DNA of 39,067 nt from Synergistaceae bacterium (GCA_030533085.1 JAUNJZ010000024.1:1-39067); one strand, 5' to 3'. Positions 1-39,067 are shown, numbered from the stretch's first letter. The notes: generated by a model not told the origin, from the letters alone. Program-made: numbers and translations.

Positions 1-1373
1 AGGCGCTCCGCGCGGGCGCTTTCGAGCGAAAGCTGGGTGGACAGCAGGCCGCGCTGTGCGTCGAGGAGGTCAAGCTGGCTTATCTGCCCGTCCTGATATT
101 GTGTCAACGCCAGATTGTAGACGCGCTGCTGCGCCTTTTCCTCTTCCGCGCGGAACTTGAGCGCCGTTTCGCTTTTTTCATTGGCGGTGCTGGCGTCTAT
201 CACATCTTTAACGGCTGTCTGCACTGTCTTGTAATATTGCGCCAGCGCCTGCTGCGCTGCGGCCTCGGCTTTTTTCACATTTGCTTCCAGTCTCCCGCCG
301 TTATATAGAGGGGCGATGATGCCGGCGGCCGCGGCCCAACCTGTGGGACCGTTGAACATGTTTTCGGGAGATTCGTTAAGGTTGCCGATAAGTCCGCTCA
401 GGCTTATCGTAGGATATTGAGCCGCCTTGGCAGAGCCCAGATTTGCAAGTGCGGTTCTGTAGTTTTGTACGGACTGAATGATATCCGGCCGCTGCCGCAG
501 CAGCTCTGCCGGAAGTCCCTCCGGAATGACGGGGCATGGAGGGAGCTCGTCGATGGCCGCGCCGCGCGGTATTTCCATAGCCGCAAATTCTTTGGGGTCG
601 CGTCCCATAAGCAGCAGCAGCGTCGTCTCGCAGCGTTTGAGCGTTACCTTAATCTGCTCAGCCTGAGCAGCGATGGACGCCGTCAGCGCTTCATTTCGCC
701 TGACATCCAGCTCGCTCACCAGTCCCTGCTGGAACTGATATCTGCTGAGTTCAAGGGTGCGCCGCTGTGATTTCAGGTTTTCCTGCGCTATTAAAAGTTC
801 TTTGTCCGACGCTCTGAGGGCGAAGTATGTTCTGGCAACCTCCCCTGCAAGAGAGAGGCGCACTGTATTTTTGGCCGCCTCCGTGGCGAGTATGTTTTCT
901 TTGGCGGCTCTGGTTGCCTTTTGCAGCCTCCCCCAGAGATCCATCTCGTAGGAGAGGGCTCCGGCCAATTCCATCACGTTGGTTTCATTGTTCGCTCCAT
1001 CCGCGGGGCCGAGCCTGTAGGAACGCGAGACATCCGCCTGCGCGCCGAGGCTGGGGCGCTGGCTGCCGCGCGCCTCCTTGAAGGCCGCGCGCGCCTGAGC
1101 CACATTTGCCAGAGCGACCTCGAGGTCGCGGTTTCTGCGGAATGCCTCTTCTACGCAAAGGTTCAGCACAGGCTCGTTAAAAAGCTCCCACCACGGCGTG
1201 GCCGGCGTTATCTTATCTATGGCCGCGGCCCTGTCCGGCGCCGCGTCGTCAGAAAGCGTCATGACGTAGGCGGGAGGCATATCATAAGCGAGCGGCGATT
1301 CTATCTTAGGGCCGAGATTTATATGAAAAAAGGAACCGATAAATAGAGCCGCAAGAAGCGCGCTGGTTGTCAT
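1..1373 (-). CDS. Outer-membrane efflux channel, OprM/NodT family (3' end cut by window edge)
   Basis: Outer-membrane duct of a tripartite drug/solute exporter, the third gene of the pump operon. The frame is open from an ATG at 1373 to the window edge, about 457 codons; family members are usually about 460-480 residues, so only a short C-terminal tail should be missing. Family marks are WWELF near residue 60 and LPAELLRQRPDI near residue 288, the latter typical of NodT/OprM proteins, with long Ala/Gln/Glu-rich helices in two similar halves. The start codon follows the pump stop directly (TAA-ATG), so translation is probably coupled. The N-terminus is hydrophobic and signal-like, but I see no lipobox cysteine, which many NodT-type channels have. 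Substrate unknown. Confidence 0.9.
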   Translation of the reverse strand, partial: MTTSALLAALFIGSFFHINLGPKIESPLAYDMPPAYVMTLSDDAAPDRAAAIDKITPATPWWELFNEPVLNLCVEEAFRRNRDLEVALANVAQARAAFKEARGSQRPSLGAQADVSRSYRLGPADGANNETNVMELAGALSYEMDLWGRLQKATRAAKENILATEAAKNTVRLSLAGEVARTYFALRASDKELLIAQENLKSQRRTLELSRYQFQQGLVSELDVRRNEALTASIAAQAEQIKVTLKRCETTLLLLMGRDPKEFAAMEIPRGAAIDELPPCPVIPEGLPAELLRQRPDIIQSVQNYRTALANLGSAKAAQYPTISLSGLIGNLNESPENMFNGPTGWAAAAGIIAPLYNGGRLEANVKKAEAAAQQALAQYYKTVQTAVKDVIDASTANEKSETALKFRAEEEKAQQRVYNLALTQYQDGQISQLDLLDAQRGLLSTQLSLESARAER

Positions 1374-4300
1374 TTACTTCGCCTCCCCTTCCGTTGAGCC
1401 GTTTTCCGCGGCTGTTTTTTTCTTTTTGGAGGATAGCTTCATTACCATCATGAAGAAGCATGGCACGAAGAATATCCCGATAACTGTTGAGCTGGTCATT
1501 CCGCCTATTATGCCTGTGCCTATGGAATGTCGGCTGGCCGCTCCCGCTCCGGTGCTGATCGCCATCGGCAGGACGCCGAGGATAAAGGCGATCGAGGTCA
1601 TTATTATCGGACGGAAGCGCAGATGAGAGGCGTTTACGGCGGCCTGGGTCAGTGAAAGGCCGCGCTGATATTCCTCCAGCGCGAATTCGACTATCAATAT
1701 AGCGTTCTTTGCTGAAAGGCCGACCAGAGTGACCAGCGCCACCTGAAAGTAAAGGTCGTTGGAAAGCCCCCTCAGCGTATTGGCGAGGAAAGCGCCGAAT
1801 ATCGCGAATGGGACGGAGAGCACGACGGCAAAGGGCAGGCTCCATTTTTCATACTGAGCGGCAAGTATCAGGAATACCATGACTATGCCGAGCACAAAGG
1901 CAATCATCGTAGCGGCCCCTGTCTGCTTTTCCTGATATGCCGTTCCCGTCCAGGCGAGGGTGAAGCCTTCGGAAAGTTTTGAAGCGACCTCTTCCAGCGC
2001 GCTTATGACCTGCCCTGTCGTATATCCGGAGGCAGGCTGTCCCGTTATCTTTGCCGACGGGAATACGTTGAAGCGCTCCATCGTTTCAGGGCCTGTTATC
2101 GGACGCAGTTCAATCAGAGATTCCAGCGGTATCATATCGCCATTTTCGGAGCGTATATAGGTATATTTTATGCCGTCAGGGCGATCTCTGTAATCCGACT
2201 CCGAAGATATCAGCACCTGGAAGGTGCGCCCCATCTTGTCAAAGTCGTTCACGTAGTAGTTGCTGTAAATGCTGCCCATCGCCCCGAATACGTCTGATAG
2301 ATTCACTCCGAGCGACTTCACCTTAACTCTGTCTATATAGACGTAAAACTGAGGGACGGCGGTCGAGAAGGTCGTCGTCACGCTTGAGATCTCCGGCCGT
2401 TTGTCCGCTTCCTCTATAAATTCATGCAAGACCCTGTCTATTTCCAATACGTCCGTAGTCAGGCGGCTCTGGATATATCCTTCGACGCCTCCGGTGGTGC
2501 TCATACCGATAATCGCCGGCGGATTAAAGGCGTATACCTGTCCTGCGGGAATGGACCACGACTTTCCCATGACCTTTCTTGCGACAGAAAAGGAGTCTTC
2601 GCCAGCTTTCTCACGCAGCTTCCAGTCTTTGAGTTTGAGGAAGCCCGCGCCGTAATTCGACTGGTTGGATGAGTTCATAATGTTATACCCTGTAAATATC
2701 AGGGCAGTTTCTACCTCCGGCAGAGTCTGCGCTATCCCGGATACTTTTGTCGTCAGCTCTTTCGTCTGATTCATAGAGCTGCCGTCGGGGAGGAACATGG
2801 AGGCCATTATGATTCCCTGGTCTTCGTCAGGTACGAGCGAGCTGGGGAGCTGTAACGCCATTTTTGCCGTGGCAAGTACAAATAGCAGGAATACCATCAG
2901 TACGATCACGCTGTGTCTGAGCATCACCTTTACCGACGATGAAAAGCCCGATGTCAGCCTGTCGAAGAAGGAGTTGAACCATCTGAAAAATACAAATTTC
3001 GGCTTGTGGTTCGACGGCTTCAATATCTTCGCGCAGAGCGCGGGGGTGAGCGAAAGCGCGACAAAGCCGGAAATCACGACCGATGTTGAAAGCGTTATCG
3101 CGAACTGTTTATAGAGCTGTCCGGTGAGGCCGCCGAGAAAGGCTATCGGGATAAAGACCGACGTCAGCACCAGCACGATAGCGATAACCGGCGCCGTGAC
3201 CTCTTCCATCGCCTTGCAGGTAGCGTCATAGGGCGAAAGCCCGTTCTCCATGTGGCGATCGACATTCTCTATTACGACGATGGCGTCGTCAACGACCAGC
3301 CCTATCGCCAGAACCATCGCGAAGAGCGTCAGCGTGTTGATGGAGAAGCCGAAGGCTTTCAGTCCGGCAAATGTTCCTATGATCGATACCGGAACGGCCA
3401 GACAGGGAATTATCGTCGCGCGGAAATCCTGAAGGAAAAGGAATACCACAAGGAAGACAAGCACAAGGGCTTCAAGAAGAGTGATGATAACCTCTTCGAT
3501 GGACACTCTGACAAAGGTCGTGGTGTCGTAGGGGATATCGTAGGTGATGCCGCGCGGAAACTTTTTCTGCGCCTCGGCAAGCTGCGCCTTGACCTCGTCG
3601 CAAACCTGAATAGCGTTTGCCCCGGGGGCTAGCGTGATTCCAACTGGAACTGTGGGAATGTCGTTCTGAGTCCCGGTGAAAGAATAGCTCTTCGCCCCCA
3701 GCTCTACGCGGGCGATATCTCTGAGATATATCGTCTCTCCCGCTGCCGTAGTGCTGATTATGATTTCCTCAAATTCCTTCTCCGTGGTAAGGCGTCCCTT
3801 AGTCGTCATGATATACGTCTTTTGAAGATCCGCGTCGGTAGGAGCGTCGCCGAAACGCCCCAGCGCGTACTGGCTGTTCTGATCCTGCACCGCCGCCGCG
3901 ACGTCAGAGGGGGTGATGCCAAGCCGCGACATCTTATCGGGCTTGAGCCATATACGCATGGCGTAATCCTGGTTCGTATAGATCTTTACGTCGCTGACGC
4001 CGGGGATTCGTTTCAGGCTGTCAACAACGTTCAGCAGAGCGTAATTATTCATATAAACTGTGTCGTAAGTTCCATCGGGCGACAGGAGCGTAAAGATCAG
4101 CAGCAGATTGGGCGAGGACTTGCTTACGACGATGCCGTACTGCCGAACCTCCGCCGGTATTGACGGGGTCGCCATCTGCACACGGTTATTGACGTTTATG
4201 GTGGCCTGGTCAGGGTCGGTGCCAAGCTCAAATGTCACGGTCAGCACCATATTGCCCTGTCCGTTGCTTACTGAGTTCATATAAATCATGTCGTCCACGC

Positions 4301-4514
4301 CGTTTATCTGCGTCTCAAGCGGAGAGGCGACGACCTGCGCAATCACCTCCGGCGTCGCGCCGGGATACTGGGCGCTGACAGTGACCTGCGGCGGAACAAG
4401 CTCAGGAAACTGCGCTATAGGCAGCGTATAAATCGAGACGGCCCCTGCCAGAAGAATGACTATAGAACAGACGGTGGCAAGAATAGGCCGCCTGATAAAT
4501 ATCAGAGAGAACAT
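1374..4514 (-). CDS. RND efflux pump permease, AcrB/MexB (HAE-1) family
   Basis: Inner-membrane, proton-driven pump of a tripartite efflux system. Its 1046 residues match the normal length of AcrB-type permeases. It has the N-terminal transmembrane helix (FIRRPILATVCSIVI), then periplasmic porter domain 1. The TM4 motif VVDDAIVVIENVD, near residue 400, carries the paired aspartates of the proton relay. The second periplasmic half follows, then the TM10 motif SAKNAILIVEFA near residue 935, with the relay lysine. All relay residues I can check are present, so it should be active. The adaptor ends just upstream and the outer-membrane channel starts directly after the stop, so the three genes form one operon. 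Substrates cannot be told from sequence. Confidence 0.96.
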   Translation of the reverse strand: MFSLIFIRRPILATVCSIVILLAGAVSIYTLPIAQFPELVPPQVTVSAQYPGATPEVIAQVVASPLETQINGVDDMIYMNSVSNGQGNMVLTVTFELGTDPDQATINVNNRVQMATPSIPAEVRQYGIVVSKSSPNLLLIFTLLSPDGTYDTVYMNNYALLNVVDSLKRIPGVSDVKIYTNQDYAMRIWLKPDKMSRLGITPSDVAAAVQDQNSQYALGRFGDAPTDADLQKTYIMTTKGRLTTEKEFEEIIISTTAAGETIYLRDIARVELGAKSYSFTGTQNDIPTVPVGITLAPGANAIQVCDEVKAQLAEAQKKFPRGITYDIPYDTTTFVRVSIEEVIITLLEALVLVFLVVFLFLQDFRATIIPCLAVPVSIIGTFAGLKAFGFSINTLTLFAMVLAIGLVVDDAIVVIENVDRHMENGLSPYDATCKAMEEVTAPVIAIVLVLTSVFIPIAFLGGLTGQLYKQFAITLSTSVVISGFVALSLTPALCAKILKPSNHKPKFVFFRWFNSFFDRLTSGFSSSVKVMLRHSVIVLMVFLLFVLATAKMALQLPSSLVPDEDQGIIMASMFLPDGSSMNQTKELTTKVSGIAQTLPEVETALIFTGYNIMNSSNQSNYGAGFLKLKDWKLREKAGEDSFSVARKVMGKSWSIPAGQVYAFNPPAIIGMSTTGGVEGYIQSRLTTDVLEIDRVLHEFIEEADKRPEISSVTTTFSTAVPQFYVYIDRVKVKSLGVNLSDVFGAMGSIYSNYYVNDFDKMGRTFQVLISSESDYRDRPDGIKYTYIRSENGDMIPLESLIELRPITGPETMERFNVFPSAKITGQPASGYTTGQVISALEEVASKLSEGFTLAWTGTAYQEKQTGAATMIAFVLGIVMVFLILAAQYEKWSLPFAVVLSVPFAIFGAFLANTLRGLSNDLYFQVALVTLVGLSAKNAILIVEFALEEYQRGLSLTQAAVNASHLRFRPIIMTSIAFILGVLPMAISTGAGAASRHSIGTGIIGGMTSSTVIGIFFVPCFFMMVMKLSSKKKKTAAENGSTEGEAK

Positions 4515-5714
4515 TTATTTTTCTCCCTCTACGGCGACTTCTTCACCGGGGCGCACCTTGCCGACGCCGTCAAGGACTATTCTGTCCCCCTCTTTGACGC
4601 CGGAGGCGACGAGACAGTTATTGCCTATTGTAAGAATGATCCTGATTTCGGTCTTTTCAGGGATGTTCTTTTCATCAAGTCTGTAAACAAAGGACTGGCT
4701 GCTGGCCTGAACGACCGCTTTAAGCGGCACTTGAAGAATATTCGGAACATAATAACCTTTGACATAGACGCGGACAAACTGCCCTGAATATAGCTCGTTG
4801 TCTTTGTTGTCAAATACCGCCCTCGCCTTTATCGAAGCGGTCTCCGGCGTTACAAAGCGATTCTGAAAGTCTATCTTGCCGCGCTTTTCAATCTTTGTGC
4901 CGTCTCCCAGAGCCAGCTCGACAGAAAGCCCCTCCGGTCTGACCTTGAGGTAGCCCTGCTTCTTAAATTGTTCGTTTCTGCGGTAGCTGTCAGCCGGGAT
5001 CGCAAAATCGACATAGAGCTTGTCAGACTGAATAATAGTCGTCAGCAGTCCTCCAGCCTCTATCAAATTCCCCACCGAATATTGCTCCTTGCCGCTGTAA
5101 CCGGATATCGGCGCGCGCACAGTAGTCCAGCCCAAATCTATCTGCGCCTGACGAACCAGCGCCTTCGCCGCATCTACGGCCGCCTTCGACGCCTGCCAGC
5201 CGGACTGCGCCGCGTCATACTCGGCCTTGCTGATGGCGTTCTTTTTATAGAGCGCCGCGGCGCGGTCAAAATCTATCTTCATCTGATTCATCTGTACCTC
5301 GCTCTGTTTAAGCGAAGCGGTGTTTCTGTTCAGCACAGCGCGGTAAGGCGCGGGGTCTATAGTGAACATAACCTGCCCTGCCTTGACAGGCATACCCTCT
5401 TTATATGACTTTTTCTTTATAATTCCTCCTACCTGCGCGCGAAGCTCCGCCTCTCTGAAACCGGAGGTCTGCCCCGTATATTCCATCTCTACAGGAACGT
5501 CCGACCTTTTGACGACCATCGCGGACACAACGGGAGGCTGGACGACCGCGGCGGCTGCCGCCGCAGCTTTCTTTTCTTCCTCTTTTTTAAAATACCACCA
5601 GCCTCCGGCAGCCGCGGCAATTATAACAGCGACGATTATATACGCGATATATTTTTTATTCTCTGTATTTTGACTTTCATTCTGTATCTCGGTCGTCCTG
5701 TTATCATTTTCCAC
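4515..5714 (-). CDS. RND efflux periplasmic adaptor (membrane fusion protein), AcrA/MexA family
   Basis: Bridges the inner-membrane pump to the outer-membrane channel. The 399 residues begin with a short polar tail, one hydrophobic span (about residues 23-42) and an Ala-rich linker. The lipoyl-like half-motif (GGIIKKKSYKEG), an alpha-helical hairpin rich in Ala/Lys/Gln (about 120-190), the second lipoyl half (VRAPISGYSG) and beta-barrel/membrane-proximal domains follow. It appears held by an uncleaved TM anchor rather than the lipid anchor of AcrA, since no lipobox is visible. The start is GTG: AGGAG at 5726-5730 lies 11 nt upstream, and no in-frame ATG is closer. An out-of-frame ATG at 5722 lies between them. 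First gene of the pump operon. Confidence 0.94.
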   Translation of the reverse strand: MENDNRTTEIQNESQNTENKKYIAYIIVAVIIAAAAGGWWYFKKEEEKKAAAAAAAVVQPPVVSAMVVKRSDVPVEMEYTGQTSGFREAELRAQVGGIIKKKSYKEGMPVKAGQVMFTIDPAPYRAVLNRNTASLKQSEVQMNQMKIDFDRAAALYKKNAISKAEYDAAQSGWQASKAAVDAAKALVRQAQIDLGWTTVRAPISGYSGKEQYSVGNLIEAGGLLTTIIQSDKLYVDFAIPADSYRRNEQFKKQGYLKVRPEGLSVELALGDGTKIEKRGKIDFQNRFVTPETASIKARAVFDNKDNELYSGQFVRVYVKGYYVPNILQVPLKAVVQASSQSFVYRLDEKNIPEKTEIRIILTIGNNCLVASGVKEGDRIVLDGVGKVRPGEEVAVEGEK

Positions 5715-5756
5715 AGAAACATCGACTCCTTGCGTAGAGACTTTATATTGAATTTT

Positions 5757-5766
5757 ATTATAGCAT
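5757..5766 (-). promoter_or_regulatory. Extended -10 promoter of the efflux operon
   Basis: On the minus strand the sequence TATGCTATAAT is a perfect -10 (TATAAT, 5757-5762) with an extended TGn element. A good -35 is not visible at 17 bp spacing, which fits an extended -10 promoter. The predicted start near 5750 gives a leader of about 35 nt to the GTG start. No TetR/AcrR-type regulator gene or clear operator is adjacent. I see nothing else in the 250 bp between this operon and the upstream gene. Confidence 0.55.
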
Positions 5767-5964
5767 ACCCGATAAAAAATATATCAGATAAAAGCTGAAC
5801 AGAAATTGCCGCGACTACCGCGCCGGCGGGTTTAATTATTACTATCGTACGGGTCAAGTTTTAACGGTATCGGCGGAGATCTGTAGCAGGGTATAGTTGA
5901 ATCGGCATTCACTTTGCCGCTTTGCTATCGGAAAGTTTTTTGCTGTAAAAGAGATAACGGGCGG

Positions 5965-7356
5965 TCAGCCCTCTTTTCTGAGGTATTTTTTCATTATTGA
6001 GAGCGCCTGGCGCGGGTGGCTTTGAGATAGAAGTCCCATCGCGTAGAAGATGTAGCTTTTGTCGGTGAAGAGTTCGGCGGAGCGCGGGAGCAGAATATCT
6101 TCTTCTCCTTCTGTTTTCAGAGCTTTCGCCAGTATCTTTTCCGGCCTTTCGGCCTTTATCAGCGGGCCGCCGGCGGCGATTATGGTTTTCACTCCGCTGA
6201 GATTTTTGCCGCGCTGCAAAAGTTTGCAGTTTGCGGAGGCGATGTGTTCAAGGTATCCGGCGTGGCGTCTGGCAGCCGTCTTTACCGCAAAGGCCGCGAG
6301 CGCTGCGTCTATGGCCTTATCTTCGCTTTTTTCTGGGATGAAGGATGTGTCAGCGCTGCGGAGCGCGACCGCCTCGCGCAGCTTTTCTTCCGCTATGGCG
6401 GCTTCGGCGGCAAGTCTGTCAAAGCCGGCGGTTTCCGCCATCTGTGAGGCTGATTCGCGCAGCCCCAGATCCCCCTCTACCGTGCGTTTCGCGCGGCTTT
6501 CCGCCGCTCCCGCGATCCGCGCGCCGTCGCAGGAGCTTTGCTCCGCGAAGGAATGTACGTCGGTCGTCGCGCCGCCGACGTCAAAGATCATCAGCTCGCC
6601 TATGCCCTCTTCTCCATCGCAGCCCTCCGACAGCAGTCTCCCCGCCTCGAGCACGGCCGCCGGCGTCGGCATGAGTATGCCGTCGAGCATCTCACGCACT
6701 CCCTCGAGCCCTTTCATGTTTATTATCCGCTTGAGAAAAATTTCTCTCACCGTCTCTTCAGCCATCGCGCCGTTCAGTTCGCCGACCGCCGGTATGATGT
6801 TGTCGGCGATAAAGCATTCTTTGCCCGCCGATGTGAGCAGCGCGCGGACTTCGCCGGCGACGGCGCTGTTTCCGGCGTATATCACGGGAATACGCAGCCG
6901 TGAAGCGGCTATGACGCGCGCGTTGTGCCGCACCGCCTTTTCGTTTCCATTTTCGTAGCCCCCGCAGAAGAGTATTATCTCGACCTTTGCGTCGCTCAGC
7001 GGCTCCAGCTCCTGCGCGGTGATCTTTCCGGCAAGAGTGCAGAGTATCCTGCCGCCGGCTCCGCAGGCGCTGTTTCTTCCGGCGCTGACGCTGAGGCTTT
7101 TGCTGAGCCCTATCACCGCCATGCGCAGACCTCCGGCGGCGCTTGACGACGCAAGCTTTACCGCTCCGTCAAGCTCTTCGCCGATTTCCCTTTCAGCCAT
7201 TTCAAGGCAGCGGAGCAACCCGACGCGCGCGTCGCTTTTCACCGTCGATGGGACTGCCCCGCTGAAAAGTATCTCTTCTTCGTCCGTGTCGGCTACAGTT
7301 ATTTTCGTATGGGTACTGCCGAAGTCCAGCAGGATAGCCTTTCCGCTATGACTCAT
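5965..7356 (-). CDS. GlmL/MutL-like ATPase, probable reactivation partner of the adjacent B12 mutase
   Basis: Member of the GlmL (MutL) family found beside adenosylcobalamin carbon-skeleton mutases and aminomutases (unrelated to mismatch-repair MutL). Such proteins are thought to repair or reactivate the mutase. The 463 residues match the usual length. The N-terminus ILLDFGSTHTKITV is the phosphate-1 loop of the ASKHA (actin/Hsp70-like) ATPase fold, and MIFDVGGATTDVHSF in the middle is the phosphate-2 loop. Its ATG overlaps the end of the mutase gene by 11 bp, so the two are translationally coupled and made together. The partner is not glutamate mutase, so the glm name would be by homology only. 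The family call is firm; the exact role is inferred from neighbours. Confidence 0.85.
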   Translation of the reverse strand: MSHSGKAILLDFGSTHTKITVADTDEEEILFSGAVPSTVKSDARVGLLRCLEMAEREIGEELDGAVKLASSSAAGGLRMAVIGLSKSLSVSAGRNSACGAGGRILCTLAGKITAQELEPLSDAKVEIILFCGGYENGNEKAVRHNARVIAASRLRIPVIYAGNSAVAGEVRALLTSAGKECFIADNIIPAVGELNGAMAEETVREIFLKRIINMKGLEGVREMLDGILMPTPAAVLEAGRLLSEGCDGEEGIGELMIFDVGGATTDVHSFAEQSSCDGARIAGAAESRAKRTVEGDLGLRESASQMAETAGFDRLAAEAAIAEEKLREAVALRSADTSFIPEKSEDKAIDAALAAFAVKTAARRHAGYLEHIASANCKLLQRGKNLSGVKTIIAAGGPLIKAERPEKILAKALKTEGEEDILLPRSAELFTDKSYIFYAMGLLSQSHPRQALSIMKKYLRKEG

Positions 7357-9085
7357 ATATTTTCTTTACTGCCGCGACGGTCTTTTCTATCTCGTTGTCG
7401 CAGTTGACTCCCATTTCGCGAAGCTGTTCCGTAACGTCTGCCGCCAGCGAGCCTCCATCCAGGTTCTCGTTGAGCAGCCCTCCGAGTATCAGCGAGGCCT
7501 CAACGCCGGCTTCTTTCATCTTGCTCAGCAGCTCCGTCGCGTAGCTCAGCGCAATGCCGTTGTAGCTGCTCATTACGACGGCTCTCGCCTCAGTCTCGAT
7601 GAGAGTCTCAACTATTTCGTCGGGTGTGGCGTAGCCTCCCAGGTCGAAGACAACGGCTCCCGCCTTTGTAAGCAACGATTTCGCTATCTCTTTGCCGTAG
7701 TCGTGGATATCCGTCGAGCCGACGACGACCTTTTTGCCCTCAAGCTCCGCCTCGATATTCCCTGCTCTTTGCAGCGCGCCGCTTTTTCTGCTTTCAAGAT
7801 TTTTTATCATATCTGTCGGACGAACCGGTATCCGCTCTCCGCGCTTTCCCGTCTCCACGACGCCGAAACGATCTTCAAGCTGCCTCGCCCCTATGGCCTT
7901 CAGCGCCGCGAAGATATGCCCCGGGTGGCTGATATCCACGCCAAGGTCGCTGAGTCCGTTCATCATATTTTCAAAGAACATTTTTCCGCAATAGATGTAA
8001 AGGTCGCGTTCCGCATAGACCTTTTCCCAGTTTATAAAGGGGGCCATATATTGGGATTTTTCTATCATCATGTCTACCAGAAGATGCCCGTCGACTATCT
8101 CCTGAGCTGTGGGAATTCGCACTGCTTCCGTCACAGGAACGGAGGCGACGGCGTGCCCGGTCGGGGTGTGGCGCTGGAATATCGCGTCGGCGAGCGAGAA
8201 TGAGGCCAGCGCTCCGTAATTCCGCTGGTGATCGAGGCCGTAATCCACGGTATTGCCGAATATCATCGTGCCGGGCGTTTTGTGTTTGTTCAGCTTTTCC
8301 ATCACAGAATGGATTATTATTCTTCCCATCGGGTCGCTGAATAGGTTGCCGTAGGCGAATGCCATGCGGGCGCCGAGCATATCCTCCGTCAGATATCGTT
8401 CCATCATCGCCCAGCCGGTAATGCTCGTGAGGTCGCGGAACTGGTTGCCGAAGCCGTCGTCCATGTTGGAATGGACGATAGTCCCCTCGACCTTGCCCAT
8501 CAGCAGGAAGGCAGTGAGAGAATTTACCGTCCGTTCGTATTCAAGCTCCACTCCCGGGTATTCGTATGTGAAGTAGTGCGAGACATTGCCGATTGAGGTC
8601 ACGCCGGCGTTGAGCGCGTATATTGTATTTTCAAGCGCGTTTGGAGAGCCTATCATGTGATCCGACATGTGCGGCTGCACCGGCACGACCTGCCCCAGCG
8701 CCGCCCATTCTTCGGGGCTTTCGAGCATAAGCCCGGTGCCTTTCGGCAGCCGGCTCCTGTACTCCGCCGGAACGCCCATCAGCCAGTCGAGTATAAAGCC
8801 GAAGCGAGTTATGCTGCTGCCGCGTTTTTTCAGCTCGTCGTATATGAAGCTTATATTGCGCGCGGTCTCATCCCACGAGTTCCAGCCCACATGGGAATGC
8901 TTCGTGATTATTCCCTCTTTTATCGCGCGCCGTTTATATTCCGCTTCGCTCTTCACATTATGTTCTTTGAAAAAAAGTGTCTCCCCCACTTTGATATCCT
9001 TCGCGATTGCCGAGGCTCGCGCCTCAAGCTCAGCCATGTCGGGAAGCTCTTTCCATTCAAATCTTTTATTTAATTTTATATCCAT
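7346..9085 (-). CDS. Adenosylcobalamin-dependent mutase, single chain with C-terminal B12-binding domain; substrate unknown
   Basis: The C-terminal ~130 residues are a B12-binding Rossmann domain of the base-off/His-on mutase type. DIHDYG (Asp459, His461 and Gly464 in the 579-aa product) matches DxHxxG with His as cobalt ligand, a serine motif SSYNG comes about 41 residues later, and ILGG about 25 residues after that. The usual SxL is SxY here. The N-terminal ~450 residues should be the substrate-binding barrel, but I do not recognise them as GlmE, methylmalonyl-CoA mutase or OraE/KamE. The order barrel-then-B12 domain and the length resemble 2-methyleneglutarate mutase as I recall it. I chose ATG 9085 over GTG 9094 because AAGGTG (9094-9099) sits 8 nt before the ATG but overlaps the GTG. 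Confidence 0.8.
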   Translation of the reverse strand: MDIKLNKRFEWKELPDMAELEARASAIAKDIKVGETLFFKEHNVKSEAEYKRRAIKEGIITKHSHVGWNSWDETARNISFIYDELKKRGSSITRFGFILDWLMGVPAEYRSRLPKGTGLMLESPEEWAALGQVVPVQPHMSDHMIGSPNALENTIYALNAGVTSIGNVSHYFTYEYPGVELEYERTVNSLTAFLLMGKVEGTIVHSNMDDGFGNQFRDLTSITGWAMMERYLTEDMLGARMAFAYGNLFSDPMGRIIIHSVMEKLNKHKTPGTMIFGNTVDYGLDHQRNYGALASFSLADAIFQRHTPTGHAVASVPVTEAVRIPTAQEIVDGHLLVDMMIEKSQYMAPFINWEKVYAERDLYIYCGKMFFENMMNGLSDLGVDISHPGHIFAALKAIGARQLEDRFGVVETGKRGERIPVRPTDMIKNLESRKSGALQRAGNIEAELEGKKVVVGSTDIHDYGKEIAKSLLTKAGAVVFDLGGYATPDEIVETLIETEARAVVMSSYNGIALSYATELLSKMKEAGVEASLILGGLLNENLDGGSLAADVTEQLREMGVNCDNEIEKTVAAVKKIYES

Positions 9086-9123
9086 ATTTGTCACACCTTA
9101 AATGAATTTTTTGCTCAGAAAAG

Positions 9124-9147
9124 ATTGTATCTCTTTTTCATGAAAAA
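9124..9147 (-). promoter_or_regulatory. Possible promoter/operator of the B12 mutase operon
   Basis: Upstream of the mutase gene on the minus strand is a TACAAT hexamer (9124-9129) preceded by a perfect 14-bp palindrome of TTTTTCA half-sites (9134-9147). The palindrome lies where a regulator could cover the promoter spacer. No convincing -35 is seen and no cobalamin riboswitch elements are recognisable in the 105 bp upstream, so this is tentative. Confidence 0.3.
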
Positions 9148-9190
9148 TGGGGAAATAAAAACGAGGAAGCCGAATATTTCAGGCAATATT

Positions 9191-10174
9191 TTATTTCGTT
9201 CCACTTCCCGCCTCAGAGGGGGAATTTTGTTCCGTCCATATTTTTGACATTCTTTCAAAGAAGGCGGGATCCTCAGCCGGCCCGAGATGGTTGTTTACCG
9301 CGGGGTAGGCGAAGGTTATACCGGCCTTGTCGTAGCGCGCCCGCAGCTCTTCGCGGAATTTATAGCCTACTTTCCACTGATAGCCGGGAGCCGTCTTGAT
9401 GAAGCAGCGGAATTTCACGCCGTTAAGCGTGTAATCTACGATGCCGTTGAAGACCGGATCGGGGAATATCAGCGGGTCGCCGCTCTTCACCGTTTCATCG
9501 GCCAGCTCTATGATGATTTTTTTTGCGGCCAGATAGTCGGCCTCGTAAGGGATCGTAACGTAGATGGCGGCGTAGGCCCAGTCTTTGGTATAGTTGACGA
9601 CATCCTGTATCGTGCTGTTCGGTATTATTATAAGATTCCCCTCAAGGCTGCGAAGTCTCGTGAGGCGCAGCGTGAAATGCTCCACCGTCCCCTGGTAGCT
9701 GCCTATCTGAACCCAGTCGTTGACATTGTACTGATCCTCTACGATTATCAGTATTCCGTTTATGAAGTCGCGTATCAGGTTCTGAGCGGCAAGGGATATC
9801 CCCAAACCGGCGATGCCGATACCGGCGAGTATAGGACGAACGTTGATGCCAACGGCGCTCAGGATCGTGAAGCCCATCACCGTCGCGAGCACGGCGCGCA
9901 GAAGCTGCGTAATGAGCTGCCGCAGAGTGGACATGCGGTAAGTGAACCACTCTCGCCGTATCTCGTTGTCGCCGTCCAGCGTATGGCGCGCGCGTGTGGA
10001 GGCGACCCTGAATATGTGCGTGATTACGCGCGGTATCATCCTGTCTATCAGGAACCACAGGAATAGGATAAAGACGATGAAAAGAATGGTCGCCATATTC
10101 TTTATAACTATTTCCAAAATCATTTTCAGCTTTATGACGAGAAATTCCTTCTGGTATAAAGATAGTATCGGCAT
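9191..10174 (-). CDS. MscS-family mechanosensitive ion channel
   Basis: Small-conductance mechanosensitive channel of the inner membrane that vents solutes during osmotic downshock. The 327 residues show an N-terminal TM helix (about 25-50), a polar stretch, then the MscS core. That core has a hydrophobic helix, the Gly/Ala-rich pore helix (GIGIAGLGISLAAQN, about residues 120-135), a beta domain (VEDQYNVNDWVQIG, then VEHFTLRLTRLR) and an alpha/beta C-terminal domain. GNLIIIPNS is the typical beta-domain signature. The start ATG at 10174 has GGGAAGGG about 10 nt upstream. It lies 105 bp upstream of the mutase gene, and no terminator is seen between them, so some read-through is possible. Confidence 0.92.
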   Translation of the reverse strand: MPILSLYQKEFLVIKLKMILEIVIKNMATILFIVFILFLWFLIDRMIPRVITHIFRVASTRARHTLDGDNEIRREWFTYRMSTLRQLITQLLRAVLATVMGFTILSAVGINVRPILAGIGIAGLGISLAAQNLIRDFINGILIIVEDQYNVNDWVQIGSYQGTVEHFTLRLTRLRSLEGNLIIIPNSTIQDVVNYTKDWAYAAIYVTIPYEADYLAAKKIIIELADETVKSGDPLIFPDPVFNGIVDYTLNGVKFRCFIKTAPGYQWKVGYKFREELRARYDKAGITFAYPAVNNHLGPAEDPAFFERMSKIWTEQNSPSEAGSGTK

Positions 10175-10250
10175 CGTTCTATTCCCTTCCCCTCGTTATT
10201 TTTCAGTAAGTTTAAGCCGCAGCCGCCGCTTGCGGAAGAGCCTTTTTATC

Positions 10251-10282
10251 ATAAAAGAGGCCGGCCTGTTTACAGACCGGCC
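10251..10282 (-). terminator. Rho-independent terminator after the parvulin gene
   Basis: Inverted repeat of GGCCGG.CTG arms (10259-10268 and 10273-10282, one mismatch) around a TTTA loop. On the minus strand it is followed by TCTTTTAT. It sits just past the stop of the PpiC gene and separates it from mscS. Confidence 0.7.
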
Positions 10283-10309
10283 ATATTAACGAATCGCCGC
10301 GTTTGAAAT

Positions 10310-11257
10310 TTACTTTTCGGCTGCCCCTGTCTCCTCCGGCCGCTCGTAATTCTCAGCGGGAGTCTGCTCCTGCTTTTCCGCCGGCGCGGCGGCGGGGATT
10401 CCGCCGAGATTTTCAAGAGCCTTATCGTTGATATCCACCTTTATCCTTTTTCTAAGGTCGTCAAGCTCTCTTGCAATGTAGCTCATCTGCATACGCTGGA
10501 CGATTTCATTCTTTGCCTCTTCAAATGTGAGCTGTCTGGCTGGACGGCGCTCAAGCACCTCAAGCACATGCCAGCCCATATCAGACTTTACGGGGCCGAC
10601 GAGCGAATTTTCGCGCGCCTTCTGAACCTCTTTGTCCAGCGCCTCCGGGAGCAGCCCGTTATCTACCCATCCCAGGTCGCCGCCGCGCGCGGCGCTGTTG
10701 GTGTCGCGGCTGAATTTCTCCGCGGTCTTCGCGAAGTCCTTGTCTCTGAAAATATCGAGTATAGCGTCTGTCGCGTCCTTCTCCGACGAGGTCAGTATAT
10801 GGCGGATATGCGCGCCAGCCGCTTGCATAAACTCGTCTTTATGCGTACTGTAATATTTTTTCATAGCCTTCTCGCTCAGATCCCATTTCTGGCTTATCTC
10901 CTGCAAGTAGGCTTCAAGGAGCAGCTGCACCCTCTGCCATTTCAGCCTGAAGGCCACATCCTCGCGCCTCTCAAGGCCGTCCAGCCGCGCACCTTCGGCG
11001 AAGAGCATCGCGTCCGCCATCTGCTTTACCATCTCCGCGCGCTCGGCGAGCGTTGCCTGCGTGAGCATCAGCCCTACCATCATGGCGTTTCCGCCGGAGC
11101 TGCTCTGCAATACCTCTACGACTTCCTTAGGCGAGAGCGATTCATTCCCCACGACTACTGCGGTCTCTTCCTCGCTTACCGCCGCAAAAGCCGCCGCCGT
11201 CACCGCGGTAACGGAAAGGGCGAGAACAACAGCCGCAAATACCTTTTTCACAGACAT
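10310..11257 (-). CDS. Periplasmic peptidyl-prolyl cis-trans isomerase, parvulin (PpiC/SurA/PrsA) type
   Basis: Exported folding catalyst that isomerises Xaa-Pro bonds in secreted or outer-membrane proteins. Residues 1-26 form a clear signal peptide (KK start, hydrophobic core, AFA cleavage region) with no lipobox, so the product should be soluble in the periplasm. Residues about 30-140 are a SurA-like helical chaperone part. The parvulin domain covers about 145-245, with the hallmark stretches IRHILTSS, GGDLGWVDNG and GWHVLEVLERR. The tail is Pro/Glu/Ala-rich. AAGGAGG lies 9 nt before the ATG. It has its own terminator and lies just after the clpC terminator, so it is probably monocistronic. 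Clients are unknown. Confidence 0.9.
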   Translation of the reverse strand: MSVKKVFAAVVLALSVTAVTAAAFAAVSEEETAVVVGNESLSPKEVVEVLQSSSGGNAMMVGLMLTQATLAERAEMVKQMADAMLFAEGARLDGLERREDVAFRLKWQRVQLLLEAYLQEISQKWDLSEKAMKKYYSTHKDEFMQAAGAHIRHILTSSEKDATDAILDIFRDKDFAKTAEKFSRDTNSAARGGDLGWVDNGLLPEALDKEVQKARENSLVGPVKSDMGWHVLEVLERRPARQLTFEEAKNEIVQRMQMSYIARELDDLRKRIKVDINDKALENLGGIPAAAPAEKQEQTPAENYERPEETGAAEK

Positions 11258-11315
11258 TCAGAATATCCTCCTTAGAGTCATAATTGACTTTCTATCAACT
11301 CGCAATATGCTACCA

Positions 11316-11360
11316 TAAAAAATATAATCCGAGGGCAGTCAATTTACCGCCCTCGAATTA
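11316..11360 (-). terminator. Rho-independent terminator of the ctsR-mcsA-clpC operon
   Basis: Perfect CGAGGGC/GCCCTCG stem (11330-11336 and 11349-11355), extended by an ATAAT/ATTAT pair. On the minus strand it is followed by TATATTTTTTAT. It starts within 15 bp of the clpC stop. Confidence 0.85.
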
Positions 11361-11369
11361 TATTTACCT

Positions 11370-13850
11370 CTATTTCTGTATAATCTGGAAATTTAACGAT
11401 TTTCCGTCCGATGTTATCGCTACTTTATCTCCGTTGGATATCGCGCCTTCAAGCATACGGTTCGACAGCTCGTCCTCGACCATTTTCTGAATAGTCCTGC
11501 GCAGCGGCCTCGCTCCGTATTTCGGGTCGTAGCCTTTATCGAGGATGAATTTTTTCGCTTCCTCATCCGTTTCGAGCGCAATATAATTTTCCGCCGCCCG
11601 TCTGCGTACCTCCAGCAGCATGATATCAACAATTTTAAGCAGTTCGTCGCGATTCAGAGGCTCAAAAACCAGTATTTCGTCTATACGGTTCAGGAATTCG
11701 GGGCGGAAGCTCTTTTTAGCCGCCTCCGTAACCGTCTCCTTCATCCGCTTCGCCTCAGCCGCGCTGCGCTCCTCCGCTCCGCCGAAGCCAAGCGTGCGGC
11801 TCCTCATATTTTCAGTCACGCCGACATTGCTTGTCATAATCACCACGCAGTTGCGGAAATCACTCAAATGCCCCTGACCGTCCGTCAGCCGCCCGTCTTC
11901 GAGAAGCTGTAGCATGATGTTGAACACGTCCGGGTGAGCCTTCTCTATCTCGTCGAAGAGAATGACAGAATACGGCCTGCGGCGTACCGCCTCAGTCAGC
12001 TTTCCGCCCTCTTCAAAGCCGACATAGCCCGGAGGCGCGCCGATAAGCTTCGCCGCCTCGTGGCGTTCCATGTATTCGCTCATGTCTATGCGAATCATCG
12101 CCTCTTCGCTGCCGAAGAGAAATTCCGCCAGCGAGCGCGCCAGCTCGGTCTTGCCGACCCCCGTCGGCCCAAGGAAGAGAAAGCTGCCCACAGGGCGTTT
12201 CGGATCCTTCATTCCGCTTCTCGCGCGCCGCACGGCGCGCGCCACGGCCTGAAGAGCCTCATCCTGCCCCACCATCCGCTTTTTAAGCTCTTCTTCCATA
12301 CGCAGCAGTCTGCGGCTCTCCTCCTCCGTGAGCTGAGTCACGGGGATACCGGTGCTCTCGGCCACTATCGACGCTATATCCTCCGCCGTTATTTCCGGCC
12401 TCAGCTTATCGCGCGATTCGACCCATTCTCTGCGCCGCTGCTCGCTCTGCTCTCTTGCCTTGCGTTCCTCGTCGCGCAGATAGGCGGCCTTCTCAAATTC
12501 CTGCGCGGCGGCGGCGTCCTCCTTTTCCTTTCTCAGGTCGTCGAGGCTTCTTTCCAGAGCTTTAAGCTCCTCCGGCGTTTCAAGGGTATTGATGCGCGCC
12601 CTCGCGGAGGCCTCGTCTATCAGGTCTATTGCCTTGTCCGGCAGAAATCTGTCCGTGACGTAGCGTTTGGAAAGGGAGGCTGCCGCTTCAAGCGCCTCGT
12701 CGGTAATATGCACCTTATGATGCGTCTCGTAATTCTCGCGCAGCCCCTTGAGTATCAGCACCGTCTCCTCTTCCGTGGGCTCGTTTACCTGAACCGGCTG
12801 GAAGCGGCGTTCAAGCGCGGCGTCCTTTTCTATATACTTCCTGTATTCGCTGATCGTAGTCGCGCCTATTACCTGGAACTCTCCGCGAGAGAGGCTCGGC
12901 TTCAATATGTTGGCCGCGTCAACGGCCCCTTCCGCGCCGCCTGCGCCGACGATGGTATGTATCTCGTCGATGAAGAGTATGATATTCTTCGTCTCGCGTA
13001 TCTCCTTGACCAGTTTCCTCATACGTTCCTCAAACTCGCCGCGGTATTTGGTGCCGGCTACAAGATTCGCGACATTCAGCTGCATGACGCGCTTGTCCTT
13101 CAATATTTCCGGTATGTCGCCGGAGAATATCCTCTGCGCCAGCCCCTCGGCGACAGCCGTTTTGCCGACGCCAGGCTCTCCGATGAGCACGGGATTGTTC
13201 TTCGTGCGGCGCGAAAGTATCTGCACAACGCGCTGTATCTCCTTGGAGCGGCCCACGACCGGATCAAGCTCGCCGTTCTTCGCCATCCCGGTGAGATCTA
13301 TCGCCAGCTGATCGACCATAGGAGTGCGGCTCTGCCCTTCGCCGCGCTGGCGCGGACGTCCGGCTCTCCCTTCGGGGCGGAAGCCCTCCCCGCGCGGTTC
13401 GCTCTCCGGCGCTCCGCCGCTCAGCAGCTTCGTTATCAGGTCGCGGCATCTCGGAAGGCTCACACCCTTTGCGTTCAGCATCTGAGCCGCCATGCCGTCG
13501 CCCTCGGCCAGAATGGCGAGAAAAATATGCTCCGTACCGATATAGTTCGTACCCATACGGTGCGCCTCGCGCATGGAAAGATCCAGCACGCATTTGGCGT
13601 GGGGGCTCATCGGCAGATCTACGCGATCCTCCCTTTGAACTCCCATTCCGGCGTGCATCTCTATATCAGACATCACGATCTCGGGATTAATGCCGTGTAT
13701 TCCCAGAATCCGGCGTGGCAAGCCCTCGCTGTCGTGGAGCAGCCCCAAAAGCAGATGCTCCGTGCCTATCATTTCGTGGCCAAGGCGCAGCGCCTCGCTT
13801 TGAGCTATCTGTATCGCGCGTTTACCGCGCTCTGTAAAATTCATCCACAT
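11370..13850 (-). CDS. clpC: ClpC AAA+ unfoldase of the Clp protease
   Basis: ATP-driven unfoldase that feeds substrates to ClpP and resolves aggregates. At 826 residues it has the standard ClpC layout: two N-terminal Clp repeats ([13 protein letters not shown], then [16 protein letters not shown]), a Gly/Arg-rich linker (about 150-185), and AAA-1 with Walker [10 protein letters not shown] and Walker B FIDEIHT. The middle UVR-type segment (about 410-460) distinguishes ClpC from ClpB and ClpA. AAA-2 has GPTGVGKTE and [11 protein letters not shown]. The C-terminus ([13 protein letters not shown]) is conserved. The ATG overlaps the mcsA stop by one base (TAATG). Last gene of the CtsR-controlled operon. 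Confidence 0.97.
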
Positions 13851-14341
13851 TATGATCCGCTTTCATAGGCGCTCTTTTTAAGCTCCGCTATTCTATCGCG
13901 GAGCCGCGCCGCATACTCGTAGTTTTCCTCTTTAACGGCCTCGCTCATCTTCGCGTTCAGCTCCGAAAGCTCATCCTCGGCCGTCATTATCTTTTCCTCA
14001 GTCTCAGGGGGACGCTTCTCCGTCAGCTCCTCCCGCACCGCTTCGCGATCATTTTCAAACATTGAATTGGGCAGTATTCCGCCGCAGTGAGGGCATACCC
14101 GCATCTTTTTCTTCTCCTTCTGTGCCTCTCTAAGCGCAGGCATTACCAGATCCCTGAATGCCTCTTCTATTCCCATCAGCCCCTCCACCGAAAAGGAGAG
14201 CTTCATAAGATTTGCCGCGTCGTCCAGCTTGAGATGCGCACTTGCGCATTCCCTGCAAAGGTGCTGCACGCGGCTTTCTCCGTTTATCAAATTAACGAGC
14301 TGAATCTCCGCCCGTCTGACTTTGCACTGTTCACACAACAT
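13850..14341 (-). CDS. mcsA: McsA-like zinc-finger/UVR protein, shortened
   Basis: Adaptor or regulator co-encoded with CtsR and ClpC; in Bacillus, McsA binds metal and activates the arginine kinase McsB. The 163 residues show CxxC pairs at C3/C6, C29/C32 and C83/C86, then a charged linker and a C-terminal UVR motif (about 125-157, NYEYAARLRDRI). Bacillus McsA has four CxxC pairs; the fourth is absent here and the segment after C86 is short and acidic. No mcsB follows: the stop overlaps the clpC start by one base. It may act with CtsR/ClpC without McsB, or with an McsB encoded elsewhere. Start ATG 13 bp after the ctsR stop. Confidence 0.85.
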   Translation of the reverse strand: MLCEQCKVRRAEIQLVNLINGESRVQHLCRECASAHLKLDDAANLMKLSFSVEGLMGIEEAFRDLVMPALREAQKEKKKMRVCPHCGGILPNSMFENDREAVREELTEKRPPETEEKIMTAEDELSELNAKMSEAVKEENYEYAARLRDRIAELKKSAYESGS

Positions 14342-14353
14342 ATCTTTTGCCTC

Positions 14354-14839
14354 CTAACTAAGCGCAAGGCTGGTAAGTAATTTTTTCAGCAACGCAGCTC
14401 TCATTATCTCTCTCTTGTGGATCGAGATGTCGTAAAGCGTCCGGCCGTTTTCTTCCTGGTCGCGAAGGGCCACCTCTATGATCAGCCTCTCCCGCGCGGA
14501 GATAAGCCCCCGGTTTTGCAGATTCATAAGCAGCCGCTTTGAATCCTGCTCTGATATTTTATTTCCGACCAGATCCTCAAGATGTATGACCTCTTCGTCG
14601 CAGTTTTTGAAGGTCAGCTGCACAACGCGGATATATCCGTGTCCCCCGCGCTGGCTCTCGACCAGAAAACCGTTTTCGGGAGCGAATCTGCTCCTCAGCA
14701 CGTAATTTATCTGACTCGGAACGCATTCAAAGAGCTCGGCAAGGTCTTTTCTGCGAAGAGAAATGACGCCGCTGCCATTTTCTTCAAGAAGCTGCCCGAT
14801 ATACTCTTCTATTTTCCTCGTAAGACTTGATGACGCCAC
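14354..14839 (-). CDS. ctsR: CtsR, repressor of class III heat-shock genes
   Basis: Winged-helix DNA-binding dimer that represses clp genes and dissociates on heat. The N-terminal HTH includes ISLRRKDLAELF and VPSQINYVLRSRF. The wing is SQRGGHGYIRVV, with the RGG and YIR of the family kept but one glycine of the usual Gly run replaced by His. The C-terminal helical domain ends with the conserved ERLIIEVAL and MRAALLKKLL stretches. Two GTG starts are possible: 14848 has GGA abutting it, whereas 14839 has GGAG 8 nt upstream, so I chose 14839 (161 aa). First gene of the operon. The matching operator lies in its own promoter, so it is autoregulated. Confidence 0.93.
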   Translation of the reverse strand: MASSSLTRKIEEYIGQLLEENGSGVISLRRKDLAELFECVPSQINYVLRSRFAPENGFLVESQRGGHGYIRVVQLTFKNCDEEVIHLEDLVGNKISEQDSKRLLMNLQNRGLISARERLIIEVALRDQEENGRTLYDISIHKREIMRAALLKKLLTSLALS

Positions 14840-14897
14840 TCTCTTCACTCCGTTTCATATTTTGAGGCGTCCGCGCCCCGAAATTTAACCGACAACG

Positions 14898-14926
14898 ATT
14901 ATATAACATTGGTCAACATAAGTCAA
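14898..14926 (-). promoter_or_regulatory. Sigma70-type promoter of ctsR-mcsA-clpC
   Basis: On the minus strand: TTGACT (14921-14926), 17-bp spacer, TATAAT (14898-14903). Near-consensus in both boxes and spacing. The predicted start near 14891 gives a leader of about 50 nt. The CtsR operator covers the -35 and part of the spacer. Confidence 0.85.
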
Positions 14927-14927
14927 T
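14911..14927. promoter_or_regulatory. CtsR operator (heptad direct repeat)
   Basis: Plus-strand reading GGTCAAC-ATA-AGTCAAT: two heptads separated by 3 bp. It matches the known CtsR consensus (A/G)GTCAAA-NAN-(A/G)GTCAAA except for the last base of each heptad. It overlaps the -35 box of the operon promoter, so binding should block RNA polymerase. Confidence 0.85.
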
Positions 14928-15052
14928 CGCACTTGGATAAAGGCGGCGGAATGCTGAGACGCAAAATTAAGCGAGCGCGGGCAAGGCAGAGCGCCCTTAT
15001 CTTTATGACACAGTCCGCCTCTCATTTCCTATTCCCGCCGCAGAAAGACAGC

Positions 15053-15085
15053 AAAAAAAAAAGAACGCTGCCTGACGGCGGCGCT
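15053..15085 (-). terminator. Rho-independent terminator of ompH
   Basis: GC-rich hairpin (arms CGCTGCC and GGCGGCG around TGAC, 15066-15083, one G-U pair). On the minus strand it is followed by TTCT and a run of about ten T (15053-15062). It lies about 30 bp past the ompH stop. Confidence 0.85.
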
Positions 15086-15112
15086 CCTTTTCTATATTTC
15101 AGCAAACAAAGG

Positions 15113-15532
15113 TTACTGCTTCAGGGCGTTTATAACATCCTGCGTAAGGTCTACGCCGCCGTAATAGACAAGCGCCCTGTTGACGACTATCGTTATACCC
15201 TTCTGCTTCGCGACCTTCGCGACCATGTCGTTTACCTCTTTAAGAATGGGATTCATCAGCTTCGCCTCTTCTTCCCTCATCTCAAACTGAAGGTTCTGAA
15301 CTATTTCGCCCTTCTTCTTCTCGTCGCTCTCTTTATCAAAGGCAGCCTTCGCCGTGTTGGATTTTTTGTTTCCCAGATCGTTGAGCTGCTTCTGCGCCTG
15401 CTGGAACTTCGCGAAATTCTGCAAGACCCGCATATCGTCAATGTAGCCGACTGTGTCTTCCGCCGCGTACGAGATGGCTCCAAAAGCGAAAAGCGCTACG
15501 ATGGCGAGCAGCAACGCCAATGTTTTCTTCAT
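15113..15532 (-). CDS. OmpH/Skp-family periplasmic chaperone
   Basis: Holds unfolded outer-membrane proteins in the periplasm; its presence supports a diderm cell. The 139 residues have a signal peptide (KK start, hydrophobic core, SYAAED cleavage region), then a short beta segment (VGYIDDMRVLQNF), long charged helices forming the tentacle (about 40-105) and the closing beta segment (GITIVVNRALVYYGG, then DLTQDVINAL). This is the normal Skp layout and length. I chose the ATG at 15532 (12 nt after AGGAGG). A TTG at 15541 is in frame but only 3 nt from the same AGGAGG. It has its own terminator, with no bam/lpx neighbours here. Confidence 0.88.
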   Translation of the reverse strand: MKKTLALLLAIVALFAFGAISYAAEDTVGYIDDMRVLQNFAKFQQAQKQLNDLGNKKSNTAKAAFDKESDEKKKGEIVQNLQFEMREEEAKLMNPILKEVNDMVAKVAKQKGITIVVNRALVYYGGVDLTQDVINALKQ

Positions 15533-15574
15533 GTCTGTCAATTACCTCCTGTAAATTTACTGACCGGTCTCTCT

Positions 15575-15703
15575 TTATTGCATTTCAATGACGCACACTG
15601 GAATTCTATAACCAGATTGGGATATTGTCCAGCCCCGACGGCTCGTTTCAACACCTGTGTTAGTTGCAAAAACAGCTGTTGTCATAGCCTGAGAAAATGT
15701 CAC
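15575..15703 (-). CDS. Possible small protein of 42 residues, unrecognised
   Basis: In the 295-bp gap between ygiQ and ompH, a GTG at 15703 preceded by AAAGGAG (spacer about 3 nt) opens a 42-codon frame ending in TAA at 15575. An internal ATG at codon 7 could also serve. The product has mixed polarity with a basic SRRGW patch, no membrane span and no motif I know. The gap otherwise holds the ygiQ terminator, a 6-bp inverted repeat (AGCTTT/AAAGCT, 15768-15782) and presumably the ompH promoter, which I could not place. Chance is a real alternative. Confidence 0.22.
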   Translation of the reverse strand: MTFSQAMTTAVFATNTGVETSRRGWTISQSGYRIPVCVIEMQ

Positions 15704-15791
15704 ACACTCCTTTCAGCGGGCAGTTTTAAAGCTTGCTGTAGCGATTGACATTGCGGCACTGCGACAGAGCTTTGACAAAGCTGATATACGT

Positions 15792-15818
15792 CAAAAATAT
15801 ATGCCGTTGTCATACGGC
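15792..15818 (-). terminator. Probable rho-independent terminator of ygiQ
   Basis: Small hairpin GCCGT/ACGGC (15803-15807 and 15814-15818) followed on the minus strand by ATATATTTTTG. It lies within 10-35 bp of the ygiQ stop. The stem is short, so efficiency is uncertain. Confidence 0.5.
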
Positions 15819-15827
15819 GCGCGGCTG

Positions 15828-17705
15828 TTATCTTTTCCCGTAAGGGACGAGGCAGCGGCGTCCGCTTCCTATCAGATCAGGGCGTCCGGCTTTTAGCAGC
15901 GCCTTTCTTACATATTCGCGGTTTTCCGGCATCCAGTATTGGAGCAGCGCGCGCTGCATCTTTCTCTCTTCGCTCCCTTTTGGGACATAGACGCTTTGCA
16001 TTGTCAGCGGGTCTATGCCGCTGTGGTATATGCAGGTGGAGAGAGAGCCCGGCGTAGGCGTGAAGTCCTGCACCTGTTCGGGGCGCAGGCCGCTGTCGCG
16101 TATGAATTCCGCCAGCTCTACCGCCTCTTTCAGCGTTGAGCCGGGGTGCGCCGAGATGAAATATGGGACGAGGTATTGCTTCATTCCAAGTCTCGCGTTT
16201 GTCTCGGCGTAGAGACGCAGAAATTCTTCCGTTACCGCTCTGCCAGGCTTGCGCATGTATTTCAGCACAGATTCGCTCACATGCTCCGGCGCTATTTTGA
16301 GCTGTCCGCTGATGTGATGGCGGCAGAGCTCTTCGAGGAAGTTCCCCTTCTTATCCGCCAGTATGTAGTCATATCTGAGGCCGGAGCGTATGAATACCTT
16401 TTTTACCTTTGGCAGCGCGCGCACTTTGCGCAGCAGCGAAATATAATCGTCATGCGAGGCGCGCAGGGCGCGGCAGGGCTTTGGATAAAGACAGGATTTG
16501 CCCTTGCAGCTCCCGCGGCTTTCCGTCTCCGGACATGCGGAGGAGAGGAAGTTCGCCGTCGGCCCTCCGATGTCGTGTATGTAGCCCTTGAAATCCGGCC
16601 TTTCTGTCAGAAGCCGCGCCTCGCTTATGATGGATTCGTCGCTGCGGCGCTGTATGACGCGCCCCTGGTGAGAAGATATAGCGCAGAAGCCGCACTCTCC
16701 AAAGCAGCCTCTGTGGCTGGAGATGCTGAATTTCACCTCGTCAAATGCAGGGACGCCTCCCTTTTCGTCGTAATCGGGATGCCATGCGCGCGCGTAGGGC
16801 AGCGCGTAGACCGCGTCCATTTCCGCAGTCGTCAGCGGACGCGCCGGCCTGTTCTGCACCACATGCCACGCCCCCTGATCCTGTATCAGCCGTCTGCCGC
16901 GCGCCGCGTCCTGTTCCGCGTAAAATTTTCCGAAGGCGCGGGCAAATTTTTCCTTATCCTTCGCGGCCTCGCAGTACGGTTCCAGAATCAGCGCGTCATT
17001 CGCCGCCGATGGCTCATGAGTTTTCCAGCAGCTTCCGCGCACGTCGCGAAGCGCGGAGACCGCTTCGCCGGAGGCGAGCCGCTGCGCTATCTCAAGGGAT
17101 GCCAGCTCCCCCATTCCGAATACGAGCAGGTCCGCGCGGCTGTCGGCCAGTATGGAGCGGCGCACTGAATCGCTCCAATAGTCATAGTGGGCAAAGCGGC
17201 GCAGGCTTGCCTCTATGCCGCCGATTATCAGCGGGATGTCGCCCCACAGCTCTCTGACTCTGTTGCAGTAAACTATCGTCGCCCGGTCTGGCCGCCTGCC
17301 CCCCTCACCGCCCGGTGAATAATCGTCGCCGCGTCTTTTTTTGCCCGAGGCTGTGTAATGGTTCAGCATCGAGTCAAGGTTGCCGGCGGCGAGCATCACG
17401 CAGAGGCGCGGGCGGCCGAGCCTCGCGAAGTCCTCGCAGCCGCGCCAGTCCGGCTGGGATACGATTCCGACGCGAAAGCCGCCTGCCTCGAGCCAGCGCG
17501 AGATAATAGCGTGGCCGAAGCTCGGATGATCGACGTAGGCGTCGCCGCTTATTACCAGAATATCAAGCTCTTCCCAGCCGCGCGCCTCCATATCCGCCCT
17601 TGAGACAGGCAGAAAGGCTGAACGCGGAAGCGGCCTTTCTCGCCCGCCGTTTTCCTTTTTTCGGGTGTGGGCGCGCGCGGCGCTCTCCTTTACTGCGCTT
17701 TTCAT
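15828..17705 (-). CDS. ygiQ: YgiQ-family radical SAM protein
   Basis: Large radical SAM enzyme of unknown reaction (former UPF0313). The N-terminal ~300 residues carry the cobalamin-binding-like YgiQ region (ILVISGDAYVDHPSFG, then GGIEASLRRFAHYDYW). The radical SAM core starts at CFGECGFC, the CxxxCxxC that binds the 4Fe-4S cluster. Further Cys-rich stretches (SCKGKSCLYPKPC) and the C-terminal VQDFTPTPGS and CIYHSGIDPLT are strongly typical of the family. ATG 17705 is chosen because GGAG lies 8 nt before it; an ATG further upstream would add 17 residues without a ribosome site. It is divergent from the YgjP-like gene. Confidence 0.93.
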   Translation of the reverse strand: MKSAVKESAARAHTRKKENGGRERPLPRSAFLPVSRADMEARGWEELDILVISGDAYVDHPSFGHAIISRWLEAGGFRVGIVSQPDWRGCEDFARLGRPRLCVMLAAGNLDSMLNHYTASGKKRRGDDYSPGGEGGRRPDRATIVYCNRVRELWGDIPLIIGGIEASLRRFAHYDYWSDSVRRSILADSRADLLVFGMGELASLEIAQRLASGEAVSALRDVRGSCWKTHEPSAANDALILEPYCEAAKDKEKFARAFGKFYAEQDAARGRRLIQDQGAWHVVQNRPARPLTTAEMDAVYALPYARAWHPDYDEKGGVPAFDEVKFSISSHRGCFGECGFCAISSHQGRVIQRRSDESIISEARLLTERPDFKGYIHDIGGPTANFLSSACPETESRGSCKGKSCLYPKPCRALRASHDDYISLLRKVRALPKVKKVFIRSGLRYDYILADKKGNFLEELCRHHISGQLKIAPEHVSESVLKYMRKPGRAVTEEFLRLYAETNARLGMKQYLVPYFISAHPGSTLKEAVELAEFIRDSGLRPEQVQDFTPTPGSLSTCIYHSGIDPLTMQSVYVPKGSEERKMQRALLQYWMPENREYVRKALLKAGRPDLIGSGRRCLVPYGKR

Positions 17706-17737
17706 GATTTTATCTCCATATTTTCTGTTATTATTCA

Positions 17738-17767
17738 CTGACAGAAATATCCGCAATGCCTTATAAT
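17738..17767 (+). promoter_or_regulatory. Promoter of the YgjP-like/MBL gene pair
   Basis: CTGACA (17738-17743), 18-bp spacer, TATAAT (17762-17767) in the 94-bp gap between two divergent genes. The predicted start near 17774 gives a leader of about 25 nt. Confidence 0.7.
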
Positions 17768-17799
17768 TCTACCATCTTTGATAGATTATTGGAGCGGAG

Positions 17800-18498
17800 A
17801 TGGCTGAATATATTACCGTTGACAAGATAAGCTACGAAGTAAGAAGGAATGCGAGAAGAAAAAGAATCGCAATAGGAGTTGACGGGGAGGGACAATTTTT
17901 TATCGCATCTCCCCAGCAGACGCCGCGCTCGGAGCTTGAGGCGCTTCTGAGGGAAAACGGCGAGGATTTCCGCCGCAGGGTCATGCGCGGCAGAGCCCCG
18001 GAGAGCTTCGCGGCGCACAGCTATCTGGAGGGGGAAAAATTTTATTTTCAGGGGGAGCAGTATCCGCTGCGCTTCGCCCCGCCGGGTAAATGCCCCGCTT
18101 TTTCCTTTGAAGGCGGCGAGTTCATCTGCGCCGGAGAGGCTGAAAAAGAGGAGATAGCAAGCCGTTTCGAGCTATGGTACCGGCGCTGGCTGAGCGGAGC
18201 CATGCGGAAGGAGCTTCCGCCGCTCTGCAAAAAAATCGGCGTAGGGCCGCTGCGCGTTTCGCTGAAAAATGTCAGGACTCTCTGGGGAAGCTGCTCTTCG
18301 CTGAACAATATCACATTCAGCATAAGGCTGGCGCTCGTTCCTCCGCCTTTGAGAGAGTATGTGATGATCCATGAGCTATGTCACATGATAGAGATGAATC
18401 ATTCCGACAGATTCTGGAATGAAGTAGCTAAATACTGCCCCGATTACGCCGAACGCAGAAAAGAGCTGAAGCGTGACGGGAGTAAATATAAATGGTGA
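17800..18498 (+). CDS. YgjP-like zinc metallopeptidase (DUF45)
   Basis: Predicted cytoplasmic metal-dependent protease of the YgjP/WLM clan, 232 residues. The C-terminal third carries the zinc site: HELCHMIEMNH gives HExxH, followed by HSDRFW with the third histidine, as in SprT/YgjP proteins. NVRTLWGSCSS just before it is the conserved RWGSCS-type motif. The N-terminal half is a beta-rich region typical of DUF45. Start ATG has GGAG 5 nt upstream. The next gene begins 10 bp after its stop, so the two are cotranscribed. Physiological substrate unknown. Confidence 0.85.
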   Translation: MAEYITVDKISYEVRRNARRKRIAIGVDGEGQFFIASPQQTPRSELEALLRENGEDFRRRVMRGRAPESFAAHSYLEGEKFYFQGEQYPLRFAPPGKCPAFSFEGGEFICAGEAEKEEIASRFELWYRRWLSGAMRKELPPLCKKIGVGPLRVSLKNVRTLWGSCSSLNNITFSIRLALVPPPLREYVMIHELCHMIEMNHSDRFWNEVAKYCPDYAERRKELKRDGSKYKW

Positions 18499-18508
18499 GG
18501 CCTCAGCT

Positions 18509-19366
18509 TTGAAAAAGATTGACAACTTTTCTTACCCTGAAAATTTTATAAAATATCTTGGCACGAGCGGCGGACGCTTCTCAATGATACGTCAGTGCCG
18601 GAGCACCGGCGGCCTTTGGTTTCGCTACGGCGGCCTCAACGGGGTGATAGACCCGGGCTCCGGCTGCCTCGTGCGCATCTGCGCCGCCTATCCTCCGCTC
18701 GAGTCCGACGCGGTGGATATGATAATCCTGACGCACAAGCATATCGACCACAGTACGGACGCGAATGTCCTCATCGAGTGCATGACGCACGGCGGCTTTG
18801 AGGAACGCGGCCTGCTGGTGGCCCCCGACGACGCGCTGAACGGCGACGACCCGGTCGTCATGAAATACAGCCGGAAAAAGGCTTCGCGGGTTGAGATACC
18901 GCGCGACGGCGAGCTGATCGCGCTTGGAAATGGCGTGACCGCCGAGCCGGTAACGCATCTGCATCACGGCGTCGACTGCTTTGGCTATATCTTCCGCAAG
19001 GAGGGGCTGGCAGAATGGGGGATCATAGGCGACACACGCATGATGGAGCATTTCAGCCGCCGCTACGCGAACTGTGATCTGATATCCATCAACACCACAT
19101 TCCCGAACAGAAAGCTGCGCCTTGACCACACCTCAGTCGAAGAGGTGAGGGAGCTGCTTCAGGAGCTGCACCCCAAAACCACGATACTTACGCATCTTGG
19201 AGCGATGCTCACATCGGAGGAGGGGGCCCCCTTCCTGATAGACCTGGACACGGAAAGGACGCATGTCGTAGCCGCCACAGACGGAATGGTCGTCGACCTG
19301 GACGATATGAGCATCTACGGCGAGGAAGAAAAGCCGCGCCCAGAAACCCGTTATTACCGCTGCTGA
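18509..19366 (+). CDS. MBL-fold metallo-hydrolase
   Basis: Metallo-beta-lactamase-fold enzyme. THKHIDHS (H76, H78, D80 and H81 of the 285-aa product) is the HxHxDH metal motif. Further ligands are probably in THLHHGVD and GDTRMM, and THLGAM near the end closes the site. The layout resembles general UlaG/RNase Z-like hydrolases; substrate unknown. I chose a TTG start at 18509 because GGTGAGG lies 8 nt upstream and it falls 10 bp after the previous stop. A GTG at 18473 would add 12 residues overlapping the previous gene and lacks a ribosome site. Second gene of a two-gene unit ending in a strong terminator. Confidence 0.82.
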   Translation: MKKIDNFSYPENFIKYLGTSGGRFSMIRQCRSTGGLWFRYGGLNGVIDPGSGCLVRICAAYPPLESDAVDMIILTHKHIDHSTDANVLIECMTHGGFEERGLLVAPDDALNGDDPVVMKYSRKKASRVEIPRDGELIALGNGVTAEPVTHLHHGVDCFGYIFRKEGLAEWGIIGDTRMMEHFSRRYANCDLISINTTFPNRKLRLDHTSVEEVRELLQELHPKTTILTHLGAMLTSEEGAPFLIDLDTERTHVVAATDGMVVDLDDMSIYGEEEKPRPETRYYRC

Positions 19367-19384
19367 ATGTCTTTTTTCAGAGAT

Positions 19385-19425
19385 AAATGCTCCCGCCGTA
19401 ATTAGGCGCGGGGCATTTTATTTTT
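19385..19425 (+). terminator. Rho-independent terminator of the MBL hydrolase operon
   Basis: Long hairpin with AAATGC/GCATTT outer arms and a GC-rich inner stem (CCCGCC against GGCG.CGGG, one bulge), 19385-19419, followed by TTTTATTTTTAT on the plus strand. Confidence 0.88.
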
Positions 19426-19441
19426 ATCCGGCGCTGAGCCG

Positions 19442-20026
19442 TTACAGGAAAAAGAGCCTGATAATTATTACGATGGTGACGACTATGTTGACGCGGATGG
19501 AATATATCTCTTCCTCGCGCGCCCTTTTAGGGTCGAAGGGCTTTTCCTCGGGCGACGGCGCGGGAAAGCCTCCGCGCGGCCAGGGGAAGAGCGGCGGCAC
19601 CATTCTTTTATATTCGGCGTAGCTGTCGCCGAATTTTTCAGAGAGAAAATCTTCCTCAGCCGGTATGACGATAAGAGAATAAAGCAACAGAAAGGCAACG
19701 ACGAAGGCTCCGACCCAGCCCCAGCTCACCATCAGCGACCAGCCGAGCCCCATCACCGCGTTTCCGGCGTAGAGCGGATTGCGCACCCACTTATACGGCC
19801 CCCAGGTCACAAGCACCGGCGCGCCTATCACCTCAGTCCGGTATTTCGGTATAAAGCCCGCGGCCCAGAAGCGGAGCAGCTGTCCGGCCAGCACCAGCAT
19901 CAGTCCTAGTGTAAATCTCAGCGGCTCAAAGCTTCCGGGAAAAATGAGTATCCCGGCGGCGAATACCCCCCAGAAAAGCCCTCTGCCTTTAAATGCCATC
20001 GAACTGACGCTTTTATTTATTTTCAT
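19442..20026 (-). CDS. Isoprenylcysteine carboxyl methyltransferase (ICMT)-family membrane methyltransferase
   Basis: Small integral membrane methyltransferase, 194 residues with four to five hydrophobic helices. The C-terminal family signature is present: GPYKWVRNPLYAGN, then a PAEE stretch and FGDSYAEYKRMVPP, the SAM-binding region shared by ICMT and PEMT proteins. Bacterial members act on unknown small substrates or lipids rather than on prenylated proteins. It overlaps the end of the flippase-like gene by 14 bp, so the two are coupled. A last hydrophobic helix near the C-terminus (IVVTIVIIIRLFFL) is an extra membrane anchor. Confidence 0.8.
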   Translation of the reverse strand: MKINKSVSSMAFKGRGLFWGVFAAGILIFPGSFEPLRFTLGLMLVLAGQLLRFWAAGFIPKYRTEVIGAPVLVTWGPYKWVRNPLYAGNAVMGLGWSLMVSWGWVGAFVVAFLLLYSLIVIPAEEDFLSEKFGDSYAEYKRMVPPLFPWPRGGFPAPSPEEKPFDPKRAREEEIYSIRVNIVVTIVIIIRLFFL

Positions 20027-21083
20027 CAGCTTTCTCTGCCCTCTCTATCGTTTTTTCTTCCTCCGTCATGACCCTGTTCGCGCCGCCCCAGCCGAGCATC
20101 CTGATAACGATAAATGTGCCGATGGCGATGCCGGTATATTCGGTCAGCAGACGCCATGTGACCGCCATGATCCCCGCTACGCTCCACGGAACGAAGAGTC
20201 CGAATACGGCGACCGCTCCCCCCTCAGCCGCCCCGCTCGCCCCTGGCGTGGGTACGAAATAGAGCAGGAATATCAATAGAGACTCGGCAAGAATACATTG
20301 CAGATAATTTACGCTGAAGCCCGCCGCGAGTATGAGGCAGGGCATAACGGACATGTAGACGAGCTGATGCAGCGCGGCAATGGCTATCGACAGGAAAAAC
20401 CACCATCTGCCGGTAGAGAGGAAGAGCTTTATATTTGTGTTGTAGGCGTCTATTTCGCGGTTTATCCAGCGCGCGGCGCGCAGAAGGTACTTCGCCTTCA
20501 TTGCCCCGATATGCTTTACCCACACAAGGACGGCGTTCACCCAATGCTTTATCCATTGCGGACGGATGACGCTGACTATAAGAAGGAAGGCGCAGCCGAG
20601 TATGAAAAGAACGACATAGCCGGCATACCAGCGCATATAAATATATTTGTGCAGTATCTCCCTGTCGGCAATCAGCGAGAAAGGCACCACCAGAGCCAGC
20701 AGGAAAAGTATCTGGAGCGTGCGCACCAGCGTTATCGCCACAGACTTGCCAACGGAGACGCCGTTTTTATAAAGCAGATATATCTGGAAGGGGCCGCCGC
20801 CGCTCTGCATGGGGGTGATAGCGCAGCCGAAATAATTTATCCAGACGACGGAGAGCGTACACTTAAATGAGAGCTTCTCGCCAGCCGCGCGCGCAAGCGC
20901 CATGAATTTGCATGCGTCAAGCAGCCAGCCTAAGACGACCAGCGCGGCTGCGCAAAGCAGCAGCGTGGGATTGGCGTTTTTGAGCATCACGAAGGTCGAA
21001 GCGTCTATACTCCAAAATAGGACTCCGACTACTGATAGTATGACGATTATTACAAAAATTGAAAAACTTTTTTGGACGGTCAT
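20013..21083 (-). CDS. UPF0104/LPG-synthase TM-type membrane protein (flippase-like)
   Basis: Polytopic inner-membrane protein of 356 residues with about eight hydrophobic helices. It belongs to the family of the membrane domain of lysyl-phosphatidylglycerol synthase (MprF N-terminal half, AglD-like). Signature stretches are WINYFGCAITPMQSGGGPFQ near residue 85 and FVPTPGASGAAEGG near residue 275. No synthase domain is attached, so it is more likely a lipid or glycolipid translocator than an aminoacyl-lipid synthase. GGGAGG lies 6 nt before the ATG. It shares a transcript with the membrane methyltransferase, which hints at a common lipid substrate (inference). Confidence 0.82.
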   Translation of the reverse strand: MTVQKSFSIFVIIVILSVVGVLFWSIDASTFVMLKNANPTLLLCAAALVVLGWLLDACKFMALARAAGEKLSFKCTLSVVWINYFGCAITPMQSGGGPFQIYLLYKNGVSVGKSVAITLVRTLQILFLLALVVPFSLIADREILHKYIYMRWYAGYVVLFILGCAFLLIVSVIRPQWIKHWVNAVLVWVKHIGAMKAKYLLRAARWINREIDAYNTNIKLFLSTGRWWFFLSIAIAALHQLVYMSVMPCLILAAGFSVNYLQCILAESLLIFLLYFVPTPGASGAAEGGAVAVFGLFVPWSVAGIMAVTWRLLTEYTGIAIGTFIVIRMLGWGGANRVMTEEEKTIERAEKADENK

Positions 21084-21128
21084 ATCTGCCCTCCCTGAAA
21101 AACCGCCTCTTATGATACCACAAGCGCC

Positions 21129-21815
21129 CTATTTTAACATAGGCTGAACTGCCGGCAGAGAGAAAAAATCCTCCGATATACGCGGCAGCCCGTCGCGCCA
21201 CGCCAGAGCAGCCGCTTTCGTGCGGTCCGTAAGGTCAAGCTTTCTCAGCAGGTGGCTCACATGATTTTTCACAGTTTTTTCTGAGAGAATCATACGCTGG
21301 GATATCTCCCTGTTCGTAAGGCCGTGAGAGAGCCAGTAAAGCACCTCGCGTTCTCGCGGCGTTACTTCGCGCAGCGGGTCTTCGCGGGATTCCTCCACAT
21401 CGGCAGGAGCGATGGAAGCCAGCGCCTCCGTGCTTATATAGCGTTCGCCGCGCACCACGGAGCGAAGCGCGCCCAGCAGCTCGGCCACGCTCCCGGCCTC
21501 CGACATTATGCCGACGCTAGTGCTCGCGCTTGCCAGTGAGATCAGATCCCCCGTCGGCTCCTGTACGATGAATAGTATATGGATATCTTTCAGCCTGCGG
21601 CGCATCTCGCGTAAAATCTGGATAATCTCCGGATCAGGGCGAGGCTGATGTATAACGATCACGTCGGGACGCATCGCAAGCAGCGAGCGCAAAACCTTTG
21701 AGCTTGTGTCGCCGCGCACGCTCACGTCCAAATCCTCCTCAGAGGCAAGCACGAGCCTGAGCGCGTCGGTAAAGAGAGCGTTCGTATCCGTCAGAACAAT
21801 TTTGTTTTTTCTCAA
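21129..21815 (-). CDS. LuxR/NarL-type response regulator with degenerate receiver
   Basis: Two-domain regulator of 228 residues. The C-terminal part (about 150-210) is a standard LuxR HTH (TPREREVLYWLSHGLTNREI, then SEKTVKNHVSHLLRKLD). The N-terminal ~125 residues have the length and strand pattern of a receiver, but the key residues are gone. At the phosphorylation site (VIVIHQPRP) the aspartate is His56, the switch Ser/Thr is replaced (LFIVQEP), and the conserved lysine is replaced in GIMSEAG. It is therefore probably not phosphorylated and may respond by other means. Start TTG with GGGGG upstream. No histidine kinase is nearby. It is divergent from the TtcA-like gene across a 66-bp AT-rich gap. 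Confidence 0.88.
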   Translation of the reverse strand: MRKNKIVLTDTNALFTDALRLVLASEEDLDVSVRGDTSSKVLRSLLAMRPDVIVIHQPRPDPEIIQILREMRRRLKDIHILFIVQEPTGDLISLASASTSVGIMSEAGSVAELLGALRSVVRGERYISTEALASIAPADVEESREDPLREVTPREREVLYWLSHGLTNREISQRMILSEKTVKNHVSHLLRKLDLTDRTKAAALAWRDGLPRISEDFFSLPAVQPMLK

Positions 21816-21881
21816 TTCCGCATCCCCCAGCTCAATATTTTATGATAGGATTATAAATTATAATCGCCCGAAAAGGAGGAA

Positions 21882-22646
21882 ATGCCGCTGAAAAAAGATT
21901 TTGAGGAAAGCTACCCTCTCTCAAAAAAAATATCCCGCTTTGCCGGCGAAGCCATAAGGGATTATAGCATGATAAAAGCCGGCGACAGCATATTGATTGG
22001 ACTCTCCGGAGGAAAAGACAGTCTGCTGCTCTCCCTCGCGCTGGCGGCGCTGAGAAAACGCAGCCCGGTGAAATTCACTCTGCGCGCCTGCCTCATAGAC
22101 CAGAGCGACGGCTCTATGGAGCCGGAAAAGCTGACTGAATATCTCGCTCTTCTTGACATACCGCTCACGATAATAACGCATCCGACCTACCGGATAATGA
22201 AAGAGCGCGGCGAGCGCTCTCCATGCAGCCTATGCGCCAATCTCAGGCGCGGCATACTCGCGGGGGCGGCAAAGGAGCTGGGCTGCGGCGTTATAGCGCT
22301 CGGCCACCACAAGGACGACGCGGCGGAGACGGTTCTGCTCAATCTCTTCTACGGAGGGCGCTTCAAATGCTTCCACCCGCATCTCTACATGAGCCGGACG
22401 AAAACACGCGTCATCAGGCCGCTCATATATGTAGAAGAGAGAAATATCGCGTTGGAGGCTGAGAGGCTGAAGCTTCCGGTCGTCAGCTCCTGCTGCCCAT
22501 ACGGGGATAAGTCAAAGAGAAAGGATGTAAAGGAGAAAATCAGCGCGCTGGAAAAGGAGCTTCCGGAGCTGAAAAGCAACATCATACATGCGCTGAAAAA
22601 TCTGAAAAGCGATGAGAGCTGGCCTCCCGGAATGTTGAACGAATAA
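21882..22646 (+). CDS. TtcA/TilS-family tRNA thiolation enzyme (TtcA-like)
   Basis: ATP-pyrophosphatase of the TtcA group, which inserts sulfur into a tRNA cytidine using an Fe-S cluster. The PP-loop SGGKDS is at residues 42-47, the Cys motif CSLCANLRRGIL near 113, and the family motif GHHKDDAAETVLLNLFYGG follows. A Cys pair in SSCCPYG lies towards the C-terminus, with a charged tail. At 254 residues it is shorter than E. coli TtcA but typical of the short anaerobe version. GGAGG is only 2 nt before the ATG, an unusually short spacing with no better in-frame start nearby. A TATAAT at 21859-21864 is the likely -10. Confidence 0.85.
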   Translation: MPLKKDFEESYPLSKKISRFAGEAIRDYSMIKAGDSILIGLSGGKDSLLLSLALAALRKRSPVKFTLRACLIDQSDGSMEPEKLTEYLALLDIPLTIITHPTYRIMKERGERSPCSLCANLRRGILAGAAKELGCGVIALGHHKDDAAETVLLNLFYGGRFKCFHPHLYMSRTKTRVIRPLIYVEERNIALEAERLKLPVVSSCCPYGDKSKRKDVKEKISALEKELPELKSNIIHALKNLKSDESWPPGMLNE

Positions 22647-22688
22647 AAAAGCAAGCGCCGCCTTCAATGATAAAAGGCGGCTGACGCT
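22645..22688 (-). terminator. Probable terminator of the nif3-trpS-scpAB-rluB operon
   Basis: Hairpin GCCGCCTT/AAGGCGGC (22657-22664 and 22674-22681), with an outer AGC/GCT pair. On the minus strand GCTTGC and then six T (22645-22650) follow. It lies between the convergent rluB and TtcA-like genes and overlaps the TtcA stop region. Confidence 0.65.
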
Positions 22689-22726
22689 GAAGCGGCAAGA
22701 TCGTGCAAGGAGGTATATCCGCCCCG

Positions 22727-23458
22727 CTATACGCTTTTCCCTTCCCTGATATAACGCCAAAGGGTATCGCGATCTACTGAAATGAATTCGCCGGTGGGCA
22801 GTTCTTTTAATGTCAAATTGCCGATTTTGCGGCGAAATAGCCGCCGTACATCGTTGTCCAGCGCGCGCGCCATAAGCCGTATCTCGCGCTTTATACCCTC
22901 CCCAAGGACGACCTCGAAGCAGCATTGCAGCGGCCTCCGCGCCAGGCGGCGCACGGAAAGCGGCTTCAGAAAATGCCCCTCCGCGCTGACTCCTTTCGTC
23001 CACTGGATAAGCTTCTCCTCATCCAGCGGACGCCTCAGCTCCACCTCGTAGCACTTGCTGAAGCCGTTCCTCGGATGTATGAGCTCCTGCGAAAAAAGGC
23101 CGTCGTTCGTGAGAATAATAAGCCCCTCGCTGTCGCGATCCAGCCGCCCCACCGGAAAGAGACGCAGCCGGTCCATCGATGGGGGCAGAATGTCTATCAC
23201 CGTGCGCTCGCGCGAATCCTCCACAGCGGAGAGTATCCCGGCAGGCTTGTTAAAGATAAGATATGTCGGCTCTGCCGGCGAGAGGTCGCGGCCATCAAGC
23301 GTAACGGTATCCCCCGCCGCAATCCTGCGCCCAGGCTCCGTCACGATTTCGCCGTTGACGCGCACGCGGCCTGCCGCTATAAATTCCTCCACCTTGCGGC
23401 GCGCCCCGGCTCCGCACATCGCAAGATATCTATTCAGGCGTATGCCTTCGTCACTCAT
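22727..23458 (-). CDS. rluB: Pseudouridine synthase, RsuA/RluB family
   Basis: Modifies a uridine in ribosomal RNA, most likely 23S. The N-terminal S4 RNA-binding domain (about 5-60, RLNRYLAMCGAGARRKVEEFI) precedes the catalytic domain, where GRLDRDSEGLIILTNDG holds the catalytic aspartate (second D of RLDRD). The later stretches GIKREIRLMA and the closing LKELPTGEF are family typical. Length 243 is normal. The ATG overlaps the end of scpB by 8 bp with GGAGG upstream, so it is the last gene of the operon. RluB and RsuA are hard to separate by eye; the scpAB linkage favours RluB. Confidence 0.88.
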   Translation of the reverse strand: MSDEGIRLNRYLAMCGAGARRKVEEFIAAGRVRVNGEIVTEPGRRIAAGDTVTLDGRDLSPAEPTYLIFNKPAGILSAVEDSRERTVIDILPPSMDRLRLFPVGRLDRDSEGLIILTNDGLFSQELIHPRNGFSKCYEVELRRPLDEEKLIQWTKGVSAEGHFLKPLSVRRLARRPLQCCFEVVLGEGIKREIRLMARALDNDVRRLFRRKIGNLTLKELPTGEFISVDRDTLWRYIREGKSV

Positions 23459-24053
23459 CCTTCAATCCTCCGAGGTATCTTTCCTCGCCGTCGCTTTCAA
23501 CAAGCGCCTGCGGCTCATTTTCGTCTTCGTCCTCATAATCCGCGCGCAGCTCTTCAAGAGTTGGCAGAGCGCTGATACTTGAAAGACCGAAAATTTCAAG
23601 AAATTTGTTCGTCGTGCGGTACCGGCGCGCCGACTTTCGCGCGCCATCATTGCGTGGGCGGTCGATAAGGCCGTTTTTCAGCAGCGTCTCAACAACGCGG
23701 TCGCAGCGCACGGAGCGTATCTCCTCAATCTCCGCCATCGTCACCGGCTGGTTATAGGCTATGACCGAAAGCGTCTCCAGCGCCGCGCGTGAGAGACGGA
23801 TACGCTGCATTGAAAGAAATGCCGAAAAGCTTTCGACGATGTCCGCATGTTCAGGAGCTGTGGCCATCTGCCAGCCTCCCGCCAGATTCAGCAGCGTAAG
23901 GCCGCCGCCGCGGGAATAAAGCTCGCGCAGATTATTTATCGCCCGCGCCGCGCGCTCCTCCGAAACTCCGAGATGTTCCGCGATAGCGAGCGCCGAGACG
24001 GGCTGAGTCGAGACGAAAAGCAGCGCCTCTGTCTGCCGTTCAAGCAAATCCAT
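23451..24053 (-). CDS. scpB: ScpB, segregation and condensation protein B
   Basis: Kleisin-associated subunit of the SMC-ScpAB condensin, acting in chromosome folding and segregation. Two winged-helix domains are visible (about 1-80 with LFVSTQPVSALAIAEHL; about 85-165 with RAALETLSVIAYNQPVT and YRTTNKFLEIFGL), followed by an acidic tail. I chose the ATG at 24053 (200 aa), preceded by GGAAGGG and 13 bp after the scpA stop. A longer frame reaches back into scpA without a ribosome site. The operon order scpA-scpB-rluB is common in bacteria. Confidence 0.93.
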   Translation of the reverse strand: MDLLERQTEALLFVSTQPVSALAIAEHLGVSEERAARAINNLRELYSRGGGLTLLNLAGGWQMATAPEHADIVESFSAFLSMQRIRLSRAALETLSVIAYNQPVTMAEIEEIRSVRCDRVVETLLKNGLIDRPRNDGARKSARRYRTTNKFLEIFGLSSISALPTLEELRADYEDEDENEPQALVESDGEERYLGGLKDE

Positions 24054-24066
24054 AGCTTCCCTTCCG

Positions 24067-24861
24067 TCAGCAGGCTGCAATTTCAACACCTCCAAGCGTT
24101 TCAGGCTGAATAATATGCACCTCTCCCATGCGCGACAGCTCAAGCAACGCCAGCAGCGTAACGATAAGCGTCTTCGGGTTGCGGTCTGTCAGAAGCTCCG
24201 CCAGCGGAAGTGTGCGCCCGCAGGCTACGATGCGCCGCAGCTCCTCCATACGCTCCTCGATCTGCCGCTCTTCCGGCACGGCGTCTGGGATCTCATCCCA
24301 CAGCATAGCCTCTCCGTCGTACTCTGCCGCGCGGATACGCTCCTCGTACCTCGCGCATGTCTCCCACCAGCGGGAGGCCAGCGTCTCAAGGTCGCCTATA
24401 TCGTAATAATAATTATCCTCCACGTCGGTCACACGCAGAAAAGAACGCTCCCGCTCCTCCTTGAAAGCGGCCAGACGGCGCGCCGCCGCTCGATAGGGAC
24501 GGTAACGCCCGATGATAAAGCGCAGCTCTTCCTCGGATTCTACCGCTTCATCATCGGGCAGAAGCTCTGAGGAATCCTCCGGCTCCTGTCCCGGAAACAG
24601 CGAATGGACTTTACGCAGCAGCAGGCGGCTCGCGAAAGAAAAAAATTCCGCCATCTCATTCAGCGTCGCCCCCTTCGCGCGCACCAGAAAATCAATATAC
24701 TGAGTGACCAGCTCAGTCAGATTAAGCGACAGCGCGTCCATCTCCCGCGCCTCAACCAGATGGCAGAGCAAATCAAGCGGCCCGGAAAAACCGCTCAGCC
24801 TTACTTCAAAACCGGCCTGCGCATTTTCAGCGCCGCTTTCAGGGATATTGTCCGCTGCCAC
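24067..24861 (-). CDS. scpA: ScpA, kleisin subunit of the SMC condensin
   Basis: Bridges the SMC heads and binds ScpB. The 264 residues open with the family signature FSGPLDLLCHLVEARE (about 25-40), have a long acidic middle and end in a winged-helix region (TLIVTLLALLELSRMGEVHIIQ). The start is GTG, placed directly after the trpS stop (TAG-GTG), with GGAGG 5 nt upstream inside the trpS end, so translation is coupled to trpS. Length is normal. Confidence 0.93.
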   Translation of the reverse strand: MAADNIPESGAENAQAGFEVRLSGFSGPLDLLCHLVEAREMDALSLNLTELVTQYIDFLVRAKGATLNEMAEFFSFASRLLLRKVHSLFPGQEPEDSSELLPDDEAVESEEELRFIIGRYRPYRAAARRLAAFKEERERSFLRVTDVEDNYYYDIGDLETLASRWWETCARYEERIRAAEYDGEAMLWDEIPDAVPEERQIEERMEELRRIVACGRTLPLAELLTDRNPKTLIVTLLALLELSRMGEVHIIQPETLGGVEIAAC

Positions 24862-25866
24862 CTATGCCTCCCCGTGTATGAGATTCATCGCGGAATAAAC
24901 GTCTTCCATCGTTGCGGCGGCTACTTCGCGCGCGCGGGCAGCGCCGCTTTCCAGGATCTGTCTGAGGTCGTCGGGGCGTTTCGCCAGCTCCGCGCGGCGT
25001 TTCTGAATCGGGTCCATCATCTCAGCAAGGTGCGTCATCAGCTTTTTCTTGCAATCAACGCAGCCGATTCCCGCGGTAAGGCAGCCCTCGTGTATCTCCG
25101 CCAGCTCCTGCGCGTCCCTGTTGAAGAACTTGTGCACGTCCCAGACGGGACACTTCTCCGGCGTACCCTTATCCGTCCTGCGTTCGCGCGCCGGGTCGGT
25201 CATCATTGTGCGGACCTTGCCCCAGATAGTATCCATATCTTCGGCAATCTGTAAGGAATTGCCGTAGGACTTGCTCATCTTCCTCCCATCTGTGCCGGGC
25301 ATCTTCGCGGCTGGGGTGAGCAGCGTTTCCGGCTCAGGGAAGATATCGCCGTAAAAGCTGTTGAAACGGCGCGCGACCTCGCGCGTCAGCTCAAGATGCG
25401 CGCTCTGATCCTCGCCGACAGGCACCCCCCACGACTTATAAAGCAGAATATCCCCCGCCATCAGCACGGGATAGCCGAGAAAGGCATAGGTCGAAAGATC
25501 CTTGTTCTGCAAATTCAAAATCTGCTCCTTATATGTTGGGCAGCGCTGAAGCCAGCCAAGCGGAGTGATCATCGACAGCGCAAGATGAATTTCCGCGTGC
25601 TGTTTGACGTGCGATTGAACGAAAATCGAAGATTTTCCCGGGTCTACGCCAACCGCAAGCCAGTCAAGCAGGATCTCGTAACAATTCTCCTTCACCTTGC
25701 CGGGATCCGCATAATCGGACATCATAGCGTGCCAGTCAACTATACCCCAAAAACAATCATACTCATTCTGCAGCTTCACCCAGTTGATAAGCGCCCCGGC
25801 CATGTGACCGTAATGGAGCCGCCCCGTCGGCCTCATGCCGCTGAACATCCTCTTTCGCTCAACCAT
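24862..25866 (-). CDS. trpS: Tryptophanyl-tRNA synthetase
   Basis: Charges tRNA-Trp; class I synthetase of 334 residues, the usual length. GRLHYGH at residues 15-21 is the HIGH-type signature, and MSKSYGN near residue 200 is the KMSKS loop. IVDWHAMMSDY and VPVGEDQSAHLELTREVA are conserved active-site stretches. The tail carries a Cys pair (CVDCKKKL) seen in bacterial TrpS. It lies 57 bp after nif3 and abuts scpA, so it is produced from the upstream promoter. I see no T-box of its own. Confidence 0.97.
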   Translation of the reverse strand: MVERKRMFSGMRPTGRLHYGHMAGALINWVKLQNEYDCFWGIVDWHAMMSDYADPGKVKENCYEILLDWLAVGVDPGKSSIFVQSHVKQHAEIHLALSMITPLGWLQRCPTYKEQILNLQNKDLSTYAFLGYPVLMAGDILLYKSWGVPVGEDQSAHLELTREVARRFNSFYGDIFPEPETLLTPAAKMPGTDGRKMSKSYGNSLQIAEDMDTIWGKVRTMMTDPARERRTDKGTPEKCPVWDVHKFFNRDAQELAEIHEGCLTAGIGCVDCKKKLMTHLAEMMDPIQKRRAELAKRPDDLRQILESGAARAREVAAATMEDVYSAMNLIHGEA

Positions 25867-25923
25867 TGCAATACTTCCTTTCTATACATGCAGATTCCAG
25901 CTGTCTGCCGGAGAATTTACTGA

Positions 25924-26709
25924 TCAGCCGCGCCCGTGGAAAAAGGGGGCGTATACTTCGTCGATGATATGAACGGGCAGTCCCGTCTCGGCCTCCACCA
26001 CGCCGCGCAGAGCCGGCAGCGACGCGCGCTCCATTTCGCCGTGGTCGGCGCTCACAAGCGCGAGACCGGCATCAAGCGCCTCCTGCCGGTAATGATAGGA
26101 AAAATCCGCCGTAACAAAACAGTCCGCCCCAAGAGAGCGCGCCTCGCGCCAAAACTCCTGACAGGCTCCGCCGCCAAGCGCGACGCGCTCCAGCAACCTT
26201 CCGCCGTCGCCGTACATGGTGAAATTGGAGAGGCGCCAGCGCTCACGAAGCAGTTCGGAAAAAGCGGAGAGCGAAAGCGGCTCCGCCAGCCTCCCGACAG
26301 CTCCCATCCCCCACGCGCCGGAAAGGGAGGGCACAAGCGGCGCGACCTCCTTCAAATCAAGCAGCGACGAGAGAACGAAATTGACCCCCTCCGGCGAGGA
26401 ATCCCAGTTCGTATGCGCCGCGTATATCGAAAGGCCGCCGCCAATAGCGGCAAAGAGAGTGCGCCCGACATAATCGTCGCGCCTCACGGACTTCAACGGA
26501 TGAAAAATAAGCGGATGATGCGTCACAAGCAGCTCGCAGCCGGCCGCAGCCGCCGAGGCGGCGGAAGCGGGCGTCGCGTCCAGCGCCAGAGCGACCTTCG
26601 TTATTTCAGCTTCCGGGTCGCCGGCGGCAAGCCCCGGATTATCCCACGGCTCTGCCCAGCTCAGCGGTATCCTCTTTTCTATCATTGCCATAGCCTCTGA
26701 AAGTTTCAT
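25924..26709 (-). CDS. Nif3-like dinuclear metal centre protein
   Basis: Member of the Nif3/YbgI family of metal-binding hexamers, reported as GTP cyclohydrolase I-like in name only; the true reaction is uncertain. Metal-ligand stretches are all present: VTHHPLIFHPLK, AAHTNWDSSPEGVN and near the C-terminus SADHGEMER. The N-terminal WDNPGLAAGD is the usual family opening. The 261 residues make it the short form without the inserted CutA-like domain. First gene of the unit with trpS, scpA, scpB and rluB. The start ATG lies about 23 nt after the predicted transcription start. Confidence 0.88.
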   Translation of the reverse strand: MKLSEAMAMIEKRIPLSWAEPWDNPGLAAGDPEAEITKVALALDATPASAASAAAAGCELLVTHHPLIFHPLKSVRRDDYVGRTLFAAIGGGLSIYAAHTNWDSSPEGVNFVLSSLLDLKEVAPLVPSLSGAWGMGAVGRLAEPLSLSAFSELLRERWRLSNFTMYGDGGRLLERVALGGGACQEFWREARSLGADCFVTADFSYHYRQEALDAGLALVSADHGEMERASLPALRGVVEAETGLPVHIIDEVYAPFFHGRG

Positions 26710-26738
26710 CTCAACACCACGCTCCGTTACATCTGATA

Positions 26739-26767
26739 ATTGTATAACAGCGGCGTAAGTACGTCAA
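26739..26767 (-). promoter_or_regulatory. Promoter of nif3-trpS-scpA-scpB-rluB
   Basis: On the minus strand: TTGACG (26762-26767), 17-bp spacer, TACAAT (26739-26744). The predicted start is near 26732. The -35 box overlaps the foot of the terminator hairpin of the upstream asd operon by two bases. Confidence 0.75.
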
Positions 26768-26805
26768 AGGCGGCCCCGCCTGAACGGAGCCGCCTTTTTA
26801 TTTTT
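26766..26805. terminator. Terminator hairpin between the asd operon and nif3
   Basis: Perfect 9-bp stem AAAGGCGGC/GCCGCCTTT (26766-26774 and 26789-26797) within 20 bp after the asd stop. The long T run (TTTTTATTTTTC) is on the plus-strand side. On the minus side, which asd transcripts use, only CCTTTG follows. It may act on both strands, but is weaker by rule for the asd direction. Confidence 0.55.
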
Positions 26806-26816
26806 CTTGGGAGAGC

Positions 26817-27821
26817 TTACAGCAGCTTCTCAGCGATCTGCACCGCGTTGAGCGCCGCGCCTTTTCTCAGATTATCGCCGACTATCCACATTGCCAGCGC
26901 GTTATCAAGTCCGGTGTCGCGGCGAATACGACCTACGCGGACGTCGTCCTTTCCTGCGACCTCTATCGGCAGCGGATATTCCGCATTCGCAGGGTCGTCG
27001 CGCACGACTACGCCGGGGGCTTTGCTCAGTATGCCGCGCGCCTCATCCGGGCTGATAGGACGCTCAAACTGCGCGGTAACGCTTTCACCGTGACAGCGGA
27101 AGATAGGGACGCGCACGGTGATGCCGCTGACGCGCAGGTCTGGAATGTGCATGATCTTGCGAGATTCGTTGACCATTTTCCATTCTTCCTCAGATATCCC
27201 CTCTTCGTCGAAAGCGCCGATATGCGGCAGCAGATTGAAGGCGATATTGTGCGGATAGACCTCGTCCTTATATTCTCCGCCGTCTATAGCCGCCCTGGCC
27301 CCCTCGCGCAGCGATTTCAGCGCGGCCACGCCGGTTCCCGCGACTGACTGGTAGGTGCTGATATTTACATATCTCAGCGACGCCGCCTGATGGAGCGGGT
27401 AGAGAACAACGACTGCCTGTATTGTCGAACAGTTGGGATTTGCTATTATACCTTTATTCTTCGCCATCGCGATATCTTCCGCGTTTATTTCAGGGACGAC
27501 AAGCGGCACATCTGAATCCATGCGCCAGGCAGAGCTGTTGTCGATAACGACCGCGCCGCTGGCCGCTGCTGCCGGCGCCCATTGTCTGGATGTTTTGCCG
27601 CCCGCCGAGAAAAGGGCGATATCTACCCCTTTAAACGAATCCTCCGCCACGGCGCGCACTGTCAGCTCTTCACCGCGGTAGATGATTTTTTTACCGGCGG
27701 AGCGGGGGGAAGCAAGCGAAATAAGCTCCGATACAGGGAAATCTCTTTCAGCGAGCGTGTGGAGCATTTCGCGCCCAACAAGCCCTGTCGCGCCGAGTAC
27801 GGCGACTTTTTTGCCGTTCAT
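26817..27821 (-). CDS. asd: Aspartate-semialdehyde dehydrogenase
   Basis: Converts beta-aspartyl phosphate to aspartate semialdehyde with NADPH, the second step toward threonine, methionine, lysine and diaminopimelate. The N-terminal Rossmann motif is GATGLVG (10-16). The catalytic cysteine is C131 in NPNCST, and the substrate and His region is VPIFRCHGESV. The 334 residues are the standard bacterial length. Its ATG overlaps the lysC stop by one base. Last gene of the thrC-thrB-lysC-asd operon. Confidence 0.97.
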   Translation of the reverse strand: MNGKKVAVLGATGLVGREMLHTLAERDFPVSELISLASPRSAGKKIIYRGEELTVRAVAEDSFKGVDIALFSAGGKTSRQWAPAAAASGAVVIDNSSAWRMDSDVPLVVPEINAEDIAMAKNKGIIANPNCSTIQAVVVLYPLHQAASLRYVNISTYQSVAGTGVAALKSLREGARAAIDGGEYKDEVYPHNIAFNLLPHIGAFDEEGISEEEWKMVNESRKIMHIPDLRVSGITVRVPIFRCHGESVTAQFERPISPDEARGILSKAPGVVVRDDPANAEYPLPIEVAGKDDVRVGRIRRDTGLDNALAMWIVGDNLRKGAALNAVQIAEKLL

Positions 27822-29053
27822 CAGAAAGCCACCTCGTCTATAAAATGGTCGTGCAGCTCGCGCACGGCGTCCTCAGCCCGAGAGCTGCCGACAACGCAGG
27901 TAATGGCAAGCGCCGTGGAGGCTATCATCTCAATGTTTATACCGGCTTCGGCCAGTATATTGAACATCTTCGACGGTATCTCCGGGTGGTTGGCGATACC
28001 CGCGCCCACTATCGAGACGCGCGCTATCTCAGTATCGAAAGATACACCCTGCGCGTCTATCTCGCGGCACATCTCGCGGCAGACCTGGCTGGCCACCTCC
28101 AGATGCGTCTTTTTCACAAGGAAACCAATGTCGTTGACTCCCCCGCGCATATTGTTCTGTATTATCATCTCCGCCCCCACGCCCTTGGCGGCGAGATTGG
28201 CAAAGAGACGCGCGGCGACGCCGGGGATGTCCGGCACGCCCAGCAGCACCACCTTCGCCACCTTCATATCATGTACGACGGCCTTTATTATCAGCCCCTC
28301 TGTTACCGGATTGCTCATTACCCATGTACCCTCCTCTTCCACAAAGCTTGATCCAACGTAGAGCGGAATGTCATAGCGCGCTGCCATCTCCACACTGCGC
28401 GCCTGCAGCACCCCAGCCCCCTGCACGGCCATCTCCATACACTCGTCAAAGCCTATCTGCCCCAGCTTGCGCGCGCATTTTACCACTCGCGGATCTCCGG
28501 TCATAATGCCGGTAACGTCCTTGAGCAGCTGGCAGGAATCCGCTCCCAGCGAGGCGGCGAGCGCCACTGCCGAGAGGTCGGAGCCTCCGCGCCCCAGCGT
28601 GATAACGTCCCCGTCGTCAGTTATAGCCTGAAAGCCGGTGATGACGGCGACCTTTCCGTCGTTAAGCACCTTCTCGACCATCTCCGGCTCAATGCGGTAA
28701 ATGCGCCCCTCCATTGGGAAGCCCTTGGCCTTTATACCGGCCTGCAAGGCTGTAAAAGACTGCGCCGGTATGCCGTACTGTTTTATCGCAAGCGCAAGCA
28801 GTGCCACGCTTTGCTGCTCTCCAGTCGCAAGCAGCTGATCCATCTCGCGCCCGTCCTGCTCTGTGGCCACGTCGCTTGCGAGCGCGAGCAGTTCGTCCGT
28901 CATATTTCCCATAGCAGAGACGACGACGGCGACGCGAAATCCCTTATCGCGTATTTTTTTTACAATTTGAGCCACATGCTTCATTCTATCAGAATCGGCG
29001 ACCGACGAGCCTCCGAACTTCAGAACTGTGAGCGGCATCTTTTCCCATTCCAT
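27821..29053 (-). CDS. lysC: Aspartate kinase
   Basis: Phosphorylates aspartate, committing it to the threonine/lysine/methionine pathway. The kinase domain opens with VLKFGGSSVAD (about residues 8-20) and includes GFQAITDDGDVITLGRGGSD. The C-terminal ~140 residues form tandem ACT regulatory domains (VLLGVPDIPGVAARLF, then ARVSIVGAGIANHPEIPSKMF), so feedback by threonine or lysine is expected. Length 410 is typical of the monofunctional class. ATG 29053 has GGAGG 8 nt upstream and directly follows the thrB stop. A second in-frame ATG five codons in is less well placed. Confidence 0.96.
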   Translation of the reverse strand: MEWEKMPLTVLKFGGSSVADSDRMKHVAQIVKKIRDKGFRVAVVVSAMGNMTDELLALASDVATEQDGREMDQLLATGEQQSVALLALAIKQYGIPAQSFTALQAGIKAKGFPMEGRIYRIEPEMVEKVLNDGKVAVITGFQAITDDGDVITLGRGGSDLSAVALAASLGADSCQLLKDVTGIMTGDPRVVKCARKLGQIGFDECMEMAVQGAGVLQARSVEMAARYDIPLYVGSSFVEEEGTWVMSNPVTEGLIIKAVVHDMKVAKVVLLGVPDIPGVAARLFANLAAKGVGAEMIIQNNMRGGVNDIGFLVKKTHLEVASQVCREMCREIDAQGVSFDTEIARVSIVGAGIANHPEIPSKMFNILAEAGINIEMIASTALAITCVVGSSRAEDAVRELHDHFIDEVAF

Positions 29054-30064
29054 CTATCTGCCCTCCAGACTTTCGCGCACGGCTTCATCTACGCGCTGGC
29101 AGGCGTCAGAGGCCTTTGCCGCCGCCAGAGCCTCGGCCAGCTCCATGCTGACATCTACGCGCGCTCCCTGAGCGCTGCCGTCAAGGACGAAAAACTGAGA
29201 GCGAACGCCATATTCCGTGAATGTGCGGCACATCGCCTCCGCAACACGCTGAGTCGTCCCCTTTACCAGCGCTATAACGCTGGGGCCGGAGCCGCTTATC
29301 GCGACGCTGAGGCATTCAGGCAGCGCCTCAACGCGCGAGAAAATGACCTCTCCGCCTGAAAAGAGCTTGCTTCTGTACGGCTGATGAAGACGGTCGTCCA
29401 TCCCCCACTTCAAGTAATCCCATTTTCCGGCGGCCCATGCGGCCGTAAGCAGCGCGGCGCGGCCGACGTTGAATACGGCGTCGCTGAAAGGAACCTCTTT
29501 CGGGAGCGCGTTGCGCGCGTCGGAGGTCTTCACGCGTTCGTCGGGCACTGCGACGACGCAGAGCACCTCCGGCGGCAGAGCGGGCAGGTTTACGTAACGC
29601 AGATCCTGACCGTCCCAGCAGCTTACCACCATACCGCCGAGATAGCAGGGAGCGACATTATCGGGATGCCCCTCGATCGTGGTCATCGCTCGCAGCAACT
29701 CGTCCTCATCCGCCTCATAGCCTGTAAGATATTTAGCGATAAGAACGCCGGCGACGACGGCGCCCGCCGAACTGCCAAGGCCGCGGCAAAGCGGGATTAT
29801 ATTATGACACCAGAGCGCAAAGCCAGGCCCCTTGACATTCCAGCGTTCGCATGTCTTTTCGTATGCCGTGACGACCAGATTGACCTTCGGCGAAGAAAGC
29901 TCGCGGCTGCCCTCGCCGTGCGCATCTACCCGGTACTCCCCCTCCGGCAGCAGCTCCACCACCTTGAAAATATTGTAAAGGGAGACCGCCATGCCTATCG
30001 CGTCAAAGCCAGAGCCGAGATTCGCGCTGGTCGCAGGCACCCGCAATGTTATAAGAGGATTCAC
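29054..30064 (-). CDS. thrB: Homoserine kinase
   Basis: GHMP-family kinase that phosphorylates homoserine to O-phosphohomoserine. The N-terminal VPATSANLGSGFDAIG is the family opening, and PLCRGLGSSAGAVVAG near residue 92 is the GHMP ATP-binding motif. AISGSGPSVIAL near residue 262 is the C-terminal motif. The 336 residues are slightly longer than average because of a polar C-terminal extension. It overlaps the thrC stop by four bases (ATGA). No homoserine dehydrogenase (hom) lies in this operon, so that step must be encoded elsewhere. Confidence 0.96.
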   Translation of the reverse strand: MNPLITLRVPATSANLGSGFDAIGMAVSLYNIFKVVELLPEGEYRVDAHGEGSRELSSPKVNLVVTAYEKTCERWNVKGPGFALWCHNIIPLCRGLGSSAGAVVAGVLIAKYLTGYEADEDELLRAMTTIEGHPDNVAPCYLGGMVVSCWDGQDLRYVNLPALPPEVLCVVAVPDERVKTSDARNALPKEVPFSDAVFNVGRAALLTAAWAAGKWDYLKWGMDDRLHQPYRSKLFSGGEVIFSRVEALPECLSVAISGSGPSVIALVKGTTQRVAEAMCRTFTEYGVRSQFFVLDGSAQGARVDVSMELAEALAAAKASDACQRVDEAVRESLEGR

Positions 30065-31101
30065 CCCTTCATCACCTCCAGCAGCTCTTCAAGGCTGTCG
30101 CCGATCTCGACGGGACGCCCAACCTGCGACATTGCGGTATCGGGGTCCTTCAGGCCATTTCCCGTCAAAATCATCACCGCCGTGATACCGCGCGGCAGCC
30201 GTCCCTCCTTCTTTAATTTGAGCAGACCGGCAAGCGGCGCGCATGAGGCAGGCTCCGCAAAAACGCCGCCCTTGGAAGAAAGCAGCAGCTGAGCGGCGAG
30301 AATCTCTTCGTCAGTGACCGAATTAAACTCGCCGTCTGACTGAGCTACAGCCTCTTTCGCAAGATGCGCGCTGACAGGATTGCCGATACGGATAGCCGTA
30401 GCCACAGTCTCTGGATTCGGGCACGCCTCTCCTGTGACAAGAGGGGCGGCGCCGGCCGCCTGAAAGCCCATCATACGCGGAAGCCCGTCTATCCTTCCCA
30501 GCTCCTTATATTGTTTATAACCGGCCCAATAAGCGCTGATATTGCCAGCGTTGCCGACCGGGATAGCGTGCCAATCCGGCGCAGCGCCCAGCGCCTCGCA
30601 AATCTCCCACGCGCCGCTTCTCTGTCCCCAGAGGCGGTACGGGTTGACCGAATTCACAATCGCATAGCCCTCTTTCTCCGCCGCCTCGCGCGCCATCTCC
30701 AGCGCGCGGTCAAAATTCCCGTTCACCGCGATGACAGTCGCGCCGTACATCAGAGCCTGAGCCAGCTTACCAAGCGCGACCTTGCCCGCCGGCAGGAGGA
30801 CGTAACATGGCACCTGCGCGGCGGCGGCGTATGCTGCCGCAGAGGCCGAAGTATTCCCGGTGGAGGCGCAGACAAGAGCCTTCGCCCCATCCTCCAGCGC
30901 CTTGGCAACCGCCATCACCATCCCCCTGTCCTTGAAAGAGCCTGAGGGATTGCAGCCCTCGAGCTTCGCCCACAGCTCTATATCAAGCATCCTGCTGATA
31001 CCATCCAGATGAACGAGCGGCGTGGAACCCTCTCCAAGCGTCAGCTTCGGCGTTTTTTCCGTCACCGGTAAAAGCTCCGCGTATCTTCCTATTACTCCCA
31101 T
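30061..31101 (-). CDS. thrC: Threonine synthase
   Basis: PLP enzyme making threonine from O-phosphohomoserine. The PLP lysine is K57 in SGSFKDRG. STPLVHLD precedes it, and ASTGNTSASAAAYAA follows. The phosphate-binding loop is probably PVGNAGN. It is the short, single-fold class of 346 residues. AAGGAGG lies 8 nt before the ATG. First gene of the operon, directly behind a T-box leader, so its expression should rise when charged tRNA-Thr falls. Confidence 0.97.
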   Translation of the reverse strand: MGVIGRYAELLPVTEKTPKLTLGEGSTPLVHLDGISRMLDIELWAKLEGCNPSGSFKDRGMVMAVAKALEDGAKALVCASTGNTSASAAAYAAAAQVPCYVLLPAGKVALGKLAQALMYGATVIAVNGNFDRALEMAREAAEKEGYAIVNSVNPYRLWGQRSGAWEICEALGAAPDWHAIPVGNAGNISAYWAGYKQYKELGRIDGLPRMMGFQAAGAAPLVTGEACPNPETVATAIRIGNPVSAHLAKEAVAQSDGEFNSVTDEEILAAQLLLSSKGGVFAEPASCAPLAGLLKLKKEGRLPRGITAVMILTGNGLKDPDTAMSQVGRPVEIGDSLEELLEVMKG

Positions 31102-31135
31102 GATAAATTCCTCCTTTTATGATAATCACATTATT

Positions 31136-31178
31136 AAAACAGCCGCCTCCCAAGCCTGCGAAGGCACGGGAGGCGGCT
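31136..31178 (-). terminator. Terminator of the T-box leader
   Basis: Perfect 11-bp stem AGCCGCCTCCC/GGGAGGCGGCT (31141-31151 and 31168-31178) followed on the minus strand by GTTTTAAT. It is mutually exclusive with the T-box antiterminator just upstream. Read-through leads to thrC 35 nt later. Confidence 0.92.
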
Positions 31179-31415
31179 ATATCATCCGCGGTTCCACTCC
31201 GATTTCAGCCGCCGTAGGCGGCCCTCTTACGCGCTGTAAGGGGCGCTCCCCGATGTCTTATCCCGCCGCCGAGTCGGCGGCCTGGCTTCGGCATCAGCTC
31301 AGGGGTGGTATTCCGGTCCATCTCAACAAAGATCTTTCAGCGAATCGATCTTCTCTCTGTGATGATAATGTACTTTACTATCCCCATCATAGCAGGCGAA
31401 TTATTAAGTTTGTTG
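31136..31415 (-). promoter_or_regulatory. T-box riboswitch (threonine) controlling thrC-thrB-lysC-asd
   Basis: Leader RNA that senses uncharged tRNA. On the minus strand: Stem I closed by GGGG/CCCC; an AGTA element on its 5' side and GGAA on its 3' side, the loop-E pair that frames the specifier loop; then UACCA, in which ACC (31307-31309) is a threonine codon; a GC-rich middle helix (GCCGCCGA/TCGGCGGC); the T-box GAGTGGAACCGCGG (31186-31199), whose UGGAACCGCGG pairs with the tRNA acceptor end and builds the antiterminator; and a terminator hairpin with U run. The ACC specifier agrees with the genes it controls. The specifier position rests on the AGTA/GAA context, read by eye. Confidence 0.93.
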
Positions 31416-31421
31416 CAGGCA

Positions 31422-31450
31422 TTTATACTACGCAGAAACATAATTGTCAA
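31422..31450 (-). promoter_or_regulatory. Promoter of the T-box/thr operon
   Basis: On the minus strand: TTGACA (31445-31450), 17-bp spacer, TATAAA (31422-31427). Near-perfect sigma70 promoter; start near 31415, so the leader before thrC is about 310 nt. Back to back with the greA promoter. Confidence 0.88.
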
Positions 31451-31464
31451 GCATGAATTCACAT

Positions 31465-31493
31465 TTGATATTTTTGCCTCTTTCTGCTAGAAT
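31465..31493 (+). promoter_or_regulatory. Promoter of greA
   Basis: TTGATA (31465-31470), 17-bp spacer, TAGAAT (31488-31493). Start near 31500, giving a leader of about 38 nt. Confidence 0.82.
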
Positions 31494-31537
31494 TTCCGAG
31501 AATTGAGAACTGATTAACTTAGGTGGGATTTCAACAG

Positions 31538-32026
31538 ATGGCCAAGAACACGGAAGATAAAGTTGTAATGACGCGCGAGGGTTACGACAAGCTGAAAGCG
31601 GAGCTTGTAGCCCTGCGCGGAGACGGACGCGCGGAAATAGCCTCCAAACTGGAAGAGGCGAGGGCATTCGGCGACCTGAGCGAAAACGCGGAATACCACG
31701 CGGCTAAAGAAGAACAGGAAAAGCTTGAAAACCGCGTGCTGCAGCTCGAATATCAGCTGAGCAAAGCGCAAATCGTCGAAGCGCACGACATAGACACAAG
31801 CAGCGTCGGCGTCGGCACGACAGTCACCATAAAAGACCTCGACCTCAAAAAGACATTCGTCTACACGCTGGTAGGCACGGAAGAGGCCGACATAAAAGAA
31901 AACAGAATATCCGCGGCGAGCCCGGTCGGAAAGTCCGTAATGGGCAAAAAAGCAGGCGAAGAAGTCATAGTAAGAACCCCCCGCGGCGTCAGACATCTGA
32001 AAGTAATGAAAATACAGCTGAAATAG
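31538..32026 (+). CDS. greA: Transcription elongation factor GreA
   Basis: Rescues backtracked RNA polymerase by stimulating transcript cleavage. The N-terminal coiled coil (about 10-75) carries the tip motif ARAFGDLSENAEYHAAK with the acidic D/E pair that works in the polymerase secondary channel. The C-terminal FKBP-like domain ends with SPVGKSVMGKKAGEEV. I chose ATG 31538 (162 aa, MAKNTE), with AGGTGG 11 nt upstream. A GTG at 31523 would add five residues but has no ribosome site. Last clear core gene before the AT-rich accessory region. Confidence 0.96.
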   Translation: MAKNTEDKVVMTREGYDKLKAELVALRGDGRAEIASKLEEARAFGDLSENAEYHAAKEEQEKLENRVLQLEYQLSKAQIVEAHDIDTSSVGVGTTVTIKDLDLKKTFVYTLVGTEEADIKENRISAASPVGKSVMGKKAGEEVIVRTPRGVRHLKVMKIQLK

Positions 32027-32035
32027 TTCCGAACG

Positions 32036-32082
32036 AAGCAAACACAAGCCGGCTTCCAACAGATGCCGGCCTGTGTTTGCTT
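32036..32082 (+). terminator. Long hairpin after greA
   Basis: Arms AAGCAAACACA and TGTGTTTGCTT enclose an inner GCCGGC/GCCGGC stem with one unpaired base on each side. It begins 9 bp after the greA stop. No U run follows (ACAAAGAT), so it may be an RNA-stabilising or Rho-linked end rather than a classical intrinsic terminator. Confidence 0.6.
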
Positions 32083-32145
32083 ACAAAGATATGAACGCCG
32101 CTCCTGGCTCACCGTCGTCATCGAACAGATGATACTCCATTGGTA

Positions 32146-32545
32146 CTATAATAATTTTTGTCTGATTCCCTCATAATAAACAAACGGAGAGCGTAACTTT
32201 AATATAGACGGAGCTCCGCGCATATCTTTAAAATCATTTAATCTGCGTTCTACCAACATCGGAGCATTCAAACCTAAGATTTCGATCGTCTTCTGTAACT
32301 TGCTTTTTTCTGTCATATGGACTAAGCACCTTAGCCAGCCTCTCAGTCATTGCTTCCGCTTCCGCACGATCCAGGTCTCTTTTTTCCGCCAGAATATTTG
32401 CCTCGTCAATCACCCATTCCGCCTCTATAGAACGTGTCAGAACGTGTTAAACGCAAATCAAACACCTGGCTTCTGAGCCAATTATCCGCGCCTCCATACG
32501 GACAGAATAATTGACCTGTGATCTTGGGCCTATTGGAGTGAAATA
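32146..32545 (-). pseudogene. Broken gene of unknown family (two frame breaks)
   Basis: Three minus-strand frames join into one plausible protein if two small indels are undone. Frame 1 reads PKITGQLFCPYGG to FDLRLTRS. A tandem copy of AGAACGTGT (32429-32437 and 32439-32447, period 10) shifts the frame; removing 10 bp continues as SIEAEWVIDEANILAEK to VLSPYDRK. A six-A tract near 32307 then lets the frame shift by one into SKLQKTIEILGLNAP to EGIRQKLL, with a stop at 32146. The last part could also be a separate 56-residue gene from ATG 32316. I do not recognise the family. It abuts a prophage fragment at its upstream side. Confidence 0.5.
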
Positions 32546-32640
32546 TACATGAAGGAGCTGTTAATTTTGGACAGTGCCTTCTAAAATTCCTTCTCACCCT
32601 CAATACCAATCTTCAGACCGAAATTATTTGCCGTCAAACC
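32530..32640 (-). pseudogene. Remnant of a phage tail tape-measure protein (N-terminus)
   Basis: Starting at a TTG (32635-32637) behind GAGGTGG, the minus strand reads NNFGLKIGIEGEKEF, then a TAG, then KALSKINSSF. This matches what I know of the N-terminus of tape-measure proteins of Firmicute-type siphophages (xxFGLKIGxEGEKEFKKALxxINxSFK). The frame is broken by the in-frame TAG at 32581-32583. Similarity stops after SSF, where an unrelated fragment begins. It is a dead prophage scrap of about 110 bp. Confidence 0.6.
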
Positions 32641-32749
32641 ACCTCATTATTGATGGCATAAAAAGCACCATATCACCTGAAAGTTGCGACATATTCGACG
32701 CAAGAACAAGATAACCGGTGCTAACAAGGTATAAAAATAGAGTAACCAT
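32624..32749 (-). CDS. Small 41-residue ORF upstream of the tape-measure remnant
   Basis: ATG at 32749 to TAA at 32624, with a hydrophobic N-terminal stretch (LFLYLVSTGYLVLA) and an ending FMPSIMRWFDGK. It overlaps the start of the tape-measure fragment by about 12 bp in another frame, as the tail genes that precede tape-measure genes in siphophages commonly do. It may be the 3' end of such a gene given a chance start. No good ribosome site. Unrecognised. Confidence 0.3.
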   Translation of the reverse strand: MVTLFLYLVSTGYLVLASNMSQLSGDMVLFMPSIMRWFDGK

Positions 32750-32797
32750 GAGGGGTCACTCCTAAAAGGAAATTACAATATATACTTGGCTTTTGGA

Positions 32798-34072
32798 TTA
32801 GAACAATTCAACACGACCAAGCAGCAGATCTATCAGATTGCAATGGAAAATTCCGTTATCATCATAGAAGTTATGAGGAATATCCATGCGGACAATGTTT
32901 TTTTTGAAAAAGTCTTTGGTCAGTATCAATGATGTAAGTTCAGAAGACTCTTTTTTCTCTGTATCCATTTGGAAAGCTGACTGGATATAGATTTTTTTGT
33001 CTGCATCATTCACAATAAAGTCGATTTCTTTCTGCACATTTGCACCGCCAGTGCGGTCTGTCACAACACCGACATCAACAGAATATCCTCGACGCAGAAG
33101 TTCGTTATAGATGATGTTTTCCATAATGTGTCCGGGGTCATATTGGCGATAATTCAGTCTCGCATTGCGGAGACCAATATCAGTGTAGTAGTATTTGTTA
33201 GGATACTTGAAATAGCTCTTTCCCTTCACATCATAGCGCTTTGCCATAGAAACAAGGAACGAGTCGATGATGTGCTGTACGTAGTTTGATACCAATGTAG
33301 AATTGACCTTTTCATTCTTAATGCTGGTCAATGCATTAGCAATATTCGTAGGATTGGTCAGCGAACTGATCTGTGAAGCGAGAAAATCCAGAACGTCATT
33401 CAGGATATCCTCACGTTCAATGCCGTTGCGTTCAACAATATCCTTTACATATAACTCGCTATACAGAGAAGTCAAATAATCTTTTTTATCCTTTTCGTCA
33501 TCTAATGCCAGAAGGCGTGGCATACCGCCATATAGCATATAGGTATCCAGAGCCTTTCGCTCATCACCGCCAATGTGGGAGTAAAACTCTTCAAAGGACA
33601 GCGGGAACACGTGAATCTGAGCAGCTCGGCCACGGAACTCAGTAGCAATATCTTTTGACAGTCCCTTTGAGTTGCTTCCTGTCACATACACATCCAAATT
33701 TTTATATGCTTTAAGTTCGTTCAGCATATCATAAACGGAAACTTCAATCCCGCTGTTTTCTTTATCAATGACTTTTGTGGTAAGTTGGACCTCATCGATG
33801 AAAAGATAAAACTTCTCATCTTTCTGTTCCATAACAATGGCTTCGACATACTCACAAAGTGTTATCGGATTTCTGAACTCGTGATATCGTCTCTGATCCA
33901 ATTCAATTTTTATAATGTGGTCTTCCTGAACTCCCTGCGAAAGAAGATACTTATAAAACAGTTCAAACAGCAGTACAGACTTTCCGCAGCGACGGATGCC
34001 AGTGATAACCTTGACCTCTCCGTTCCACATATGATGAATCATGCGATTCAAATAAGAATCTCGTTTAATCAT
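32798..34072 (-). CDS. AAA ATPase with DUF4143 C-terminal domain
   Basis: Member of the large bacterial family of AAA_14-DUF4143 proteins, biological role unknown, frequent in accessory regions. The 424 residues show Walker A GIRRCGKSV (about 25-33), Walker B FYLFIDEVQL (near 90) and a sensor-like VTGSNSKGLS (near 133). The DUF4143 part includes YYTDIGLRNARL and a nuclease-like core EIDFIV, then IYIQ, in which the usual lysine of an (D/E)xK site reads as Gln. ATG 34072 has GAGG 8 nt upstream; a GTG nine bases earlier overlaps that site. Base composition is AT-rich, unlike the core. Monocistronic. Confidence 0.88.
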   Translation of the reverse strand: MIKRDSYLNRMIHHMWNGEVKVITGIRRCGKSVLLFELFYKYLLSQGVQEDHIIKIELDQRRYHEFRNPITLCEYVEAIVMEQKDEKFYLFIDEVQLTTKVIDKENSGIEVSVYDMLNELKAYKNLDVYVTGSNSKGLSKDIATEFRGRAAQIHVFPLSFEEFYSHIGGDERKALDTYMLYGGMPRLLALDDEKDKKDYLTSLYSELYVKDIVERNGIEREDILNDVLDFLASQISSLTNPTNIANALTSIKNEKVNSTLVSNYVQHIIDSFLVSMAKRYDVKGKSYFKYPNKYYYTDIGLRNARLNYRQYDPGHIMENIIYNELLRRGYSVDVGVVTDRTGGANVQKEIDFIVNDADKKIYIQSAFQMDTEKKESSELTSLILTKDFFKKNIVRMDIPHNFYDDNGIFHCNLIDLLLGRVELF

Positions 34073-34079
34073 TATAGTC

Positions 34080-34204
34080 ACCTCGTACTTGCGACGATTG
34101 CGTCGCTACTGTCTTGTATGGTATATCACGAATTTCTCAGATTATCAATAGAGCCGAAGGGAGTTCATAATAAAGTTACGACAGTTGCGTCGTAAGTACG
34201 AGGT
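34080..34204. repeat. Paired imperfect inverted repeats flanking the DUF4143 promoter
   Basis: The unit ACCTCGTACTT(A/G)CGACG + C(A/T)ACTGTC occurs at 34180-34204 (minus reading) and, inverted, at 34080-34113, where it carries a 9-bp insertion (ATTGCGTCG) between the two blocks. The insertion makes the left copy a perfect local dyad GCGACG-ATTG-CGTCGC. The arms are 66 bp apart and bracket the promoter. The left copy covers the 5' leader and ribosome site of the ATPase gene. They could be twin operators, an RNA hairpin near the start, or the ends of a small mobile element. No target duplication is visible. Confidence 0.7.
34120..34148 (-). promoter_or_regulatory. Promoter of the AAA/DUF4143 gene
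   Basis: On the minus strand: TTGATA (34143-34148), 17-bp spacer, TATACC (34120-34125). The start, near 34113, falls on the inner end of the left inverted repeat, so the whole repeat is in the leader. Confidence 0.6.
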
Positions 34205-34765
34205 ACATTGTATTTGATTCGATAACGTAGCAGCATGGCAATATGTAGACTCAAAAAGAAATGTGCGCATAATATTATACGTTACCTTTCTATTAAATAT
34301 TTTTGCGAGTAATCGCATTTTATATAAATATAATTACATAACCAGTATCCAGTAGCGCAATAAAAAATACCCATACATAAGACCACTGACATACGTTAAC
34401 TGCGGCAAACCCATTTACCAAAGTCATAGTAAACAATTTACAAAACCGGACAAAATCCAGACGTATCCCACCGTGCTTCGTTTCACAACATTAAAGCTTG
34501 TATTCTACCCGCTGTCAACGCAAGAGATGCGTAACAGTTCTTTCATTGAGGCACCTCACAGCGGCGCGGCTGCGTCGCATAACGACAGTGAATGAGAATG
34601 GTCAGATACATGAATATGGCGTTTTTGGCGGGAAATGGAGGCCGAGGTCGAAACAGAGGCGTCGCAGATATGCAGATAGCTATTAACATGCCGGTATGGC
34701 AGCCTTTGTCAGATGAAATCTGCGACACGCCGGTAATTTCACCCACAGACATCCCTGCCGACGCG
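34205..34765. other. 560-bp gap without a convincing gene
   Basis: AT-rich in its first half. On the minus strand a frame from ATG 34427 to TAA 34320 encodes 35 residues with a strongly hydrophobic C-terminal half (YVWVFFIALLDTGYV). It stays open 22 codons further upstream and could be the tail of a decayed membrane protein. It sits behind a promoter-like TTGACA-17-TTTAAT (-35 near 34512). A small dyad TGCGA/TCGCA lies at 34304-34317, and ACGCA/TGCGT near 34519-34533. The last ~40 bp belong to the duplicated higA block. No frame in the second half looks coding. Confidence 0.4.
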
Positions 34766-35033
34766 TCAGGCGGACAGCATCGGCCTTATCTGCTTCAACT
34801 CCGATTTTATATCAGACTCAATATTTCGGATATCAGTATCGTTCTGCAAATTCAGGAAGTAACGCGCTGAAACTCCAAAGTATTTCCCAAGGCGCACAGA
34901 TGTATCCGCCGATATTTTTCTTCTGCTGTGCAGTATATCCTGAATCCTTGAAGTCGGCACATTAATATCCTTTGCTAGCCTGTACGCCGAAATATTCAGC
35001 GGATCCATAAACTCTTCAGTCAAAATCTCGCCT
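34726..35033. repeat. Duplicated block: truncated higA copy and its 3' flank
   Basis: This stretch matches 35865-36174 in the same orientation: about nine bases in ten are identical over the coding part by eye, and the downstream flank is more diverged. The match stops abruptly at 35033 inside the higA coding sequence, where toxin DNA takes over. Confidence 0.88.
34766..35023 (-). pseudogene. 5'-truncated second copy of higA (XRE antitoxin)
   Basis: Encodes at most 85 residues (TTG start) that match residues 15-98 of the intact HigA downstream of higB, differing at about ten positions. The HTH core (AYRLAKDINVPTSRIQDIL) is intact, but the first ~14 residues and the ribosome site of the parent are gone, replaced by the end of the ParE-type toxin gene. 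No ATG precedes the homology; TTG 35023 or an ATG five codons on (35006-35008) are the only starts. It may still be translated by coupling to the toxin stop (TGA overlapping at 35016-35018) and could cross-neutralise HigB or act as an orphan regulator. Confidence 0.75.
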
Positions 35034-35360
35034 GCACTTACCGTCGCTATTCAACATCATCTTCTCATAGTCGCGGCGTGCGTAAATAACGCGCGAGACC
35101 GTTACCAGCTTTTTATCTTTATCAACACGGTAAAAAATAAGATAATTCCCCACCTTCAGCCTTCGATAATCATACTTTAGCGGCCTTATTGTCTGAAATA
35201 CCGCGTTTGTATATGGGAACGCGGCTAAACTATCCATAGCGGCGTACATTTCATTGGCAAGCCTGTATGCCGCAGCCGGATTAGACAGTTCATGACTGAT
35301 ATAACTTACGACCGCCAGCATATCTTGCCGCGCCAAGGGGAGGACTTCTATCTCATACAT
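35016..35360 (-). CDS. ParE/RelE-family toxin with chimeric C-terminus
   Basis: Toxin of a type II toxin-antitoxin pair, 114 residues. EIEVLPLARQDMLAVVSYI and the later YRRLKVGNYLIFYRVDKDKKLVTVSRVIYARRDYEKMM are the ParE/RelE fold core and its conserved C-terminal strand. ATG 35360 overlaps the antitoxin stop by 8 bp (ATGTATGA), the normal arrangement. A longer frame from 35381 lies inside the antitoxin. The last residues (about RRDFD) and the stop codon are written in DNA belonging to the truncated higA copy, in another frame, so the natural end of the toxin was lost at the junction (35033/35034). Activity after this tail exchange is uncertain. Confidence 0.85.
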   Translation of the reverse strand: MYEIEVLPLARQDMLAVVSYISHELSNPAAAYRLANEMYAAMDSLAAFPYTNAVFQTIRPLKYDYRRLKVGNYLIFYRVDKDKKLVTVSRVIYARRDYEKMMLNSDGKCRRDFD

Positions 35361-35631
35361 TTTCGTTCGCGCCGACGGCATCCCTCATCGCTCTCAGAAC
35401 CTCTTTGGGGGAATAGCGCTTATCCGTATATTCAGCTTCTCTTTCCGCCTCAAGCAGCTTGAAATAAACCTCGCTGTCAAATTGCAGCCTTTCATAAGCC
35501 TCCATGCTTAAAACGACCATGTCGCCATAACCGTTCTTTGTGAGGAAAACAGGCTGAGCTGTTTCATGTACAGTCTTTGATATATCCGAAAAATTATTTC
35601 GCAGATCCGATACCGGCCTAATAGTTTTCAT
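35353..35631 (-). CDS. Phd/YefM-family antitoxin
   Basis: First gene of the pair; 92 residues. The N-terminal DNA-binding part is standard (IRPVSDLRNNFSDISKTV, then QPVFLTKNGYGDMVVLSMEAYERL). The C-terminal acidic tail (LLEAEREAEY to AMRDAV) wraps the toxin in this family. The start ATG follows GGGGGTGG. A perfect 24-bp palindrome lies 18 bp upstream and should be its operator. Confidence 0.9.
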   Translation of the reverse strand: MKTIRPVSDLRNNFSDISKTVHETAQPVFLTKNGYGDMVVLSMEAYERLQFDSEVYFKLLEAEREAEYTDKRYSPKEVLRAMRDAVGANENV

Positions 35632-35649
35632 TTTACCACCCCCACATTT

Positions 35650-35673
35650 ATTTTAGCATAATTATGCTAAAAT
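35650..35673. promoter_or_regulatory. Palindromic operator/promoter of the Phd-ParE pair
   Basis: Perfect 24-bp palindrome with half-site ATTTTAGCATAA. On the minus strand its downstream arm contains TATGCTAAAAT, an extended -10 (TGC-TAAAAT). The -35 at 17 bp (CATAGA) is poor. The overlap of palindrome and -10 fits autorepression by the antitoxin. Confidence 0.75.
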
Positions 35674-35864
35674 CTATGCGAAATAACGCGCAGTCAAATT
35701 GTGGCAGCTTGTGTTAGATTGTATCCCATCACTGTTCTCACAACCAGGCAGACATGTCATTATCCCAGTCTTTAAGATTGGAACATGAGACCGCGAGTAG
35801 TCAAAGAAATTCTATATTATGCAGAGCTTGCTGTCATGTTCACAGCGTCACGCTCGCGTCGCCT

Positions 35865-36174
35865 TTTGTGATATGCCAGTAATTTTAGCTTATGACACCT
35901 TTGCCGGCGCGTCAGACGGACAGCACCGGCTTTATCCTCTCCAACTCTGATTTTATACCGCATTCAATATTTCGGATATCAATATCATTCTGCAAATTCA
36001 GGAAATAACGCGCTGAAACTCCAAAATATTTCCCAAGGCGCACAGATGTATCCGCCGATATTTTTCTTCTGCCGTGCAGTATATCCTGAATTCTTGAAGT
36101 CGGAACATTAATATCCTTTGCCAGCCTGTACGCTGAGATATTCAGCGGCCCCATAAACTCTTCAGTCAAAATCT
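35865..36174. repeat. Duplicated block: intact higA copy and its 3' flank
   Basis: Partner of 34726-35033, same orientation, about 1.1 kb away. Here the block continues into an intact higA start and the higB gene. The region 35674-35864 next to it holds no recognisable gene. Confidence 0.88.
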
Positions 36175-36208
36175 CGCCTATCTTTGGCGTCTCGATATAA
36201 TCCGTCAT
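35912..36208 (-). CDS. higA: HigA antitoxin (XRE HTH)
   Basis: 98-residue antitoxin with a full N-terminus (KIGEILTEEFMGPLNIS, the family opening) and an XRE helix-turn-helix (AYRLAKDINVPTSRIQDILHG, about 27-50). The DTSVRLGKYFGVSARYFLNLQ stretch follows, typical of VapI/HigA proteins. AGGAGAGG lies 7 nt before the ATG. It follows higB by 24 bp, the reversed toxin-first order usual for HigBA. It should neutralise HigB and repress the shared promoter. Confidence 0.92.
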   Translation of the reverse strand: MTDYIETPKIGEILTEEFMGPLNISAYRLAKDINVPTSRIQDILHGRRKISADTSVRLGKYFGVSARYFLNLQNDIDIRNIECGIKSELERIKPVLSV

Positions 36209-36232
36209 GTTATAACCTCTCCTAAATACAAT

Positions 36233-36514
36233 TTAATGATAATCAACAATTTCTACCGCATAATAATCCCCGCCTTTGGGAACAAAGCAGATACGATACT
36301 GTGAATTGATTCTTATACTATATTGCCCTTCACGATCCCCGTGCAGCTGTTCCAGACGGTTTGCCGGAGGCCTTCTTAAATCGTCGATACACTCCGCGGC
36401 GTCAAGCATCATCAGCTTTCTGAGAGCTATCCTCTGTATAGCCTCCGGCAGCTTTTTAGAGAAATGTTGATAATAAATTTTTTCTGTTTCCTTATCCGCA
36501 AATCCCTTAATCAT
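36233..36514 (-). CDS. higB: HigB toxin (RelE superfamily mRNA interferase)
   Basis: 93-residue ribosome-dependent mRNA-cleaving toxin. The opening GFADKETEKIYY, the middle LMMLDAAECIDDLRRPPANRLEQLHGDREGQ region and the closing YSIRINSQYRICFV are strongly typical of the HigB/plasmid-maintenance killer family. The gene has no ribosome-binding site: its ATG lies 6 nt from the -10 box, so the message appears leaderless. That would give low, distinct translation of the toxin compared with higA, which has a strong site. Confidence 0.92.
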   Translation of the reverse strand: MIKGFADKETEKIYYQHFSKKLPEAIQRIALRKLMMLDAAECIDDLRRPPANRLEQLHGDREGQYSIRINSQYRICFVPKGGDYYAVEIVDYH

Positions 36515-36520
36515 GGCAAT

Positions 36521-36549
36521 ATTATATCTGTCTTAAATGTATACGTCAA
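36521..36549 (-). promoter_or_regulatory. Promoter of higBA (predicted leaderless)
   Basis: On the minus strand: TTGACG (36544-36549), 17-bp spacer, TATAAT (36521-36526). Only 6 nt separate the -10 from the higB ATG (36514), so transcription should begin at or within a base or two of the A of the start codon. Confidence 0.82.
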
Positions 36550-36681
36550 TCAGGCATAAGAAGATAAGAAAAATCCCTTTTACGCTTTCAGTCCCTCCAT
36601 AAACAGTTCCTTTCCTCTACATAGCAATCAAAATAAGGTATAAGTTTTTCACTGGCAGCATGAGCATTATGGCTTTTCTCG

Positions 36682-38424
36682 TCATACGTTACTGAAATCC
36701 ATGGGTAATTGAGAAGATGCTAATTGTGATAAATCGTAATCATGCCTTTCTATGTATTCGGTTAGTATTGAGGTGAATACATTGTCAATGTTTAAGTAAT
36801 TCATAAGAAGTAGTATTACAGCGTCGTCTTTCTTTTGATTTTTCTCATATAGTGTTAATCCAAAAGTTACTATTGGTCGTTCTGCAAACTGATCCACTTT
36901 ATAAAAATTATCAGTAAAAAATGGGATAGCAGTTAAAAAATAATCCCATTTTGTGTCATTGTAAAGCGTTCTGACAAATTCAGATGGATGAACTAAAGTT
37001 CCACACTTTTTTCGGTTATAGACCTTCTCAACATTTGGCGCCTGTTCAAAAGAAAAATCTCTTGGAGAGTGAGAAAACGAGTCTCTGTCTTCTTTTTCTA
37101 TTTCCTTTCCATAACGGTAATAATGAGTTACATTTACAAATTTCTTTCTTTCATTATTGTATATTCTAAAATTCCCCCTGATAATTGCGTTGTTAGAGAA
37201 TAATGGAAATATACTGTCCATAAAATTTTCACAAAATCCTTTAAGAAATTGTAAAAACATCGTGTTCGGTTGATTATTGTCCCATGGCAATATGTTTGGA
37301 CTATTAGTATTCTCGTTCAATTTCCTAAGTTGATTTATTGTAAATGTACAAAAACACTCAGAAAGTTTTTTTATGATCTCAAGCTTTGGATAATCTATTA
37401 TGAGATCATAAGGATAATCGTAAGGAGACTTTATCTTTATATTTGTAGCAATATTTGATGCCTGAATAGGAAAACAGATGTTATCCATCCCATCATAACA
37501 GCGATAATCATCACAAAATCCCAACTGGTTCCTCGCATTTCGGTAGTTTTTTCTAGCTCTGACAGAGCAGGTATTACTATGCGGCGTCAGGAAATATACG
37601 GAATAAGCTTGTTCTTCAAGAGTTGACGTTCCGCCGCAAATACCAGCAACAAGGGTTAAAATAGAATGCTGATAGCTCAAATATGTTGCGTTGACTACTT
37701 CATGCAGATGCCCGCACATCAATATATCAATATTAAGTTGCTTTCTTCTCAACTTTTCTACAAGCACGTTATGCTCAGTTGCTGTAAGCCAGTCCAATGG
37801 ATGATGAGTGATTGCAATAGTGATGGTAGGCGTTGAGGAAGCTTCTTCTTTAATTCTTCTGATTTTATCAATAATATAACCTACTTGTTTTTCCCCTAAT
37901 ATAAGATTGCCAAAATCGCTTTTAGAATCGCATGAATAATAAGCCGTATCAAACTTTATAACAACCAGCTTAATCCCACACAAATCAGTTGTTTCGACAC
38001 CATAGGTAAACAAATCTTCATCTTCTATTTTTTTATTAAAATAATTATAGATAGCGGAACGCACTTTGAAGAAATTCTCATAGTATTTGCTCTGTCGAAT
38101 TCCCATATTGTAGTCTCTCAGTGTTGGCTTATCATGGTTACCAGGGACTAAAAATATGTCGTGAAAATTATCGCCTAAAATTTCTTTTAAACGCTCAAAA
38201 AATTGTTTAGCTTGCTGTTTTATTCCTTTATTATATAAATTTTTAAAAAGAATATCTCCAGATATTACTACAATGACAGGTGTATTCCCATACTTGGATA
38301 CATTAGAATTGATGTCTTCTAGCATTTTTTCCATTAAGGGCATATCTAGTGAATTAGCCCTAAAATGTAAATCAGATAAATGAAGCACACAAAAAACATT
38401 TGAATAGTCATGGGCTGAATACAT
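36682..38424 (-). CDS. Calcineurin-like metallophosphoesterase with unassigned C-terminal half
   Basis: The N-terminal ~270 residues form a metallophosphoesterase with every motif in order: SDLHF (D18, H20), SGD (G56, D57), PGNHD (N96, H97), ITHHPLDW and CGHLHE. It should be a two-metal phosphodiesterase or nuclease. The C-terminal ~300 residues match no family I know. They are rich in aromatic and Asn residues, with GNFRIYNNERKKFVNV, CGTLVHPSEF and WDYFLTAIPFF followed by a strand-like RPIVTFGLTLY, which could be a GAF-like ligand-binding fold (weak inference). GGAGGTG lies before the ATG. AT-rich, and cotranscribed with the upstream HTH gene (85-bp gap). Function unknown; a defence effector is possible. 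Confidence 0.8.
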   Translation of the reverse strand: MYSAHDYSNVFCVLHLSDLHFRANSLDMPLMEKMLEDINSNVSKYGNTPVIVVISGDILFKNLYNKGIKQQAKQFFERLKEILGDNFHDIFLVPGNHDKPTLRDYNMGIRQSKYYENFFKVRSAIYNYFNKKIEDEDLFTYGVETTDLCGIKLVVIKFDTAYYSCDSKSDFGNLILGEKQVGYIIDKIRRIKEEASSTPTITIAITHHPLDWLTATEHNVLVEKLRRKQLNIDILMCGHLHEVVNATYLSYQHSILTLVAGICGGTSTLEEQAYSVYFLTPHSNTCSVRARKNYRNARNQLGFCDDYRCYDGMDNICFPIQASNIATNIKIKSPYDYPYDLIIDYPKLEIIKKLSECFCTFTINQLRKLNENTNSPNILPWDNNQPNTMFLQFLKGFCENFMDSIFPLFSNNAIIRGNFRIYNNERKKFVNVTHYYRYGKEIEKEDRDSFSHSPRDFSFEQAPNVEKVYNRKKCGTLVHPSEFVRTLYNDTKWDYFLTAIPFFTDNFYKVDQFAERPIVTFGLTLYEKNQKKDDAVILLLMNYLNIDNVFTSILTEYIERHDYDLSQLASSQLPMDFSNV

Positions 38425-38509
38425 CTGCTACACCTCCATTTATTTTTCTTCTAAACATTTTCTTTATTTTATTTTATATTTTTTATGTAATCTTGTCGAG
38501 GACTACTAG

Positions 38510-38965
38510 TCAATAATCTCCAAATACTTCTTTGATAATTCTTCCCTCTATTCCTAATTTAATAAATACACTCATCATACCGTTGATATTTATGTTTGCT
38601 TTTAAACAATCTATTATAATATTATCAATTATTAACCTTTCGTTAAATGTATAGCTTGCTGTTTCCATAAACGTTTGCATTTCGTCCAAAGAATGGTACG
38701 CCAGCATTCCAATCCTAAGCCACAGATATTTAGTTGGATGCCTTTTCCCATTCATTAATAGTCCGATATAGGATTTATCAACATTAACCAGATTTGCTAT
38801 CGTCTCATATGTGACGTTCCCTTTTTCTTTCCTCTGTCTTATTTTTACCACCTTGTATAAGGCATTAGATATCAATACTTTTTCGTTTATGAAAAGTTTT
38901 TGTTTGTTTTTATGCAAATATATGCTAATCTTTTCTACATGTTTTTCAATATTACTCTCGCTCAT
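38510..38965 (-). CDS. Small HTH (XRE-like) protein paired with the metallophosphoesterase
   Basis: 151 residues. The middle (about 50-78, VTYETIANLVNVDKSYIGLLMNGKRHPTK) is a helix-turn-helix of the XRE type. It is followed by an amphipathic helix (LDEMQTFMETASYTF) and a conserved-looking ERLIIDNIIIDCL segment. As I recall, small regulators with this build (HTH, Leu-rich helix, then an R/D-I-I-x-CL helix) occur next to single effector genes in Firmicute-like genomes. The N-terminal 45 residues are Lys/Ile-rich and helical. AAGGAG lies 6 nt before the ATG. First gene of a two-gene unit with the phosphoesterase; probably its regulator or partner. The 100 bp upstream to the window end hold no recognisable gene. 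Confidence 0.75.
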   Translation of the reverse strand: MSESNIEKHVEKISIYLHKNKQKLFINEKVLISNALYKVVKIRQRKEKGNVTYETIANLVNVDKSYIGLLMNGKRHPTKYLWLRIGMLAYHSLDEMQTFMETASYTFNERLIIDNIIIDCLKANININGMMSVFIKLGIEGRIIKEVFGDY

Positions 38966-39067
38966 AACGTACTCCTTATTTGTAGAATCACAGGATTAGC
39001 TCGCAACACTTCCTTCATTTCCGTCCTGATAATCTACGCGCCAATGGCATTAATCCCATCCTATTCA

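Follow-up and report, generated by a model that had tools for sequence, protein, structure and literature searches.

Only a small number of radical enzymes that use adenosylcobalamin are known, and enzymology led to the discovery of most of them. 2-Methyleneglutarate mutase from Eubacterium barkeri is a single chain of about 614 residues, with a barrel followed by a B12 domain. Reactivation of glutamate mutase (GlmE and GlmS) is described as the task of a chaperone, MutL/GlmL (PMC4682846). HypD (hydroxyproline dehydratase), which is a glycyl radical enzyme, takes a hydrogen from C5 of trans-4-hydroxy-L-proline and water from C4, and so forms P5C (delta1-pyrroline-5-carboxylate); it is encoded near P5C reductase in gut Clostridiales, and B12-dependent counterparts exist for several glycyl radical eliminases (PMC7077986).

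We analyzed a gene pair in a 39,067-nucleotide stretch of DNA from a Synergistaceae bacterium (GCA_030533085.1 JAUNJZ010000024.1:1-39067), which we will call the window. Like the glutamate mutase system, the pair combines a barrel fold, a DxHxxG cobalamin domain, and an adjacent GlmL gene. But the enzyme is one chain, where GlmES is two, it does not match PF06368 (GlmE), and its gene neighbors are different. The order of its parts (barrel then B12, in a single chain) is that of 2-methyleneglutarate mutase. By sequence, the enzyme falls in neither the glutamate mutase family nor the PLP/B12 aminomutase families. The features of the pair are:

5965-7356, minus strand: GlmL/MutL ATPase gene, 463 residues, putative reactivating chaperone (PF13941, E = 1e-136)
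7346-7356, minus strand: overlap of the enzyme and GlmL genes, exactly 11 bp (from the sequence)
7346-9085, minus strand: B12 radical enzyme gene, 579 amino acids, barrel then B12 domain (from the ORF, homologs, B12 domain, and model)
7349-7738, minus strand: C-terminal B12-binding domain, about residues 450-579 (PF02310, E = 1.1e-8; 1i9c_A, Z = 17.2)
7694-7711, minus strand: DxHxxG motif, D459-G464; H461 is the lower ligand of cobalt (from conservation)
7766-9085, minus strand: barrel half, about residues 1-440 (unmatched by sequence families; modeled fold most like glutamate mutase E)
8126-8128, minus strand: E320 of the EA-x-x-IPT motif (invariant in 104 sequences)
9094-9099, minus strand: AAGGTG, putative ribosome-binding site, 8 bases upstream of the ATG (from the sequence)

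A cobalamin enzyme with an overlapping GlmL gene

An initial annotation had proposed that the pair is a B12-dependent mutase with its own MutL-type chaperone. Both of its ORFs are real and on the minus strand, and their 11-bp overlap is confirmed. The ORF of the enzyme begins with an ATG at 9085 and its stop codon ends at 7346 (the ORF list also gives an alternative start, an in-frame GTG at 9094), and the GlmL ORF runs from an ATG at 7356 to 5965. The overlap likely reflects translational coupling. Synergistaceae and Clostridia have full-length relatives of the enzyme (63-82% identity), again next to a GlmL gene, so the pairing is more than chance.

PF02310 matches residues 460-540 of the enzyme with a score above the cut-off. 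The best equivalog for this domain is methylaspartate mutase S, at 47.6 bits, which is far below the cut-off of 110. All of the elements that had been noted in the C-terminal cobalamin domain (DxHxxG, a serine, and GG) could be located: the first reads D459-I-H461-D-Y-G464, with D459 and H461 invariant in the family and G464 nearly so, and S506 and G535-G536 are nearly invariant as well. The motif and the domain together place the enzyme among the cobalamin enzymes of the base-off/His-on (DxHxxG) type. With the conserved motifs and a model that has a barrel fold (see below), the call of a B12 radical enzyme holds. The term “mutase” should be taken as putative, as several of the likely reactions would be eliminations.

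GlmL scores 456 bits against PF13941 (cut-off 27) and 463.3 bits against NF040745, the equivalog for the GlmL of glutamate mutase, which is just under the cut-off of 475. It is the only MutL-family gene in the window’s genome (2.6 Mb, 95% completeness). GlmE (PF06368) was undetected in this genome and in 25 relatives that we searched, and the PF06368 model does detect GlmE in Clostridia. Since this is the sole MutL in a genome with no detectable GlmE, it most likely serves this enzyme, as had been claimed.

The family has two clades: a GlmL-paired clade (W), which includes the window’s enzyme, and a sister clade (P) without MutL. Among 20 further genomes, full-length MutL was present in all 10 of those with clade W and in 0 of the 10 with clade P only. 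In a tree of GlmL proteins, the W-linked GlmL group together in a single clade of 27 rows (support 100/99), which is separate from the GlmL that are linked to glutamate mutase or to ornithine. The systems of the OraE type also have a MutL relative, but the window’s GlmL is in a different clade. The branching of GlmL resembles that of the enzyme (the enzyme tree that we compared lacks the window’s own lineage). We infer that GlmL is the dedicated reactivase of the enzyme.

The catalytic half has a predicted mutase-like fold

The barrel half does not match any family in Pfam or NCBIfam, which agrees with the annotation’s statement that it is not a glutamate, methylmalonyl-CoA, ornithine, or lysine mutase by sequence. 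When the PDB was searched with a profile of 33 relatives, B12 domains were matched and the barrel never was. An AlphaFold2 model of the enzyme (pLDDT 91.5, pTM 0.89) has its best match in glutamate mutase E (6h9e_B; Z = 29.0, rmsd 3.4, 366 residues aligned, 13% identity). Lysine 5,6-aminomutase comes second (Z = 27.0), ahead of ornithine 4,5-aminomutase (Z = 22.7) and the methylmalonyl-CoA mutases (Z of about 19). As modeled, the catalytic half is a TIM barrel of mutase type that is far in sequence from every known one.

In an alignment of 104 sequences, H63, D100, H139, D142, N153, N167, H205, D210, T279, N289, and E320 hardly vary in any subclade, which suggests one core chemistry across the family. 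H63, D100, H139, D142, N167, H205, D210, and E320 are candidates for the active site. We propose that E320 is the counterpart of the glutamate of GlmE that binds the adenosyl ribose; EAxxIPT lines up with EAxGIPTKEA of GlmE in a profile alignment that is statistically not significant.

Distribution of the family

In one scan of species genomes, we found at least 245 relatives of the enzyme. Clade W is found in Synergistaceae, Clostridia, Levilactobacillus, and draft genomes (MAGs) of Planctomycetaceae; clade P is found in Alpha- and Gammaproteobacteria, Desulfobacterota, Chloroflexota, Acidobacteriota, Synergistaceae, and Asgard archaea. The family is rare in a sample of Clostridia (4 of 391 genomes, all four members full-length), and the family profile identified no further relative of the barrel in these genomes. 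There was no relative of the enzyme among viral contigs. Copies from clade P in plasmid records are annotated as “cobalamin-dependent protein” or “hypothetical protein.”

The window’s genome also contains a paralog from clade P (C19:4317-6005; 34% identity), which adjoins genes for a hydantoinase-A-like ATPase and a TRAP binding protein. The copies from clade P in Synergistaceae (L021:2468-6077 and 17 further loci) have the hydantoinase-A-like ATPase as their partner instead of GlmL. This ATPase may be a replacement reactivase, as the genomes that have only clade P copies beside it lack MutL.

Some genomes have several copies. Emergencia timonensis has four copies of the enzyme gene, and in two loci (L106:641-10404 and L108:878-8400) four to five divergent copies stand in tandem, some of which overlap by a few bases; two P5C-reductase-like genes follow the array in L106. 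Perhaps each enzyme of these arrays acts on a different isomer of the substrate. In Bacilliculturomica, a divergent copy with one in-frame TGA (L121; G064:C20:853073-854644) has a hydantoinase-A-like ATPase, an aldehyde dehydrogenase, and a thiamine-diphosphate enzyme as its neighbors.

Gene neighborhoods suggest proline-type metabolism

The annotation had placed the pair outside any known pathway cluster. This is correct for the window, where no pathway genes lie beside the pair, and for its close relatives. In Synergistaceae, the pair is beside clpC and a PPIase gene, with nothing metabolic linked, and the closer relatives from Clostridia add only a YkvI-type or TRAP transporter. About 250 bp downstream of GlmL, and on the same strand, the window encodes an RND-type efflux pump and a membrane fusion protein (1374-5714). 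By itself, the window gives no substrate. But the description does not hold for the wider relatives, which are recurrently near genes for P5C reductase, proline racemase or hydroxyproline epimerase, and hydroxyproline degradation, so the question of the substrate is not fully open.

For the counts, we fetched 80 loci from among the 245 relatives. A P5C-reductase-like gene is present in 43 of the 80 loci and is within 1 kb of the enzyme in 31 of them. In at least 10 loci the two genes share 4-11 bp; these include two Asgard archaea, Chloroflexota, and Acidobacteriota. Because genomes hold 0-6 genes of the P5C reductase family, we estimate that well under one such neighbor would be expected by chance in 80 loci. 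In some relatives from Alphaproteobacteria, an aspartate-dehydrogenase-like gene is directly upstream and the P5C reductase is several kb away. The linked small NAD(P) dehydrogenases include P5C-reductase-, aspartate-dehydrogenase-, octopine-dehydrogenase-, and DapB-like genes.

Genes of the proline racemase or hydroxyproline epimerase family are nearby in L033, L044, L051, L057, L062, L122, L123, and some alphaproteobacterial loci, and both catalytic cysteines are present where readable. Levilactobacillus cerevisiae (L044) has a compact set with an epimerase-family gene, P5C reductase (over the proC cut-off), a regulator, a transporter, GlmL, and the enzyme. On a plasmid of Phyllobacterium, the enzyme and P5C reductase are beside genes for the proline racemase family, an FAD oxidoreductase, a DapA-like protein, and an aldehyde dehydrogenase, which we read as the probable composition of a hydroxyproline catabolic operon. 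A relative of cis-3-hydroxyproline dehydratase is near the enzyme in L057.

An Emergencia cluster (L122) encodes HplG (D-hydroxyproline lyase; 1093 bits to PDB 7vua), an NSS transporter, GlmL, the enzyme, OrtA and OrtB directly downstream of it (both over their equivalog cut-offs), and P5C reductase. A second genome has a similar set (L051), with homologs of HplG and OrtAB from L122. In two clusters from Clostridia (L138 and L139), the enzyme and GlmL are accompanied by an aminotransferase, a 2-oxoacid:ferredoxin oxidoreductase, a glycyl radical enzyme, a DUF362 protein, and 4-hydroxybutyryl-CoA dehydratase, which scores 576 bits against 1u8v; no P5C reductase was recognized in the stretch of these clusters that we read. 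Their gene content would fit a C5 amino acid.

We rejected the neighboring glycyl radical enzymes as HypD, with scores of 505-572 against a cut-off of 1100. The one in L122 is HplG, as mentioned, and the one in L138 is nearest to B12-independent glycerol dehydratase. Two other associations are with clade P. An AIG2/gamma-glutamylcyclotransferase-like small gene recurs near these copies (L063, L068, L078, L079, L097, L103, L107, where it is PF13772, and L115). In L068, a lysine-2,3-aminomutase-like radical SAM protein (L068:6918-8495) clusters with the enzyme, the GGCT/AIG2-like protein, and P5C reductase.

Proposed reaction and alternatives

We are fairly confident that the enzyme forms a 5’-deoxyadenosyl radical from adenosylcobalamin and abstracts a hydrogen from its substrate, and that GlmL, with ATP, exchanges or reactivates the inactivated cofactor. 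Given the recurrent P5C reductases, racemases or epimerases, HplG and OrtAB, and hydroxyproline catabolic genes, we lean toward a C5 amino acid of the proline family as the substrate for the family as a whole. The case is weaker for the window’s own subclade, because it has no metabolic neighbor and its genome has no detectable P5C reductase: the dimerization domain of P5C reductase had no match in this genome, in another genome (G007), or in Lutispora (G061). Two genes of the proline racemase family are present elsewhere in the window’s genome, away from the pair. The window’s subclade might use the product differently or might have a different substrate.

Our best explanation overall, which we offer tentatively, is that this is a B12 enzyme that acts on a proline-family amino acid, with GlmL as its partner, and is a counterpart of HypD. 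The pair of enzyme and P5C reductase looks like the HypD module with B12 supplying the radical, an arrangement that would suit aerobic Alphaproteobacteria too. HypD and HplG share with the enzyme the proposed class of substrate and the pairing with P5C reductase or with OrtAB and an epimerase. But they belong to an unrelated protein family and have another radical source, so the likeness is in the proposed function only.

The likeliest single reaction, although we are doubtful of it, would convert an isomer of 4-hydroxyproline to P5C and water. The isomer would often be supplied by an epimerase of the proline racemase family. Once bound, it would lose a hydrogen from C5 to the 5’-deoxyadenosyl radical; the hydroxyl group at C4 would then be eliminated or moved to C5, and the return of a hydrogen at C4 would give P5C and water. 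Many relatives have a linked P5C reductase, which would convert P5C to proline. As for GlmL, it would be driven by ATP to swap or reactivate the cofactor on the enzyme. It is slightly more doubtful that the family as such is a B12-dependent hydroxyproline dehydratase, which would be the first enzyme of the DxHxxG type to eliminate water from a ring amino acid. All of the DxHxxG adenosylcobalamin enzymes that we are aware of are mutases and none are eliminases, which counts against a dehydratase. Also, HplG would compete for D-hydroxyproline where it is in the same cluster, which counts against conversion of hydroxyproline to P5C. The alphaproteobacterial loci in which P5C reductase is several kb away, and the L138 and L139 clusters, in which we recognized none, count against our explanation as well. 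In the literature that we searched, we found no report of a B12 enzyme for hydroxyproline.

The enzyme could instead be a mutase that rearranges the carbon skeleton of a non-proline acid (of the 2-methyleneglutarate, glutamate, or branched-acid type), with proline-type neighbors that are coincidental or specific to subclades. We consider this somewhat unlikely; the linkage to P5C reductase is far above chance. Although the fold is nearest to glutamate mutase E, the barrel has no sequence similarity to GlmE, and the arginines with which GlmE binds its substrate appear to be replaced by histidine or aspartate: in a strand alignment made by hand from secondary structure, R66, R100, and R149 correspond to H63/H65, D100/M103, and H139/D142, so that the arginine triad is apparently absent. 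A skeleton mutase would agree with the GlmL partner, which is also found in glutamate mutase operons (PMC4682846), and with the window’s subclade, which lacks a proline-type neighbor. As for 2-methyleneglutarate mutase itself, it may be absent from the 391 genomes of Clostridia or too distant for the family profile, and we recognized no nicotinate-pathway genes by eye in the family loci that we read.

A ring-opening lyase is a less probable alternative. It would be a B12 counterpart of HplG and would convert hydroxyproline to 2-amino-4-oxopentanoate, which OrtAB would cut; a variant would cleave the C-N bond of proline and give 2-aminopent-4-enoate, for a route through the aminotransferase, ferredoxin oxidoreductase, and 4-hydroxybutyryl-CoA dehydratase. 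The position of OrtA and OrtB in L122 and the gene content of the L138 and L139 clusters are what suggest it. However, L122 and L051 already encode HplG-type enzymes for the same step, the pairing with P5C reductase would be unexplained, and OrtB is found in only 5 of 23 genomes, which do not include the window’s genome or Levilactobacillus. With OrtB missing from the other 18, we rejected 2-amino-4-oxopentanoate as a general product.

Least probable, and in our view quite improbable, is an aminomutase on a C5 or C6 amino acid whose product is oxidized by the linked NAD(P) dehydrogenases: ornithine 4,5- and lysine 5,6-aminomutases have a barrel fold and a DxHxxG domain as well and are the next matches in fold, but their chain layout is different, and the B12 domain of our enzyme has no near-invariant lysine for PLP (K51 is the sole conserved lysine that we found). 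The ornithine aminomutase model PF16554 matched nowhere, the window’s own genome included, and so is uninformative there.

Implications

This is a widespread family with a near-invariant active site and no assigned reaction, in gut Clostridia, Synergistaceae, soil rhizobia, and Asgard archaea. From the gene context, the candidate substrates come down to a few compounds that can be purchased, namely the isomers of hydroxyproline, and proline. If the proposed conversion of hydroxyproline to P5C is correct, then a reaction that is known only from glycyl radical chemistry has a B12 version as well. Through it, aerobic bacteria and Asgard archaea could turn isomers of hydroxyproline into P5C and on to proline, for which anaerobes use HypD.
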